A stretch of DNA of 38,079 nt from the IMG/VR virus record IMGVR_UViG_3300045135_000751, positions 1 through 38,079 of that record; one strand, 5' to 3'. The notes beneath the pieces are model-generated. The model did not search any database. It worked only from the letters and a program-made list of their open reading frames with translations, and was not told the DNA's origin. The stretch comes from a virus. Within the stretch, counting starts at the first letter, position 1. The number at the start of each line of letters is the position of its first letter. Of this stretch, positions 1 to 38,079 are shown piece by piece. Both the position numbers and the translations under genes were made by a program.

Positions 1-89
1 GGATCCATAGCTTCTTTTTTCTTCCCGTATGACGCTTCTTGAACCGAGTTCCAAGCCTGCGCCATCTTTTTAATGTCTTCTGTTTTCAT
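1..89 (-). CDS. Hypothetical protein, N-terminal fragment cut by window edge
   Basis: An ATG at 89 is preceded by an AAGGAAA ribosome-binding site and opens a frame that stays open to base 1, giving 29 residues beginning MKTEDIKKMAQAWN. The charged, helical start is like those of other small phage structural proteins, but no family can be assigned from this fragment. It is the last gene of the late block in this window. Confidence 0.6.
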   Translation of the reverse strand, partial: MKTEDIKKMAQAWNSVQEASYGKKKEAMD

Positions 90-100
90 TTTTACTTTCC

Positions 101-373
101 TTACATTAGTATGTTGGTGGCGATGGCGCCAGCCATTGCGATTATAGCTACCCAAAATAGCTTATTGATTGTATTTACCGTTGCTGCGTTCTGCGTTACG
201 ATGCGCTCAAGCTCGTCAAGCTTCGAGGAGAACTTGTTCATGCGATCGTATGAAGCACTGTACTTGTGTTCCATACTGATGAGCTTCTCTTCTGCACGAG
301 CGAGCGTTACCATTGCATCAGAGAGCTTATCGATTTTTGCTTCAATACGGTCTAATCTTGGATCTTCTGCCAT
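101..373 (-). CDS. Small coiled-coil protein with C-terminal membrane anchor
   Basis: This is a 90-residue protein starting at the ATG at 373, chosen because AGGA lies just upstream; a GTG at 385 is also in frame. Residues about 5-65 form a heptad-rich, highly charged coiled coil (LDRIEAKIDKLSDAM onward). The last 20 or so residues are a hydrophobic segment (FWVAIIAMAGAIATNILM) that would span the membrane once. Function is unknown. It follows a short basic protein gene (379-687) in the late block. It could be a virion or lysis-related membrane protein, but nothing in the sequence decides this. Confidence 0.7.
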   Translation of the reverse strand: MAEDPRLDRIEAKIDKLSDAMVTLARAEEKLISMEHKYSASYDRMNKFSSKLDELERIVTQNAATVNTINKLFWVAIIAMAGAIATNILM

Positions 374-378
374 GTGTC

Positions 379-687
379 CTACCACTTTACTTTATCTGCC
401 CAATAAGCAGCAGACATTTTACCTTTTGCAATGTTCTTAGCGTGACGTGCTTTGAACGACTTGCGACGATTCTTTTGTTTGGCTGATTCACCCTTCTTGG
501 GTGCACCAGCTGTGGATACGCCAGCTTGACCGAATCTGATAGTCTTGACCTTATCACCATCTTTGGCAACAACGATGTGCGATTTAGTCGGATGACCAGG
601 AGTACGCTTCGGTTTATTGTAGCCGGATACGCCGGCTGATTTTAACCGTGCATCTTTTTCTTCACAAAAGGATTTAAACTTAAGCAT
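379..687 (-). CDS. Small basic phage protein (DUF5872-like)
   Basis: This 102-residue Lys/Arg-rich protein starts at the ATG at 687 (MLKFKSFCEE), inside the last codons of the upstream gene (ATGCTTAA overlap), so translation is probably coupled. The C-terminal half carries the pattern KQKNRRKSFKARHAKNIAKG followed by AAYWADKVKW. I associate this pattern with the DUF5872 family found in marine phages and some large viruses; the family name is from memory. The strong positive charge suggests nucleic-acid contact. The role is unknown. Confidence 0.7.
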   Translation of the reverse strand: MLKFKSFCEEKDARLKSAGVSGYNKPKRTPGHPTKSHIVVAKDGDKVKTIRFGQAGVSTAGAPKKGESAKQKNRRKSFKARHAKNIAKGKMSAAYWADKVKW

Positions 688-1288
688 CTTTTTTAATAAC
701 CTGCTTGTCGACGCGAACCATACGAATACCAACTGTACCATCTGGCTTTACGAATTTCTCTGGTTTCTTATCAGCTGACATTACAGCTTCTTTTGTAACT
801 TTATCAGTAGCTCTAGAAATACCAGTTAAACGATTTCTAAGTTGGCGTTTATCATCCGGATTGGATTTACCTTTGATTGCTGCTTGTGCAGATGTCACTG
901 CAGCAATACCAGCAGCAGAACCAGAAGCTTTTTTAATATATGAGCCAAGAGTCTTTTTGCTAAGCTCATCAAGCTCTACTGATTCTTTCGCCATAGCAGG
1001 TTTACCGGCAAGTCTTGCTCTCATTGCGGCAAGATCATTTTTAGTCTTATCCATTTTATTGGCTTTTTTAGTAGTAGCCATACCGGTGTTTGAAATCTTC
1101 TTGGTGAGCATATCAAGTGAGATTTCACTAATATCAAGGGATTCTTCCTGTGAACGTTTAAAGTCTGCGTCTGTTGGCGCACCTTTGGATCCAGGCTTAC
1201 GCATCTTTTCACCGCGTTTACGCTTGGCGTGGATATTATCCCACAAGCCTTTATTTTTTTCTTCTAAATATTTTCCAAAGGTTTTCAT
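680..1288 (-). CDS. Basic phage protein of T4-like marine phages, function unknown
   Basis: This is a 202-residue protein. The N-terminal segment has the sequence LWDNIHAKRKRGEKMRKPGS, a peptide that recurs in proteins of marine T4-like phages. A second recurring block, LDELSKKTLGSYIKKASGSA, lies near residues 105-125. The rest is charged, low complexity and probably helical. It overlaps the gene before it (stop of 1285-2436) by a few bases and sits in the late block, so a virion-associated role is plausible but not shown. No enzymatic motif is visible. Confidence 0.7.
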   Translation of the reverse strand: MKTFGKYLEEKNKGLWDNIHAKRKRGEKMRKPGSKGAPTDADFKRSQEESLDISEISLDMLTKKISNTGMATTKKANKMDKTKNDLAAMRARLAGKPAMAKESVELDELSKKTLGSYIKKASGSAAGIAAVTSAQAAIKGKSNPDDKRQLRNRLTGISRATDKVTKEAVMSADKKPEKFVKPDGTVGIRMVRVDKQVIKKDA

Positions 1289-2436
1289 ACTTCTGAGACT
1301 CCTGCGTTTCTTTTGATCATGGTACGACGACGTGCTTTATCCATTAAGCGGTCGTGGCGCACCTTCATTTGTTCTTTTTCTTTTTGATCTTTCTCGCGCG
1401 CTTGATCGCGCTCTCGTGAGATAGTCTTTTTCACTGTATCCATAGTTTGTTCTTTAAACCCTTTTAGTGATTTTTCACCCGGGGTCTTTTTCTTAGCTTT
1501 TTTAGTAGATTCTGGTGTTCCCCAATCAGGAGTATCCTTATACATACTTTTTGTATTATCTACTGCTTCATTAAGATTTACGGAGAATGGTGCGACAGTG
1601 TACTCTGGGTACTTCTGTTCTACTTTCTCTACAGCATCTAGCCACTTACGGTAACGATTGGATTTAGATTCGATGATAACGTAGTTAGATCCTAGTTCTT
1701 TAACCTTACCGATCTCACCGTTCTCGATAATAACCACATCGTCACCAACCTCGAATAACTTACCGTCAATATAAGATTCGCGTACTTCTGAAATTGGTCT
1801 GAGCTGTACATGGTTACGGAAGTCTTTAGCTTCTTTTAATCCCATACCTTTACGGACAGCGTTAAAAAGCGCCTTCGAGTCTGAATTCGAAAACGCTTTG
1901 GGAAGACCTTGTGCAAATGTAGTAAAGTCATTGTTAGCAGCAGACGCGCGCATCTTGGATGCACTCATGCCTTCTGCACCGTCTGCATCGGGATCACGAT
2001 CACCTGCAGAGACCACTTTAATATCAGCAAAGTTGTAGAAACCGTGGCGAGCTTTTTCGCCGTTGTACTTACTTAATAGAACGTCAAACTCTCTGATACG
2101 GTCAGATCCAACGACCATAACCACCTTACGGAAGCCTTCGGCGTATAGCTTAACAGCGATATCAAATACAGTCTTAATATCTTTTGTCATTATAATGTTC
2201 CGAGCGTGACGCGGGAACATCTTTCGAGCTGCCTTGACTTTATCTTTGTATGCTAAAGGATTCTTTTTAGCATCTTGCGACTGTGAAAGGTACATCCGAT
2301 ATGGATTGCGCCCGGCTGTAGAGGCTAACTTATCCAGTAGCTTTTCATGACCAATAGTCGGCGGATTCATTCTCCCAAAGGAAAAGAATACCGTCTTTTC
2401 TTCTTCAACTAAGTACTGCTTAAATGAGCCTATCAT
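1285..2436 (-). CDS. Nucleotidylyltransferase-domain protein with long C-terminal extension
   Basis: This is a 383-residue protein. Residues 13-170 form a cytidylyltransferase/NMN-adenylyltransferase-type Rossmann domain. It has the nucleotide-binding signature GRMNPPTIGH at residues 21-30 and the second signature SASKMR (S-x-x-x-x-R, equivalent to ISxTxxR) at 158-163. The family joins a nucleotide to a phosphorylated substrate. The C-terminal 200 residues include a small KOW-like stretch (GDDVVIIENGEIGKVKEL) and a Lys/Glu-rich tail (KEQMKVRHDRLMDKARRR). T4-like marine phages carry similar proteins near structural genes. The substrate is unknown; the tail may dock it in the virion. Confidence 0.85.
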   Translation of the reverse strand: MIGSFKQYLVEEEKTVFFSFGRMNPPTIGHEKLLDKLASTAGRNPYRMYLSQSQDAKKNPLAYKDKVKAARKMFPRHARNIIMTKDIKTVFDIAVKLYAEGFRKVVMVVGSDRIREFDVLLSKYNGEKARHGFYNFADIKVVSAGDRDPDADGAEGMSASKMRASAANNDFTTFAQGLPKAFSNSDSKALFNAVRKGMGLKEAKDFRNHVQLRPISEVRESYIDGKLFEVGDDVVIIENGEIGKVKELGSNYVIIESKSNRYRKWLDAVEKVEQKYPEYTVAPFSVNLNEAVDNTKSMYKDTPDWGTPESTKKAKKKTPGEKSLKGFKEQTMDTVKKTISRERDQAREKDQKEKEQMKVRHDRLMDKARRRTMIKRNAGVSEV

Positions 2437-2897
2437 TACCCGCGCTTTCTTTCCATTTCTTTTTTACGTACATCTTTGACTAATTTCTTAGCCATCCTAT
2501 CTATACGTGTTTGGAAAGCCGGGGACTTAAGACGTTTCTCAATCTCAGCTTTGCGTTGAGGAGTTAGTTTGTCACTCGGAATATCTTTTGTAATTTTTTT
2601 ATAAAAAGTTCTATAAGCAGCTTTACGAGCTCTTTTTTGTAAGACCTCGTTCGATGCAAATCTACGAGCTGCTCTCGCGCGCCCAAGTGCGACCTTTGCT
2701 TTATTACGACGAAGAGATCTAGCTTTTGCAAGGCGGGAAGCTACTGATAGTGCTTCATCAACGCCTTCGCCAATTGGTCCGCCTTCACCAGTACTGTATA
2801 CTCCGCGACGGCGTCTATAGGCTCTGTAGTTTGTAAGTTCATCCTCTCCCGGACGATACTCGATCCCCATAGGGAACATGTCTTTAAATCTTAGCAT
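2436..2897 (-). CDS. Arg/Lys-rich conserved protein of T4-like marine phages
   Basis: This is a 153-residue, strongly basic protein. An N-terminal acidic segment (residues 1-45) is followed by ALSVASRLAKARSLRRNKAK and a C-terminal block ending VRKKEMERKRG. These blocks recur in T4-like marine phage proteins encoded beside nucleotidyltransferase and structural genes (recalled, not searched). The start codon of the next gene overlaps its stop. The charge suggests DNA or RNA binding, perhaps in the head. No catalytic motif is seen. Confidence 0.7.
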   Translation of the reverse strand: MLRFKDMFPMGIEYRPGEDELTNYRAYRRRRGVYSTGEGGPIGEGVDEALSVASRLAKARSLRRNKAKVALGRARAARRFASNEVLQKRARKAAYRTFYKKITKDIPSDKLTPQRKAEIEKRLKSPAFQTRIDRMAKKLVKDVRKKEMERKRG

Positions 2898-2910
2898 TCG
2901 GTTTATCCCA

Positions 2911-4137
2911 TTAGCGGCCAGGCTTATCCCAACCTTTTAAAATCTCAGGCGAAAAGTTGTTGTATGAAAATTCCATTCTATCAACAATCTTTACCGCATC
3001 ACCACCAAGTTTATCAATCGCTACATAACCCTCTGGGCCTGTTGTTGCATAACCATTACGAGTCTTAACAAAATGTTTAGTTTTTGATAATCTATTAAGT
3101 ATATTTATCAATTTTAATTTCGCTAAAACGATCATTTTTTGCAGATCGAACATTAATTTTAAGGATTTTTTATTCTGATTTGAAAAGAATTTAAGTATTT
3201 CATCACGTTTTGCATACTGTGCACTCTTGCCTTTTTCAGTTTTACGCTTGTCTGCTTCCTTCTGGAACCTATCAGAGATCCACTTAACTAAATTATTGAC
3301 GTGAGCAACAGTGTTCGTTATGACAGTACCTTGACGAACAAAAGAGTTGTTGTATGTTTCAATAAGCCTGCTAAGTTCAGTATTCGCTTCAAGTTGTCGT
3401 AGGGTAGTACCACTGATCTGGTTAAAGATCTTACCTGCTTGGCTGAGATAGTCGTTTACCTCGTCTGTGTCTTTTTGTGACATAGTGAAATTGGTCATGT
3501 CACGCAACATAGCATCCTGTGACCAAACACTTTTGGATTTCTTTAACTTAGCTACGTTCACACCATAGGATGCTTTCATTGACTCGAAGGTTGATCCAGT
3601 GTAGGTCGTGTGCCATACAATGCCGATCTTTGAAGATAGAACGTCACGAGCACTAGGTGTACCGGCAGGGATAGCATATACAATTGTATTGGGGTGAAAG
3701 GTAACATATTTCTCCCCTTTTATGGTGTCTGTGGACACATCTCCGGGGCCGAAGAGAAAGTCGCCCTGTACCACGCCCTTAATTCCCAACTCTGGCAAGT
3801 ACTTAAGTGCCAGTTTGAGCTTATCTGCAAGATCACCAGAAGTATCAGCATCGACGTCAGCTGGAGATTTATAGACTTTAGGGTTCTTGTTGAAAATGCC
3901 TTTTTTGGCAACGAAAAATTGACCATCACTCGGATCAATACCAGCAAAAATAGCAGGAGCGCCATCCCACTTAACAGAGACATTACCATCGTGTGTTCCT
4001 TTCAGCATATCTCGTAGCGACCGTAGTGCTAGGATAGCCTCTCTTGTACCTCTTACCCCACCGTAGATAACCTTATCTTCGATGTGAGTCATGTGGGTGT
4101 TTTTTTGTTCGGTTATGTATGAGCTAAATTTTTCCAT
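2911..4137 (-). CDS. DUF6267-like protein with ligase-type KxDG motif
   Basis: This is a 408-residue protein conserved in T4-like marine phages; I place it with DUF6267 from memory. Residues 56-62 read KWDGAPA, matching motif I (KxDG) of ATP-dependent ligases and RNA-capping enzymes. Residues 121-131 (GVVQGDFLFGP) resemble the motif III region, and IGIVWHTTYTG (171-181) is another candidate core strand. The C-terminal half is helical and charged (about 210-360). I infer a covalent nucleotidyltransferase fold, active or relic. Its position in the late block would be unusual for a ligase involved in replication. Confidence 0.75.
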   Translation of the reverse strand: MEKFSSYITEQKNTHMTHIEDKVIYGGVRGTREAILALRSLRDMLKGTHDGNVSVKWDGAPAIFAGIDPSDGQFFVAKKGIFNKNPKVYKSPADVDADTSGDLADKLKLALKYLPELGIKGVVQGDFLFGPGDVSTDTIKGEKYVTFHPNTIVYAIPAGTPSARDVLSSKIGIVWHTTYTGSTFESMKASYGVNVAKLKKSKSVWSQDAMLRDMTNFTMSQKDTDEVNDYLSQAGKIFNQISGTTLRQLEANTELSRLIETYNNSFVRQGTVITNTVAHVNNLVKWISDRFQKEADKRKTEKGKSAQYAKRDEILKFFSNQNKKSLKLMFDLQKMIVLAKLKLINILNRLSKTKHFVKTRNGYATTGPEGYVAIDKLGGDAVKIVDRMEFSYNNFSPEILKGWDKPGR

Positions 4138-4868
4138 TATCTTTTACCTTTAAAGAGTACCACATCAAATGCAGCAGAGATTCTTGCGTTGTTGGATCTT
4201 ACCCTTGCTCTTACATCAATGTCTGATTTGGATGGTATCTGGATGGGAACACGGAAATCATATTCGTAAGCACCACCATTACCAGACACTTCAAACGAGT
4301 GACCGACCCTGAATGTGGTTTGACCAGCATATCTTACGAACATATTTCCTGTCGCATCTGCACTTGCTTGACATGACATTTGACCTTTTAGTAGATAGCC
4401 CGTGTAGCCGTTCGGTACAGTGTAGATTGCCATAAGCGTTTGGCTTAGGCCAGCACTGATTCTGGCTACTGTCACACCGCCTCTTTGTATGTTGATGTTG
4501 CCAACGTTAGTATCACCGTTTGTTACGAATGCCCTATAGACTCTCTTGAATGTCTCTGTGCCTGTTGTAGTACCAGAACTAGACACGGTAAAATCCTCAT
4601 TAATAAGGTCGAAATTATCGTCTAATCCAAACACACTAATTACCATACCGTCGTCAGAAGCGTTTACTGCCGGAATAGCTAAAACGCCGGCGGTGTCGAA
4701 TGCGTCCCAAGGATACCCCGTATCATTTACATCCCATACAGATCCCGTTTGGTTTTGACTCATCGCAGGAACCGCACCAAACTTATGGATGTGTGATGCA
4801 TCTTTGACGTGTCCCCGTGCAATACTGAGATAGTCGTCTTCGATGTATTTTGAGCCTGTGTACGTCAT
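4137..4868 (-). CDS. Probable virion structural protein, beta-rich
   Basis: This is a 243-residue protein with no charged tail and many Gly/Ser/Thr/Asn beta-strand segments. The N-terminus contains HIHKFGAVPAMSQNQTGSVW followed by NDTGYPW. This pattern recurs in a family of small structural proteins of marine T4-like phages, sometimes near tail or neck genes. A single predominantly beta domain with an Arg-rich penultimate strand fits a capsid decoration or tail-fibre-like protein. It overlaps both neighbours by one base. The exact virion location cannot be read from the sequence. Confidence 0.7.
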   Translation of the reverse strand: MTYTGSKYIEDDYLSIARGHVKDASHIHKFGAVPAMSQNQTGSVWDVNDTGYPWDAFDTAGVLAIPAVNASDDGMVISVFGLDDNFDLINEDFTVSSSGTTTGTETFKRVYRAFVTNGDTNVGNINIQRGGVTVARISAGLSQTLMAIYTVPNGYTGYLLKGQMSCQASADATGNMFVRYAGQTTFRVGHSFEVSGNGGAYEYDFRVPIQIPSKSDIDVRARVRSNNARISAAFDVVLFKGKR

Positions 4869-6145
4869 TACTGTTTTACCTTCATCTTGAATCCTAGCTT
4901 GTTACCAGCTGCATAACCAGCCCAGCCGAATTCGAATTCCGCATCTCTGAAATAGTTATTTTTAAATGTCATTCCAGTCTTTCTTACATCAACGTTTACC
5001 TGAATAAGAGTTACTTGTCTTGCGACCCGTGTCAAAGATTCTTTAATTTCCTTATCATCGTTTAAGATTTTCCAAATAGATTCACCAAGTGGGGATACGA
5101 TTAAACGAAGTTTATCCTGCCCCTGCTTTACGCCTTCTGTTAGGTTCATCTTTAAAACTTTCCAGAACGGATCCAGCAACTCAATGAGTTGATCGTTTGT
5201 TTTATCGTCCGTGAACTTTTTAATGGATGCTAAATCCATGCCCTTAACTTTAATACCGGTGATTTCACTAAGTTTTCGAATAGCATCTGTCTCGCGGTAC
5301 TTATGAAGCTGTATCATCTGCTCTTTCATAGGCAGTTCGTTCACCATCTTAAAGATCTGTAGTGAGGGTTCTTTTCCAAGATCGACTTGAGATGCGCGCC
5401 CCGCCCTGTTTTCAATGGCATTTATAATGTTCTGAATGGTGACTTTACCGCCGCCTCCTGACTTAACAGATATGGGGTAATGGACACCAAAGCGAATACC
5501 GTAGATGTCAATCAGCGGCTCGTTACTAGCAGTCGGAAAAAATGACTGTTTAAAGTTCAGCTTTTCCATAGCCCATAGAGCGCTTAACAGTTCTCCGTAA
5601 TCCGCAGACACTTTAGCAAGGTCCTTAGAAGAAAATGAAACCTTTACAGACGGGTTACTGTCGCCCTTTGAAGCTGCATGGGCAAGGTCCATAAGTTGAT
5701 CTGCTATCTCAGCATCGTATCTTTTATATAAAACATCTTTTAGTTGGCGGATCAGAGATGTATGAGTAACGGTCTGACCGGCGAAGCCTAGATTGTCCGG
5801 GCTAAGATCTTTATTATTAAAAAGAAGTGCTCCAGCCTTTGATGCACCAATATAATTGTTCACATATGGAATCATAGTTCCATAAGGTACATTAGACCCA
5901 AGGTCAGCTGTTGCTATTAACACGTGCGTTTCAAACTTACCTGAAAGAGATGGACCAGGATAATCAACTATCTCGAGGTTATATTTTTTAAAGTAGGAAT
6001 CAAATTTAGTAGGATCCAAAGCAAAACGTACGTGATATCCACCACGAGAAGATTCACCCATCTTAACGCCGCTCAGGGTTCTTTTAAGATAGGATTTAAA
6101 CTCCCGCTGATTTTTAGTGTTTATATCACGTACAGATTTTAGCAT
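4868..6145 (-). CDS. Conserved phage protein with possible PD-(D/E)XK-like motif
   Basis: This is a 425-residue protein and the first gene behind a TATAAATA late promoter (6167-6174). Residues 209-213 (EPLID) are followed by YPISVKSGGGGKV at 223-235. The spacing (E209, D213, then S-V-K228) resembles the active-site layout of PD-(D/E)XK nucleases in which the second acidic residue is replaced. This is an inference from motif shape only. The C-terminal part (about 380-425) looks beta-rich. A role in late DNA processing or simply as a structural protein are both possible. Confidence 0.65.
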   Translation of the reverse strand: MLKSVRDINTKNQREFKSYLKRTLSGVKMGESSRGGYHVRFALDPTKFDSYFKKYNLEIVDYPGPSLSGKFETHVLIATADLGSNVPYGTMIPYVNNYIGASKAGALLFNNKDLSPDNLGFAGQTVTHTSLIRQLKDVLYKRYDAEIADQLMDLAHAASKGDSNPSVKVSFSSKDLAKVSADYGELLSALWAMEKLNFKQSFFPTASNEPLIDIYGIRFGVHYPISVKSGGGGKVTIQNIINAIENRAGRASQVDLGKEPSLQIFKMVNELPMKEQMIQLHKYRETDAIRKLSEITGIKVKGMDLASIKKFTDDKTNDQLIELLDPFWKVLKMNLTEGVKQGQDKLRLIVSPLGESIWKILNDDKEIKESLTRVARQVTLIQVNVDVRKTGMTFKNNYFRDAEFEFGWAGYAAGNKLGFKMKVKQ

Positions 6146-6166
6146 CGGTCTCTCGTTTGTTTCTTC

Positions 6167-6174
6167 TATTTATA
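6167..6174 (-). promoter_or_regulatory. T4-type late promoter box TATAAATA
   Basis: On the minus strand the exact T4 late-promoter consensus TATAAATA lies 22 bases upstream of the ATG of the 4868-6145 gene. It directly follows the T-tract of a terminator. It would drive the block of likely virion genes from 6145 downwards. Confidence 0.85.
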
Positions 6175-6203
6175 CAAAAAAGAGCCCGAGCTTTCGCCCG
6201 GGC
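6175..6203 (-). terminator. Rho-independent terminator with GAAA tetraloop
   Basis: On the minus strand an 8-bp stem GCCCGGGC / GCTCGGGC (one G-U pair) closes a GAAA loop and is followed by TCTTTTTT. It lies after the stop of the small early gene at 6230-6484 and before the late promoter, so it insulates early from late transcription. Confidence 0.93.
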
Positions 6204-6229
6204 CAGTTGGAGACAACCAAGAAAGAAAA

Positions 6230-6484
6230 TTACCGATCGTAAACGTATACGTCGGCTTTTTCAGCGAAAGAGAGAGGCAGAGAATTGTGGTAGCGGTAAT
6301 TACCCATGCGATGGCCACGACCTTGAAGCTTAACGTACTTACGGGTGGATACGCCACGCTCTTTGTAGAATGCGTTAGCTTCGCTTACTGCTTTACGGAT
6401 AGCTTTGATCCATTGCTGGTCGTTAGCATCTTTGAGGTTAACGGTAGCGATGTACGAATCGGTGCGGTTTTCTTTAATGATCAT
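6230..6484 (-). CDS. Small conserved phage protein, unknown function
   Basis: This 84-residue protein has a strong AAGGAGC ribosome-binding site before ATG 6484. The segment KYVKLQGRGHRMGNYRYHNS is followed by LPLSFAEKADVYVY. This block is reminiscent of small proteins of T4-like marine phages. It is the last gene before the terminator at 6175-6203 and is probably transcribed from the promoter at 6707-6740. No known domain is recognised. Confidence 0.75.
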   Translation of the reverse strand: MIIKENRTDSYIATVNLKDANDQQWIKAIRKAVSEANAFYKERGVSTRKYVKLQGRGHRMGNYRYHNSLPLSFAEKADVYVYDR

Positions 6485-6496
6485 AGCAAAGGCTCC

Positions 6497-6682
6497 TTAT
6501 GCGAAGGAAGAGGGATTGTGCCGAACGGCGTAAGAGAAATCGCTGAACTTAGCGAGCTGTGCAGCAGACATAAAAGGCTCAAGCTGATTAAGATATTCCA
6601 TAGCCTCGTTAGCAGTAATCTGTTTTGCACGAGCTGCGGCATAAACCTGGTTAGCGATCTGAGCTGCTTTACGTTCGGTCAT
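6497..6682 (-). CDS. Small helical protein, unknown function
   Basis: This is a 61-residue, Ala-rich helical protein. The start at 6682 has GGAGG seven bases upstream. It is the first gene after the early-type promoter at 6707-6740, with a leader of about 24 bases. It is followed 12 bases later by the 6230-6484 gene. No motif is recognised. Confidence 0.75.
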   Translation of the reverse strand: MTERKAAQIANQVYAAARAKQITANEAMEYLNQLEPFMSAAQLAKFSDFSYAVRHNPSSFA

Positions 6683-6706
6683 GTGATATCCTCCGTTTAC
6701 ATGTCT

Positions 6707-6740
6707 AATATAATGTATCCGAGGAGGAATGTAAACCCCC
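6707..6740 (-). promoter_or_regulatory. Early-type promoter, G-run TTTACA-17-TATATT
   Basis: On the minus strand GGGGG precedes TTTACA (6735-6730), a 17-bp spacer and TATATT (6712-6707). The -35 box lies in the loop of a 9-bp hairpin (arms 6736-6744 and 6719-6727, one G-U pair). Downstream gene: 6497-6682. Confidence 0.85.
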
Positions 6741-6753
6741 TCGGATGATTTTT

Positions 6754-6930
6754 TTAGAGGAATTCTTGAATTTTTTCGATGGATTCGGGAGATCCGGAAA
6801 CGGTGATTTCTGGGTTGCCACCACCGGGGCCAGAGGCGATGAATGATTCGAGTTTAAGGTTATAGTCTTCGAGGAGTTTGAGGAAGTCAAAGATAGGGCA
6901 GTCGTAAGCGATATCGAATGTGTATGTCAT
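6754..6930 (-). CDS. Small acidic protein, unknown function
   Basis: This is a 58-residue protein beginning MTYTFDIAYDCPIFDFLKLL. AAGGAGAA lies upstream of ATG 6930. The C-terminus (NPEITVSGSPESIEKIQEFL) looks like a small alpha/beta domain. It is served by its own promoter (6956-6989), which lies in the 3' end of the upstream gene. The next promoter's G-run begins 14 bases after its stop. No family is recognised. Confidence 0.75.
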   Translation of the reverse strand: MTYTFDIAYDCPIFDFLKLLEDYNLKLESFIASGPGGGNPEITVSGSPESIEKIQEFL

Positions 6931-6955
6931 GATGTGTTCTCCTTTTGACCTAACT

Positions 6956-6989
6956 ACTATAAGCTATTCTGGTTCCTTCGTAAACCCCC
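6956..6989 (-). promoter_or_regulatory. Early-type promoter, G-run TTTACG-17-TATAGT
   Basis: On the minus strand GGGGG, TTTACG (6984-6979), 17 bp and TATAGT (6961-6956) lie 26 bases before ATG 6930. The -35 region is inside the coding end of the 6964-7161 gene. Confidence 0.85.
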
Positions 6990-7161
6990 TGTTTCGAATA
7001 ATTCGAAAAATATTCCAGAGAGTAACAAGTTGGACTATGATCAGATATTCGTTGAGCGCAGACGCACCTGTCGCACCTCTGCCACCAATCGTCTCCATTA
7101 CGGTAACTACTGGCAGCAGTAGGATATACGATAAGAACGGTATGCTAGCCCAACGAAACAT
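6964..7161 (-). CDS. Small two-span membrane protein
   Basis: This 65-residue protein has two hydrophobic stretches (about residues 3-22 and 37-53) separated by a Gly-rich loop, GGRGATGASA, and ends with a charged tail. Its ATG overlaps the TAA of the 7161-7382 gene (TAATG), which indicates translational coupling. Function is unknown. An inner-membrane role such as exclusion or host takeover is possible. Confidence 0.65.
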   Translation of the reverse strand: MFRWASIPFLSYILLLPVVTVMETIGGRGATGASALNEYLIIVQLVTLWNIFRIIRNRGFTKEPE

Positions 7162-7382
7162 TATACGCCCAAGATCCGACCGATCTCGTCTTTAAAACCT
7201 TTTTGCGGATTACGACGCAAGTGCTCGTGTACTTGTTGGAAGTAGAATGCAGCATCTTCTTCGCCGTGCTTAGCAAGAGCGTTAGCGGCTGATTCCATGA
7301 AGTCAATGATCTCATACATGGACACACGTCCATCCTGACCCATAGCTGCGCGGTGCATCTTAGCGGTACGTTGATTGCTCAT
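7161..7382 (-). CDS. Small helical protein, unknown function
   Basis: This is a 73-residue protein, taking the ATG at 7382 because GGAGG lies five bases upstream; another ATG exists at 7394. Its sequence is helical and charged (MYEIIDFMESAANALAKHGE onward). Its 5' end overlaps the 3' end of the 7360-7548 gene. No domain is recognised. Confidence 0.7.
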   Translation of the reverse strand: MSNQRTAKMHRAAMGQDGRVSMYEIIDFMESAANALAKHGEEDAAFYFQQVHEHLRRNPQKGFKDEIGRILGV

Positions 7383-7548
7383 TCCAGCCTCCATCTTTCA
7401 ACATTTTTTCGAAGTTCTTGAATTGGTCTTTGGTGAGTTCTAAAACCTTACCAGGTACTGTACCGTTTTCCCAGTGGCGTACAGAGTAGTTGTGTAGGCC
7501 CTGAGAGATGTAATATACGTGTGTGTGATTCTGGTGTACGTATTTCAT
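7360..7548 (-). CDS. Small protein, unknown function
   Basis: This is a 62-residue protein rich in His, Tyr and Asn at the N-terminus (MKYVHQNHTHVYYISQGLHN) with a Lys-rich C-terminal helix. Its ATG overlaps the upstream TGA (ATGA). No domain is recognised. Confidence 0.65.
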   Translation of the reverse strand: MKYVHQNHTHVYYISQGLHNYSVRHWENGTVPGKVLELTKDQFKNFEKMLKDGGWNEQSTYR

Positions 7549-7700
7549 TCTTCACCCCAGTAGTGTTTGCGGCTACGTTTATACTTACGGCGATCGGCAT
7601 CCGTACGTTGGGTTTCGGCCCGAATGACGGATATCCAATACCAAATGAATGGTATGTAAGCTATAACCATAGCGATGATGATTTTAGTAGTAGGTTCCAT
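7545..7700 (-). CDS. Small single-span membrane protein, probably translated from a leaderless mRNA
   Basis: This 51-residue protein starts MEPTTKIIIAMVIAYIPFIW, one hydrophobic span (residues 7-25), followed by a basic cytoplasmic tail (RRKYKRSRKHYWGEE). There is no ribosome-binding site before ATG 7700, and the promoter's -10 box ends only six bases upstream, so transcription would begin at or near the A of ATG. The stop overlaps the next ATG (ATGA). A later in-frame ATG (residue 11) has no ribosome-binding site either. Confidence 0.65.
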   Translation of the reverse strand: MEPTTKIIIAMVIAYIPFIWYWISVIRAETQRTDADRRKYKRSRKHYWGEE

Positions 7701-7706
7701 TTGATT

Positions 7707-7740
7707 ATAATATCAAAGGGTGGGGGTTATGTAAACCCCC
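7707..7740 (-). promoter_or_regulatory. Early-type promoter, G-run TTTACA-17-TATTAT, leaderless geometry
   Basis: On the minus strand GGGGG, TTTACA (7735-7730), 17 bp and TATTAT (7712-7707). A 7-bp hairpin (7722-7728 with 7734-7740) covers the G-run. The -10 box ends six bases before ATG 7700. TATAAT at 7709-7704 is an alternative -10 with a 20-bp spacer. Confidence 0.8.
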
Positions 7741-7744
7741 TTTG

Positions 7745-8716
7745 TTAGGCAGCGAGTGCATACTCGACTGCCTTTTCTGCTGCTTTGACCTTACGCAGTT
7801 GGTTCTGACCGTACCACTGGCTGTGCAAGCGGTTGTCTGCGTTACGACCTTGAAGGTGATCTGTAACATAAGTGACGCTGTTAAACGCCTGCCACCAGCT
7901 GCCTTCTGCAAACTCTGCACCTGGTTGGGTCTCAAGAACTTCAAGAGCGTTCTTTGCTTGGCGTGAGATAGAGTCTGCAGTAACTTGCTCCTGCTTATCC
8001 TTACCGGATGTGAGCGGAAACACTTCGTTGTAGTAGTTAAGAAGATCTTCTACTTTAACACGCTTGGAACCGAGAAACTGTGCCATCTCTTTGTACTTGG
8101 CGAATTTCTCGTGTGCAATACCTAATTGCTCTTTGACCATATCCGGGTTAAACTGTGCACGGTGGCCAACTTTAACTGCACGTTGTGATCGTGAATCGAG
8201 TGCAAAGGTAAGAGTGTTGTTGCAGACGACGCGAATTGGGGTGAAGCGAACGTCAATGGATTTACCGTAGACGTGAGGGTTGCTAAAGAGCATGTACGAA
8301 TCTACTTGGTCACCGCCGAAAAGATCAAATGACTCTTTGACCTTAGCCAGTGCCCATACGTACTGACCGCCTTTAAGCGAACCTGCAGTGTGCATTTCCA
8401 TGTCACCAGCCAGAACGTACTCATTGAAAAATTCGAAAGCAGTTTCGTTCTGACAAGGATGCCAGTCTTTACCAACGTTGGTCAGGATCTTACCATCGGT
8501 TTCGCGGATGAGCGATTTCTGACCAGTAGGGAGTCGCTGTCCATCAAACTCTACGAATGATTCTACCTCACGTACTTTCCAATCTACGCCAGCTTTTTGC
8601 ATAATCTGCTGGGGGGTAAGGTCATTGCTTACCTTTGTACCAAGACCGTGCCAAGGGAGATCGCCAGCATACGCCATCTGAGCTTCACCGTTTACAAATT
8701 CAAGTTCATGTGCCAT
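7745..8716 (-). CDS. DUF932 / TIGR03299 phage-plasmid-like protein
   Basis: This 323-residue protein matches the DUF932 (phage/plasmid-like TIGR03299) family by its opening, with PWHGLGTKVSNDLTPQQIMQ at residues 21-40, then DGKILTNVGKDWHPCQNETA and the RVVCNNTL block. These proteins are widespread on phages and plasmids; their biochemical role is not established. It is a single gene behind its own promoter (8743-8776), with GGAG before the ATG, and looks like a strongly expressed early protein. Confidence 0.9.
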   Translation of the reverse strand: MAHELEFVNGEAQMAYAGDLPWHGLGTKVSNDLTPQQIMQKAGVDWKVREVESFVEFDGQRLPTGQKSLIRETDGKILTNVGKDWHPCQNETAFEFFNEYVLAGDMEMHTAGSLKGGQYVWALAKVKESFDLFGGDQVDSYMLFSNPHVYGKSIDVRFTPIRVVCNNTLTFALDSRSQRAVKVGHRAQFNPDMVKEQLGIAHEKFAKYKEMAQFLGSKRVKVEDLLNYYNEVFPLTSGKDKQEQVTADSISRQAKNALEVLETQPGAEFAEGSWWQAFNSVTYVTDHLQGRNADNRLHSQWYGQNQLRKVKAAEKAVEYALAA

Positions 8717-8742
8717 GATATATTCTCCTATTTGATAAGATC

Positions 8743-8776
8743 ATCATAAGCTATTTCATTTGAAACGTAAACCCCC
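8743..8776 (-). promoter_or_regulatory. Early-type promoter, G-run TTTACG-17-TATGAT
   Basis: On the minus strand GGGGG, TTTACG (8771-8766), 17 bp and TATGAT (8748-8743). It abuts the stop codon of the radical SAM gene (TAAGGGGG) and lies 27 bases before ATG 8716, which has a GGAG ribosome-binding site. Confidence 0.87.
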
Positions 8777-10162
8777 TTAGAGAATTTTTTTCATATAAAT
8801 TTCTCTGAAGTTGTCAGTGCGTGCCATCATCTCTGCACCGTCTTTTTCCCAGGTGAGTTTAAGAAGCTCATCATGGGTATACCCCACATTGTGCAGTCGA
8901 TTGTAAAGTGTAAATCCGGCAGGCGATCCATTGTACTCCTGCTTTTTTTGAACTACCCAGTCGAACACGTCAAGGTAGGTAAGACCGTCTTTACGGGTCC
9001 AGCTTCTGTGGTTATTGCCGTCTTTACGGTAGCCATACTTTTCAGCGTTAAGTGACATTTCTGAACCACTGTTAATAAACAGTGGACTCCACGCGACGTT
9101 ATGTACCTTAGCTTCTTTGGTTAAGAAGTTAAACGAGTCTTCCATTTGATCCATAGTTTCACCGGGTAATCCGCCGATCATACTGACATACACCAAGACG
9201 TCAGGATATTTCTCCCTAAATTCTAACAAACCACGCTTTACCTTTTCCGGATCCATTCCTTTACCAATAAATTTACCAGCTTCTGCATTAAAGGTTTCAA
9301 TACCGAAGAACACTGACTTCATTCCAGATTCGATCAGCATTTCTTGCGTCTCTGGTTTTGCTATCATAAGATCCAATCTAGCATACGTAGAAAATCTAAG
9401 GTCGAACGGAAGTGTCCGGTACATCTTTAATAGCGACTCGATCTTTTCTGGTGAATCGTTATAGGTATCATCAGAGAACATATATCCAGTGGTGCCGTAG
9501 TTAATATAGTTCCTCATCATCTCTTCACGAAGGAGTTCTGGCGGTTTAACAAAGTCCCAGAGCTTCTTACCATTCAAGTAATAGAAACAAAACTTACATT
9601 TAAAAATACAGCCACGAGCAACCTCAATGGGTAGATCTTCGTCTTCAAATATATGATCGTCGTCGTTGTAGAGTATTTGGGATTGGGTAAAGTCGAACTC
9701 AGGAAAAAACTTGTCTTCGCATGGTCCATGATATATCTCGATATCAGGATCATCCCGCAGAGCAGGATTCATTCTAAATCCCCCTAAGACTATTTTTAAG
9801 CCAAGACTTTTTATAAAGTTAAAAAGATCCCACTCATCCATTTGGCTCAGCGCAGTGGATGTCTGCTCATCTTTTTTTTCTGTTACTTCAGTTCTATGAC
9901 GTACTTTACCCTTTTCTCTGTCCCAGATTGAATTGTTTTCTCGGTCCAAAAGAAAAGTGGTGCTGAAACCAATCCACTCTGTTTCAGAGGTTTTATAATT
10001 AGTAATAATGGTCTTAAGTTGTTCTAAGGTATACGAATTAAAGCAATCTACGACCTTTACCTCTTGACCACGTTGTCTAAACTCGCTTGCAATTCGGTAC
10101 GCGCCTGCTGCGCGCCCGAAGCCTGGATACCCGGCCATGTCTGTGAAGATAATAGCTTTCAC
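8777..10162 (-). CDS. Radical SAM enzyme with degenerate B12-binding-like N-terminus
   Basis: This 461-residue protein starts with GTG at 10162, overlapping the upstream TGA. The radical SAM [4Fe-4S] motif is ARGCIFKCKFC, with Cys185, Cys189 and Cys192. The N-terminal 150 residues have the shape of a cobalamin-binding domain (GAYRIASEFRQRGQEVKVVD, then VLGGFRMNP) but lack the classical DxHxxG histidine, so B12 binding is doubtful. The family performs methylations and other radical chemistry on unreactive carbons, or cofactor-free variants. It ends the 15193-8777 cassette, next to sugar and lipid enzymes, so a glycan or lipid substrate is inferred. Confidence 0.9.
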   Translation of the reverse strand: MKAIIFTDMAGYPGFGRAAGAYRIASEFRQRGQEVKVVDCFNSYTLEQLKTIITNYKTSETEWIGFSTTFLLDRENNSIWDREKGKVRHRTEVTEKKDEQTSTALSQMDEWDLFNFIKSLGLKIVLGGFRMNPALRDDPDIEIYHGPCEDKFFPEFDFTQSQILYNDDDHIFEDEDLPIEVARGCIFKCKFCFYYLNGKKLWDFVKPPELLREEMMRNYINYGTTGYMFSDDTYNDSPEKIESLLKMYRTLPFDLRFSTYARLDLMIAKPETQEMLIESGMKSVFFGIETFNAEAGKFIGKGMDPEKVKRGLLEFREKYPDVLVYVSMIGGLPGETMDQMEDSFNFLTKEAKVHNVAWSPLFINSGSEMSLNAEKYGYRKDGNNHRSWTRKDGLTYLDVFDWVVQKKQEYNGSPAGFTLYNRLHNVGYTHDELLKLTWEKDGAEMMARTDNFREIYMKKIL

Positions 10163-10989
10163 TTAAATTTTACTTTCTGTTCTGTTTCGCGCGCGTCTAG
10201 TTCGTACTCTGATCGGTAAGTGTTATTAGATCTAACAACCTCATTTAGAATAGTAAGGACGTCTGGGGCATAGTCTAGAATAGCAGCAGTATCTTTCGGG
10301 AAGCAGCTACCTCCAAACCCTTTCTTACCGTCGGGACCAGGCACTTTCATATGAGAATGACCGATACGAGGATCTGATCCAATGCTATTGGCTACGATAT
10401 TATATCGAGCGCCAAGACTGTCGGTCAGGTCTTTCCATTGATTAAACCATGCTACCTTCATAGCAAGAAAAGAGTTAATGCCGTACTTAACTAGACTCGC
10501 TTCCTCTACTGTCATATAGTGGTATGGAGCAGGATTACAGTTGGATCCGAACTGATATAAGTTCTTTACTTTCTTAGTGAACTCTGGTCGACCCCCAAGA
10601 ATGTGAAAATGTGGGTCAATAAAATCATTTAGTGCATTGCGTTCTGTAAGGAATTCTGGATTATACACAAATCGCTTATATCTGCAAAGGCGTGCTGCAA
10701 TATCGGGGGTGATTGTGGACTTGATTACAACGGTACCACAAGCAATATTCTGAAGCTGTTTTATAACTAAATCAATAGTAGTGGAATCAATACCACCGGT
10801 GTCACTCATGGGCGTGGGTACACACACGAACGTAAAGTCTGGGTAGTAATGCTCTATATCATCAATATTAGCATATCCCTGATATGGATCAATAATCATA
10901 ATATCATTTTGGGTATTTTTGAAACCAAACTCTACAGCTTTACCCACAAATCCATAACCAATAATAGCAATCTTAGTCAGTTGCTTCAT
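10159..10989 (-). CDS. Short UDP-glucose/GDP-mannose dehydrogenase-like protein
   Basis: This 276-residue protein shows an NAD-binding start, IAIIGYGFVGKA, a conserved CVPTPMSDTG turn (residues 56-65), NPEFLTERNA in the centre, and the catalytic-loop signature GFGGSCFPKD with the nucleophilic Cys. Family members oxidise UDP-glucose (or a related sugar nucleotide) to the uronic acid in two steps. They are usually 390-450 residues, so the C-terminal UDP-binding domain is missing here. Whether it keeps activity is unclear. AAGGAT precedes the ATG. It sits between an oxygenase and a radical SAM gene. Confidence 0.85.
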   Translation of the reverse strand: MKQLTKIAIIGYGFVGKAVEFGFKNTQNDIMIIDPYQGYANIDDIEHYYPDFTFVCVPTPMSDTGGIDSTTIDLVIKQLQNIACGTVVIKSTITPDIAARLCRYKRFVYNPEFLTERNALNDFIDPHFHILGGRPEFTKKVKNLYQFGSNCNPAPYHYMTVEEASLVKYGINSFLAMKVAWFNQWKDLTDSLGARYNIVANSIGSDPRIGHSHMKVPGPDGKKGFGGSCFPKDTAAILDYAPDVLTILNEVVRSNNTYRSEYELDARETEQKVKFK

Positions 10990-11038
10990 TCAGATATCCT
11001 TACATTCATTTAATTTCGTAGATATATATTATCAAATT

Positions 11039-11680
11039 TTAAAGCAAAAGTAAATCTTTATTTTTTACGTCGTCGAAGTGGAATCCGAAAATGGCAACCC
11101 TTCGAGATTGATCCCCACTTACTACCCTATGATTCCACCCGGTGTTGATAAACCAAAGCTCACCCGGTTTCATCGTAAAACTGTGTACACCATCTCTTCC
11201 CTTGAATTCAAATACTGAATCATTTTCATTTAAGCAGATCTGTGCTCTGCACATGTAGCTCGTACAGCTATCAATATGCCAATTCAAGCTGTGTTGGTGA
11301 CCCATTTCACTCATCCGAAAACGATACACAGCTTTGAAATAATTCTCTAGAAACTTCTTAGCTTTAACTTCTTTGGTCCAGTGATCGTAAAGATATTCAT
11401 CAACATCTACTCCAATTTTACCAGGAGGTTTTGTTTGTATAAGAATTTGTCTATATCCGTTAGTATCAAATACTTTACGATAGTTAATAGCTTGACTGAT
11501 CCCATACACATCCCCGCCGATATCATTATCAGAACGATCATCTAATATTTTATTTAGTTCTTCTAGAACCTCTGCCGGTACTTCTCCCATTTTTTGAAAA
11601 AATTTAAGCTTATTTCTTTTAGGTCCCGTACCACCAACTCTCATACGCTTTGTTGTTTCGATAAGATATTTTTTATCCAT
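11039..11680 (-). CDS. 2-oxoglutarate/Fe(II)-dependent oxygenase-like protein
   Basis: This is a 213-residue protein. The ATG at 11680 was chosen because AGGA lies six bases upstream; it overlaps the stop of the upstream gene by 8 bases. The C-terminal half has the double-stranded beta-helix iron triad: H135-x-D137 (LNWHIDS) and H184 (TGWNHRVV), with a likely 2-oxoglutarate-binding Arg near 193-194. The layout resembles aspartyl/asparaginyl beta-hydroxylases and related hydroxylases. The product is unknown. It is the middle gene of the cassette, so hydroxylation of a lipid, sugar or peptide substrate is possible. Confidence 0.8.
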   Translation of the reverse strand: MDKKYLIETTKRMRVGGTGPKRNKLKFFQKMGEVPAEVLEELNKILDDRSDNDIGGDVYGISQAINYRKVFDTNGYRQILIQTKPPGKIGVDVDEYLYDHWTKEVKAKKFLENYFKAVYRFRMSEMGHQHSLNWHIDSCTSYMCRAQICLNENDSVFEFKGRDGVHSFTMKPGELWFINTGWNHRVVSGDQSRRVAIFGFHFDDVKNKDLLLL

Positions 11681-12278
11681 GTAAAATCCTATACGTTTCA
11701 ATTTCCATTTTATTCAGCCGAGGTTCTATGCCATTATAAACTATATTCTGATAACAATCAGGATCGCAGGCAGGCTCGCACGTCTGATACATTCCATCAG
11801 GGACTTTCCAGTTAAGTCCACTTCTATATTCTATCTTATTTTTGAATCTTTGTATACTGTTTCTTCGTTTTAATCCCTGCATCGAAACAAAAACGCTTTC
11901 CCACTCTCGGAGATAATCCATCTGTGCTAAACATAAATGTTGAGATGGGCTGAATACCATGTCATTTTTTGGATGGACGAATCTACGGTACTCTCTGTAT
12001 ATGTATGTTCTCGTGCATATCCTATAACAACCATCATAGTATTTTTGTATTGTTGCAAAGGCTACTGGTCTATCCTCATCATATAGAAAAAACCAATCCA
12101 AAAACTTATCATCACTATATGTATGCGGAAGATTGTCAAACCAGTCAGAATTCTTCTTATCGTAGATATATGATTCATGTTTTAATCTATCTAATTCTTT
12201 TAAGAAGTTATCTTGTCCGTAGTCTTTTAGAGTTATTACTTTCGGATTAATCGAATAAACCAAGCCGCTGGGTCCCAT
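11673..12278 (-). CDS. GNAT-like acyltransferase candidate
   Basis: This is a 201-residue protein. Residues 60-110 (DWFFLYDEDRPVAFATIQKY, then CTRTYIYREYRRFVHP) resemble the central beta-strands and cofactor-loop region of GCN5-related N-acetyltransferases. The usual Q/RxxGxG/A pyrophosphate loop is not clearly present, so the call is tentative. The C-terminal third is Cys-containing (CEPACDPDCY). It starts 43 bases inside the desaturase gene with AAGGTGG upstream. In context it could transfer an acyl group to a cell-envelope or glycan substrate. Confidence 0.55.
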   Translation of the reverse strand: MGPSGLVYSINPKVITLKDYGQDNFLKELDRLKHESYIYDKKNSDWFDNLPHTYSDDKFLDWFFLYDEDRPVAFATIQKYYDGCYRICTRTYIYREYRRFVHPKNDMVFSPSQHLCLAQMDYLREWESVFVSMQGLKRRNSIQRFKNKIEYRSGLNWKVPDGMYQTCEPACDPDCYQNIVYNGIEPRLNKMEIETYRILHG

Positions 12279-12874
12279 TCATACCACCTTTTCCCAATTT
12301 GCCAATCCATTGGCTTTTCATGATGATTCGCATGCCATCCTTCACCACCTGTAAAAATGTTTGCAATCCAAGAGTTAGACACATTCTCATGCCTATGACA
12401 AAGAGTATTCAATAGACCGAAGCCAATGTATCCATAAATCATAGGAGTAATCATCAATACAAGGAACCATTCAAATGAAAGAAATGAAAGTCCAAATAAG
12501 AATGTGCAGAAACGAATATCTCTATGATGTTTATGGAACCACATAACACGTTTGTTTTTAAGCAAATCAGTAACGTGTCTTGGTCGAATTGCAGGCACTT
12601 TGAATGTTGAGGTCAATACTCTCCACATTGGTTGATGCTTAGGTGAATGTGGATCTTTTTCTGTATCCGAGTGATTGTGATGTAGTCTATGAACACCGAC
12701 CCAGCCAAGTAGTGATCCAGATCCAGATAGTGGTCCTAGAATCAAAACAAGATACTCATACCAAACTGGAGCTTTAAATGATCTGTGCGAAAAGTATCTG
12801 TGATAACCAGCCGATATAATAAATGATGATAAAAAGAACCACCAGATAAAACTATATACTAAAATTTCTATCAT
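12236..12874 (-). CDS. Membrane fatty-acid desaturase
   Basis: This 212-residue protein has all three histidine boxes of acyl desaturases: HRYFSH (25-30), HRLHH (62-66) and HANHH (181-185), separated by hydrophobic membrane segments. Such enzymes use a di-iron centre to introduce a double bond into fatty acyl chains. At 212 residues it is shorter than typical bacterial delta-9 desaturases but spans the complete set of boxes. The ATG at 12874 overlaps the stop of a 27-residue ORF (TAATG) and has GGAGG upstream. It could change membrane or lipid composition during infection. Confidence 0.93.
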   Translation of the reverse strand: MIEILVYSFIWWFFLSSFIISAGYHRYFSHRSFKAPVWYEYLVLILGPLSGSGSLLGWVGVHRLHHNHSDTEKDPHSPKHQPMWRVLTSTFKVPAIRPRHVTDLLKNKRVMWFHKHHRDIRFCTFLFGLSFLSFEWFLVLMITPMIYGYIGFGLLNTLCHRHENVSNSWIANIFTGGEGWHANHHEKPMDWQIGKRWYEWDPAAWFIRLIRK

Positions 12875-12957
12875 TAATAACCTCCATAATATGATTTGCT
12901 ATAAAAATCTTTATCAGTCCAAGAACATCCCGCAGTTAATAGAATTCCTTTACTCAT
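12874..12957 (-). pseudogene. 27-codon relic of an SGNH-type N-terminus
   Basis: This short frame (27 residues) begins MSKGILLTAGCSWTDKDFYS and stops after 27 codons. It resembles the first 20 residues of the next gene upstream (MARRKLLITGGCSYTDPNYL), sharing the GCSxTD motif that carries the nucleophilic Ser of SGNH hydrolases. ATG overlaps the upstream TGA (ATGA), and its TAA overlaps the desaturase ATG (TAATG). I interpret it as a truncated duplicate retained as a coupling bridge. No separate function is claimed. Confidence 0.6.
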
Positions 12958-13841
12958 CCGTAAATATTTTTCCACTTTTCATGAATAACTTTAGAAATGA
13001 TTTCCTGTGCTTGTGCATTAGGATGCGCGTCTATTTCTGACACTCTATACATATCGCTTTTAGGAAATAGCTTTTTATCTTTTTGTCTCATCTCATCAAA
13101 ATATGTGCCACCGAGTGGCGCGTATATCGGCCAACCAATAAAGTGGGATTTATGTTTCTTATCAAACTTAGAGAACCAAATATTTTGCACATAGTCAATT
13201 AGTACTTGATTCTCATGTGTTTCTACGCTCTCACCTTCAGGACATTTCAGTATTCCCGTTTTTTGGAAATGTGATAGGTAGTGATAGTCAAATGGCAGTA
13301 ATCCATTTATAAACACAAATTTTATACCATTAGCTGCGCACACATCTGCGAGAGCGTTATAATTTCGAAGACTATCCTCAATGCAATATTTTATAAATCC
13401 TGTGCGCACCCTCCAGAAATCTTGGCTGGTAAAAAAGTTATATGATAGATTGTGCATTCCAAGACGAGATAGCCACTCAAATGGTGTATCTGCTCCATCA
13501 GGGTATGCAGGATTATTATCAGCTACAATGTTCACTTCCGATAGTGGATTAATATCGTATCCACACATTATACGGCGGCGATCCATACCAGTCCACATAA
13601 CTGCAACTGTATCAACTCTGTCGCCGTAAAGATAGATCTTCTCCAGTACATTGTGAAAGATAGTTTCATTAGAAGAACCGCTGGCACCAGTGTTAATCAC
13701 CTCGAGATCTAATGCATTACCCAAATGCTCCGGCCACATCTTCCAGGCACCTCGTTCCTGCGGTAAGCTTTTATCGTTCGTAAGATAGTTAGGATCTGTG
13801 TAAGAACATCCGCCAGTAATTAGTAATTTACGTCGTGCCAT
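12954..13841 (-). CDS. SGNH/GDSL-family hydrolase or acyltransferase-like protein
   Basis: This is a 295-residue protein. Block I is GGCSYTD (nucleophile Ser13 in a GxSxT context), block II is NTGASGSSNE, and the C-terminal block V is DAHPNAQAQ (Asp and His of the catalytic triad). The family hydrolyses or transfers acyl esters on sugars and lipids. It lies between a carbamoyltransferase and a desaturase, connected by a TAATG junction. A role in de-acetylation or acyl transfer on envelope glycans is inferred. Confidence 0.85.
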   Translation of the reverse strand: MARRKLLITGGCSYTDPNYLTNDKSLPQERGAWKMWPEHLGNALDLEVINTGASGSSNETIFHNVLEKIYLYGDRVDTVAVMWTGMDRRRIMCGYDINPLSEVNIVADNNPAYPDGADTPFEWLSRLGMHNLSYNFFTSQDFWRVRTGFIKYCIEDSLRNYNALADVCAANGIKFVFINGLLPFDYHYLSHFQKTGILKCPEGESVETHENQVLIDYVQNIWFSKFDKKHKSHFIGWPIYAPLGGTYFDEMRQKDKKLFPKSDMYRVSEIDAHPNAQAQEIISKVIHEKWKNIYG

Positions 13842-15193
13842 TAATAAAATACTTTCACGTTATATTTGCTTTGGAATAAATGCGCATCTTTTTCATCATT
13901 CACCATAGGCATTCCCTTAATATTAAGACTTGTATTTAGTAACATAGGAACGCCGGTTAGTTCGTAAAACTCTTCAAGAATAGGACGAATAACTGAACCA
14001 CAATCTTTTTTAACGACCTGTACGCGCGCGGTACCATCTACGTGCGTAACCGAGCTATAATCATGCTTTGCTTGTGCAACAAACTGCATATATTCGTTCA
14101 TCGGTCCTTCGAAATATTCGTCAGCATACTCTTCCAAGATTACAGGTGCAAAGGGTCGAAAGAGCTGTCTTTGCTTAATTTGATTAACGGTATTTTTAAT
14201 ATCTCTTCTAGGGTCAGCAAGCAAGCTACGATTACCAAGGGCACGAGGGCCAAACTCACTACGACCAGAAGCGACACCGCAATAGGAATAATCAACAAGA
14301 TACTGAGCAACTTCTTTAGGCGAGATTTTTCTTTGAATATCATAACCAAGATAAGGATCCTTCCATTTTAGTTTCTTTCCGAGAGATAATGCCGCAGCGC
14401 CAAGCGATGAACCAGCATCACCAGGATTTGGCATAATCCAAATATTTTTGTTTTGAATTTTACTATTAGCAGAACAGTTAAGAGCACAACCACCCATGAA
14501 TACTAAGTTGTCGTGTTTACAGTACTTATCAATAATCTTTAATAGCTCACGTTCATATAGCGCTTGTGCACTTGCGGCAAGATCTTCATTACGTGCATTC
14601 GGTAAGTAGTTACCAATACCTTTATGGTTGTTACGATAGAGCAGTTCAGACATATCATAGATAGGTTCGCCATAGGCAGCCATACCCATCAAAATATATT
14701 CATCTTCATTTGGTTTTAATCCTACGCGCTGTGTTACTGCTGAATAGAAAAGACCAAGCGAGTACGGATACTTCCAGCTCTTAACTTTTTTCATTTTCGG
14801 CGCACCATTTTCAGTTGTACCGCGCCATATAGATATAGTATCCCACTCACCAATAGAATCGATCACAAGAATATCGGCTTCATCGAATGGTGCTGTATAG
14901 AATCCCGCAGCTGCATGAGATTCATGATGATAAAATGATTCATCATATGATATATCAGATTTCTTAGGTAGTTGACCGAATAAAAATCTACGTGTATTCT
15001 TTAGCCAATTCTTTTCATAATATGCTACTTTATCATATGGCTTTAATTTATATAAAAGCAAAGGGTGAATATGTCTATCGTTCTTAATCTTCGAATATCG
15101 TTCAGAATGACTAGCATATAGAATATCACCGTCATCATTTACGAGGGTAACTGCTGCATCGTGAAATCCTTCGCTAACTCCTAATATCTTCAT
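13841..15193 (-). CDS. Carbamoyltransferase (NodU/CmcH/TobZ family)
   Basis: This is a 450-residue protein. The N-terminal HHESHAA motif (residues 89-95) is the metal/active-site signature of the family. Further along are the family's SEFGPRALGNRSLL and FRPFAPVI blocks and the C-terminal VPMLLNTSLNIKGMP motif. Relatives carbamoylate hydroxyls on Nod factors, antibiotics and glycans using carbamoyl phosphate and ATP. It is about 100 residues shorter than typical members. It is the first gene behind the 15227-15260 promoter. Cyanophages and marine phages carry similar genes. Confidence 0.93.
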   Translation of the reverse strand: MKILGVSEGFHDAAVTLVNDDGDILYASHSERYSKIKNDRHIHPLLLYKLKPYDKVAYYEKNWLKNTRRFLFGQLPKKSDISYDESFYHHESHAAAGFYTAPFDEADILVIDSIGEWDTISIWRGTTENGAPKMKKVKSWKYPYSLGLFYSAVTQRVGLKPNEDEYILMGMAAYGEPIYDMSELLYRNNHKGIGNYLPNARNEDLAASAQALYERELLKIIDKYCKHDNLVFMGGCALNCSANSKIQNKNIWIMPNPGDAGSSLGAAALSLGKKLKWKDPYLGYDIQRKISPKEVAQYLVDYSYCGVASGRSEFGPRALGNRSLLADPRRDIKNTVNQIKQRQLFRPFAPVILEEYADEYFEGPMNEYMQFVAQAKHDYSSVTHVDGTARVQVVKKDCGSVIRPILEEFYELTGVPMLLNTSLNIKGMPMVNDEKDAHLFQSKYNVKVFY

Positions 15194-15198
15194 GGTAT

Positions 15199-15247
15199 AC
15201 TATCCCTGCCTAACATACTCTTATATATTATACCAGACAGGGATAGT
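15199..15247 (-). repeat. 10-bp inverted repeat straddling the cassette promoter
   Basis: ACTATCCCTG (15199-15208) and CAGGGATAGT (15238-15247) are exact reverse complements. They flank the -10 box of the cassette promoter; one arm lies in the spacer. This placement suggests an operator rather than an RNA hairpin. Confidence 0.7.
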
Positions 15248-15260
15248 TCTGTAAACCCCC
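15227..15260 (-). promoter_or_regulatory. Early-type promoter, G-run TTTACA-17-TATAAT, for the metabolic cassette
   Basis: On the minus strand TTTACA (15255-15250), 17 bp and the perfect -10 TATAAT (15232-15227). The stop codon of the upstream gene runs into the G-run (TAGGGGG). The first downstream gene is the carbamoyltransferase. Confidence 0.9.
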
Positions 15261-15739
15261 TAATTTGCTAGGGGATTATCCAATGCTTCTTGTAATGTCC
15301 TGTTGAGATCTTCATCAAGTCTGCGCATGCTTTCATCAATACGGTTCTCTGTAGCACGCATGGTGTCACGAACATCTTTTTCAGTTTCTCTATTGAGATT
15401 CTCGATTTCTCTCAAACGATCATCAATAGAGTCTTGAATAGTTTTTGTCCTACGACTAGCATCTTCTGCTACGCTTTCTACGCGAATAATGTCTTGGCGG
15501 AGATCATCCTTAATATCTCTCGTATAGTCAATTGCATCATTCAGCTTCTGAAGTTGTAGTTCGTTAGCTGCTGCAATTGCATCGATATCGATATTTTGGA
15601 TAATCTCCTTCATGTCCATATAGTCTTTGTAGAATTCGAAACCTCCCCAAAGAGCACCGCCAAGAGTCGATAGTGCGGTAAGAATAGCGAACATCTTACC
15701 ACCTTTAAAAGTCATGCCTCCAAATTCTACTTCAGCCAT
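15260..15739 (-). CDS. Membrane-anchored long coiled-coil protein
   Basis: This is a 159-residue protein. Residues 14-36 form a transmembrane segment (FAILTALSTLGGALWGGF). From about residue 60 to the end the sequence is a continuous highly charged coiled coil (DDRLREIENLNRETEKDVRD). Function is unknown. It is the last gene of the membrane-protein block before the cassette promoter. Confidence 0.75.
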   Translation of the reverse strand: MAEVEFGGMTFKGGKMFAILTALSTLGGALWGGFEFYKDYMDMKEIIQNIDIDAIAAANELQLQKLNDAIDYTRDIKDDLRQDIIRVESVAEDASRRTKTIQDSIDDRLREIENLNRETEKDVRDTMRATENRIDESMRRLDEDLNRTLQEALDNPLAN

Positions 15740-15742
15740 ATC

Positions 15743-16126
15743 TTACTTCTTTGCTGTTGTCGATGAAGAAGAACCTTTTGAAGATGCAGAATAAGCTTGT
15801 GCGCCAAAGAAGGCTGCAACTAAGCCAGCGATAGCTACGAAATAAGTTGGTGCAATATCACCAATTGTAGCTGTTGCCGATTCTATTTCAAAGATAGCTG
15901 TAACTAGAATCAGAATAGGATACAGAAGCATACCCCAAAGAGCAAACCATGCCATTTGACGGATCTGATCCTCTTTCTTATCTTCGTTCTCTTGCATTTT
16001 ACGTTTATGCTCGTATTCAGCAATCTCTTTTGCACGAGCCATTTCTTCGTCAGTGATTACACCATCGCCATCTGTATCCAGGTGTGCGTAGATTGAATCA
16101 GCTGCTAATGTTTTTGCTGCTGCCAT
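15743..16126 (-). CDS. EF-hand and two-span membrane protein
   Basis: This is a 127-residue protein. Residues 17-28 (DTDGDGVITDEE) are a complete calcium-binding EF-hand loop. Two hydrophobic spans follow (about 59-79 and 91-111), and the C-terminus is Ser-rich. A GGGAG ribosome-binding site precedes the ATG. Calcium sensing with a membrane span is unusual for a phage protein. It might be a holin-like or exclusion protein, but this is speculation. Confidence 0.8.
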   Translation of the reverse strand: MAAAKTLAADSIYAHLDTDGDGVITDEEMARAKEIAEYEHKRKMQENEDKKEDQIRQMAWFALWGMLLYPILILVTAIFEIESATATIGDIAPTYFVAIAGLVAAFFGAQAYSASSKGSSSSTTAKK

Positions 16127-16138
16127 TACTTCTCTCCC

Positions 16139-16303
16139 TTAATCAGTGTCCATGCACCACTTAATCAGTGTCCATGCACCATATGCAATCATGCCGTATG
16201 CAATAAGGTTAAGTGGTGCGATTACCATAGCAACACCACATGCAATTAATACCGCACCATCAAGTGAGGTTCTTTCTTTTAATCTATTTTTTAGAAAGTT
16301 CAT
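16139..16303 (-). CDS. Small membrane protein with tandem-duplicated C-terminus
   Basis: This is a 54-residue protein from ATG 16303 (GGAGG upstream; another ATG at 16324). One hydrophobic region covers about residues 16-45. A 22-bp tandem duplication at 16141-16184 re-reads the same bases in a second frame, so the C-terminus is TLIK followed by WCMDTD. Function is unknown; it is next to two other membrane proteins. Confidence 0.65.
   Translation of the reverse strand: MNFLKNRLKERTSLDGAVLIACGVAMVIAPLNLIAYGMIAYGAWTLIKWCMDTD
16141..16184. repeat. 22-bp tandem direct repeat
   Basis: The 20-base core aatcagtgtccatgcacca(c/t) occurs twice in immediate succession at 16141-16160 and 16163-16182, a 22-bp unit. 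It overlaps the last codons and stop of the 16139-16303 gene and looks like a replication-slippage duplication. Confidence 0.85.
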
Positions 16304-16559
16304 CGATTCTTGCCTCCAACTCATCTATTTTTTTTGTTATTTTTGGATATCTTTTGCGCCATGCTTTTGGATCATCCTGTAACCAATCCCATCCAAGACG
16401 GTCAATAAGATAATCTAAGAAAGCATCGAACTTAGCCATAAGGTATAAAGCCATATGGGTATTTCTAAACCATGCTAAGAATGCTGCACCTAGAATAGAA
16501 CCAGCAATAGCTGTCCAAATCCACAATGTGTCACCGAACATTCTTTCAATTATTTCCAT
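16284..16559 (-). CDS. Small membrane protein with C-terminal coiled coil
   Basis: This is a 91-residue protein from ATG 16559, with GGAGAAA upstream. One transmembrane segment (residues 11-31, LWIWTAIAGSILGAAFLAWF) is followed by an amphipathic region and a charged C-terminal coiled coil (KKIDELEARIDELSKK). The start overlaps the stop of the nuclease gene (TGATG). A spanin- or holin-like role is possible but unproven. Confidence 0.7.
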   Translation of the reverse strand: MEIIERMFGDTLWIWTAIAGSILGAAFLAWFRNTHMALYLMAKFDAFLDYLIDRLGWDWLQDDPKAWRKRYPKITKKIDELEARIDELSKK

Positions 16560-17020
16560 CACTTCATTTTCTCCTGTGCTTCTTGTACGAGCTTAGGATC
16601 AACTACGCCTTCTTGCATCAGTCTATTACGGTTAGACATATGCTGAACCTGTACATCAGCTTTATTCTGTCCATGGTATGGAACTGCATGTCCTTCTTCG
16701 ATTAACACCTGTGATACAGTGCTATCACCGAATTTGAAGTCACCAAGAACACGACCGAACTTACCTTTCATGTCTTCCCCATTCTTATCATCGAATGTGA
16801 TTAAGACTGCTTCTTTTTCAAGCAGTTCCTTTAAACGATGTTTAGATGCAAGGCCAAAGACTTTTTCGACTTTATCAGATGTACGTGATTCAGGTGTATC
16901 GATACCGACGATACGCACGCGCTCGTCCGTGAGCACGATACCAAACCCCAGATCGATATCAACGTCAACAGTATCGCCGTCGACAATCTTTAAAACTTTT
17001 ACTTTGTACTCGTTAGCCAT
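16559..17020 (-). CDS. Thermonuclease-family (SNase-like) nuclease
   Basis: This 153-residue protein has the staphylococcal nuclease fold signatures IVDGDTVDVDIDLGFG and RVRIVGIDTPESR near the N-terminus, and GKFGRVLGDF near the active-site Arg/Glu region. The family cleaves DNA or RNA in a calcium-dependent way. No signal peptide is seen, so it probably acts inside the cell. It lies between a lipase and small membrane proteins, and similar genes occur in T4-like marine phages. Confidence 0.9.
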   Translation of the reverse strand: MANEYKVKVLKIVDGDTVDVDIDLGFGIVLTDERVRIVGIDTPESRTSDKVEKVFGLASKHRLKELLEKEAVLITFDDKNGEDMKGKFGRVLGDFKFGDSTVSQVLIEEGHAVPYHGQNKADVQVQHMSNRNRLMQEGVVDPKLVQEAQEKMK

Positions 17021-17735
17021 TTTCTTTCTCCAGATACTTGACGTAGTTTGTCATGCTATGATCACGCGCACCATCAAATGACTGTTTGTTTTTCCATGCA
17101 GCCATGCGTCCGCGCCAGCCGTCTTTAAACCGCTGCCATGAAGTCATTTTACGGATGTTTCCATAGAAGTTGATATACCGTAAAGTACCGTGGTGTCGAT
17201 ACCCAAGGAAAGCAAAAGGAACTTTAGGTACAACGTCATTATTGTTAACATGACGATAGTGATCGCAAGTGATATTTTGTACAAATTTCTTAGTCCCTAC
17301 TCTTGGTGATCCATATGTGTAAAGCGCATGAGGATTCAAGCGGGAAGCTGCGACAGTTGCCATCGCCCCACCTAATGAATGTCCACAAATGTATAGTTTA
17401 CGACTGTTAAGTTTGTCGTCTAAAGTCTTAAGAACTTCTTTCCAGACTTTTTCTAATTCGTTTTGGAATCCGTTGTGTACCCAGCCACCAACTTGTGCAC
17501 GATCTGGGAATGCATTGAGATCTGCTGTAAGGTCAGAGAACTCATCTGGCTCTGTGCCACGGAAAGCAAGAACCATTTCGTCTTTTGTCCAGCACACATG
17601 TACTTGTGCACCGTCAATATCAATAAATCTGTGATAAGGATAGCCAAGCTCTTTAAAGTCAGCTTTGGCCTCTTTACCATCTTTGTATGCGATCTCCGCC
17701 ATCTTGGCGAAGTGCGCGCAGCGTTCTATAGTCAT
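17013..17735 (-). CDS. Class 3 lipase-like alpha/beta hydrolase
   Basis: This 240-residue protein starts at ATG 17735 (AGAGGG upstream; an earlier in-frame ATG is at 17771). The catalytic triad is Ser120 in GHSLGGA, Asp167 in NNNDVVPKVP, and His226 in DHSMTNYV. These enzymes hydrolyse acylglycerols and phospholipids. With neighbouring membrane proteins it could weaken the envelope at lysis. It overlaps the nuclease start by a few bases. Confidence 0.9.
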   Translation of the reverse strand: MTIERCAHFAKMAEIAYKDGKEAKADFKELGYPYHRFIDIDGAQVHVCWTKDEMVLAFRGTEPDEFSDLTADLNAFPDRAQVGGWVHNGFQNELEKVWKEVLKTLDDKLNSRKLYICGHSLGGAMATVAASRLNPHALYTYGSPRVGTKKFVQNITCDHYRHVNNNDVVPKVPFAFLGYRHHGTLRYINFYGNIRKMTSWQRFKDGWRGRMAAWKNKQSFDGARDHSMTNYVKYLEKENG

Positions 17736-17794
17736 TTGCAACCCTCTTCTGGTTTTCATGATGATATTCATGATCCCCAGTTGGGGTTACATAA

Positions 17795-18190
17795 TTAGTT
17801 CTCAAATTGTAGCTTTTGTAGCTGTCTTAATTCTTGTTCCAATTTCATGACTTCTAATTGCTTCTTGCGAAGCTCCAACTCATATAATCTATTACAGTCG
17901 ATTCTTGACTTCACTCGTTTTCCTAGAGGTATTGTCACTCGTGCATATACCCCAATATCACCAGCCCTACTTCCAGTGGGCGTTCCATATTGATCCTGTG
18001 TCTCTGATAAAATACCAGTAACACCGTATTCCATAGTTGTTGCCGAACCAATGGCATTTGAACAATCTAGATCCCCAGCCCTAAACTTATCGGACTGATA
18101 ATTTCCTGGCGCACTTGGTAGTGCTAGGTTTAACGAATTAGCAGATGCACTAGTTCCTACCATTAAACATATTATAGTCAATATCCTCAT
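17795..18190 (-). CDS. Exported protein with C-terminal coiled coil
   Basis: This is a 131-residue protein with an N-terminal signal peptide (MRILTIICLMVGTSASA). The middle has DIGVYARVTIPLGKRVKSRI, an outer-membrane-like beta pattern. The C-terminus is an amphipathic helix (LYELELRKKQLEVMKLEQEL). No catalytic motif is seen. It is one of five consecutive genes (17795-20904) with signal peptides. Confidence 0.7.
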   Translation of the reverse strand: MRILTIICLMVGTSASANSLNLALPSAPGNYQSDKFRAGDLDCSNAIGSATTMEYGVTGILSETQDQYGTPTGSRAGDIGVYARVTIPLGKRVKSRIDCNRLYELELRKKQLEVMKLEQELRQLQKLQFEN

Positions 18191-18191
18191 A

Positions 18192-18569
18192 TCATTTTAT
18201 CCTTGAACATATTCTAGATGTTATACTTGAAGGAGTCACCTGGTCTTTTAAAAATTTAGACGTAGTACAAATATATTCAAGTCTTTCACTGTCGACTGAT
18301 CGAATATAAACCCCAAATGATCTTGTTTCTAGATAATTAATTTTCATTATCTTATCAGTTGTTATAAATGGGACTGGATTCCAGTCTTCATCAAATACCG
18401 TCACTTCATAATAATTAACATCCGCTCTTCTATTCCATAGCTTTAAAATGGTATAAGCTACACCTTCCATGTAAGAAGATTTTAACTCTGGTAAAGCCGG
18501 TGTCATTTCATGTGCTGCAGCCGGTCCGCATAGTAGAACGGCTGCAGCTATTATATAATTTCTAATCAT
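18192..18569 (-). CDS. Exported protein, Ig-like or chaperone-like
   Basis: This is a 125-residue protein from ATG 18569, starting MIRNYIIAAAVLLCGPAAAH, a signal peptide with cleavage near Ala-Ala-Ala/His. The mature part is beta-rich (NYYEVTVFDEDWNPVPFITT, RSFGVYIRSVDSERLEYICT), like an Ig-type or pilus-chaperone-like domain, with two Cys. No Shine-Dalgarno sequence is obvious. Function is unknown. Confidence 0.6.
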   Translation of the reverse strand: MIRNYIIAAAVLLCGPAAAHEMTPALPELKSSYMEGVAYTILKLWNRRADVNYYEVTVFDEDWNPVPFITTDKIMKINYLETRSFGVYIRSVDSERLEYICTTSKFLKDQVTPSSITSRICSRIK

Positions 18570-18573
18570 AATA

Positions 18574-19071
18574 TTACTTTGCAATGCACTCCGCTACTAC
18601 AGTAGCTCTGTATTCACCACCGGGTAAAGTTTTCCCTACACCGTAAGTAACAGTTGATTCAACTTCAAACCAGGCTGATCCAGCAATAGTCATGTCATAC
18701 TCTGTTACATTTTCATACTCAATCTTAGCAGCTTCATAGCCTGACATTTCAGCAGCTGAAGTAGATTTAACAGTTACTTCACCATCCCAAGCTAATGCGT
18801 CATTAAGATTGGGTGACGATGTAAATTCATTCGGCCAGCTAATTTTAGCTTTGTACGCATCAGCAATTGATACGTCGTAGCGGATAACTGGAACAACACC
18901 GCCATCTGCTGGTGCAGTACTAAGTACGTCTGGTGTAGGGTTACCGTATACACCTGGGGTGTCCGTGTAAATGGAACACTTAGATGATACGTTGCCTGTA
19001 ATAGGCGTCTGCGCTGATGCCATGGTAGCAATCATTAAACCAGCGCTGATGTATGAGATAGACTTTAACAT
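18574..19071 (-). CDS. Exported fimbrial-adhesin-like protein
   Basis: This 165-residue protein has a signal peptide (MLKSISYISAGLMIATMASAQ) followed by a Thr/Val/Ser-rich beta domain. The segments TPGVYGNPTPDVLSTAPADG and PGGEYRATVVAECIAK suggest a fimbrial- or spore-coat-U-like domain with paired Cys. An AGGAG site lies upstream of the ATG. It is probably secreted to the periplasm or surface; role unknown. Confidence 0.65.
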   Translation of the reverse strand: MLKSISYISAGLMIATMASAQTPITGNVSSKCSIYTDTPGVYGNPTPDVLSTAPADGGVVPVIRYDVSIADAYKAKISWPNEFTSSPNLNDALAWDGEVTVKSTSAAEMSGYEAAKIEYENVTEYDMTIAGSAWFEVESTVTYGVGKTLPGGEYRATVVAECIAK

Positions 19072-19983
19072 TTAGTTCTCCTGTTGATCTCTATCGTATT
19101 GTGAGCGTACCATTTTTGTATGGTTAGCATCGGATGCCAAACTTCTCAGCGCTCTGCGGTTATCAGGTATTTCTGTATCTTCGAGAGTTAAAGTTTCCTC
19201 GTACTCTCCACCCTGAATTTCTACTTGGTAGTAAGGTTCTATTTTACCTACGTCTGCCAGGGACGCAAGCAACGCTTCTTGCTGCTTTACATCAACCATA
19301 GCATCTACGGTATTCCTACCACCTAATCTTTCTTCTAAATCGTCTTCACTGTTTTCTTTTTGCTCTAGGTCTTTTTCCTCTTCAAGCTCAAGCTCTTTTT
19401 CTAGCTGTGCTTGTACCCACTCATCGTAGAACGGATCATCCACGCTTATCTCTGTAGAGTTCAGCAGATCCATGAGGGCTTGACGGAAGCCAGGACAAGA
19501 TGGATCCGCAAGAGGTGTAGCTGCGCACTTCATCATCTGGTCGTCTATATCTAATTTGTAATTGTAGGTAACAATGGGATTGGACACCTGTCCGCTACCT
19601 TCTACCGCGATCTCGCCGTTACCCCAGCGAGATGAATCGGTGTAAGGAAGTCTAAAGTACTTTTGAACAGTACCGCTTGGCTGACCGTTCCAGTTATCGG
19701 TTTCTTCAAAGACGTACCCACCATTTACAGCATCCTCATTACGGACATGCACCTGCGCATCCGCATTAGGATCTTTGGTCATACTATATCGATAGGTCAG
19801 ACCGTTAATTTGCAGAGTTACCCAGGGCTGGCTAGAATCTGGTAGGACCGTACCCATGTTCCATGACAGTCCACCAGTTGCAGCGTTGCCGGTTGTCCCG
19901 TACGTTACATCAGAGTAAGAGTAAGAGGGCCAACAGAGCACCAACACCGCCAACGCCTTTGGCAGTTGATTTAGCATCCTCAT
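19072..19983 (-). CDS. Exported protein with acidic coiled-coil insertion
   Basis: This is a 303-residue protein using ATG 19983, chosen because a signal peptide (MRMLNQLPKALAVLVLCWPS) follows it; the frame is open further upstream. The N-terminal half is a beta domain (TYRYSMTKDPNADAQVHVRN); the middle is a Glu/Lys-rich coiled coil (EELELEEEKDLEQ); the C-terminal part is charged. It overlaps the 3' end of the 19910-20479 gene. Function is unknown. Confidence 0.65.
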   Translation of the reverse strand: MRMLNQLPKALAVLVLCWPSYSYSDVTYGTTGNAATGGLSWNMGTVLPDSSQPWVTLQINGLTYRYSMTKDPNADAQVHVRNEDAVNGGYVFEETDNWNGQPSGTVQKYFRLPYTDSSRWGNGEIAVEGSGQVSNPIVTYNYKLDIDDQMMKCAATPLADPSCPGFRQALMDLLNSTEISVDDPFYDEWVQAQLEKELELEEEKDLEQKENSEDDLEERLGGRNTVDAMVDVKQQEALLASLADVGKIEPYYQVEIQGGEYEETLTLEDTEIPDNRRALRSLASDANHTKMVRSQYDRDQQEN

Positions 19984-20479
19984 CCATTCCTTTCCAAATA
20001 CCGTTTGTTTCACGGTCTTCTTCTTTCTCTTGATCTGCAATCCAAGCGGCTTTTGCAGCATCACCAATCATACCATCGTAAGGGCAAGGTGTACCAGCAT
20101 CCATCATTGCCTGGAACACACGTTCGTCCTGGCACATAACAGATACAGCAGCAACTTTCATACCCATATCGTAAAGAGTCTTTGCGTTCTTTAGTTTCTC
20201 ACAATTCATATCACGAACGGTCTTACCAGCAGAGATACCAAGGATCTGGGTTTGAACCGCGCCAGAAACCCCAACTGTACACAAGTCGGAGTTCGATGAA
20301 TTGATGGAAGGTGAAATAGCGGATGGCGGTGGAGATTTAAGAGTAGTAGACGAGGTAGTGTTAGAATTTACATTACTTTCGTTATAGTTCTCTGTAACAA
20401 TAGGATCAGACGCATCCTGAGCTACAGCTACTGAAGTAGTAAGAATCATTGCCATCGCCATCATTAAGTGTCTAATCAT
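19910..20479 (-). CDS. Exported protein with C-terminal hydrophobic tail
   Basis: This 189-residue protein has a signal peptide (MIRHLMMAMAMILTTSVAVA), then a Ser/Asn/Pro-rich linker, then a Cys-containing conserved segment (KTLYDMGMKVAAVSVMCQDE) and a final Gly/Leu hydrophobic tail (GVGALLALLLLL). It is the first gene after the late promoter at 20529-20536 and follows AGGA. It may be inner-membrane anchored with a periplasmic domain. Confidence 0.65.
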   Translation of the reverse strand: MIRHLMMAMAMILTTSVAVAQDASDPIVTENYNESNVNSNTTSSTTLKSPPPSAISPSINSSNSDLCTVGVSGAVQTQILGISAGKTVRDMNCEKLKNAKTLYDMGMKVAAVSVMCQDERVFQAMMDAGTPCPYDGMIGDAAKAAWIADQEKEEDRETNGIWKGMDEDAKSTAKGVGGVGALLALLLLL

Positions 20480-20497
20480 ATTACATTCCTATAAAAT

Positions 20498-20528
20498 AAA
20501 AAAAAGCAGGAGAGTTTCCCCTCCTGCC
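20498..20528 (-). terminator. Rho-independent terminator whose 5' arm overlaps late transcription start
   Basis: On the minus strand GCAGGAG and CTCCTGC (7 bp) close an 8-base loop, followed by TTTTTTTT. It ends transcription from the upstream outer-membrane-like gene and the tmRNA region. A late promoter box lies immediately before its 5' arm. Confidence 0.92.
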
Positions 20529-20536
20529 TATTTATA
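20529..20536 (-). promoter_or_regulatory. T4-type late promoter TATAAATA fused to a terminator
   Basis: An exact TATAAATA box; the expected start near 20523 falls inside the terminator's 5' arm. Late transcripts would lack part of the arm and should not form the hairpin. Downstream is the exported-protein block from 20479. Confidence 0.8.
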
Positions 20537-20553
20537 CTAAATTTTCTTTTAAC

Positions 20554-20904
20554 TTAGAAGTTAAAACGTACACCAACCTGTGCATCTGAGTATTCTAAGT
20601 CGCCGTCAGCTTGTACAGCACCGTATACAGAAAGATTGCGAGTTACGCCGTATGCTGCTTCAACGCCTACACCATCAAAGTCGAGTTTGTTATCTGCGTC
20701 GATAGATGCATAAGCACGTGGGGCAATAGAGAAGCCTCTAAAAGCAAAGTCTGGTCCTGCTTCCATTGAGAATGTTTCGTTCTCAATGCTATATTCTGCT
20801 TCTGCTGAACCACCAAGTCCTGCCAGCACACCTTCTGCAAATACAGAAGTTGTGAGTGCGAATGTTGCGGCTGTTGCGGCTGTTGTTAAGAGGATAGTTT
20901 TCAT
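20554..20904 (-). CDS. Small outer-membrane beta-barrel-like protein
   Basis: This 116-residue protein has a signal peptide (MKTILLTTAATAATFALTTS) and alternating amphipathic beta-strands (SAEAEYSIENETFSMEAGPD, RNLSVYGAVQADGDLEYSDA), ending in an aromatic residue (VGVRFNF). A terminal Phe fits the outer-membrane assembly signal. A phage-encoded outer-membrane-like protein could alter surface receptors. It lies directly downstream of the tmRNA gene with AGGAC before the ATG. Confidence 0.75.
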   Translation of the reverse strand: MKTILLTTAATAATFALTTSVFAEGVLAGLGGSAEAEYSIENETFSMEAGPDFAFRGFSIAPRAYASIDADNKLDFDGVGVEAAYGVTRNLSVYGAVQADGDLEYSDAQVGVRFNF

Positions 20905-21028
20905 TGTTTAGTCCTATAAAATTAAAATTAAGTGGGCCCGTAGTTTATCGGGTGGAACCCATACCCTAGACGTCTTTCGTTAGTCACGGATATATTTCTG
21001 TTGCTAGGCTATATCAGACCCCGCAGCA

Positions 21029-21073
21029 TTATGCAGCTAGTGCGTAACCTGTAGGTGCGAAATTTTCATTTGC
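21029..21073 (-). other. tmRNA tag reading frame, ANENFAPTGYALAA
   Basis: Codons GCA AAT GAA AAT TTC GCA and on to TAA encode the 14-residue tag ANENFAPTGYALAA. ANENFAP is alphaproteobacterial in style; the YALAA end matches the canonical ClpXP/ClpAP signal seen in E. coli. The GCA resume codon is at 21073-21071. Confidence 0.88.
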
Positions 21074-21159
21074 ATTTAGTTTAATTGATCTATGCGCGAT
21101 CATCCGGTAAACTCCACTTTCATCTTCACACCTGTCGATCCCTTGTCATCCCCATCAAA

Positions 21160-21229
21160 ACTATACTGAGTTAATCCTTTAGCGTCTAGTATGCATCCTA
21201 GCGGATATAACGAGTTATCGCAGTATAGT
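21160..21229 (-). repeat. Inverted repeat closing the tmRNA intervening segment
   Basis: ACTATACTG (minus strand, 21229-21221) and CAGTATAGT (21168-21160) are exact complements lying just after the CCA and just before the coding piece. They would extend the acceptor stem in the precursor and hold the ends together before processing. Confidence 0.8.
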
Positions 21230-21362
21230 CGTGGTGGAGATGCCGGGAATTGAACCCGGGTCCAGTATGTGTCCACGTTGCTTCAACGTTTACAGTCTTA
21301 CTTATACCATATCTACTAGTGACTGTACATATCTAATTCCAATTCCCCTGTCAGATGTGATA

Positions 21363-21368
21363 ATTATA
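21363..21368 (-). promoter_or_regulatory. Likely tmRNA promoter -10 box (TATAAT)
   Basis: A perfect TATAAT lies about seven bases before the inferred 5' end of the tmRNA precursor. The -35 region 17 bp upstream (TTCTAT) is weak and lacks the G-run TTTAC element of the other phage promoters. Confidence 0.5.
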
Positions 21369-21413
21369 ACACGCCCGTCAGAGTCATAGAATGTATGTTT
21401 GTAGTTTTCGTAT

Positions 21414-21944
21414 CTATGATAACAAATCAAGAACTAATTCCTTATAGTCACCGTAAGAAAGATGATTATAAAGATCGTCGACGTTCTGGTACAGCTGATC
21501 AAGCGTACCATTGTTATCGATAACGAAGTCTGCCATCCAAGGTTCAAGTGACATGCTTGACTTAGGCTCTGTTTCTAAATAATCAGAACGATCCACCCAG
21601 ATAGTGAAGTCAACCAAACCATTGTTTTTAATAGCATGGAACTCACGTTTGTTACGGAGTCCACAGTAAATATCAGACACTTCAAAGATTTCACGACCAA
21701 TTCGGGCAAGATCATCTGCGCAATAGTTTGCAATCAGATCAAACCATTGGGCGCGATGGTTGTGTCTGTCATTATAGCATTCTTCGACAGACTCATAACA
21801 GTGCTGCCATTTCATTACAGGATACACTACTTTTTCAGCACAGTGCATACTAGATGATTTAAATGTCATACCATAGTCATCGCGGAGACACTCAGCAACA
21901 GTATCTTTACCGTGACGACCATGACCAATAATAAGTAATTTCAT
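21414..21944 (-). CDS. Deoxynucleoside monophosphate kinase-like P-loop protein (T4 gp1-like)
   Basis: This 176-residue protein has a Walker A loop, GHGRHGKDT (residues 7-15), and a layout like phage dNMP kinases (T4 gene 1), which phosphorylate dTMP, dGMP and modified dCMP to diphosphates. The LID region contains FTIWVDRSDYL. The ATG overlaps the upstream stop (TAATG), with AAAGG ahead of it. It would feed nucleotide synthesis and, if the ThyA-fold enzyme makes a modified dCMP, could accept that product. Confidence 0.85.
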   Translation of the reverse strand: MKLLIIGHGRHGKDTVAECLRDDYGMTFKSSSMHCAEKVVYPVMKWQHCYESVEECYNDRHNHRAQWFDLIANYCADDLARIGREIFEVSDIYCGLRNKREFHAIKNNGLVDFTIWVDRSDYLETEPKSSMSLEPWMADFVIDNNGTLDQLYQNVDDLYNHLSYGDYKELVLDLLS

Positions 21945-22411
21945 TAACGACCTTTATGTGTATAGAATATATGTGCATCGATTTTAGCGACACGAGTCAT
22001 AACTTTGTTCCAAGATGGATTAACATAGTCTGCGTGATAGAACGTGGAACCTTCGGTAATATCTAAGATGTTACCATCATACACTGCTTTAGCGATTTCG
22101 TAAACCTCTTTGTAAGCACTTTTACTACCAGGCACATCAGATTTACCATCGTGTGTCCAAGAGAATTGTTTAGGCTCCCAGACAACATCACAGACACTGT
22201 TTGGGAACGCAGGGTGTTTTACGCGGTTCATAGTAACATTTGCTACTGCAATTTGTCCAGCTTCCGACTCAGTTAAAGCCTCGAAGTAAATATTATCAGC
22301 CAAACATTTAAGTTCTGATGCTCTGGTTTTATTTGCATGTGTGCATGAAACCAGAGTACCACCAACTATTGCCGCAGTTATAATATTAGACATTATGTTT
22401 ATTGCTCGCAT
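21944..22411 (-). CDS. SleB/CwlJ-type cell wall hydrolase, probable lipoprotein
   Basis: This is a 155-residue protein. The core LKCLADNIYFEALTESEAGQ has the catalytic Glu44 of the SleB/hydrolase_2 family, and FYHADYVNPSWNKVMTRVAK is the conserved C-terminal strand. The N-terminal MRAINIMSNIITAAIVGGTL is followed by VSC, a lipobox, suggesting membrane anchoring. It probably cuts peptidoglycan. It is the first gene behind the 22435-22468 promoter. Confidence 0.88.
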   Translation of the reverse strand: MRAINIMSNIITAAIVGGTLVSCTHANKTRASELKCLADNIYFEALTESEAGQIAVANVTMNRVKHPAFPNSVCDVVWEPKQFSWTHDGKSDVPGSKSAYKEVYEIAKAVYDGNILDITEGSTFYHADYVNPSWNKVMTRVAKIDAHIFYTHKGR

Positions 22412-22424
22412 TTTTACCTCTTTT

Positions 22425-22442
22425 TATAGTACTTATACTATA
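22425..22442 (-). repeat. 7-bp inverted repeat over the -10 region of the hydrolase promoter
   Basis: TATAGTA (22425-22431) and TACTATA (22436-22442) are complementary with a 4-base gap. It covers the -10 box, a position fitting an operator or a stem in the very start of the mRNA. Confidence 0.6.
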
Positions 22443-22468
22443 TCAAGTTTATGCGAATGTAAACCCCC
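22435..22468 (-). promoter_or_regulatory. Early-type promoter, G-run TTTACA-17-TAGTAT
   Basis: On the minus strand GGGGG, TTTACA (22463-22458), 17 bp and TAGTAT (22440-22435). TATAGT two bases upstream is an alternative -10. ATG 22411 follows after 24 bases with GAGG. Confidence 0.83.
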
Positions 22469-22477
22469 TAATTCAAA

Positions 22478-22687
22478 TTAATATAATTTTTTTATACCGA
22501 GTGCCCAATTCTCTGCAGCATCCTCGACATATCGAATAGATTTATTAGGGAAGTCTTCAGTAAAGAACTTTTTACCGTGATCGTCGAAATAATCGACGTA
22601 TGCCAGTTCTTCCTTAAAGTCCATCATAACGTTACAGTGACCTCGTCCTGGGGGATCGGCATAATACGTAGAAATCTTCTTAGTCAT
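22478..22687 (-). CDS. Small protein, unknown function
   Basis: This 69-residue, acidic, aromatic-rich protein (MTKKISTYYADPPGRGHCNV) overlaps the end of thyX. No known family. It is the last gene before the hydrolase promoter. Confidence 0.7.
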   Translation of the reverse strand: MTKKISTYYADPPGRGHCNVMMDFKEELAYVDYFDDHGKKFFTEDFPNKSIRYVEDAAENWALGIKKLY

Positions 22688-23369
22688 TCACAAACTCCTC
22701 TACCATTGGAAAAATCTTAGAAATAGCTTGAGCTACAGCACGAGCAACTTCGATATGCTCTTGTTGTGTACCATTAGCCGAACGAAGCTCAATATAATGT
22801 ACCCAAGAACGAAGTGTGCCATTCATGTAGACTTTACTTACCGTATTACCTTCTGGCAGAACACAACGTGCTTGTTCCTTAGCAATACCATTCATAATTG
22901 CCCACTTATATGTAAGTTGAGCTTCATGGATAATTTGGGTCTGTTTCATTGCCCAAGCTTTTTGTAATTCAAGATCCGCACAAACAATGCTATTCTGACG
23001 ATTCTTAGGATCTTGCATACGTGCTTCCCTTAGAACAAAGGACTCTTCTAGATCATTCGGATCGGCGTATCGCTGGCTGAATTCCTGGAAGTAGAAGCTT
23101 CTATGTCGAAGAATTTGTCGAGCAATATCCCGGGTTGTGTCGATACCGATTGTTGCGTTGCACATTTCAAGTGGAGACCAGTGTTTGTGCTTGACGAGGT
23201 ATCGGACGAGCTTTTCTCCTGTTTCGTTGTTGAACTGGTTAGCTGGGTTAGATACTCGAGCACAGTAGGCAATAAGTTCAAGCGCATCATTGAAATGTTC
23301 TTTGAACTCTTCTGATGGTGCGGGTTGCACCACCAGAAATGCATTCGGTTCAGAATACTTATAGCTCAT
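22680..23369 (-). CDS. thyX: Flavin-dependent thymidylate synthase
   Basis: This 229-residue protein carries the ThyX signature RHRSFYFQEFSQRY at residues 88-101 (RHRxxSxxxxSxR type). It makes dTMP from dUMP using FAD and methylenetetrahydrofolate. ATG overlaps the upstream TGA (ATGA). With dCMP deaminase (27922-28368) it would supply thymidine; a separate ThyA-fold enzyme is encoded at 29685-30425. Confidence 0.96.
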   Translation of the reverse strand: MSYKYSEPNAFLVVQPAPSEEFKEHFNDALELIAYCARVSNPANQFNNETGEKLVRYLVKHKHWSPLEMCNATIGIDTTRDIARQILRHRSFYFQEFSQRYADPNDLEESFVLREARMQDPKNRQNSIVCADLELQKAWAMKQTQIIHEAQLTYKWAIMNGIAKEQARCVLPEGNTVSKVYMNGTLRSWVHYIELRSANGTQQEHIEVARAVAQAISKIFPMVEEFVND

Positions 23370-23647
23370 GAGCGACTCGCAAGAGATAGAGGATTAACCA
23401 TACCCTTTTCGGGTTTAGACATATATCGCTGATAGTCTTTTCCCTTTACTTTATGGGTAATAAAAGGTCGGTTCGTTTCTTCTTTGTTAGGATTCTCCAT
23501 AGTAATTTTAATATCCTTACCCTTTGCAAGTGCATCAAGCTTGCGAATCATTTTATCTGCAGCGTTAATAGCTGTACCAGAAGTTCTCATTGAACTCCGG
23601 CGTTCACCTTTTGATACGTTACCGCTTTTATGTCTTTTCTTTCCCAT
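23366..23647 (-). CDS. Small basic protein, unknown function
   Basis: This 93-residue, Lys/Arg/Ser-rich protein (MGKKRHKSGNVSKGERRSSM) has a GGAG site before ATG 23647. It resembles small proteins next to gp41 in T4-like marine phages (recalled, not searched). It may bind nucleic acid. No family is assigned. Confidence 0.65.
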   Translation of the reverse strand: MGKKRHKSGNVSKGERRSSMRTSGTAINAADKMIRKLDALAKGKDIKITMENPNKEETNRPFITHKVKGKDYQRYMSKPEKGMVNPLSLASRS

Positions 23648-23656
23648 AATATTCTC

Positions 23657-25033
23657 CTAGAATTTAAAATCTTGAAATTTGTTTTGGTCTTCGCCTTGGT
23701 TCGAATTATCGAACACCGGGGTGTCGTTTACGAGGTTTTGGTCGGTATCATCTACATCATATAGCCTCATCTTACTACGGTCAATGCCAATAAGGAACCG
23801 CTTGTTATGGTTTGGATCGTTGTATCTATTCTTAAGTTGTTTGACCATCAGTTGGCCTTGTGCTTCGAGCTCTTCAGTAGATACAAGTGCAAACATTAAG
23901 TCGGCGGTTGCGGGTAGTCCAAAAGACTCGGACGTGTCTTCAAGCCCAGGGTCTGAGCTATTAAAACCTGTACGAGTCGTTTGCGTTGCAGATACGATCG
24001 GTAGATCGAACTCGACTGCAAGACCACGTAGCTCTTCAGCAATTGCTTTAATGTACGCATAACTGTTTACCGAACCTCCCATTTTCATACGCGATGATGC
24101 GCATATGTTTAGATAGTCTACCATAATAATGTCTGGAATAAAACCCTTTTTTAGCTTTAATTCATTTAAAAGTGCACGGAAGTGATTCGCGTTAGCAGAC
24201 CCGGTTGGATACTCCTTGACGATCAACTTACCGTTCGTCTTGGTCTTAAGACGATTGACCGCATTACTAAATATCTCTTTACTCATGTGCTCGATCTGAT
24301 CGATAGGTACATCCAACAAGTTAGCATCGATACGTTCAGCAATACGTTCTTCGCTCATCTCCAGGGTAATATACAGTACGCTTTTACCTAGGTTAAGAGC
24401 ACTAGCAGCAAGATGACACATAAACAAAGACTTCCCAACACCTGTGCCCGCCAATGCAATATTGAGAGATTTATTAGAAAGTCCTCCCTTGGTGATCTGG
24501 TTGAAGAGGTCGATGTCGAAGGGGGTTTTTTCCTCTTGCGCATGATAGAATTCATATCGTTCATTCACATTCTCCAAATAGTCGTGACCGATGTTTGTGT
24601 CGAACGTGACCGCCAAGGCTTTTTGAAGAAGATCCGGTAGCGCATCTTTCGTTAGCTTCTGGTGCTTGCCGTCGATAACAGAGATGGATTCCATGATTGC
24701 ATTGAACAATGCACGGTCTTGGCACCACTTCTCTGTCTTGTTGTACAGCCATGTTTCATCGACTTCTTCTTTCTTAAAGATCTCGGGGATGATCTCCACA
24801 GCATGTCGATAGTGTTCATCAGACATATTGTTGTTATCATCCAGCTCGATCTTAAATGTTTCCGCTGTAGGAAGCTTATTGTACTTGGCAACAAACTTTG
24901 CTACTTGACGGAACAGTTGTTGATATACGCCTTCGAAGTATTCTGGTTTAATGAATGGGAGTACACGGCGCATGTACTCCTCGTTGACCAATAGATTTCG
25001 TAGAACAGTCTGTTCAATGTTTGCAGTAATCAA
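23657..25033 (-). CDS. 41: Replicative DNA helicase, T4 gp41-like (DnaB family)
   Basis: This 458-residue protein has an N-terminal helical domain and a RecA-like motor with Walker A AGTGVGKS (195-202), Walker B IIMVDYL (302-308) and a SATQTTR motif that couples DNA binding. It is close in length to T4 gp41 (475). The start is TTG at 25033, overlapping the upstream TGA, with AAGGG six bases upstream. It unwinds DNA ahead of the fork. The primase partner is unclear; a Toprim protein lies at 34528-35055. The gene may be served by an internal promoter at 25169-25200. Confidence 0.95.
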   Translation of the reverse strand: MITANIEQTVLRNLLVNEEYMRRVLPFIKPEYFEGVYQQLFRQVAKFVAKYNKLPTAETFKIELDDNNNMSDEHYRHAVEIIPEIFKKEEVDETWLYNKTEKWCQDRALFNAIMESISVIDGKHQKLTKDALPDLLQKALAVTFDTNIGHDYLENVNERYEFYHAQEEKTPFDIDLFNQITKGGLSNKSLNIALAGTGVGKSLFMCHLAASALNLGKSVLYITLEMSEERIAERIDANLLDVPIDQIEHMSKEIFSNAVNRLKTKTNGKLIVKEYPTGSANANHFRALLNELKLKKGFIPDIIMVDYLNICASSRMKMGGSVNSYAYIKAIAEELRGLAVEFDLPIVSATQTTRTGFNSSDPGLEDTSESFGLPATADLMFALVSTEELEAQGQLMVKQLKNRYNDPNHNKRFLIGIDRSKMRLYDVDDTDQNLVNDTPVFDNSNQGEDQNKFQDFKF

Positions 25034-25446
25034 ATTTGACCCTTTTCACGCATTTCTGCACGAATCTTAGTAGCAGAGATGTTATGAATTTCTTCCCCAA
25101 GATCATGCTGTGTAAATGTATAACCAACACCACGACCGTAGCTAATATCTACGATGTTTGGTACGTCCATTATAATATATTCTTTACCGATAGTAAACCC
25201 TTCTTCTTTAAGAGTTTTTTCAATATTAATCCATACGTCGCCTGGAGTAAATGGATTATCATCCTGCACACTTTCCGTACGTCCAGCACCTGCATCACCT
25301 TCAACCCCAGAAACCCACCTGACCATAATAATAACTTGGCCGATTTCTTCATATGCTTTTTTAAATAAAGCCGTATGGCCTTCATGCCAAGGTTGCCAAC
25401 GGCCTAACATTTGTGCTGTAGGTTTATACCAATCGAATTTAGACAT
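25030..25446 (-). CDS. Nucleotidylyltransferase (NMN/cytidylyltransferase-like)
   Basis: This is a 138-residue protein. GRWQPWHEGH at residues 15-24 is the nucleotide-binding HxGH-type signature, and ISATKIR near the C-terminus matches the ISxTxxR signature. Relatives act on NMN, sulfate, glycerol-3-phosphate or sugar phosphates. It lies next to an adenylylsulfate-kinase-like gene and overlaps it by a few bases. It is a second, separate nucleotidyltransferase, unlike the long one at 1285-2436. Confidence 0.9.
   Translation of the reverse strand: MSKFDWYKPTAQMLGRWQPWHEGHTALFKKAYEEIGQVIIMVRWVSGVEGDAGAGRTESVQDDNPFTPGDVWINIEKTLKEEGFTIGKEYIIMDVPNIVDISYGRGVGYTFTQHDLGEEIHNISATKIRAEMREKGQI
25169..25200 (-). 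promoter_or_regulatory. Possible internal promoter TTTACT-17-TATAAT upstream of the helicase
   Basis: Inside the 25030-25446 gene, GGG, TTTACT (25197-25192), 17 bp and TATAAT (25174-25169) match the other phage promoters. It would transcribe the gp41 gene with a leader of about 130 bases. The match could be accidental in coding DNA. Confidence 0.5.
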
Positions 25447-25858
25447 TACACTGTATCCTTAAATCTTTTGCAAATGAAGCGATTTTCTCGTCGCTCATCC
25501 AGTCTTGGATTCTCCAATCCACTTTCTTCGGCTCTTCAAAGATCTTATTGGTATCTTCAAAGCGGCCTTCTTTAATTGTATCCATCCAAATTGAAATGTC
25601 CGCATCAAACATAGCGCGGGTTCCATCGGTCGGACATACGAAATCACAGATAACAATACGACCTCGAGTGCCTTCAAAGTTGGCCAGAGTATTCATACGC
25701 TCTGCTTGTCTACGCCGGCCAGCATCAGAAAAGTCCCAGTCGTTTGCCATCTTACGAATCGTATCTGCATTGTACCATACACAATTCAAATGTTGTTGAA
25801 GCCTGGTTGCCAGGTGTGTTTTACCACTACCTGGCAGACCAAAAATTAGTATTTTCAT
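25439..25858 (-). CDS. Adenylylsulfate-kinase-like P-loop kinase
   Basis: This is a 139-residue protein with Walker A GLPGSGKT (7-14) and the APS-kinase-style NADTIRKMANDWDFSDAGRR block. APS kinase phosphorylates adenylyl sulfate, but phage relatives may phosphorylate other small molecules. ATG overlaps the upstream TGA (ATGA), and it is coupled to the nucleotidyltransferase at 25030-25446. The pair sits between uvsX and gene 41, so it may make a modified nucleotide. Confidence 0.8.
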   Translation of the reverse strand: MKILIFGLPGSGKTHLATRLQQHLNCVWYNADTIRKMANDWDFSDAGRRRQAERMNTLANFEGTRGRIVICDFVCPTDGTRAMFDADISIWMDTIKEGRFEDTNKIFEEPKKVDWRIQDWMSDEKIASFAKDLRIQCNV

Positions 25859-26154
25859 TCTTGTTTATTTTCCATGATTGCAGCAGCATTCACTAGAATA
25901 GCCTGTAGTACATCTGCCATGTGCTGCTGTAGTTCTTCGTTTTCTTCTGTAAGATCTGGATCAGGCGATGAAATCAAATCAAAATTAAACTTCATGTGCT
26001 CGCCATCCTCAGATACTTGTAGCTTATTAAATGCTACAACCGTTTCAGGGAATGGTCCTTCAAGCAAACGAACATCCCAATTCTCTCCTTGACCTGGGAT
26101 CAGCTCATAGTCTTCGTTTTCTTTCAGGGCGTTTTTAAGATCATACGTCTTCAT
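25855..26154 (-). CDS. Small acidic protein between uvsX and the kinase, unknown function
   Basis: This 99-residue protein starts at ATG 26154 (GGAG upstream) inside the end of uvsX. The C-terminal part is Glu-rich and helical (TEENEELQQHMADVLQAILV). Such small proteins accompany uvsX in T4-like phages, but no function is assigned. Confidence 0.7.
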   Translation of the reverse strand: MKTYDLKNALKENEDYELIPGQGENWDVRLLEGPFPETVVAFNKLQVSEDGEHMKFNFDLISSPDPDLTEENEELQQHMADVLQAILVNAAAIMENKQE

Positions 26155-27205
26155 TATCATTCTCCACGATTGCATCCATATCTACCAACGATTCATGACC
26201 AATGCTGTACTGCTTCTGTACAAAGTCTTTGAAGTCGGTCTGCTCAAAGATCGGTGCCCAGAAGTCTTTGGTCAGTGTATCTGTCATACGAACCTTACCA
26301 GATAGCAGTTCGCCAGTTTTAGGATCAACTGCTTCATACCAACCAGCAGACGGCTTACGTACGTATCCACCAGCAATACCGACTTCGGTCAGACCAGAGT
26401 ATTTCTGTACGCCACCTTCCCAGTTTACGGTGATCGGGATCTTAGACTTCTCTTTGACATAACGCGATTTCTCCACATTAATAACAAAGTTATAGCCAAC
26501 AATGTCAGTGCCTTTCTTCTCTTGCTGGCGTCCAAGGATCCAGATGTTATCTGCCGAGTAGTAGATGCCAGTACCACCAGAGACGATTGCTTTCGGGAAC
26601 AGACCCATCTCTTGGTATGTGTGGTTGATAGCCAGCAGAGGAATGTTCTTCATAGCCAAGTAGGGTGTAGTCATACGGAACAGACCTTTCAGTGCCTTCG
26701 CACGTGACATATCTGCTACCGATTTCTCGTTCAGTGCGTCTTCCATCTCTTTCTTCGATGCAACGTTACCAATCGAGTCAATAACGATAATCACCTTATC
26801 ATTACGATCCAGCTGTTCCAATTGGCTAATCATATCGAACTTCAGTTCTTCTACGTTAGTAATTGGGGTGTGCAGTACACGTGTTGTATCGATTCCAAAT
26901 TGTTTGAAATACGATTGGGGAGAACCGAACTCCGAATCGTAGAACAGCATAACCGATTCAGGATACTTGTTCATATATGCAGCTGCCATCAGCAGTGCAA
27001 AGCTAGTCTTAAAGTGTTTGGATGGACCAGCCAGAACGGTAAGACCAGGAGCCAGACCGCCATCGATACTGCCAGACAGTGCTACGTTTACCATAGGCAC
27101 ATCGGTTGGCACCATATCTTTTTCGTTAAAGAACTTCGATTCGCTGAGCACCTCGGTGTTCTTCAGCTTCGAGTTCTTCTTGAGTTTATCCATGATTGAG
27201 CTCAT
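26141..27205 (-). CDS. uvsX: UvsX-type RecA-like recombinase
   Basis: This 354-residue protein carries Walker A GPSKHFKTS (60-68), as in T4 UvsX, then a RecA/Rad51-like fold with VIIVIDSIGNV (Walker B) and later VEKSRYVKEKSKIPI. It forms filaments on ssDNA and drives strand exchange, feeding recombination-dependent replication. It is a little shorter than T4 UvsX (about 390). ATG overlaps the upstream TGA (ATGA). Confidence 0.95.
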   Translation of the reverse strand: MSSIMDKLKKNSKLKNTEVLSESKFFNEKDMVPTDVPMVNVALSGSIDGGLAPGLTVLAGPSKHFKTSFALLMAAAYMNKYPESVMLFYDSEFGSPQSYFKQFGIDTTRVLHTPITNVEELKFDMISQLEQLDRNDKVIIVIDSIGNVASKKEMEDALNEKSVADMSRAKALKGLFRMTTPYLAMKNIPLLAINHTYQEMGLFPKAIVSGGTGIYYSADNIWILGRQQEKKGTDIVGYNFVINVEKSRYVKEKSKIPITVNWEGGVQKYSGLTEVGIAGGYVRKPSAGWYEAVDPKTGELLSGKVRMTDTLTKDFWAPIFEQTDFKDFVQKQYSIGHESLVDMDAIVENDNEDV

Positions 27206-27348
27206 GATTTATCCTTTTCGTACATTTGTTTTGCCAATTCTTCTATGTCACCAGAGATATAATTATATTCTACCAAATATTTGGCCTTTTGTAAATAGAC
27301 ACTTTGCTTTTCAAAGTTTAAATCTTCCCATTTTATTTTTTCAGACAT
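27202..27348 (-). CDS. Small 48-residue protein upstream of uvsX
   Basis: This frame (MSEKIKWEDLNFEKQSVYLQ) begins at ATG 27348, overlapping the end of the HNH gene by 16 bases, and its TGA overlaps the uvsX ATG (ATGA). It is charged and helical. No family is recognised; the tight coupling to uvsX is the main evidence that it is real. Confidence 0.6.
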   Translation of the reverse strand: MSEKIKWEDLNFEKQSVYLQKAKYLVEYNYISGDIEELAKQMYEKDKS

Positions 27349-27821
27349 TTTCCATCCTTATGATATCTCGCATAATGACCAGGTAAAGCCTGCTTACCAC
27401 AATGTGGGCAATCTATCTTTTTTCTATTCTTAGCAGCTTGACTTTGTTTTAATCTGGTTTCCTCTGAATGAGATTTGCCCCATCTAGGACTATCTTGACC
27501 ATACTTACCCTTGTTTGGGCTGGTCGTGCCATGCATCGGATTATTCTCACCCGATTTGGCTTGACTCATTTTTATCTTTGTTTCTTCAGATACGGTTTTG
27601 CCTTTATGAACCATAGATCCTTTAAGTCTTATAATTTCTTCTTTACCTATTCGACCAGACAATCCTTTCCATGCAAGATAATCTTGCCAATTACCGTATT
27701 GTTCGTAAAGCTGTCTGTGAGCTTCGGCATGTTCTTCTACGGTTAATTCTACTATATTAGACGGATCGTCTGTGCCGCCCATATATCTGGGCACCACATG
27801 ATGTTTGTGATAGATAGTCAT
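27333..27821 (-). CDS. HNH homing endonuclease with NUMOD3-like repeats
   Basis: This 162-residue protein starts at ATG 27821 (AAAGGAG upstream). The HNH motif covers HKHHVVPRYMGGTDDPSN and EEHAEAHR (residues 5-33). NUMOD3-type DNA-binding repeats follow (KGKTVSEETKIKMSQAK, GENNPMHGTTSPNKGKYG, WGKSHSEETRLKQSQAAK), and a C-terminal zinc finger has CPHCGK...C. It resembles mobile intron- and phage-encoded homing enzymes. It lies between the dCMP deaminase and the uvsX region. A late promoter box lies upstream. Confidence 0.9.
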   Translation of the reverse strand: MTIYHKHHVVPRYMGGTDDPSNIVELTVEEHAEAHRQLYEQYGNWQDYLAWKGLSGRIGKEEIIRLKGSMVHKGKTVSEETKIKMSQAKSGENNPMHGTTSPNKGKYGQDSPRWGKSHSEETRLKQSQAAKNRKKIDCPHCGKQALPGHYARYHKDGKCLKK

Positions 27822-27881
27822 GCTGGAAATCTCCTTTGGTTTTCTAGAGTGTATGGGAATGGGGGTTCCGCGATACACATC

Positions 27882-27889
27882 TATTTATA
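27882..27889 (-). promoter_or_regulatory. T4-type late promoter TATAAATA upstream of the HNH gene
   Basis: Exact TATAAATA box about 60 bases before ATG 27821, in a replication-gene region where early promoters would be expected. No clear terminator hairpin precedes it. Confidence 0.75.
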
Positions 27890-27921
27890 CAAAGGAGTTT
27901 CTTTAGTTTATCCAAAAGAAA

Positions 27922-28368
27922 TTAGATGAATTCCCATTCTACATTTGCTTCATTAAATAGATCCATGGCCAATAGCCATGAGTCGTGCCATCGCGGATCT
28001 TCTGGATTACCATCCATGACGACACGCTTAATTCCTGTCTGGATAATACCAAGTGCACACTTATTGCAGCATGGTAGTCCAGCTACGTACATCGTACCAC
28101 CGTCGAGACATACTCCATGGTATGTAGCGTTGAAGATAGCATTCATCTCTGCATGTACAACTAATTCATACTTCAGTTCACGATTGTTGTACCGTTCTTC
28201 TGTATCATGGATGCCACGTGGGAATCCATTATAGCCAGTGCAGAGGATGTGTCCCTTGTTATCTACCGCCACAGCACCAATCTTACTCGATGGATCTTTT
28301 GACCACAGAGCAGTCTGTCGGGCAATATCCATATAACGTTGATCCCATTTTACCGTATCTTTATTCAT
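27922..28368 (-). CDS. dCMP deaminase
   Basis: This is a 148-residue protein from ATG 28368 (GGAG upstream; an earlier in-frame start is possible). Zinc site: HAEMNAIFNA (His and catalytic Glu) and LPCCNKC (two Cys). It makes dUMP from dCMP, feeding ThyX. It follows the asparagine synthetase with a short overlap. Confidence 0.93.
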   Translation of the reverse strand: MNKDTVKWDQRYMDIARQTALWSKDPSSKIGAVAVDNKGHILCTGYNGFPRGIHDTEERYNNRELKYELVVHAEMNAIFNATYHGVCLDGGTMYVAGLPCCNKCALGIIQTGIKRVVMDGNPEDPRWHDSWLLAMDLFNEANVEWEFI

Positions 28369-29683
28369 ATGTAAACTCCATTGAGCGGAATAGTCGGTCA
28401 AGTGCTACACGATTATTCATTGGGTTAGTACGGATAGCATCAGTCTTAAGTGGGTGCTTGTCCCGCGAAAGTATTTCTTGTGGGACAAGCTCTTTAAACG
28501 TTTGCTTTAGCAAAGTCTTTTCACCCATACGTTCTACATATGGCGTATTCATTGCATGCTTACATACGGATGGTGCAAGGAATGGTGAACGTGTTTCGAT
28601 AGTGTACCGCATCATGGTACGATCAATCTTAGGCAAATGATAGTACGGTAGCTCACAGAACATATCAGACATTTGGCTGTCATATTCTTTTGCACGACGA
28701 TATCCACCGAACAGTTCATCGGCACCATCGCCAGTCAGTACTGCATAGAAACCAAGCTCACGTAGCTTCTTAGCCATAGCAATTTGTGGCTTAACGGAAC
28801 CGAGATCGACTGGTGACTGGTGTACGATAACGGCTTCATAATCAGTTACATTATCCAATGTAACCTGAATAGCATCAGGATTGACAAGGTGTGCAAAGTC
28901 GCTTTCGCCGTTGTCTACATGAATAGCAGTAACACTACGGTTAAGATGCTTGGTGATAATATTGTGAATGATAGTACTATCTAGACCCCCAGACAAGAGC
29001 ACTGCAACGTCACGCTGACCACCGAGTCGTAGTTCGGTAGCGGTAACAAGATCGTGGTGTAGGCTAGTAGTCCATGGCACTTTGTTCCAATCCCAGTACG
29101 GATGCACATTACCTTTATAGTAGTAATGTCCAGGAGGAACCTGCTTGATCTCGTTCCATGGGGTGCGTGGATCTGGAGAGTAACCCCATTTCAATGTATT
29201 GGACATAAAGACTTCGTCGCGGGTCACGGGCGCGATACGCGCGAGAACATCTATCTCGCTGGCAATTACCTCCATATCAGTACGATAGTACACAGGCTTT
29301 TGGGCAAGATAATCTGTAGCTGCAATGATCGAACCATTATACAAAGTAACAAACGACCAGAAGCCGTCAAACTTATGGAAGCGATCAAAAAGGGTATGCG
29401 TATCATTCCAGAATTCTTCGATGGAACATTCGATATCAGTTTCGTAGCCAAGATCTGCATAGTTAAAGATCTCGCCAACAAAGAGTGATGGTGGTTCACT
29501 ATCGATTGGTTGCACACATACAGCAGGATCTAGATTTACAAACGGTAAGCTGTAGTGTGCAAACTGGAAGCCGCCGCCAAACCGCTTATAGCCTTTGTAG
29601 CCAGGTAGTCCGCGGTAATGCATATGTTCAATGACCTGATTTAGATCAGCATCTAAATCTTTACCTGCAATAAATCCACACAT
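28361..29683 (-). CDS. asnB: Asparagine synthetase (glutamine-hydrolysing, AsnB type)
   Basis: This 440-residue protein has Cys2 at the N-terminus (MCGFIAG, Ntn glutaminase), the PP-loop SGGLDS (231-236), and GDGADELFGGY (318-328), which binds ATP and aspartate. It is shorter than typical AsnB (about 550). Such genes occur in marine phages. Besides making asparagine, relatives amidate sugars, so a role in glycan or base modification is also possible. ATG is preceded by GGAG. Confidence 0.93.
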   Translation of the reverse strand: MCGFIAGKDLDADLNQVIEHMHYRGLPGYKGYKRFGGGFQFAHYSLPFVNLDPAVCVQPIDSEPPSLFVGEIFNYADLGYETDIECSIEEFWNDTHTLFDRFHKFDGFWSFVTLYNGSIIAATDYLAQKPVYYRTDMEVIASEIDVLARIAPVTRDEVFMSNTLKWGYSPDPRTPWNEIKQVPPGHYYYKGNVHPYWDWNKVPWTTSLHHDLVTATELRLGGQRDVAVLLSGGLDSTIIHNIITKHLNRSVTAIHVDNGESDFAHLVNPDAIQVTLDNVTDYEAVIVHQSPVDLGSVKPQIAMAKKLRELGFYAVLTGDGADELFGGYRRAKEYDSQMSDMFCELPYYHLPKIDRTMMRYTIETRSPFLAPSVCKHAMNTPYVERMGEKTLLKQTFKELVPQEILSRDKHPLKTDAIRTNPMNNRVALDRLFRSMEFTYE

Positions 29684-29684
29684 G

Positions 29685-30425
29685 TTATTCTCCTATTAAC
29701 TGTCCGAGTGCCCAACGATCATTCTCAAAGCAATGTAAGCTAGTACTACTGAAATGTAAATACCCAACTTCAGCATCAATGCCACTTTTATCAATCATCC
29801 ACTGTGTCAGACGATTAGCGAAGTATAGATCGTTATGTAGGTGTCGTACGACGTCGCACGAGCGCATGTGATACGAACAGTGGAGTTGACCGCCACGTTC
29901 CATAAAGTGCCAGCCAAACGAGCACGGTACACGTTCACCTTGATTAGCTGCTACGATATCTTCGGGAAACCACATAGGCACATAGCACTGACGAGTCGTA
30001 GGATCTTTTTTGAGTAGTTCTACAGCATCACCAAGGTTACCGGTCTTAAAACGAATGCCATCCATACTTGGTGCCCACATACGTTCTGGATACGAGTGTG
30101 AGAATGCCTTTTGGTTCTCAGACATATACTTTTCTGTATCTTTTAGCCACATAGTATGTGATGGTGGCGGATTGAGAGGTTTCCCACCAGTACGTTCGTC
30201 GAAGTGTACGTCTGCCCACGGTTGTGACGCACCAAGCTCATCGCTTGCTTGCTGTGTGTCGGTATACATCGGTGCTACTAAGTCTGCGTGTAGAATCTCA
30301 AGAAATACAGGTGGAGCTGTAGTTCCTTGCCATGAACCAGTCTGTAGGTTATACCCTTGGTGGTACAGCGTGTGTCGTAGTTTCTTCAGACCTTCTGCTA
30401 ATGTTCGACCTGCGACTCTGTTCAT
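29685..30425 (-). CDS. ThyA-fold enzyme, probable dCMP/dUMP hydroxymethylase or related
   Basis: This 246-residue protein shows the ThyA fold: an N-terminal VAGRTLAEGLKKLRHTL, the TTRQCYVPMWFP block, the catalytic Cys168 in RVPCSFGWHF (Ser where TS has His), and RSCD at 188-191. By ungapped alignment the residue equivalent to TS Asn177 is Asp199. In T4 gp42 dCMP hydroxymethylase this position is Asp, so dCMP is the likely substrate. A TS-type Y in the HxY motif is replaced (TSLHCFEN). A ThyX is also present, so this one is not needed for dTMP. Overlap with the upstream gene is 77 bp. Confidence 0.85.
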   Translation of the reverse strand: MNRVAGRTLAEGLKKLRHTLYHQGYNLQTGSWQGTTAPPVFLEILHADLVAPMYTDTQQASDELGASQPWADVHFDERTGGKPLNPPPSHTMWLKDTEKYMSENQKAFSHSYPERMWAPSMDGIRFKTGNLGDAVELLKKDPTTRQCYVPMWFPEDIVAANQGERVPCSFGWHFMERGGQLHCSYHMRSCDVVRHLHNDLYFANRLTQWMIDKSGIDAEVGYLHFSSTSLHCFENDRWALGQLIGE

Positions 30426-30825
30426 TACTAACCCTTTCTCTCAATCCGGACGACGAGAACCGATGGTTCCGCTTATTATAATAAATCTCTACGCCAAGCT
30501 GGCGACATTCTTCTTTACCAGTAAAGTCTTTAAGCTTGTACTCATCACCAATAATACGAAGATTAATCGGATACATCTGAAGTATATCAAGCAGATCGGC
30601 TTCAGTGTGATACGGTACGATCTCGTCAACATAGTGTACTGCAGCAAGTTGGGTGTAGCGTTCTACGATAGTCTGTACTGGTTTATTCTTTTCTATTCTA
30701 TCATATGTTGGGTCTATCTGTAAACCACAAATAAGATAGTCGCACACACTTTTTGCTTCACGAAGCATAGCAATATGCCCCGCGTGGAGTAGATCAAAGG
30801 TTGATGCCGTAAGTCCTACTATCAT
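30349..30825 (-). CDS. Cytidylyltransferase-like (glycerol-3-phosphate type)
   Basis: This 158-residue protein carries TFDLLHAGH (residues 9-17), the GxFDxxHxGH nucleotide signature, and RIIGDEY plus HRFSSSGLRERV (RxSSSxLR second signature). Family members make CDP-glycerol or similar compounds. The C-terminal 25 residues overlap the ThyA-fold gene and may be less structured. ATG overlaps the upstream TGA (ATGA). Confidence 0.85.
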   Translation of the reverse strand: MIVGLTASTFDLLHAGHIAMLREAKSVCDYLICGLQIDPTYDRIEKNKPVQTIVERYTQLAAVHYVDEIVPYHTEADLLDILQMYPINLRIIGDEYKLKDFTGKEECRQLGVEIYYNKRNHRFSSSGLRERVSNEQSRRSNISRRSEETTTHAVPPRV

Positions 30826-31010
30826 TCAGTAAACCCGACAGATAACACATTTTTAACATTGATCCAATGAGAAATCTCAGGCGAATCAATTGTCAGTGGT
30901 TGCTCGAATAGTGCTGCGGCACTTTCTTCTACGAATGTTTCATACTCTAGCTCTGGGTCATATCCAAGCCAATGCGTACCAGATGAAGTTGTTACAAATA
31001 CTTTATACAT
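30822..31010 (-). CDS. Small protein, unknown function
   Basis: This 62-residue protein (MYKVFVTTSSGTHWLGYDPE) has AGGAC before ATG 31010. No family is recognised. Confidence 0.65.
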   Translation of the reverse strand: MYKVFVTTSSGTHWLGYDPELEYETFVEESAAALFEQPLTIDSPEISHWINVKNVLSVGFTE

Positions 31011-31012
31011 GA

Positions 31013-31300
31013 CTAAAGTCCTTTTCTAAAATCGTTTAATGCACCTTCGACGATACTAGGGTAATCACCCAGAAAGCTACCAGCCTCTAATGCATCCTTA
31101 CTTATATGGTGTTTATGGCGGTGCTCTATGTTATCATATTCTTTTAACAACTTACGGGCAAGCTTGTCGTAGAATCCATCACTTGCAATCGGATCGTCCT
31201 GCACATAGTAGGCGTACGACAGCATAAGATAGAATGGCACCAACATATTAGGATTAGCTGTAATGCGGTTAATAACGATACGTTCTACTTTACTGGACAT
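31013..31300 (-). CDS. Small phage protein resembling the DNA ligase Ia region
   Basis: This is a 95-residue protein. Residues 29-50 (YAYYVQDDPIASDGFYDKLA) resemble domain Ia of NAD-dependent DNA ligases (YYxxDxPxxxDxxYD). The ligase catalytic domain is absent, so it is a stand-alone domain that may bind NAD or nucleotides. Similar small proteins are frequent in phages (recalled). Confidence 0.7.
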   Translation of the reverse strand: MSSKVERIVINRITANPNMLVPFYLMLSYAYYVQDDPIASDGFYDKLARKLLKEYDNIEHRHKHHISKDALEAGSFLGDYPSIVEGALNDFRKGL

Positions 31301-31301
31301 A

Positions 31302-31688
31302 TTAAGACAATACCCTTCTACCTTCAGTTAGATAGTCTTTATTTGCATGAGTTTTTATAGCATGACAACATTTACATAATGTTTGAATTGCAGCTGCTCC
31401 AAGTGTGCGATGGCTAGTCGGATTACCATTAATATGATCGGCGTCTAATTGCAATTCAGGATCTATGATAGTTGTAGTACATGTAAACCCTAATCGGCCA
31501 TCAATATTTTCACAATATTCTTTGCGATAAATTTTATAATCCCAGCCACCACAGCCATTCACTATACCTCTATGTTTAGGACATAACTTTTCGCGGCGAA
31601 CAGTACCATCTTTATTTTTGCCAACATTTTTACCAAGTTTATCACAACCTGGATGTTCGCATATTCTATTTTCATGGGTCTTACACAT
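31302..31688 (-). CDS. HNH endonuclease with zinc-knuckle motifs
   Basis: This 128-residue protein starts at ATG 31688 (AAAGGAG upstream). It has paired Cys/His residues (CEHPGCDK, LCPKH) and an HNH core, LDADHINGNPTSH followed by LCKCCHAIKT. It is probably a free-standing homing-type nuclease. It has its own early-type promoter (31711-31742). Confidence 0.83.
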   Translation of the reverse strand: MCKTHENRICEHPGCDKLGKNVGKNKDGTVRREKLCPKHRGIVNGCGGWDYKIYRKEYCENIDGRLGFTCTTTIIDPELQLDADHINGNPTSHRTLGAAAIQTLCKCCHAIKTHANKDYLTEGRRVLS

Positions 31689-31710
31689 AGTAGTCTCCTT
31701 TATTAAGACC

Positions 31711-31742
31711 ACTATACACTATTACGTCCGAATTGTAAACCC
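31711..31742 (-). promoter_or_regulatory. Early-type promoter, GGG TTTACA-17-TATAGT
   Basis: On the minus strand GAGGG, TTTACA (31739-31734), 17 bp and TATAGT (31716-31711). Part of it lies inside the 3' end of the 31722-32168 gene. ATG 31688 follows after 22 bases. Confidence 0.83.
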
Positions 31743-32168
31743 TCGTACTTCACTTTTTTCATTTAAAGCGAAAATAATTTCATCGACTGGAATATAGTCA
31801 ATGACCTCATACTGTACAGTGTCACCTTCCTGTAGTGCGCGTGACCAGTCTTTGTTCTTATACTTCCACAGTACGATGTGGTCGATGTTACCTTCTGCGA
31901 TCTGTTGCCGAATGTAAGGTGATATATGGAACTGACCGAAGCGGTTCACATGTTTAAAGTCACATGCACCGAAGAACTCGTGGTCCGTGTCGTGGTCGTA
32001 TCCATCATAAAGCACGTGTCCAGATGTAGGAACACTAGCAAGGTGATGCTCGGGATACTCAAAGTCCCACTGTCGCATAGCAGTTTCAGGATCACGACTG
32101 TCCTTTAGTACCTGACGATCCCGACGCTCAATGAACTCTCGAGTAACTTTATCTTTGTACACTGTCAT
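31722..32168 (-). CDS. Conserved phage protein, unknown function
   Basis: This is a 148-residue protein. The C-terminal half (DHIVLWKYKNKDWSRALQEG, then VQYEVIDYIPVDEI) looks like an alpha/beta domain with a short beta segment. ATG overlaps the upstream TGA (ATGA). No family is recognised. Confidence 0.65.
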   Translation of the reverse strand: MTVYKDKVTREFIERRDRQVLKDSRDPETAMRQWDFEYPEHHLASVPTSGHVLYDGYDHDTDHEFFGACDFKHVNRFGQFHISPYIRQQIAEGNIDHIVLWKYKNKDWSRALQEGDTVQYEVIDYIPVDEIIFALNEKSEVRGFTIRT

Positions 32169-32485
32169 GGCTTTGCTTTCAATTGCTTACGGACCCATTC
32201 AATTTTATAGTCACGATCCCAGCTTTTTAAATAGGCATTATCACGATCGAATAGCGTTAACATGTCCTCTTCAGTGCATTCATAGTTATCCATGATCACT
32301 TCACCAAGGTGCTCTGGCGAGAACTCTTCGCACTGTTCCATAGTCACAGTATCCATTGCCCAGTCGCAAAGGTCTGCATCGGTTGCATGTACATCGCCAT
32401 TCAGCTTTTGTAGATCGTCTTTGTGCATTACATAACGATGCCGAAACTGAGAAATGGTAGTTACTACTACATAATCTTTAGTCAT
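32165..32485 (-). CDS. Conserved phage protein, unknown function
   Basis: This 106-residue protein (YVVVTTISQFRHRYVMHKDD) has an acidic helical C-terminus (MEQCEEFSPEHLGEVIMDNY). The pattern recurs in marine phages (recalled). No enzymatic motif. Confidence 0.65.
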   Translation of the reverse strand: MTKDYVVVTTISQFRHRYVMHKDDLQKLNGDVHATDADLCDWAMDTVTMEQCEEFSPEHLGEVIMDNYECTEEDMLTLFDRDNAYLKSWDRDYKIEWVRKQLKAKP

Positions 32486-32488
32486 AAT

Positions 32489-33115
32489 TTAATCCCATAA
32501 ATTTTCATAATATTTGCCAAATAGTCTAAACCCATTTGTCATACGTTTTTGATGGGCTTCTCGTCCTTCAGGATCTTCCCACACTAATTTTAGTCCTAGA
32601 CCAAGACCCTCAGTTTTAGTAGGATCATTTTCGTATTCGTAATAATCGCCTTCCCAGTTGTCACGAGATTTTTCCTCAAACGCCCAGATCATTTCTCCCA
32701 TAATCCAATCCCAACGAGCATAATGAAAGTCATCTGTATCATACTCATTCTTTTTAGGTGGTGCATTAGTGCTACGAAGTTCTTCTGGAACATCTTCATC
32801 ATCGGTAAAAGGTGAACCGTGCTTAGTTTCTTTTAATTGTTTGAGCATAGGCACAATAATAGGAGCAAGAGTATGATCCATGCTCCACGTGTCCTCTGGG
32901 TCTATACGAACTTTAATCTTTCGACCAGTGCGCTTGTCAAGATACAGGTTGATGGTGTGATTATAAAGCCACTGCAAACCGTCTTCTACTTTTTCAAGAA
33001 ACGATTCAAACCGAGTTGAATTTTCTTCCCACCCACGACTATGCTTCTTATCCATATAACGTTCATGGACATAGCTTACCCAACGATGGCGATATGATCC
33101 CATATAAATTTTCAT
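32489..33115 (-). CDS. Conserved phage protein with DTWSMDHTL block
   Basis: This is a 208-residue protein. A recurring block, RIDPEDTWSMDHTLAPIIVP, then LKQLKETKHG and a tryptophan-rich segment (HYARWDWIMGEMIWAFEEKS) are seen in many marine and enteric phage proteins of unknown function. The C-terminal Gly-Leu repeat (GLGLGLKLVWED) is short. It is probably a small globular protein. Starts just after the RNA ligase stop. Confidence 0.75.
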   Translation of the reverse strand: MKIYMGSYRHRWVSYVHERYMDKKHSRGWEENSTRFESFLEKVEDGLQWLYNHTINLYLDKRTGRKIKVRIDPEDTWSMDHTLAPIIVPMLKQLKETKHGSPFTDDEDVPEELRSTNAPPKKNEYDTDDFHYARWDWIMGEMIWAFEEKSRDNWEGDYYEYENDPTKTEGLGLGLKLVWEDPEGREAHQKRMTNGFRLFGKYYENLWD

Positions 33116-33116
33116 T

Positions 33117-34253
33117 TTACATTCCCAACCATTCTGCGGTCTTGTCCCACTTGGTGTTGTTGCTTACGCTGTCACGAACAATCTTCAACATAAATTCACG
33201 CAAGTCAACACCATCAAGCATCTTAAAGATAATAGGTGCATCCATTTTGTTTTTCAATGTAGGAATAAACTCCAATGCAATGCGCTTACGGTCTTCACCA
33301 TAGTTCGTCTTAACTTCAAGGAACAGAAGCATTAGGCACTCCTCCGTGTGTTTAAACGCTTCCCAGAAACGAGTTTCAAAGTCACGAACCTTAGCAATCT
33401 CTTTCTCTGGCAACAGCGGAACAATATCATCAACTTCTTCATTGATAATCAAGTCAACAATGTTGCGGTCAAAGCGAATACGGTCCATACACTTATGGAT
33501 ACGAACATACCAATCGTTTTTGATTTTGACCATGTGGCCATCAGCAAAGCGAATGATATCACCTTCACGGTTTTCTTGCTCACGAGCAATATCCATGTAG
33601 TCTTTCAAACCAAGTTCAAGCGAACCATACTGAGGCACTGTTGGAAATGGACATGATTTGTCCATCATATACCAGCCAGAAGTATTGCAACGGGTACCGA
33701 GATACACCAATTCAGGTTCGTTGTAGTCCAACACGATTTGGTTGTCTGGGCTAATCCACTCAAATAATGGAGTAACACCATCTTTAACGCACTTCATAAG
33801 CCATTCTTTTTTCTCGTAAGACTGAGTTGCTAAAAACTCTTCAGCCTGCATCGCAACAGTAGTGACACCCATCTTAGTGCCAAGGCGCAAGTATCCTTCA
33901 ACAAGCAGTGGACGAATCATTGAACCATCCATCTTTTCCATGATTGTATGACCAACACTCAAGTCAATAGCATGGCTCTGGGTCTCTTCGCGTTCACCAA
34001 CATTAAAAAACTTATGGAATGGGCGAGACATTAAATTACCATCAAGGTCAAAGATAAGACCACGGCACTCACGGCGAATTGCTCCACCGAGATCATCTGG
34101 ACCTTCCATGTTAAACGTGTCTTGCATAGCTACAATGTAATTGATAACTTTGCCGTATTCACGTTCTGCTACAACAAACTCATTGAATTTGCGGCCTTCA
34201 ATGTGAGGCAGGACGTCATCAATGTGACGGATAGTTGGAAATGTATAGTTCAT
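33117..34253 (-). CDS. rnlA: RNA ligase 1-like (T4 Rnl1 family)
   Basis: This 378-residue protein has RECRGLIFD (65-73), motif I EKMDGSM with the nucleophilic Lys (about residue 108), motif IV-like EGDIIRF and motif V MVKIKN. T4 Rnl1 joins the ends of tRNA cut by the host PrrC nuclease, together with polynucleotide kinase. The kinase and phosphatase parts are encoded nearby (36304-36834, 36982-37431), so an RNA-repair set is present. ATG overlaps the upstream stop (TAATG). Confidence 0.93.
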   Translation of the reverse strand: MNYTFPTIRHIDDVLPHIEGRKFNEFVVAEREYGKVINYIVAMQDTFNMEGPDDLGGAIRRECRGLIFDLDGNLMSRPFHKFFNVGEREETQSHAIDLSVGHTIMEKMDGSMIRPLLVEGYLRLGTKMGVTTVAMQAEEFLATQSYEKKEWLMKCVKDGVTPLFEWISPDNQIVLDYNEPELVYLGTRCNTSGWYMMDKSCPFPTVPQYGSLELGLKDYMDIAREQENREGDIIRFADGHMVKIKNDWYVRIHKCMDRIRFDRNIVDLIINEEVDDIVPLLPEKEIAKVRDFETRFWEAFKHTEECLMLLFLEVKTNYGEDRKRIALEFIPTLKNKMDAPIIFKMLDGVDLREFMLKIVRDSVSNNTKWDKTAEWLGM

Positions 34254-34471
34254 TATTCTTCCTCTACTTCAAAACCTTGGGCGAACATCAACAATTCAGT
34301 TGCAACCGCCAAAGCTTCTTCACGAGTAAACTGCATCATATCAAACATATTTGAGGGATCACTTGACCGACCTTTGCGTGTCAATTGAACACACGTGCCA
34401 CGGTCTTTACCGCCAAAGAAACGAGTTTGTGTTACGTTTGTATTTGGGACATTTCTCAATTGCGTTGACAT
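34253..34471 (-). CDS. Small protein, unknown function
   Basis: This 72-residue protein (MSTQLRNVPNTNVTQTRFFG) has a strong AAAGGAG site before ATG 34471 and is the first gene of the RNA ligase operon. No domain is recognised. Confidence 0.7.
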   Translation of the reverse strand: MSTQLRNVPNTNVTQTRFFGGKDRGTCVQLTRKGRSSDPSNMFDMMQFTREEALAVATELLMFAQGFEVEEE

Positions 34472-34495
34472 AGTGTATCTCCTTTTGATATAACC

Positions 34496-34528
34496 GTTAT
34501 ACCATAAGCGAATACCATTGTAAACCCC
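34496..34528 (-). promoter_or_regulatory. Early-type promoter, GGGG TTTACA-17-TATAAC
   Basis: On the minus strand GGGG, TTTACA (34524-34519), 17 bp and TATAAC (34501-34496); ATG 34471 follows after 24 bases with AAAGGAG. It drives the RNA ligase operon. Confidence 0.85.
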
Positions 34529-35055
34529 TAAAATGCACTTTTTGAAATTAATTTTAAAACATATTCATCTGAGGCATCGCCAAGGTCGTTGTAACCTTCT
34601 ACAGTGACGAAAGAATTACCCAAACGGCGGAGCCTACGCCCAGCACTATCGCTATCGCAGATAGAAACGACAGGACGAGACTTTCTAACACTCCACATCC
34701 ACCTTGCCGTGCTAGGTTGAACATCGTTGCCGAATACGCAAATAGCACTATAGCCGAAGTAAGTAAGCCTACAAGCATCAAAGATTCCTTCCGTTACAAA
34801 TAGCGTGTTTGATAAGTTCCAACTTTCTAATCCCCATACACCGACTTTACCTTCTTTTACTCTTGTAAAGTATTTGCCTTCGCGGGGGTCATTGTTCTTT
34901 TCTTTTGAAGCATCGGGTCTATATTTCTGGTAACCGACAAGTTGACCAGATAAGTTCCATATGGGAAACGTAGCAGAGCGTTCATTCTCATCAATCCAAA
35001 CGCGGTGCAAATCAGTATCTAACCGTCTGCCATGTAGATGTTTTAGAACAGTCAT
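34528..35055 (-). CDS. Toprim-domain primase-like protein
   Basis: This 175-residue protein shows a Toprim core: VTEGIFDACRL (catalytic Glu), then SAICVFGNDVQPS and VSICDSDSAGRRL (DxD). Toprim proteins include primases and topoisomerases; the size and the absence of a zinc-binding domain suggest a small primase-like or nuclease-like protein. It overlaps the 59-residue ORF (ATGA). Confidence 0.8.
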   Translation of the reverse strand: MTVLKHLHGRRLDTDLHRVWIDENERSATFPIWNLSGQLVGYQKYRPDASKEKNNDPREGKYFTRVKEGKVGVWGLESWNLSNTLFVTEGIFDACRLTYFGYSAICVFGNDVQPSTARWMWSVRKSRPVVSICDSDSAGRRLRRLGNSFVTVEGYNDLGDASDEYVLKLISKSAF

Positions 35056-35231
35056 TTTACATGCCTCATTATAACTTCATCGTTAGGTCCGAAAAGCGTA
35101 ACAATATTACTTGGTGCTACACGTGGAGCTAAGACTTTTACACGATACCAATTCAATGCTTTGCAAAGGGTATCAACATTGGTTGAACCCCATTCGCCAG
35201 TCTCTGGAAATATGTGATGAACTTTATACAT
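35052..35231 (-). CDS. 59-residue protein, probably from a leaderless mRNA
   Basis: This protein (MYKVHHIFPETGEWGSTNVD) has no ribosome-binding site. The -10 box at 35243-35238 ends exactly six bases before ATG 35231, so transcription probably starts at the A of ATG. TGA overlaps the Toprim ATG (ATGA). No family is recognised. Confidence 0.65.
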   Translation of the reverse strand: MYKVHHIFPETGEWGSTNVDTLCKALNWYRVKVLAPRVAPSNIVTLFGPNDEVIMRHVK

Positions 35232-35237
35232 GAGAGT

Positions 35238-35270
35238 ATACTACAATAAAAAATAGGGGCTGTAAACCCC
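35238..35270 (-). promoter_or_regulatory. Early-type promoter within a terminator, leaderless geometry
   Basis: On the minus strand GGGG, TTTACA (35266-35261), 17 bp and TAGTAT (35243-35238). The -35 box forms the loop of the terminator hairpin at 35246-35276. The first downstream ATG is 35231. Confidence 0.83.
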
Positions 35271-35276
35271 TATTTT
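35246..35276 (-). terminator. Terminator hairpin sharing its loop with a promoter -35 box
   Basis: A 10-bp perfect stem (AAAATAGGGG with CCCCTATTTT; arms 35267-35276 and 35250-35259) closes a 7-base loop TTTACAG, followed on the minus strand by T-rich DNA. It would stop transcription from the 35298-35942 gene. The T-runs make it a possible bidirectional terminator. Confidence 0.85.
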
Positions 35277-35297
35277 GCTTCACACTCTTGATAAAAG

Positions 35298-35942
35298 TTA
35301 ATCGTGAGAATATTCTTCAATCTCAGTCCCATCACGATTGATAACAACAAATGAGTGATCACCATATACTGATCCCATAATATCATCTGGAATCTTGCTC
35401 ATAGCATCTGTAAACTCCTTAAAGTTTTCATCAATCTTATCAGCAACTTCTACTGGAAATTCCTCAAGAACCTCTTTAATACGATCAATGCGTTCTTGCG
35501 CATCTGCCGGATCGTGCGGATATGGTCGAGGCTTGTTATAAGAATATTCCCGACCCCACTTTTCGCGGTATTCTCTACGGTAGTTTTGCTCCCATGCTTC
35601 TGGGTCAGCCTGATAACGTTTTGCTTCTTCTAGCTTTTCTTCAGCAGACCTTAGATCGCCTGCCGTATATATTGTAGTCGATTCATATGGCTCAATCTCA
35701 TCATTCTCATCATCAAGAATGTGAAAGCACATTTCATTTACACCAAACTCACAAGACTCGCCGTCATTAAAGTATGGCGTGTATTGTGTCCAGTGAACAC
35801 CAGTCACTTCAGGACAGGAATCAAGGAAGCGATTTACGGCTGCCTCAATAAGTCCTTTTGATTTATCTCGCATTTCTGCTTGTGCTTTGCGAACCTGTTC
35901 ATTCAGATCATCAAAGTTCTTCAATAGTGTTTCATAATCCAT
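35298..35942 (-). CDS. Acidic conserved phage protein, unknown function
   Basis: This is a 214-residue protein: an N-terminal helical part, a central block VHWTQYTPYFNDGESCEFGV, a Pro/Tyr-rich segment (SYNKPRPYPHD), and an acidic C-terminus. The central block recurs in marine phages (recalled). It is followed by the terminator at 35246-35276. Confidence 0.7.
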   Translation of the reverse strand: MDYETLLKNFDDLNEQVRKAQAEMRDKSKGLIEAAVNRFLDSCPEVTGVHWTQYTPYFNDGESCEFGVNEMCFHILDDENDEIEPYESTTIYTAGDLRSAEEKLEEAKRYQADPEAWEQNYRREYREKWGREYSYNKPRPYPHDPADAQERIDRIKEVLEEFPVEVADKIDENFKEFTDAMSKIPDDIMGSVYGDHSFVVINRDGTEIEEYSHD

Positions 35943-36304
35943 TAGTCAGTCTCCGTTCCATGTAGTTTTGCAAATGCTTTCTGACCTTTACCAAGCATCC
36001 ACGGTTTTGGTTCAAGCGAACCCATCCAATCTTCAATCGTGGGAATCTTACCACCACAATCTTCTTTTACGTGATCCTCTGCGATATCTCTCACCGATAG
36101 TGTCTTGCCGTCAGAGTTAATGATAGTAGCACCAAACACTTGTTCGCAGAGGTAGATACCAAATGTGTGGTGTAGAACTGCACGGTGACCAAAGTTTGCA
36201 TAAGCAGCTTTGGTAGAATCAAACCAATCATGGATCGGCATATAATCTTCAATGATGCCGCCATAGCGTTTGACTGAGTTCTTGGCATGGATGTAGGGTT
36301 TCAT
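35942..36304 (-). CDS. DUF6915-like protein
   Basis: This 120-residue protein starts MKPYIHAKNSVKRYGGIIED and has HDWFDSTKAAYANFGHRAVL and GIYLCEQVFG. I associate this with the DUF6915 family (name from memory). Conserved His/Asp/Glu residues suggest a possible metal site, but function is unknown. AGGAG precedes the ATG; the start overlaps the kinase stop. Confidence 0.75.
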   Translation of the reverse strand: MKPYIHAKNSVKRYGGIIEDYMPIHDWFDSTKAAYANFGHRAVLHHTFGIYLCEQVFGATIINSDGKTLSVRDIAEDHVKEDCGGKIPTIEDWMGSLEPKPWMLGKGQKAFAKLHGTETD

Positions 36305-36834
36305 TAATCTTCTCCTAAATTAATAGCCAACAACGCACCGTGCATATTGTAGAAAGTAATCATATCAAAGCCTTCATCAATTGTAGGAATGACATAGCTT
36401 TCAATCATATTTGCCAGAATGTGGTTAGGAATATTCTTACCAGGACGATTCTCAAGGCGGTGCTTCCAATCTTTTTGATCTGAAATATGTGCAGGTTCAG
36501 GTGGAACAATGCACTCACACCGAACTTGATAGCCAGCTCGTTTCATCCGATTGATAATCTTCTTGCGCTTCTTAACGCCAAGATTGGTTTGATCCCAGAT
36601 AATATCTTTCTTAAGCCACATCATCGTAATAAGTTTTTCTTCATTAAACTCAGTAGCAGCTTTGATATTGCTTTCAAATGCTTCGTTGTATGTAATGCCA
36701 TTATCTTCAGCCATGCTCTCAATATACATGTCAGTGCTATAAATCCAAGTATCGGGCTTATACATTCCCTCAACAAGAGTAGACTTACCCATAGCAGGCA
36801 ATCCCACCATCACATAACAAATTGGTTCAGCCAT
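36304..36834 (-). CDS. Polynucleotide-kinase-type P-loop kinase (T4 Pnk kinase half)
   Basis: This 176-residue protein starts at ATG 36834 (GGGG upstream). Walker A is GLPAMGKST. Next are STDMYIESMAEDNGITYNEA and the lid DQTNLGVKKRKKII, as in the 5'-kinase domain of T4 polynucleotide kinase. The phosphatase half is a separate gene at 36982-37431, so the normally fused enzyme appears split. It would phosphorylate 5'-OH RNA ends for RNA ligase 1. Confidence 0.88.
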   Translation of the reverse strand: MAEPICYVMVGLPAMGKSTLVEGMYKPDTWIYSTDMYIESMAEDNGITYNEAFESNIKAATEFNEEKLITMMWLKKDIIWDQTNLGVKKRKKIINRMKRAGYQVRCECIVPPEPAHISDQKDWKHRLENRPGKNIPNHILANMIESYVIPTIDEGFDMITFYNMHGALLAINLGED

Positions 36835-36838
36835 AATA

Positions 36839-36982
36839 TTAACCCCTTGAAGCACCGGCAGCGATGCCAAGAGCAACCCAACCAACAATATCATTAACAT
36901 CTTTGCCCATAAAATAGGCAAATACATATACTAGGATGACCGCAAAGCCAACATAAATAAGTTCTTTAATAAGATTTTCCAT
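36839..36982 (-). CDS. 47-residue membrane protein between kinase and phosphatase
   Basis: This protein (MENLIKELIYVGFAVILVYV) has one strong transmembrane segment (about residues 8-25) and a second hydrophobic stretch (VGWVALGIAAGA). Its ATG overlaps the phosphatase TAA (TAATG), and its stop lies four bases before the kinase ATG, so all three genes are tightly coupled. Function unknown. Confidence 0.65.
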   Translation of the reverse strand: MENLIKELIYVGFAVILVYVFAYFMGKDVNDIVGWVALGIAAGASRG

Positions 36983-37431
36983 TAGAAGTCTTCCTTACCT
37001 TGATATACATCAAACACAAAGATGCCAGCCTCTCGCCACATATTCACAACACGTGGTCGGTCATCAAAAACCATGTCTGGTTTCTTGCCATAAAAATCAA
37101 TGATTTCGTCCAACATCTCACGCTTTACGATGCTGTCATTTCGGAAGTCATCTGTCTTGCGCATGTAGAGCTTTTGGTATCCACCAAGGCCGTTAGCTCT
37201 AAGCCATTCTTTGGTTGCTTGACGACTGCGCTCGTTGCGGCCACTAGCAAGAACGATATCATATGCGCCTGTTTCTTCCAAAGTCCAAAAGATTTCTGCC
37301 ACTGGAAAGTTGACTTTATCATTTGGAATACCAGCGTCAAACGCTTTCCAATTCTTTGGCTTACTACGAACATAATCAAGACGATGTTCGATGTTGGCAA
37401 GTGTGCCATCAATATCAAAGACTACCAGCAT
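36982..37431 (-). CDS. HAD-family phosphatase (Pnk phosphatase half)
   Basis: This 149-residue protein has the HAD motif I DIDGTLANIEHR, then LASGRNERSRQ (motif II) and DDRPRVVNMWR (motif IV). The layout matches the 3'-phosphatase domain of T4 polynucleotide kinase, which removes 3'-phosphates or 2',3'-cyclic phosphates. It precedes the membrane ORF and the kinase gene. A GGAAG site lies before the ATG. Confidence 0.88.
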   Translation of the reverse strand: MLVVFDIDGTLANIEHRLDYVRSKPKNWKAFDAGIPNDKVNFPVAEIFWTLEETGAYDIVLASGRNERSRQATKEWLRANGLGGYQKLYMRKTDDFRNDSIVKREMLDEIIDFYGKKPDMVFDDRPRVVNMWREAGIFVFDVYQGKEDF

Positions 37432-37444
37432 TTTCTTCTTCCCA

Positions 37445-37726
37445 TCATTCTATATTTTTCTTCATGATATTTTTCAATTCTATCATAATACTATTCAGTT
37501 GTAAACGGTCTATTTCACGAGAACAAAAAATAGTCACAGGTTTAAATGTGGCTCCAGAGTCTGACTCTTCTGTTCGGTCAAGCAATCTGAATAACTCTTT
37601 GACTAGAACATCATATTGTTGTGCCTTTGATAGACCTGCAATGTAAGCACGTCTCATTAGGTCAATACTACTTTCACCAAAGTCAATGTTCATTTGATTT
37701 GCTTCCAGCCACTGTTCCCAGTTCAT
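37445..37726 (-). CDS. Small protein, unknown function
   Basis: This 93-residue, charged helical protein (MNWEQWLEANQMNIDFGESS) has its ATG overlapping the upstream TGA (ATGA). No family is recognised. Confidence 0.65.
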   Translation of the reverse strand: MNWEQWLEANQMNIDFGESSIDLMRRAYIAGLSKAQQYDVLVKELFRLLDRTEESDSGATFKPVTIFCSREIDRLQLNSIMIELKNIMKKNIE

Positions 37727-37947
37727 TCTTTATAATCCTTCACACCATGCTTATCAATGTCTTTCAGGATCAACAGTAGCATCTTCTTTACATCTTCAAT
37801 ACTATTGCCATCGACAGTCACTGGATTCTCTGTCCAACCAGGACCATCATCCATCTCATAATATTCGTGCACGGCATAATAACCATCCTCACCGAGAACA
37901 GGTTCATCATACTTGTGGTACATTAGTTGATAGTGCCAGTGTGCCAT
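37723..37947 (-). CDS. Small protein, unknown function
   Basis: This 74-residue protein (MAHWHYQLMYHKYDEPVLGE) has an aromatic-rich N-terminus and a Lys-rich C-terminus. Its ATG overlaps the upstream TAA (TAATG). No family is recognised. Confidence 0.65.
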   Translation of the reverse strand: MAHWHYQLMYHKYDEPVLGEDGYYAVHEYYEMDDGPGWTENPVTVDGNSIEDVKKMLLLILKDIDKHGVKDYKE

Positions 37948-38079
37948 TACAGTGTCCTCAGTTTCTCATACACATTATATGCTTCAATATCATTTGGCAA
38001 GTCACAGTTTTCTAGAATCAATTCTTTTATCCAAGCAATATCGGTTTTGTCTAGGTCAGCCTCTATAATACCATCTTTT
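37947..38079 (-). CDS. C-terminal fragment of a protein cut by the window edge
   Basis: The last 44 codons of a frame (KDGIIEADLDKTDIAWIKEL and on) end at the TAA at 37947-37949, which overlaps the next ATG. The start lies beyond the window. No family can be assigned. Confidence 0.6.
   Translation of the reverse strand, partial: KDGIIEADLDKTDIAWIKELILENCDLPNDIEAYNVYEKLRTL

Follow-up and report, generated by a model that had tools for sequence, protein, structure and literature searches.

Genome context and anatomy of the locus

The window analyzed here (the whole 38,079-nt stretch of IMG/VR record IMGVR_UViG_3300045135_000751) is a virus fragment that carries a complete, circularly permuted (two-piece), alpha-type tmRNA gene on its minus strand, set among consecutive lytic-type phage genes that share its orientation (Table 1). 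The 38-kb fragment encodes UvsX, a gp41/DnaB-type helicase and an RNA ligase/tail-fibre attachment gene, together with a ThyX-like gene, an endolysin and a deoxynucleoside monophosphate (dNMP) kinase-like gene, and the nearest relative of both the helicase and UvsX is phage C48C1, of the family Kyanoviridae (68 % and 78 %, respectively). The original prediction of a T4-like phage is supported by these T4-type core replication genes among the ~20 proteins of the fragment that were scanned; no T4-type structural genes were found in that set, and the capsid region is probably missing from the fragment. The window also contains two distinct thymidylate-synthase-type genes (22680-23369 and 29685-30425; PHROG 85, ThyX-like, and PHROG 160), and its Nol-like carbamoyltransferase, UDP-glucose dehydrogenase and cytidylyltransferase-type genes (13841-15193, 10159-10989 and 1285-2436) suggest that the phage modifies sugars or nucleotides.

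Table 1. Features of the permuted tmRNA locus and its flanking genes, in window coordinates
Feature	Position	Strand	Evidence and remarks
Permuted tmRNA (ssrA), alpha type, structural part	about 21293 to 20933	-	ARAGORN, RF04321 and RF01849, covariation in nine sequences
3′ (acceptor) piece, comprising P2 strand, T arm, the 3′ half of the acceptor and an encoded CCA	21232..21293	-	Sequence, Rfam, alignment
Acceptor stem 3′ half CATCTCC	21236..21242	-	Followed by A73 and CCA (ACCA 21235-21232)
T arm CCGGG-TTCAATT-CCCGG	21243..21259	-	Stem pairing perfect; sequence and Rfam
Internal spacer, 78 nt	21154..21231	-	Ends pair in a 10-bp stem; TTTTGAT precedes GGGG
Acceptor stem 5′ half GGGGATG, where the 5′ (mRNA-like) piece is predicted to start	21147..21153	-	Sequence, Rfam, alignment
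Tag reading frame ANENFAPTGYALAA and stop TAA	21029..21073	-	ARAGORN
Candidate sigma70-like promoter TGTACA-17-TATAAG	21301..21329	-	Read by eye; just upstream of the 3′ piece
3′ pseudoknot, type 1	20989..21022	-	Second stem GATATA/TATATC; first stem 3/4 pairs (pairing check)
Second, tandem 3′ pseudoknot, type 2	20933..20966	-	GGGT/ACCC, TGGG/CCCA
Upstream neighbour, dNMP kinase-like	21414..21944	-	PHROG 139, E 3e-14; Pfam DNMK slightly below cut-off
Downstream neighbour, 116-aa predicted secreted protein	20554..20904	-	Similar start in contig L002 from 3777

ARAGORN called a permuted tmRNA on the minus strand (21325-20938), and on the same strand the gene matched both the permuted tmRNA model of Rfam (RF04321, tmRNA_permuted; 21293-21029, 103.1 bits, E = 3.2e-19) and the full length, positions 1-355, of the alpha_tmRNA model (RF01849; 21340-20987, 86.5 bits, E = 2.9e-22), exceeding the respective gathering scores of 47 and 50 bits. 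Alpha_tmRNA was the sole older subtype model reported for the gene in the Rfam scan. The reading of the locus as a circularly permuted, alpha-type tmRNA, for which the original prediction had named ARAGORN and covariance models as the check, is thus borne out by both approaches and by the acceptor stem and T arm. The span of 20932-21356 put forward at that point does contain the tmRNA, but the structural RNA occupies only part of it (Table 1), and the remainder includes the promoter region.

On the minus strand, the acceptor piece precedes the 5′ piece, with CCA ending at 21232 and GGGG starting at 21153. The P2 strand GTAAAC begins at 21293 and its partner GTTTAC lies after the acceptor 5′ half. 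The acceptor halves pair at all seven positions, including a G3-U70 wobble, which is the alanine specificity determinant for alanyl-tRNA synthetase (AlaRS). The tag frame opens with the resume codon GCA (Ala) at 21073, has a hydrophobic end and closes with a TAA ending at 21029.

The downstream neighbour returned no Pfam or PHROG match. The same order of kinase-like gene, tmRNA and secreted protein, plus one extra intervening stretch, is found in contig L002, and in contigs L003, L004 and L008 the tmRNA lies shortly after the same dNMP kinase-like gene. Some contigs with a related kinase neighbour had no detectable tmRNA, and the phage tmRNA is therefore dispensable. Small predicted secreted or outer-membrane-like proteins adjoin or neighbour phage tmRNAs both in the window (20554-20904) and in contig L206 (828-1628), and a group I intron (RF00028, 104 bits) was detected in the related phage contig L008 (2006-2210).

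Covariation and conservation across phages

Both pieces of the gene were aligned for nine divergent sequences: the window, L002, L003 and L008 from IMG/VR, the bacterial-bin contigs L206 and L228, two further loci from the bin of L206 (L271 and L273), and the isolate phage Melnitz. Across 29 named pairs and 260 base-pair cells, 96.9 % of the pairs were formed, against 85.4 % in shuffles (0/500 as high); pairs compensated by changes on both sides numbered 12 against 6.3 in shuffles, and the covariation score was 0.433 against 0.188. Sliding the partner by 1-3 columns, as a control, lowered pairing to 30-46 %, and unconstrained RNAalifold recovered the same helices as the named pairs. The fold z was -2.5. 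Broken acceptor or T-arm pairing in related phages, which the original prediction had singled out as counter-evidence, was not seen in any of the nine sequences: both stems are 100 % paired and unbroken throughout, G3-U70 is invariant, acceptor pairs 5 and 6 covary, and three of the five T-arm pairs are compensated in relatives. A group of related uncultured phages has thus retained the tmRNA gene while its pairs changed in a compensatory manner.

The tag frame is likewise kept in relatives, with varying codons and mostly as xNxNFAPxGYALAA (for instance ANNNFAPKGYALAA, ANENFAPSGYALAA and ANDNFAPSGYALAA), and the phage tags form a set of their own, 14 aa long and ending in GYALAA. The tag AKPEIRLAA that ARAGORN assigned to contigs L006-L008 was set aside, its start being probably one Ala codon late; homology gives ANVNAKPEIRLAA. 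Odd tags such as GEQVEMAMAA and ASANKTAKVIAFPASASMAFAAAA occur on four viral contigs (L101, L066, L107 and L037), the permuted ones among them having short spacers.

Spacer hairpin, promoter and pseudoknots

In the window, the two ends of the spacer pair over 10 bp (21230-21221 with 21168-21159), and this stem stacks on the acceptor. Most of the phage permuted tmRNAs examined have a spacer of 57-175 nt with an end stem of 9-13 bp on the acceptor, and in most of them TTTGAT or a similar motif follows the stem just before GGGG. The sequence of the stem differs from phage to phage while its pairing is kept; it was seen in the window, L002, L003, L228, L271, L273, L266, L034, L074 and L126. Since single-sequence shuffle values vary from 0.003 to about 0.17, the support for the stem comes from its recurrence across phages. 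Some bacterial alpha tmRNAs (L178, L158 and L176) have a comparable, short-looped stem, so the phages enlarge a pre-existing element. We found no mention in the literature of a long-spacer hairpin shared by phage permuted tmRNAs, and it constitutes a testable feature of these genes.

The candidate sigma70-like promoter is suggested by positional conservation: by eye, several relatives carry TTGACA, TTTACA or TGTACA, a 17-nt spacing and TATAAA, TATATA or TATAAT at the same position before the first P2 base. A generic consensus promoter scan returned chance-level sites only and did not list TGTACA-17-TATAAG, and no terminator was found in the same scan. At the other end of the gene, the window has type 1 and type 2 pseudoknots in tandem, where the examined stretches of relatives show one; according to the pairing check, the type 2 knot is also present, with altered base pairs, in L002, L003, L008, L228 and L020.

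Origin of the gene and host of the phage

The closest tmRNAs to that of the window were those of L002 (158 bits), L228 (146 bits) and L206 (143 bits), all of them phage or phage-like contigs. Contigs L206, from a Rhodobacteraceae bin, and L228, from a Muricauda bin, were considered as host donors with near-identical tags and rejected because their gene content, judged by eye, is phage-like, with heme oxygenase and radical-SAM-type genes as well as T4-type polymerase, clamp-loader and clamp genes. At least eight permuted tmRNAs, differing in their tags, occur in the genome containing L206 (G012), at loci that include L268 and L271-L275. Given these counts and the phage-like genes, we treated L206 and L228 as mis-binned phage contigs, and most of the permuted tmRNAs in G012 apparently come from contigs of this kind. 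A single metagenome-assembled genome (MAG) can hold several phage tmRNAs, and counting tmRNAs may help to spot phage contamination in such assemblies.

Because tmRNA genes are common integration sites, the gene could be a tmRNA captured from a host or a scar left by prophage integration, without any function for the phage, and many viral contigs do bear a standard host-type tmRNA, with tags such as ANDENYALAA. We regard this origin as highly improbable for the window, given the location of the gene among same-strand lytic-type phage genes, with a neighbour that is kept in relatives, and the compensatory evolution of the tmRNA across phages. Moreover, 385 sampled alphaproteobacterial genomes, a small sample for questions of origin, were compared by similarity score: with the phage-like contigs of G012 set aside, they gave no match better than a 49-bit fragment, whereas matches to phage-type tmRNAs reached 143-158 bits, which disfavours recent capture from a sampled host. 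A whole-gene similarity search of phage records yielded a 36-nt T-arm match only, and scanning viral contigs for a T-arm pattern proved too unspecific, as it picked up standard host-type as well as permuted tmRNAs.

The host signal from protein neighbours is mixed: the dNMP kinase and the RNA ligase point mostly to roseophages and other alphaproteobacterial phages, and the neighbours of the remaining proteins are C48C1, cyanophages, Melnitz and a Limnohabitans phage. An alphaproteobacterial host, as originally predicted, is plausible but is not implied by the gene, since Melnitz, with an alpha-type tmRNA, infects OM43, and Menderavirus, with a beta-type one, infects Stenotrophomonas, both gammaproteobacterial hosts. 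The type of a permuted tmRNA is hence a poor guide to the host of a phage.

Proposed function

We consider it very likely that the gene provides the phage with a functional two-piece tmRNA, alphaproteobacterial in type, which works together with the SmpB, AlaRS and proteases of the host. A single precursor would be transcribed, probably from the gene's own sigma70-like promoter, and host tRNA-processing enzymes would excise the spacer hairpin, with RNase P cutting at GGGG and 3′ trimming proceeding to the encoded CCA. The acceptor and P2 helices would keep the acceptor and mRNA-like pieces joined, charging by host AlaRS would proceed through G3-U70, and host SmpB would bring the molecule to stalled ribosomes. 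Translation would restart at GCA and append ANENFAPTGYALAA, the LAA end of which would direct the product to host ClpXP-type proteases. During infection, the phage may benefit from ribosome recycling being maintained while mRNAs are degraded; a re-routing of ribosome rescue, as put forward in the original prediction, is likewise hypothetical. SmpB was not found in 13 phage records searched, including those of 146, 159 and 252 kb, so that host SmpB is presumably used; as the window is a fragment, an SmpB gene may still lie elsewhere in the phage.

The phage tmRNA might instead mainly alter the outcome of rescue, through different degradation via its tag and pseudoknots or through competition with the host tmRNA for SmpB. 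The phage tags differ from ANDNKAPMALAA, found on another contig of the MAG with co-binned phage-like contigs, and a tmRNA of phage DS6A comprising only the tRNA-like domain, or a similar molecule, has been reported to inhibit host tmRNA (PMC4131195, PMC11915505). The tag nevertheless keeps the LAA end and the N-terminal A-N-x-N common in alphaproteobacteria, for which ordinary degradation is expected, and its frame is complete, in contrast to DS6A. We therefore judge an altered outcome unlikely and favour conventional tagging and recycling with host factors. More tentatively, the tandem knots and 14-aa tag may mark a distinct, phage-evolved lineage of permuted tmRNAs, long apart from the bacterial ones, in which the enlarged spacer hairpin may guide or time processing. 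We hold this to be possible but doubtful; were it true, the phage might operate its own version of ribosome rescue.

Comparison with known systems

The original prediction knew of no well-described permuted tmRNA in a T4-like phage, a view contradicted by the two-piece tmRNA of T4-like phage Melnitz, published in 2022 (PMC9004378), and by the beta-type permuted tmRNA annotated in Menderavirus records. The Melnitz study reported 133 unique phage tmRNA structures, of which 53 were suggested to be two-piece, 50 of them marine or aquatic (PMC9004378). Permuted tmRNAs in T4-like phages are thus already known, and the window gene is a further good example, a clear addition, backed by structure, to the cases of phage-borne trans-translation.

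Like the window gene, Melnitz ssrA (MZ577097) is a permuted alpha-type tmRNA in a T4-like phage (RF01849, 106.7 bits; tag ANDNYVPVDYALAA), with a long spacer (142 nt) closed by a 9-bp stem and a sigma70-like promoter just upstream. Its genome neighbours differ, with a late-transcription coactivator downstream, and it overlaps a glutamine riboswitch (RF01739) that was not found in the window; its host is OM43. The ssrA of the Stenotrophomonas phages Bhz51 and IME-SM1 (Menderavirus) shares the permuted order, full tag, long spacer and a 9-bp stem, but its best subtype model is beta_tmRNA and it lies within a tRNA cluster. The alphaproteobacterial two-piece tmRNAs (RF01849, e.g. Caulobacter) share gene order, acceptor, T arm, P2 and the A-N-x-N start of the tag, as well as TTTGAT before GGGG in some cases. 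In a comparison set chosen by tag pattern, and hence not a fair sample, bacterial spacers were mostly 10-44 nt long with a short stem or none, a minority reaching 102-188 nt without a strong stem, and bacterial tags were mostly 12 aa long, in contrast with the long-stemmed spacers and 14-aa tags of the phage genes.
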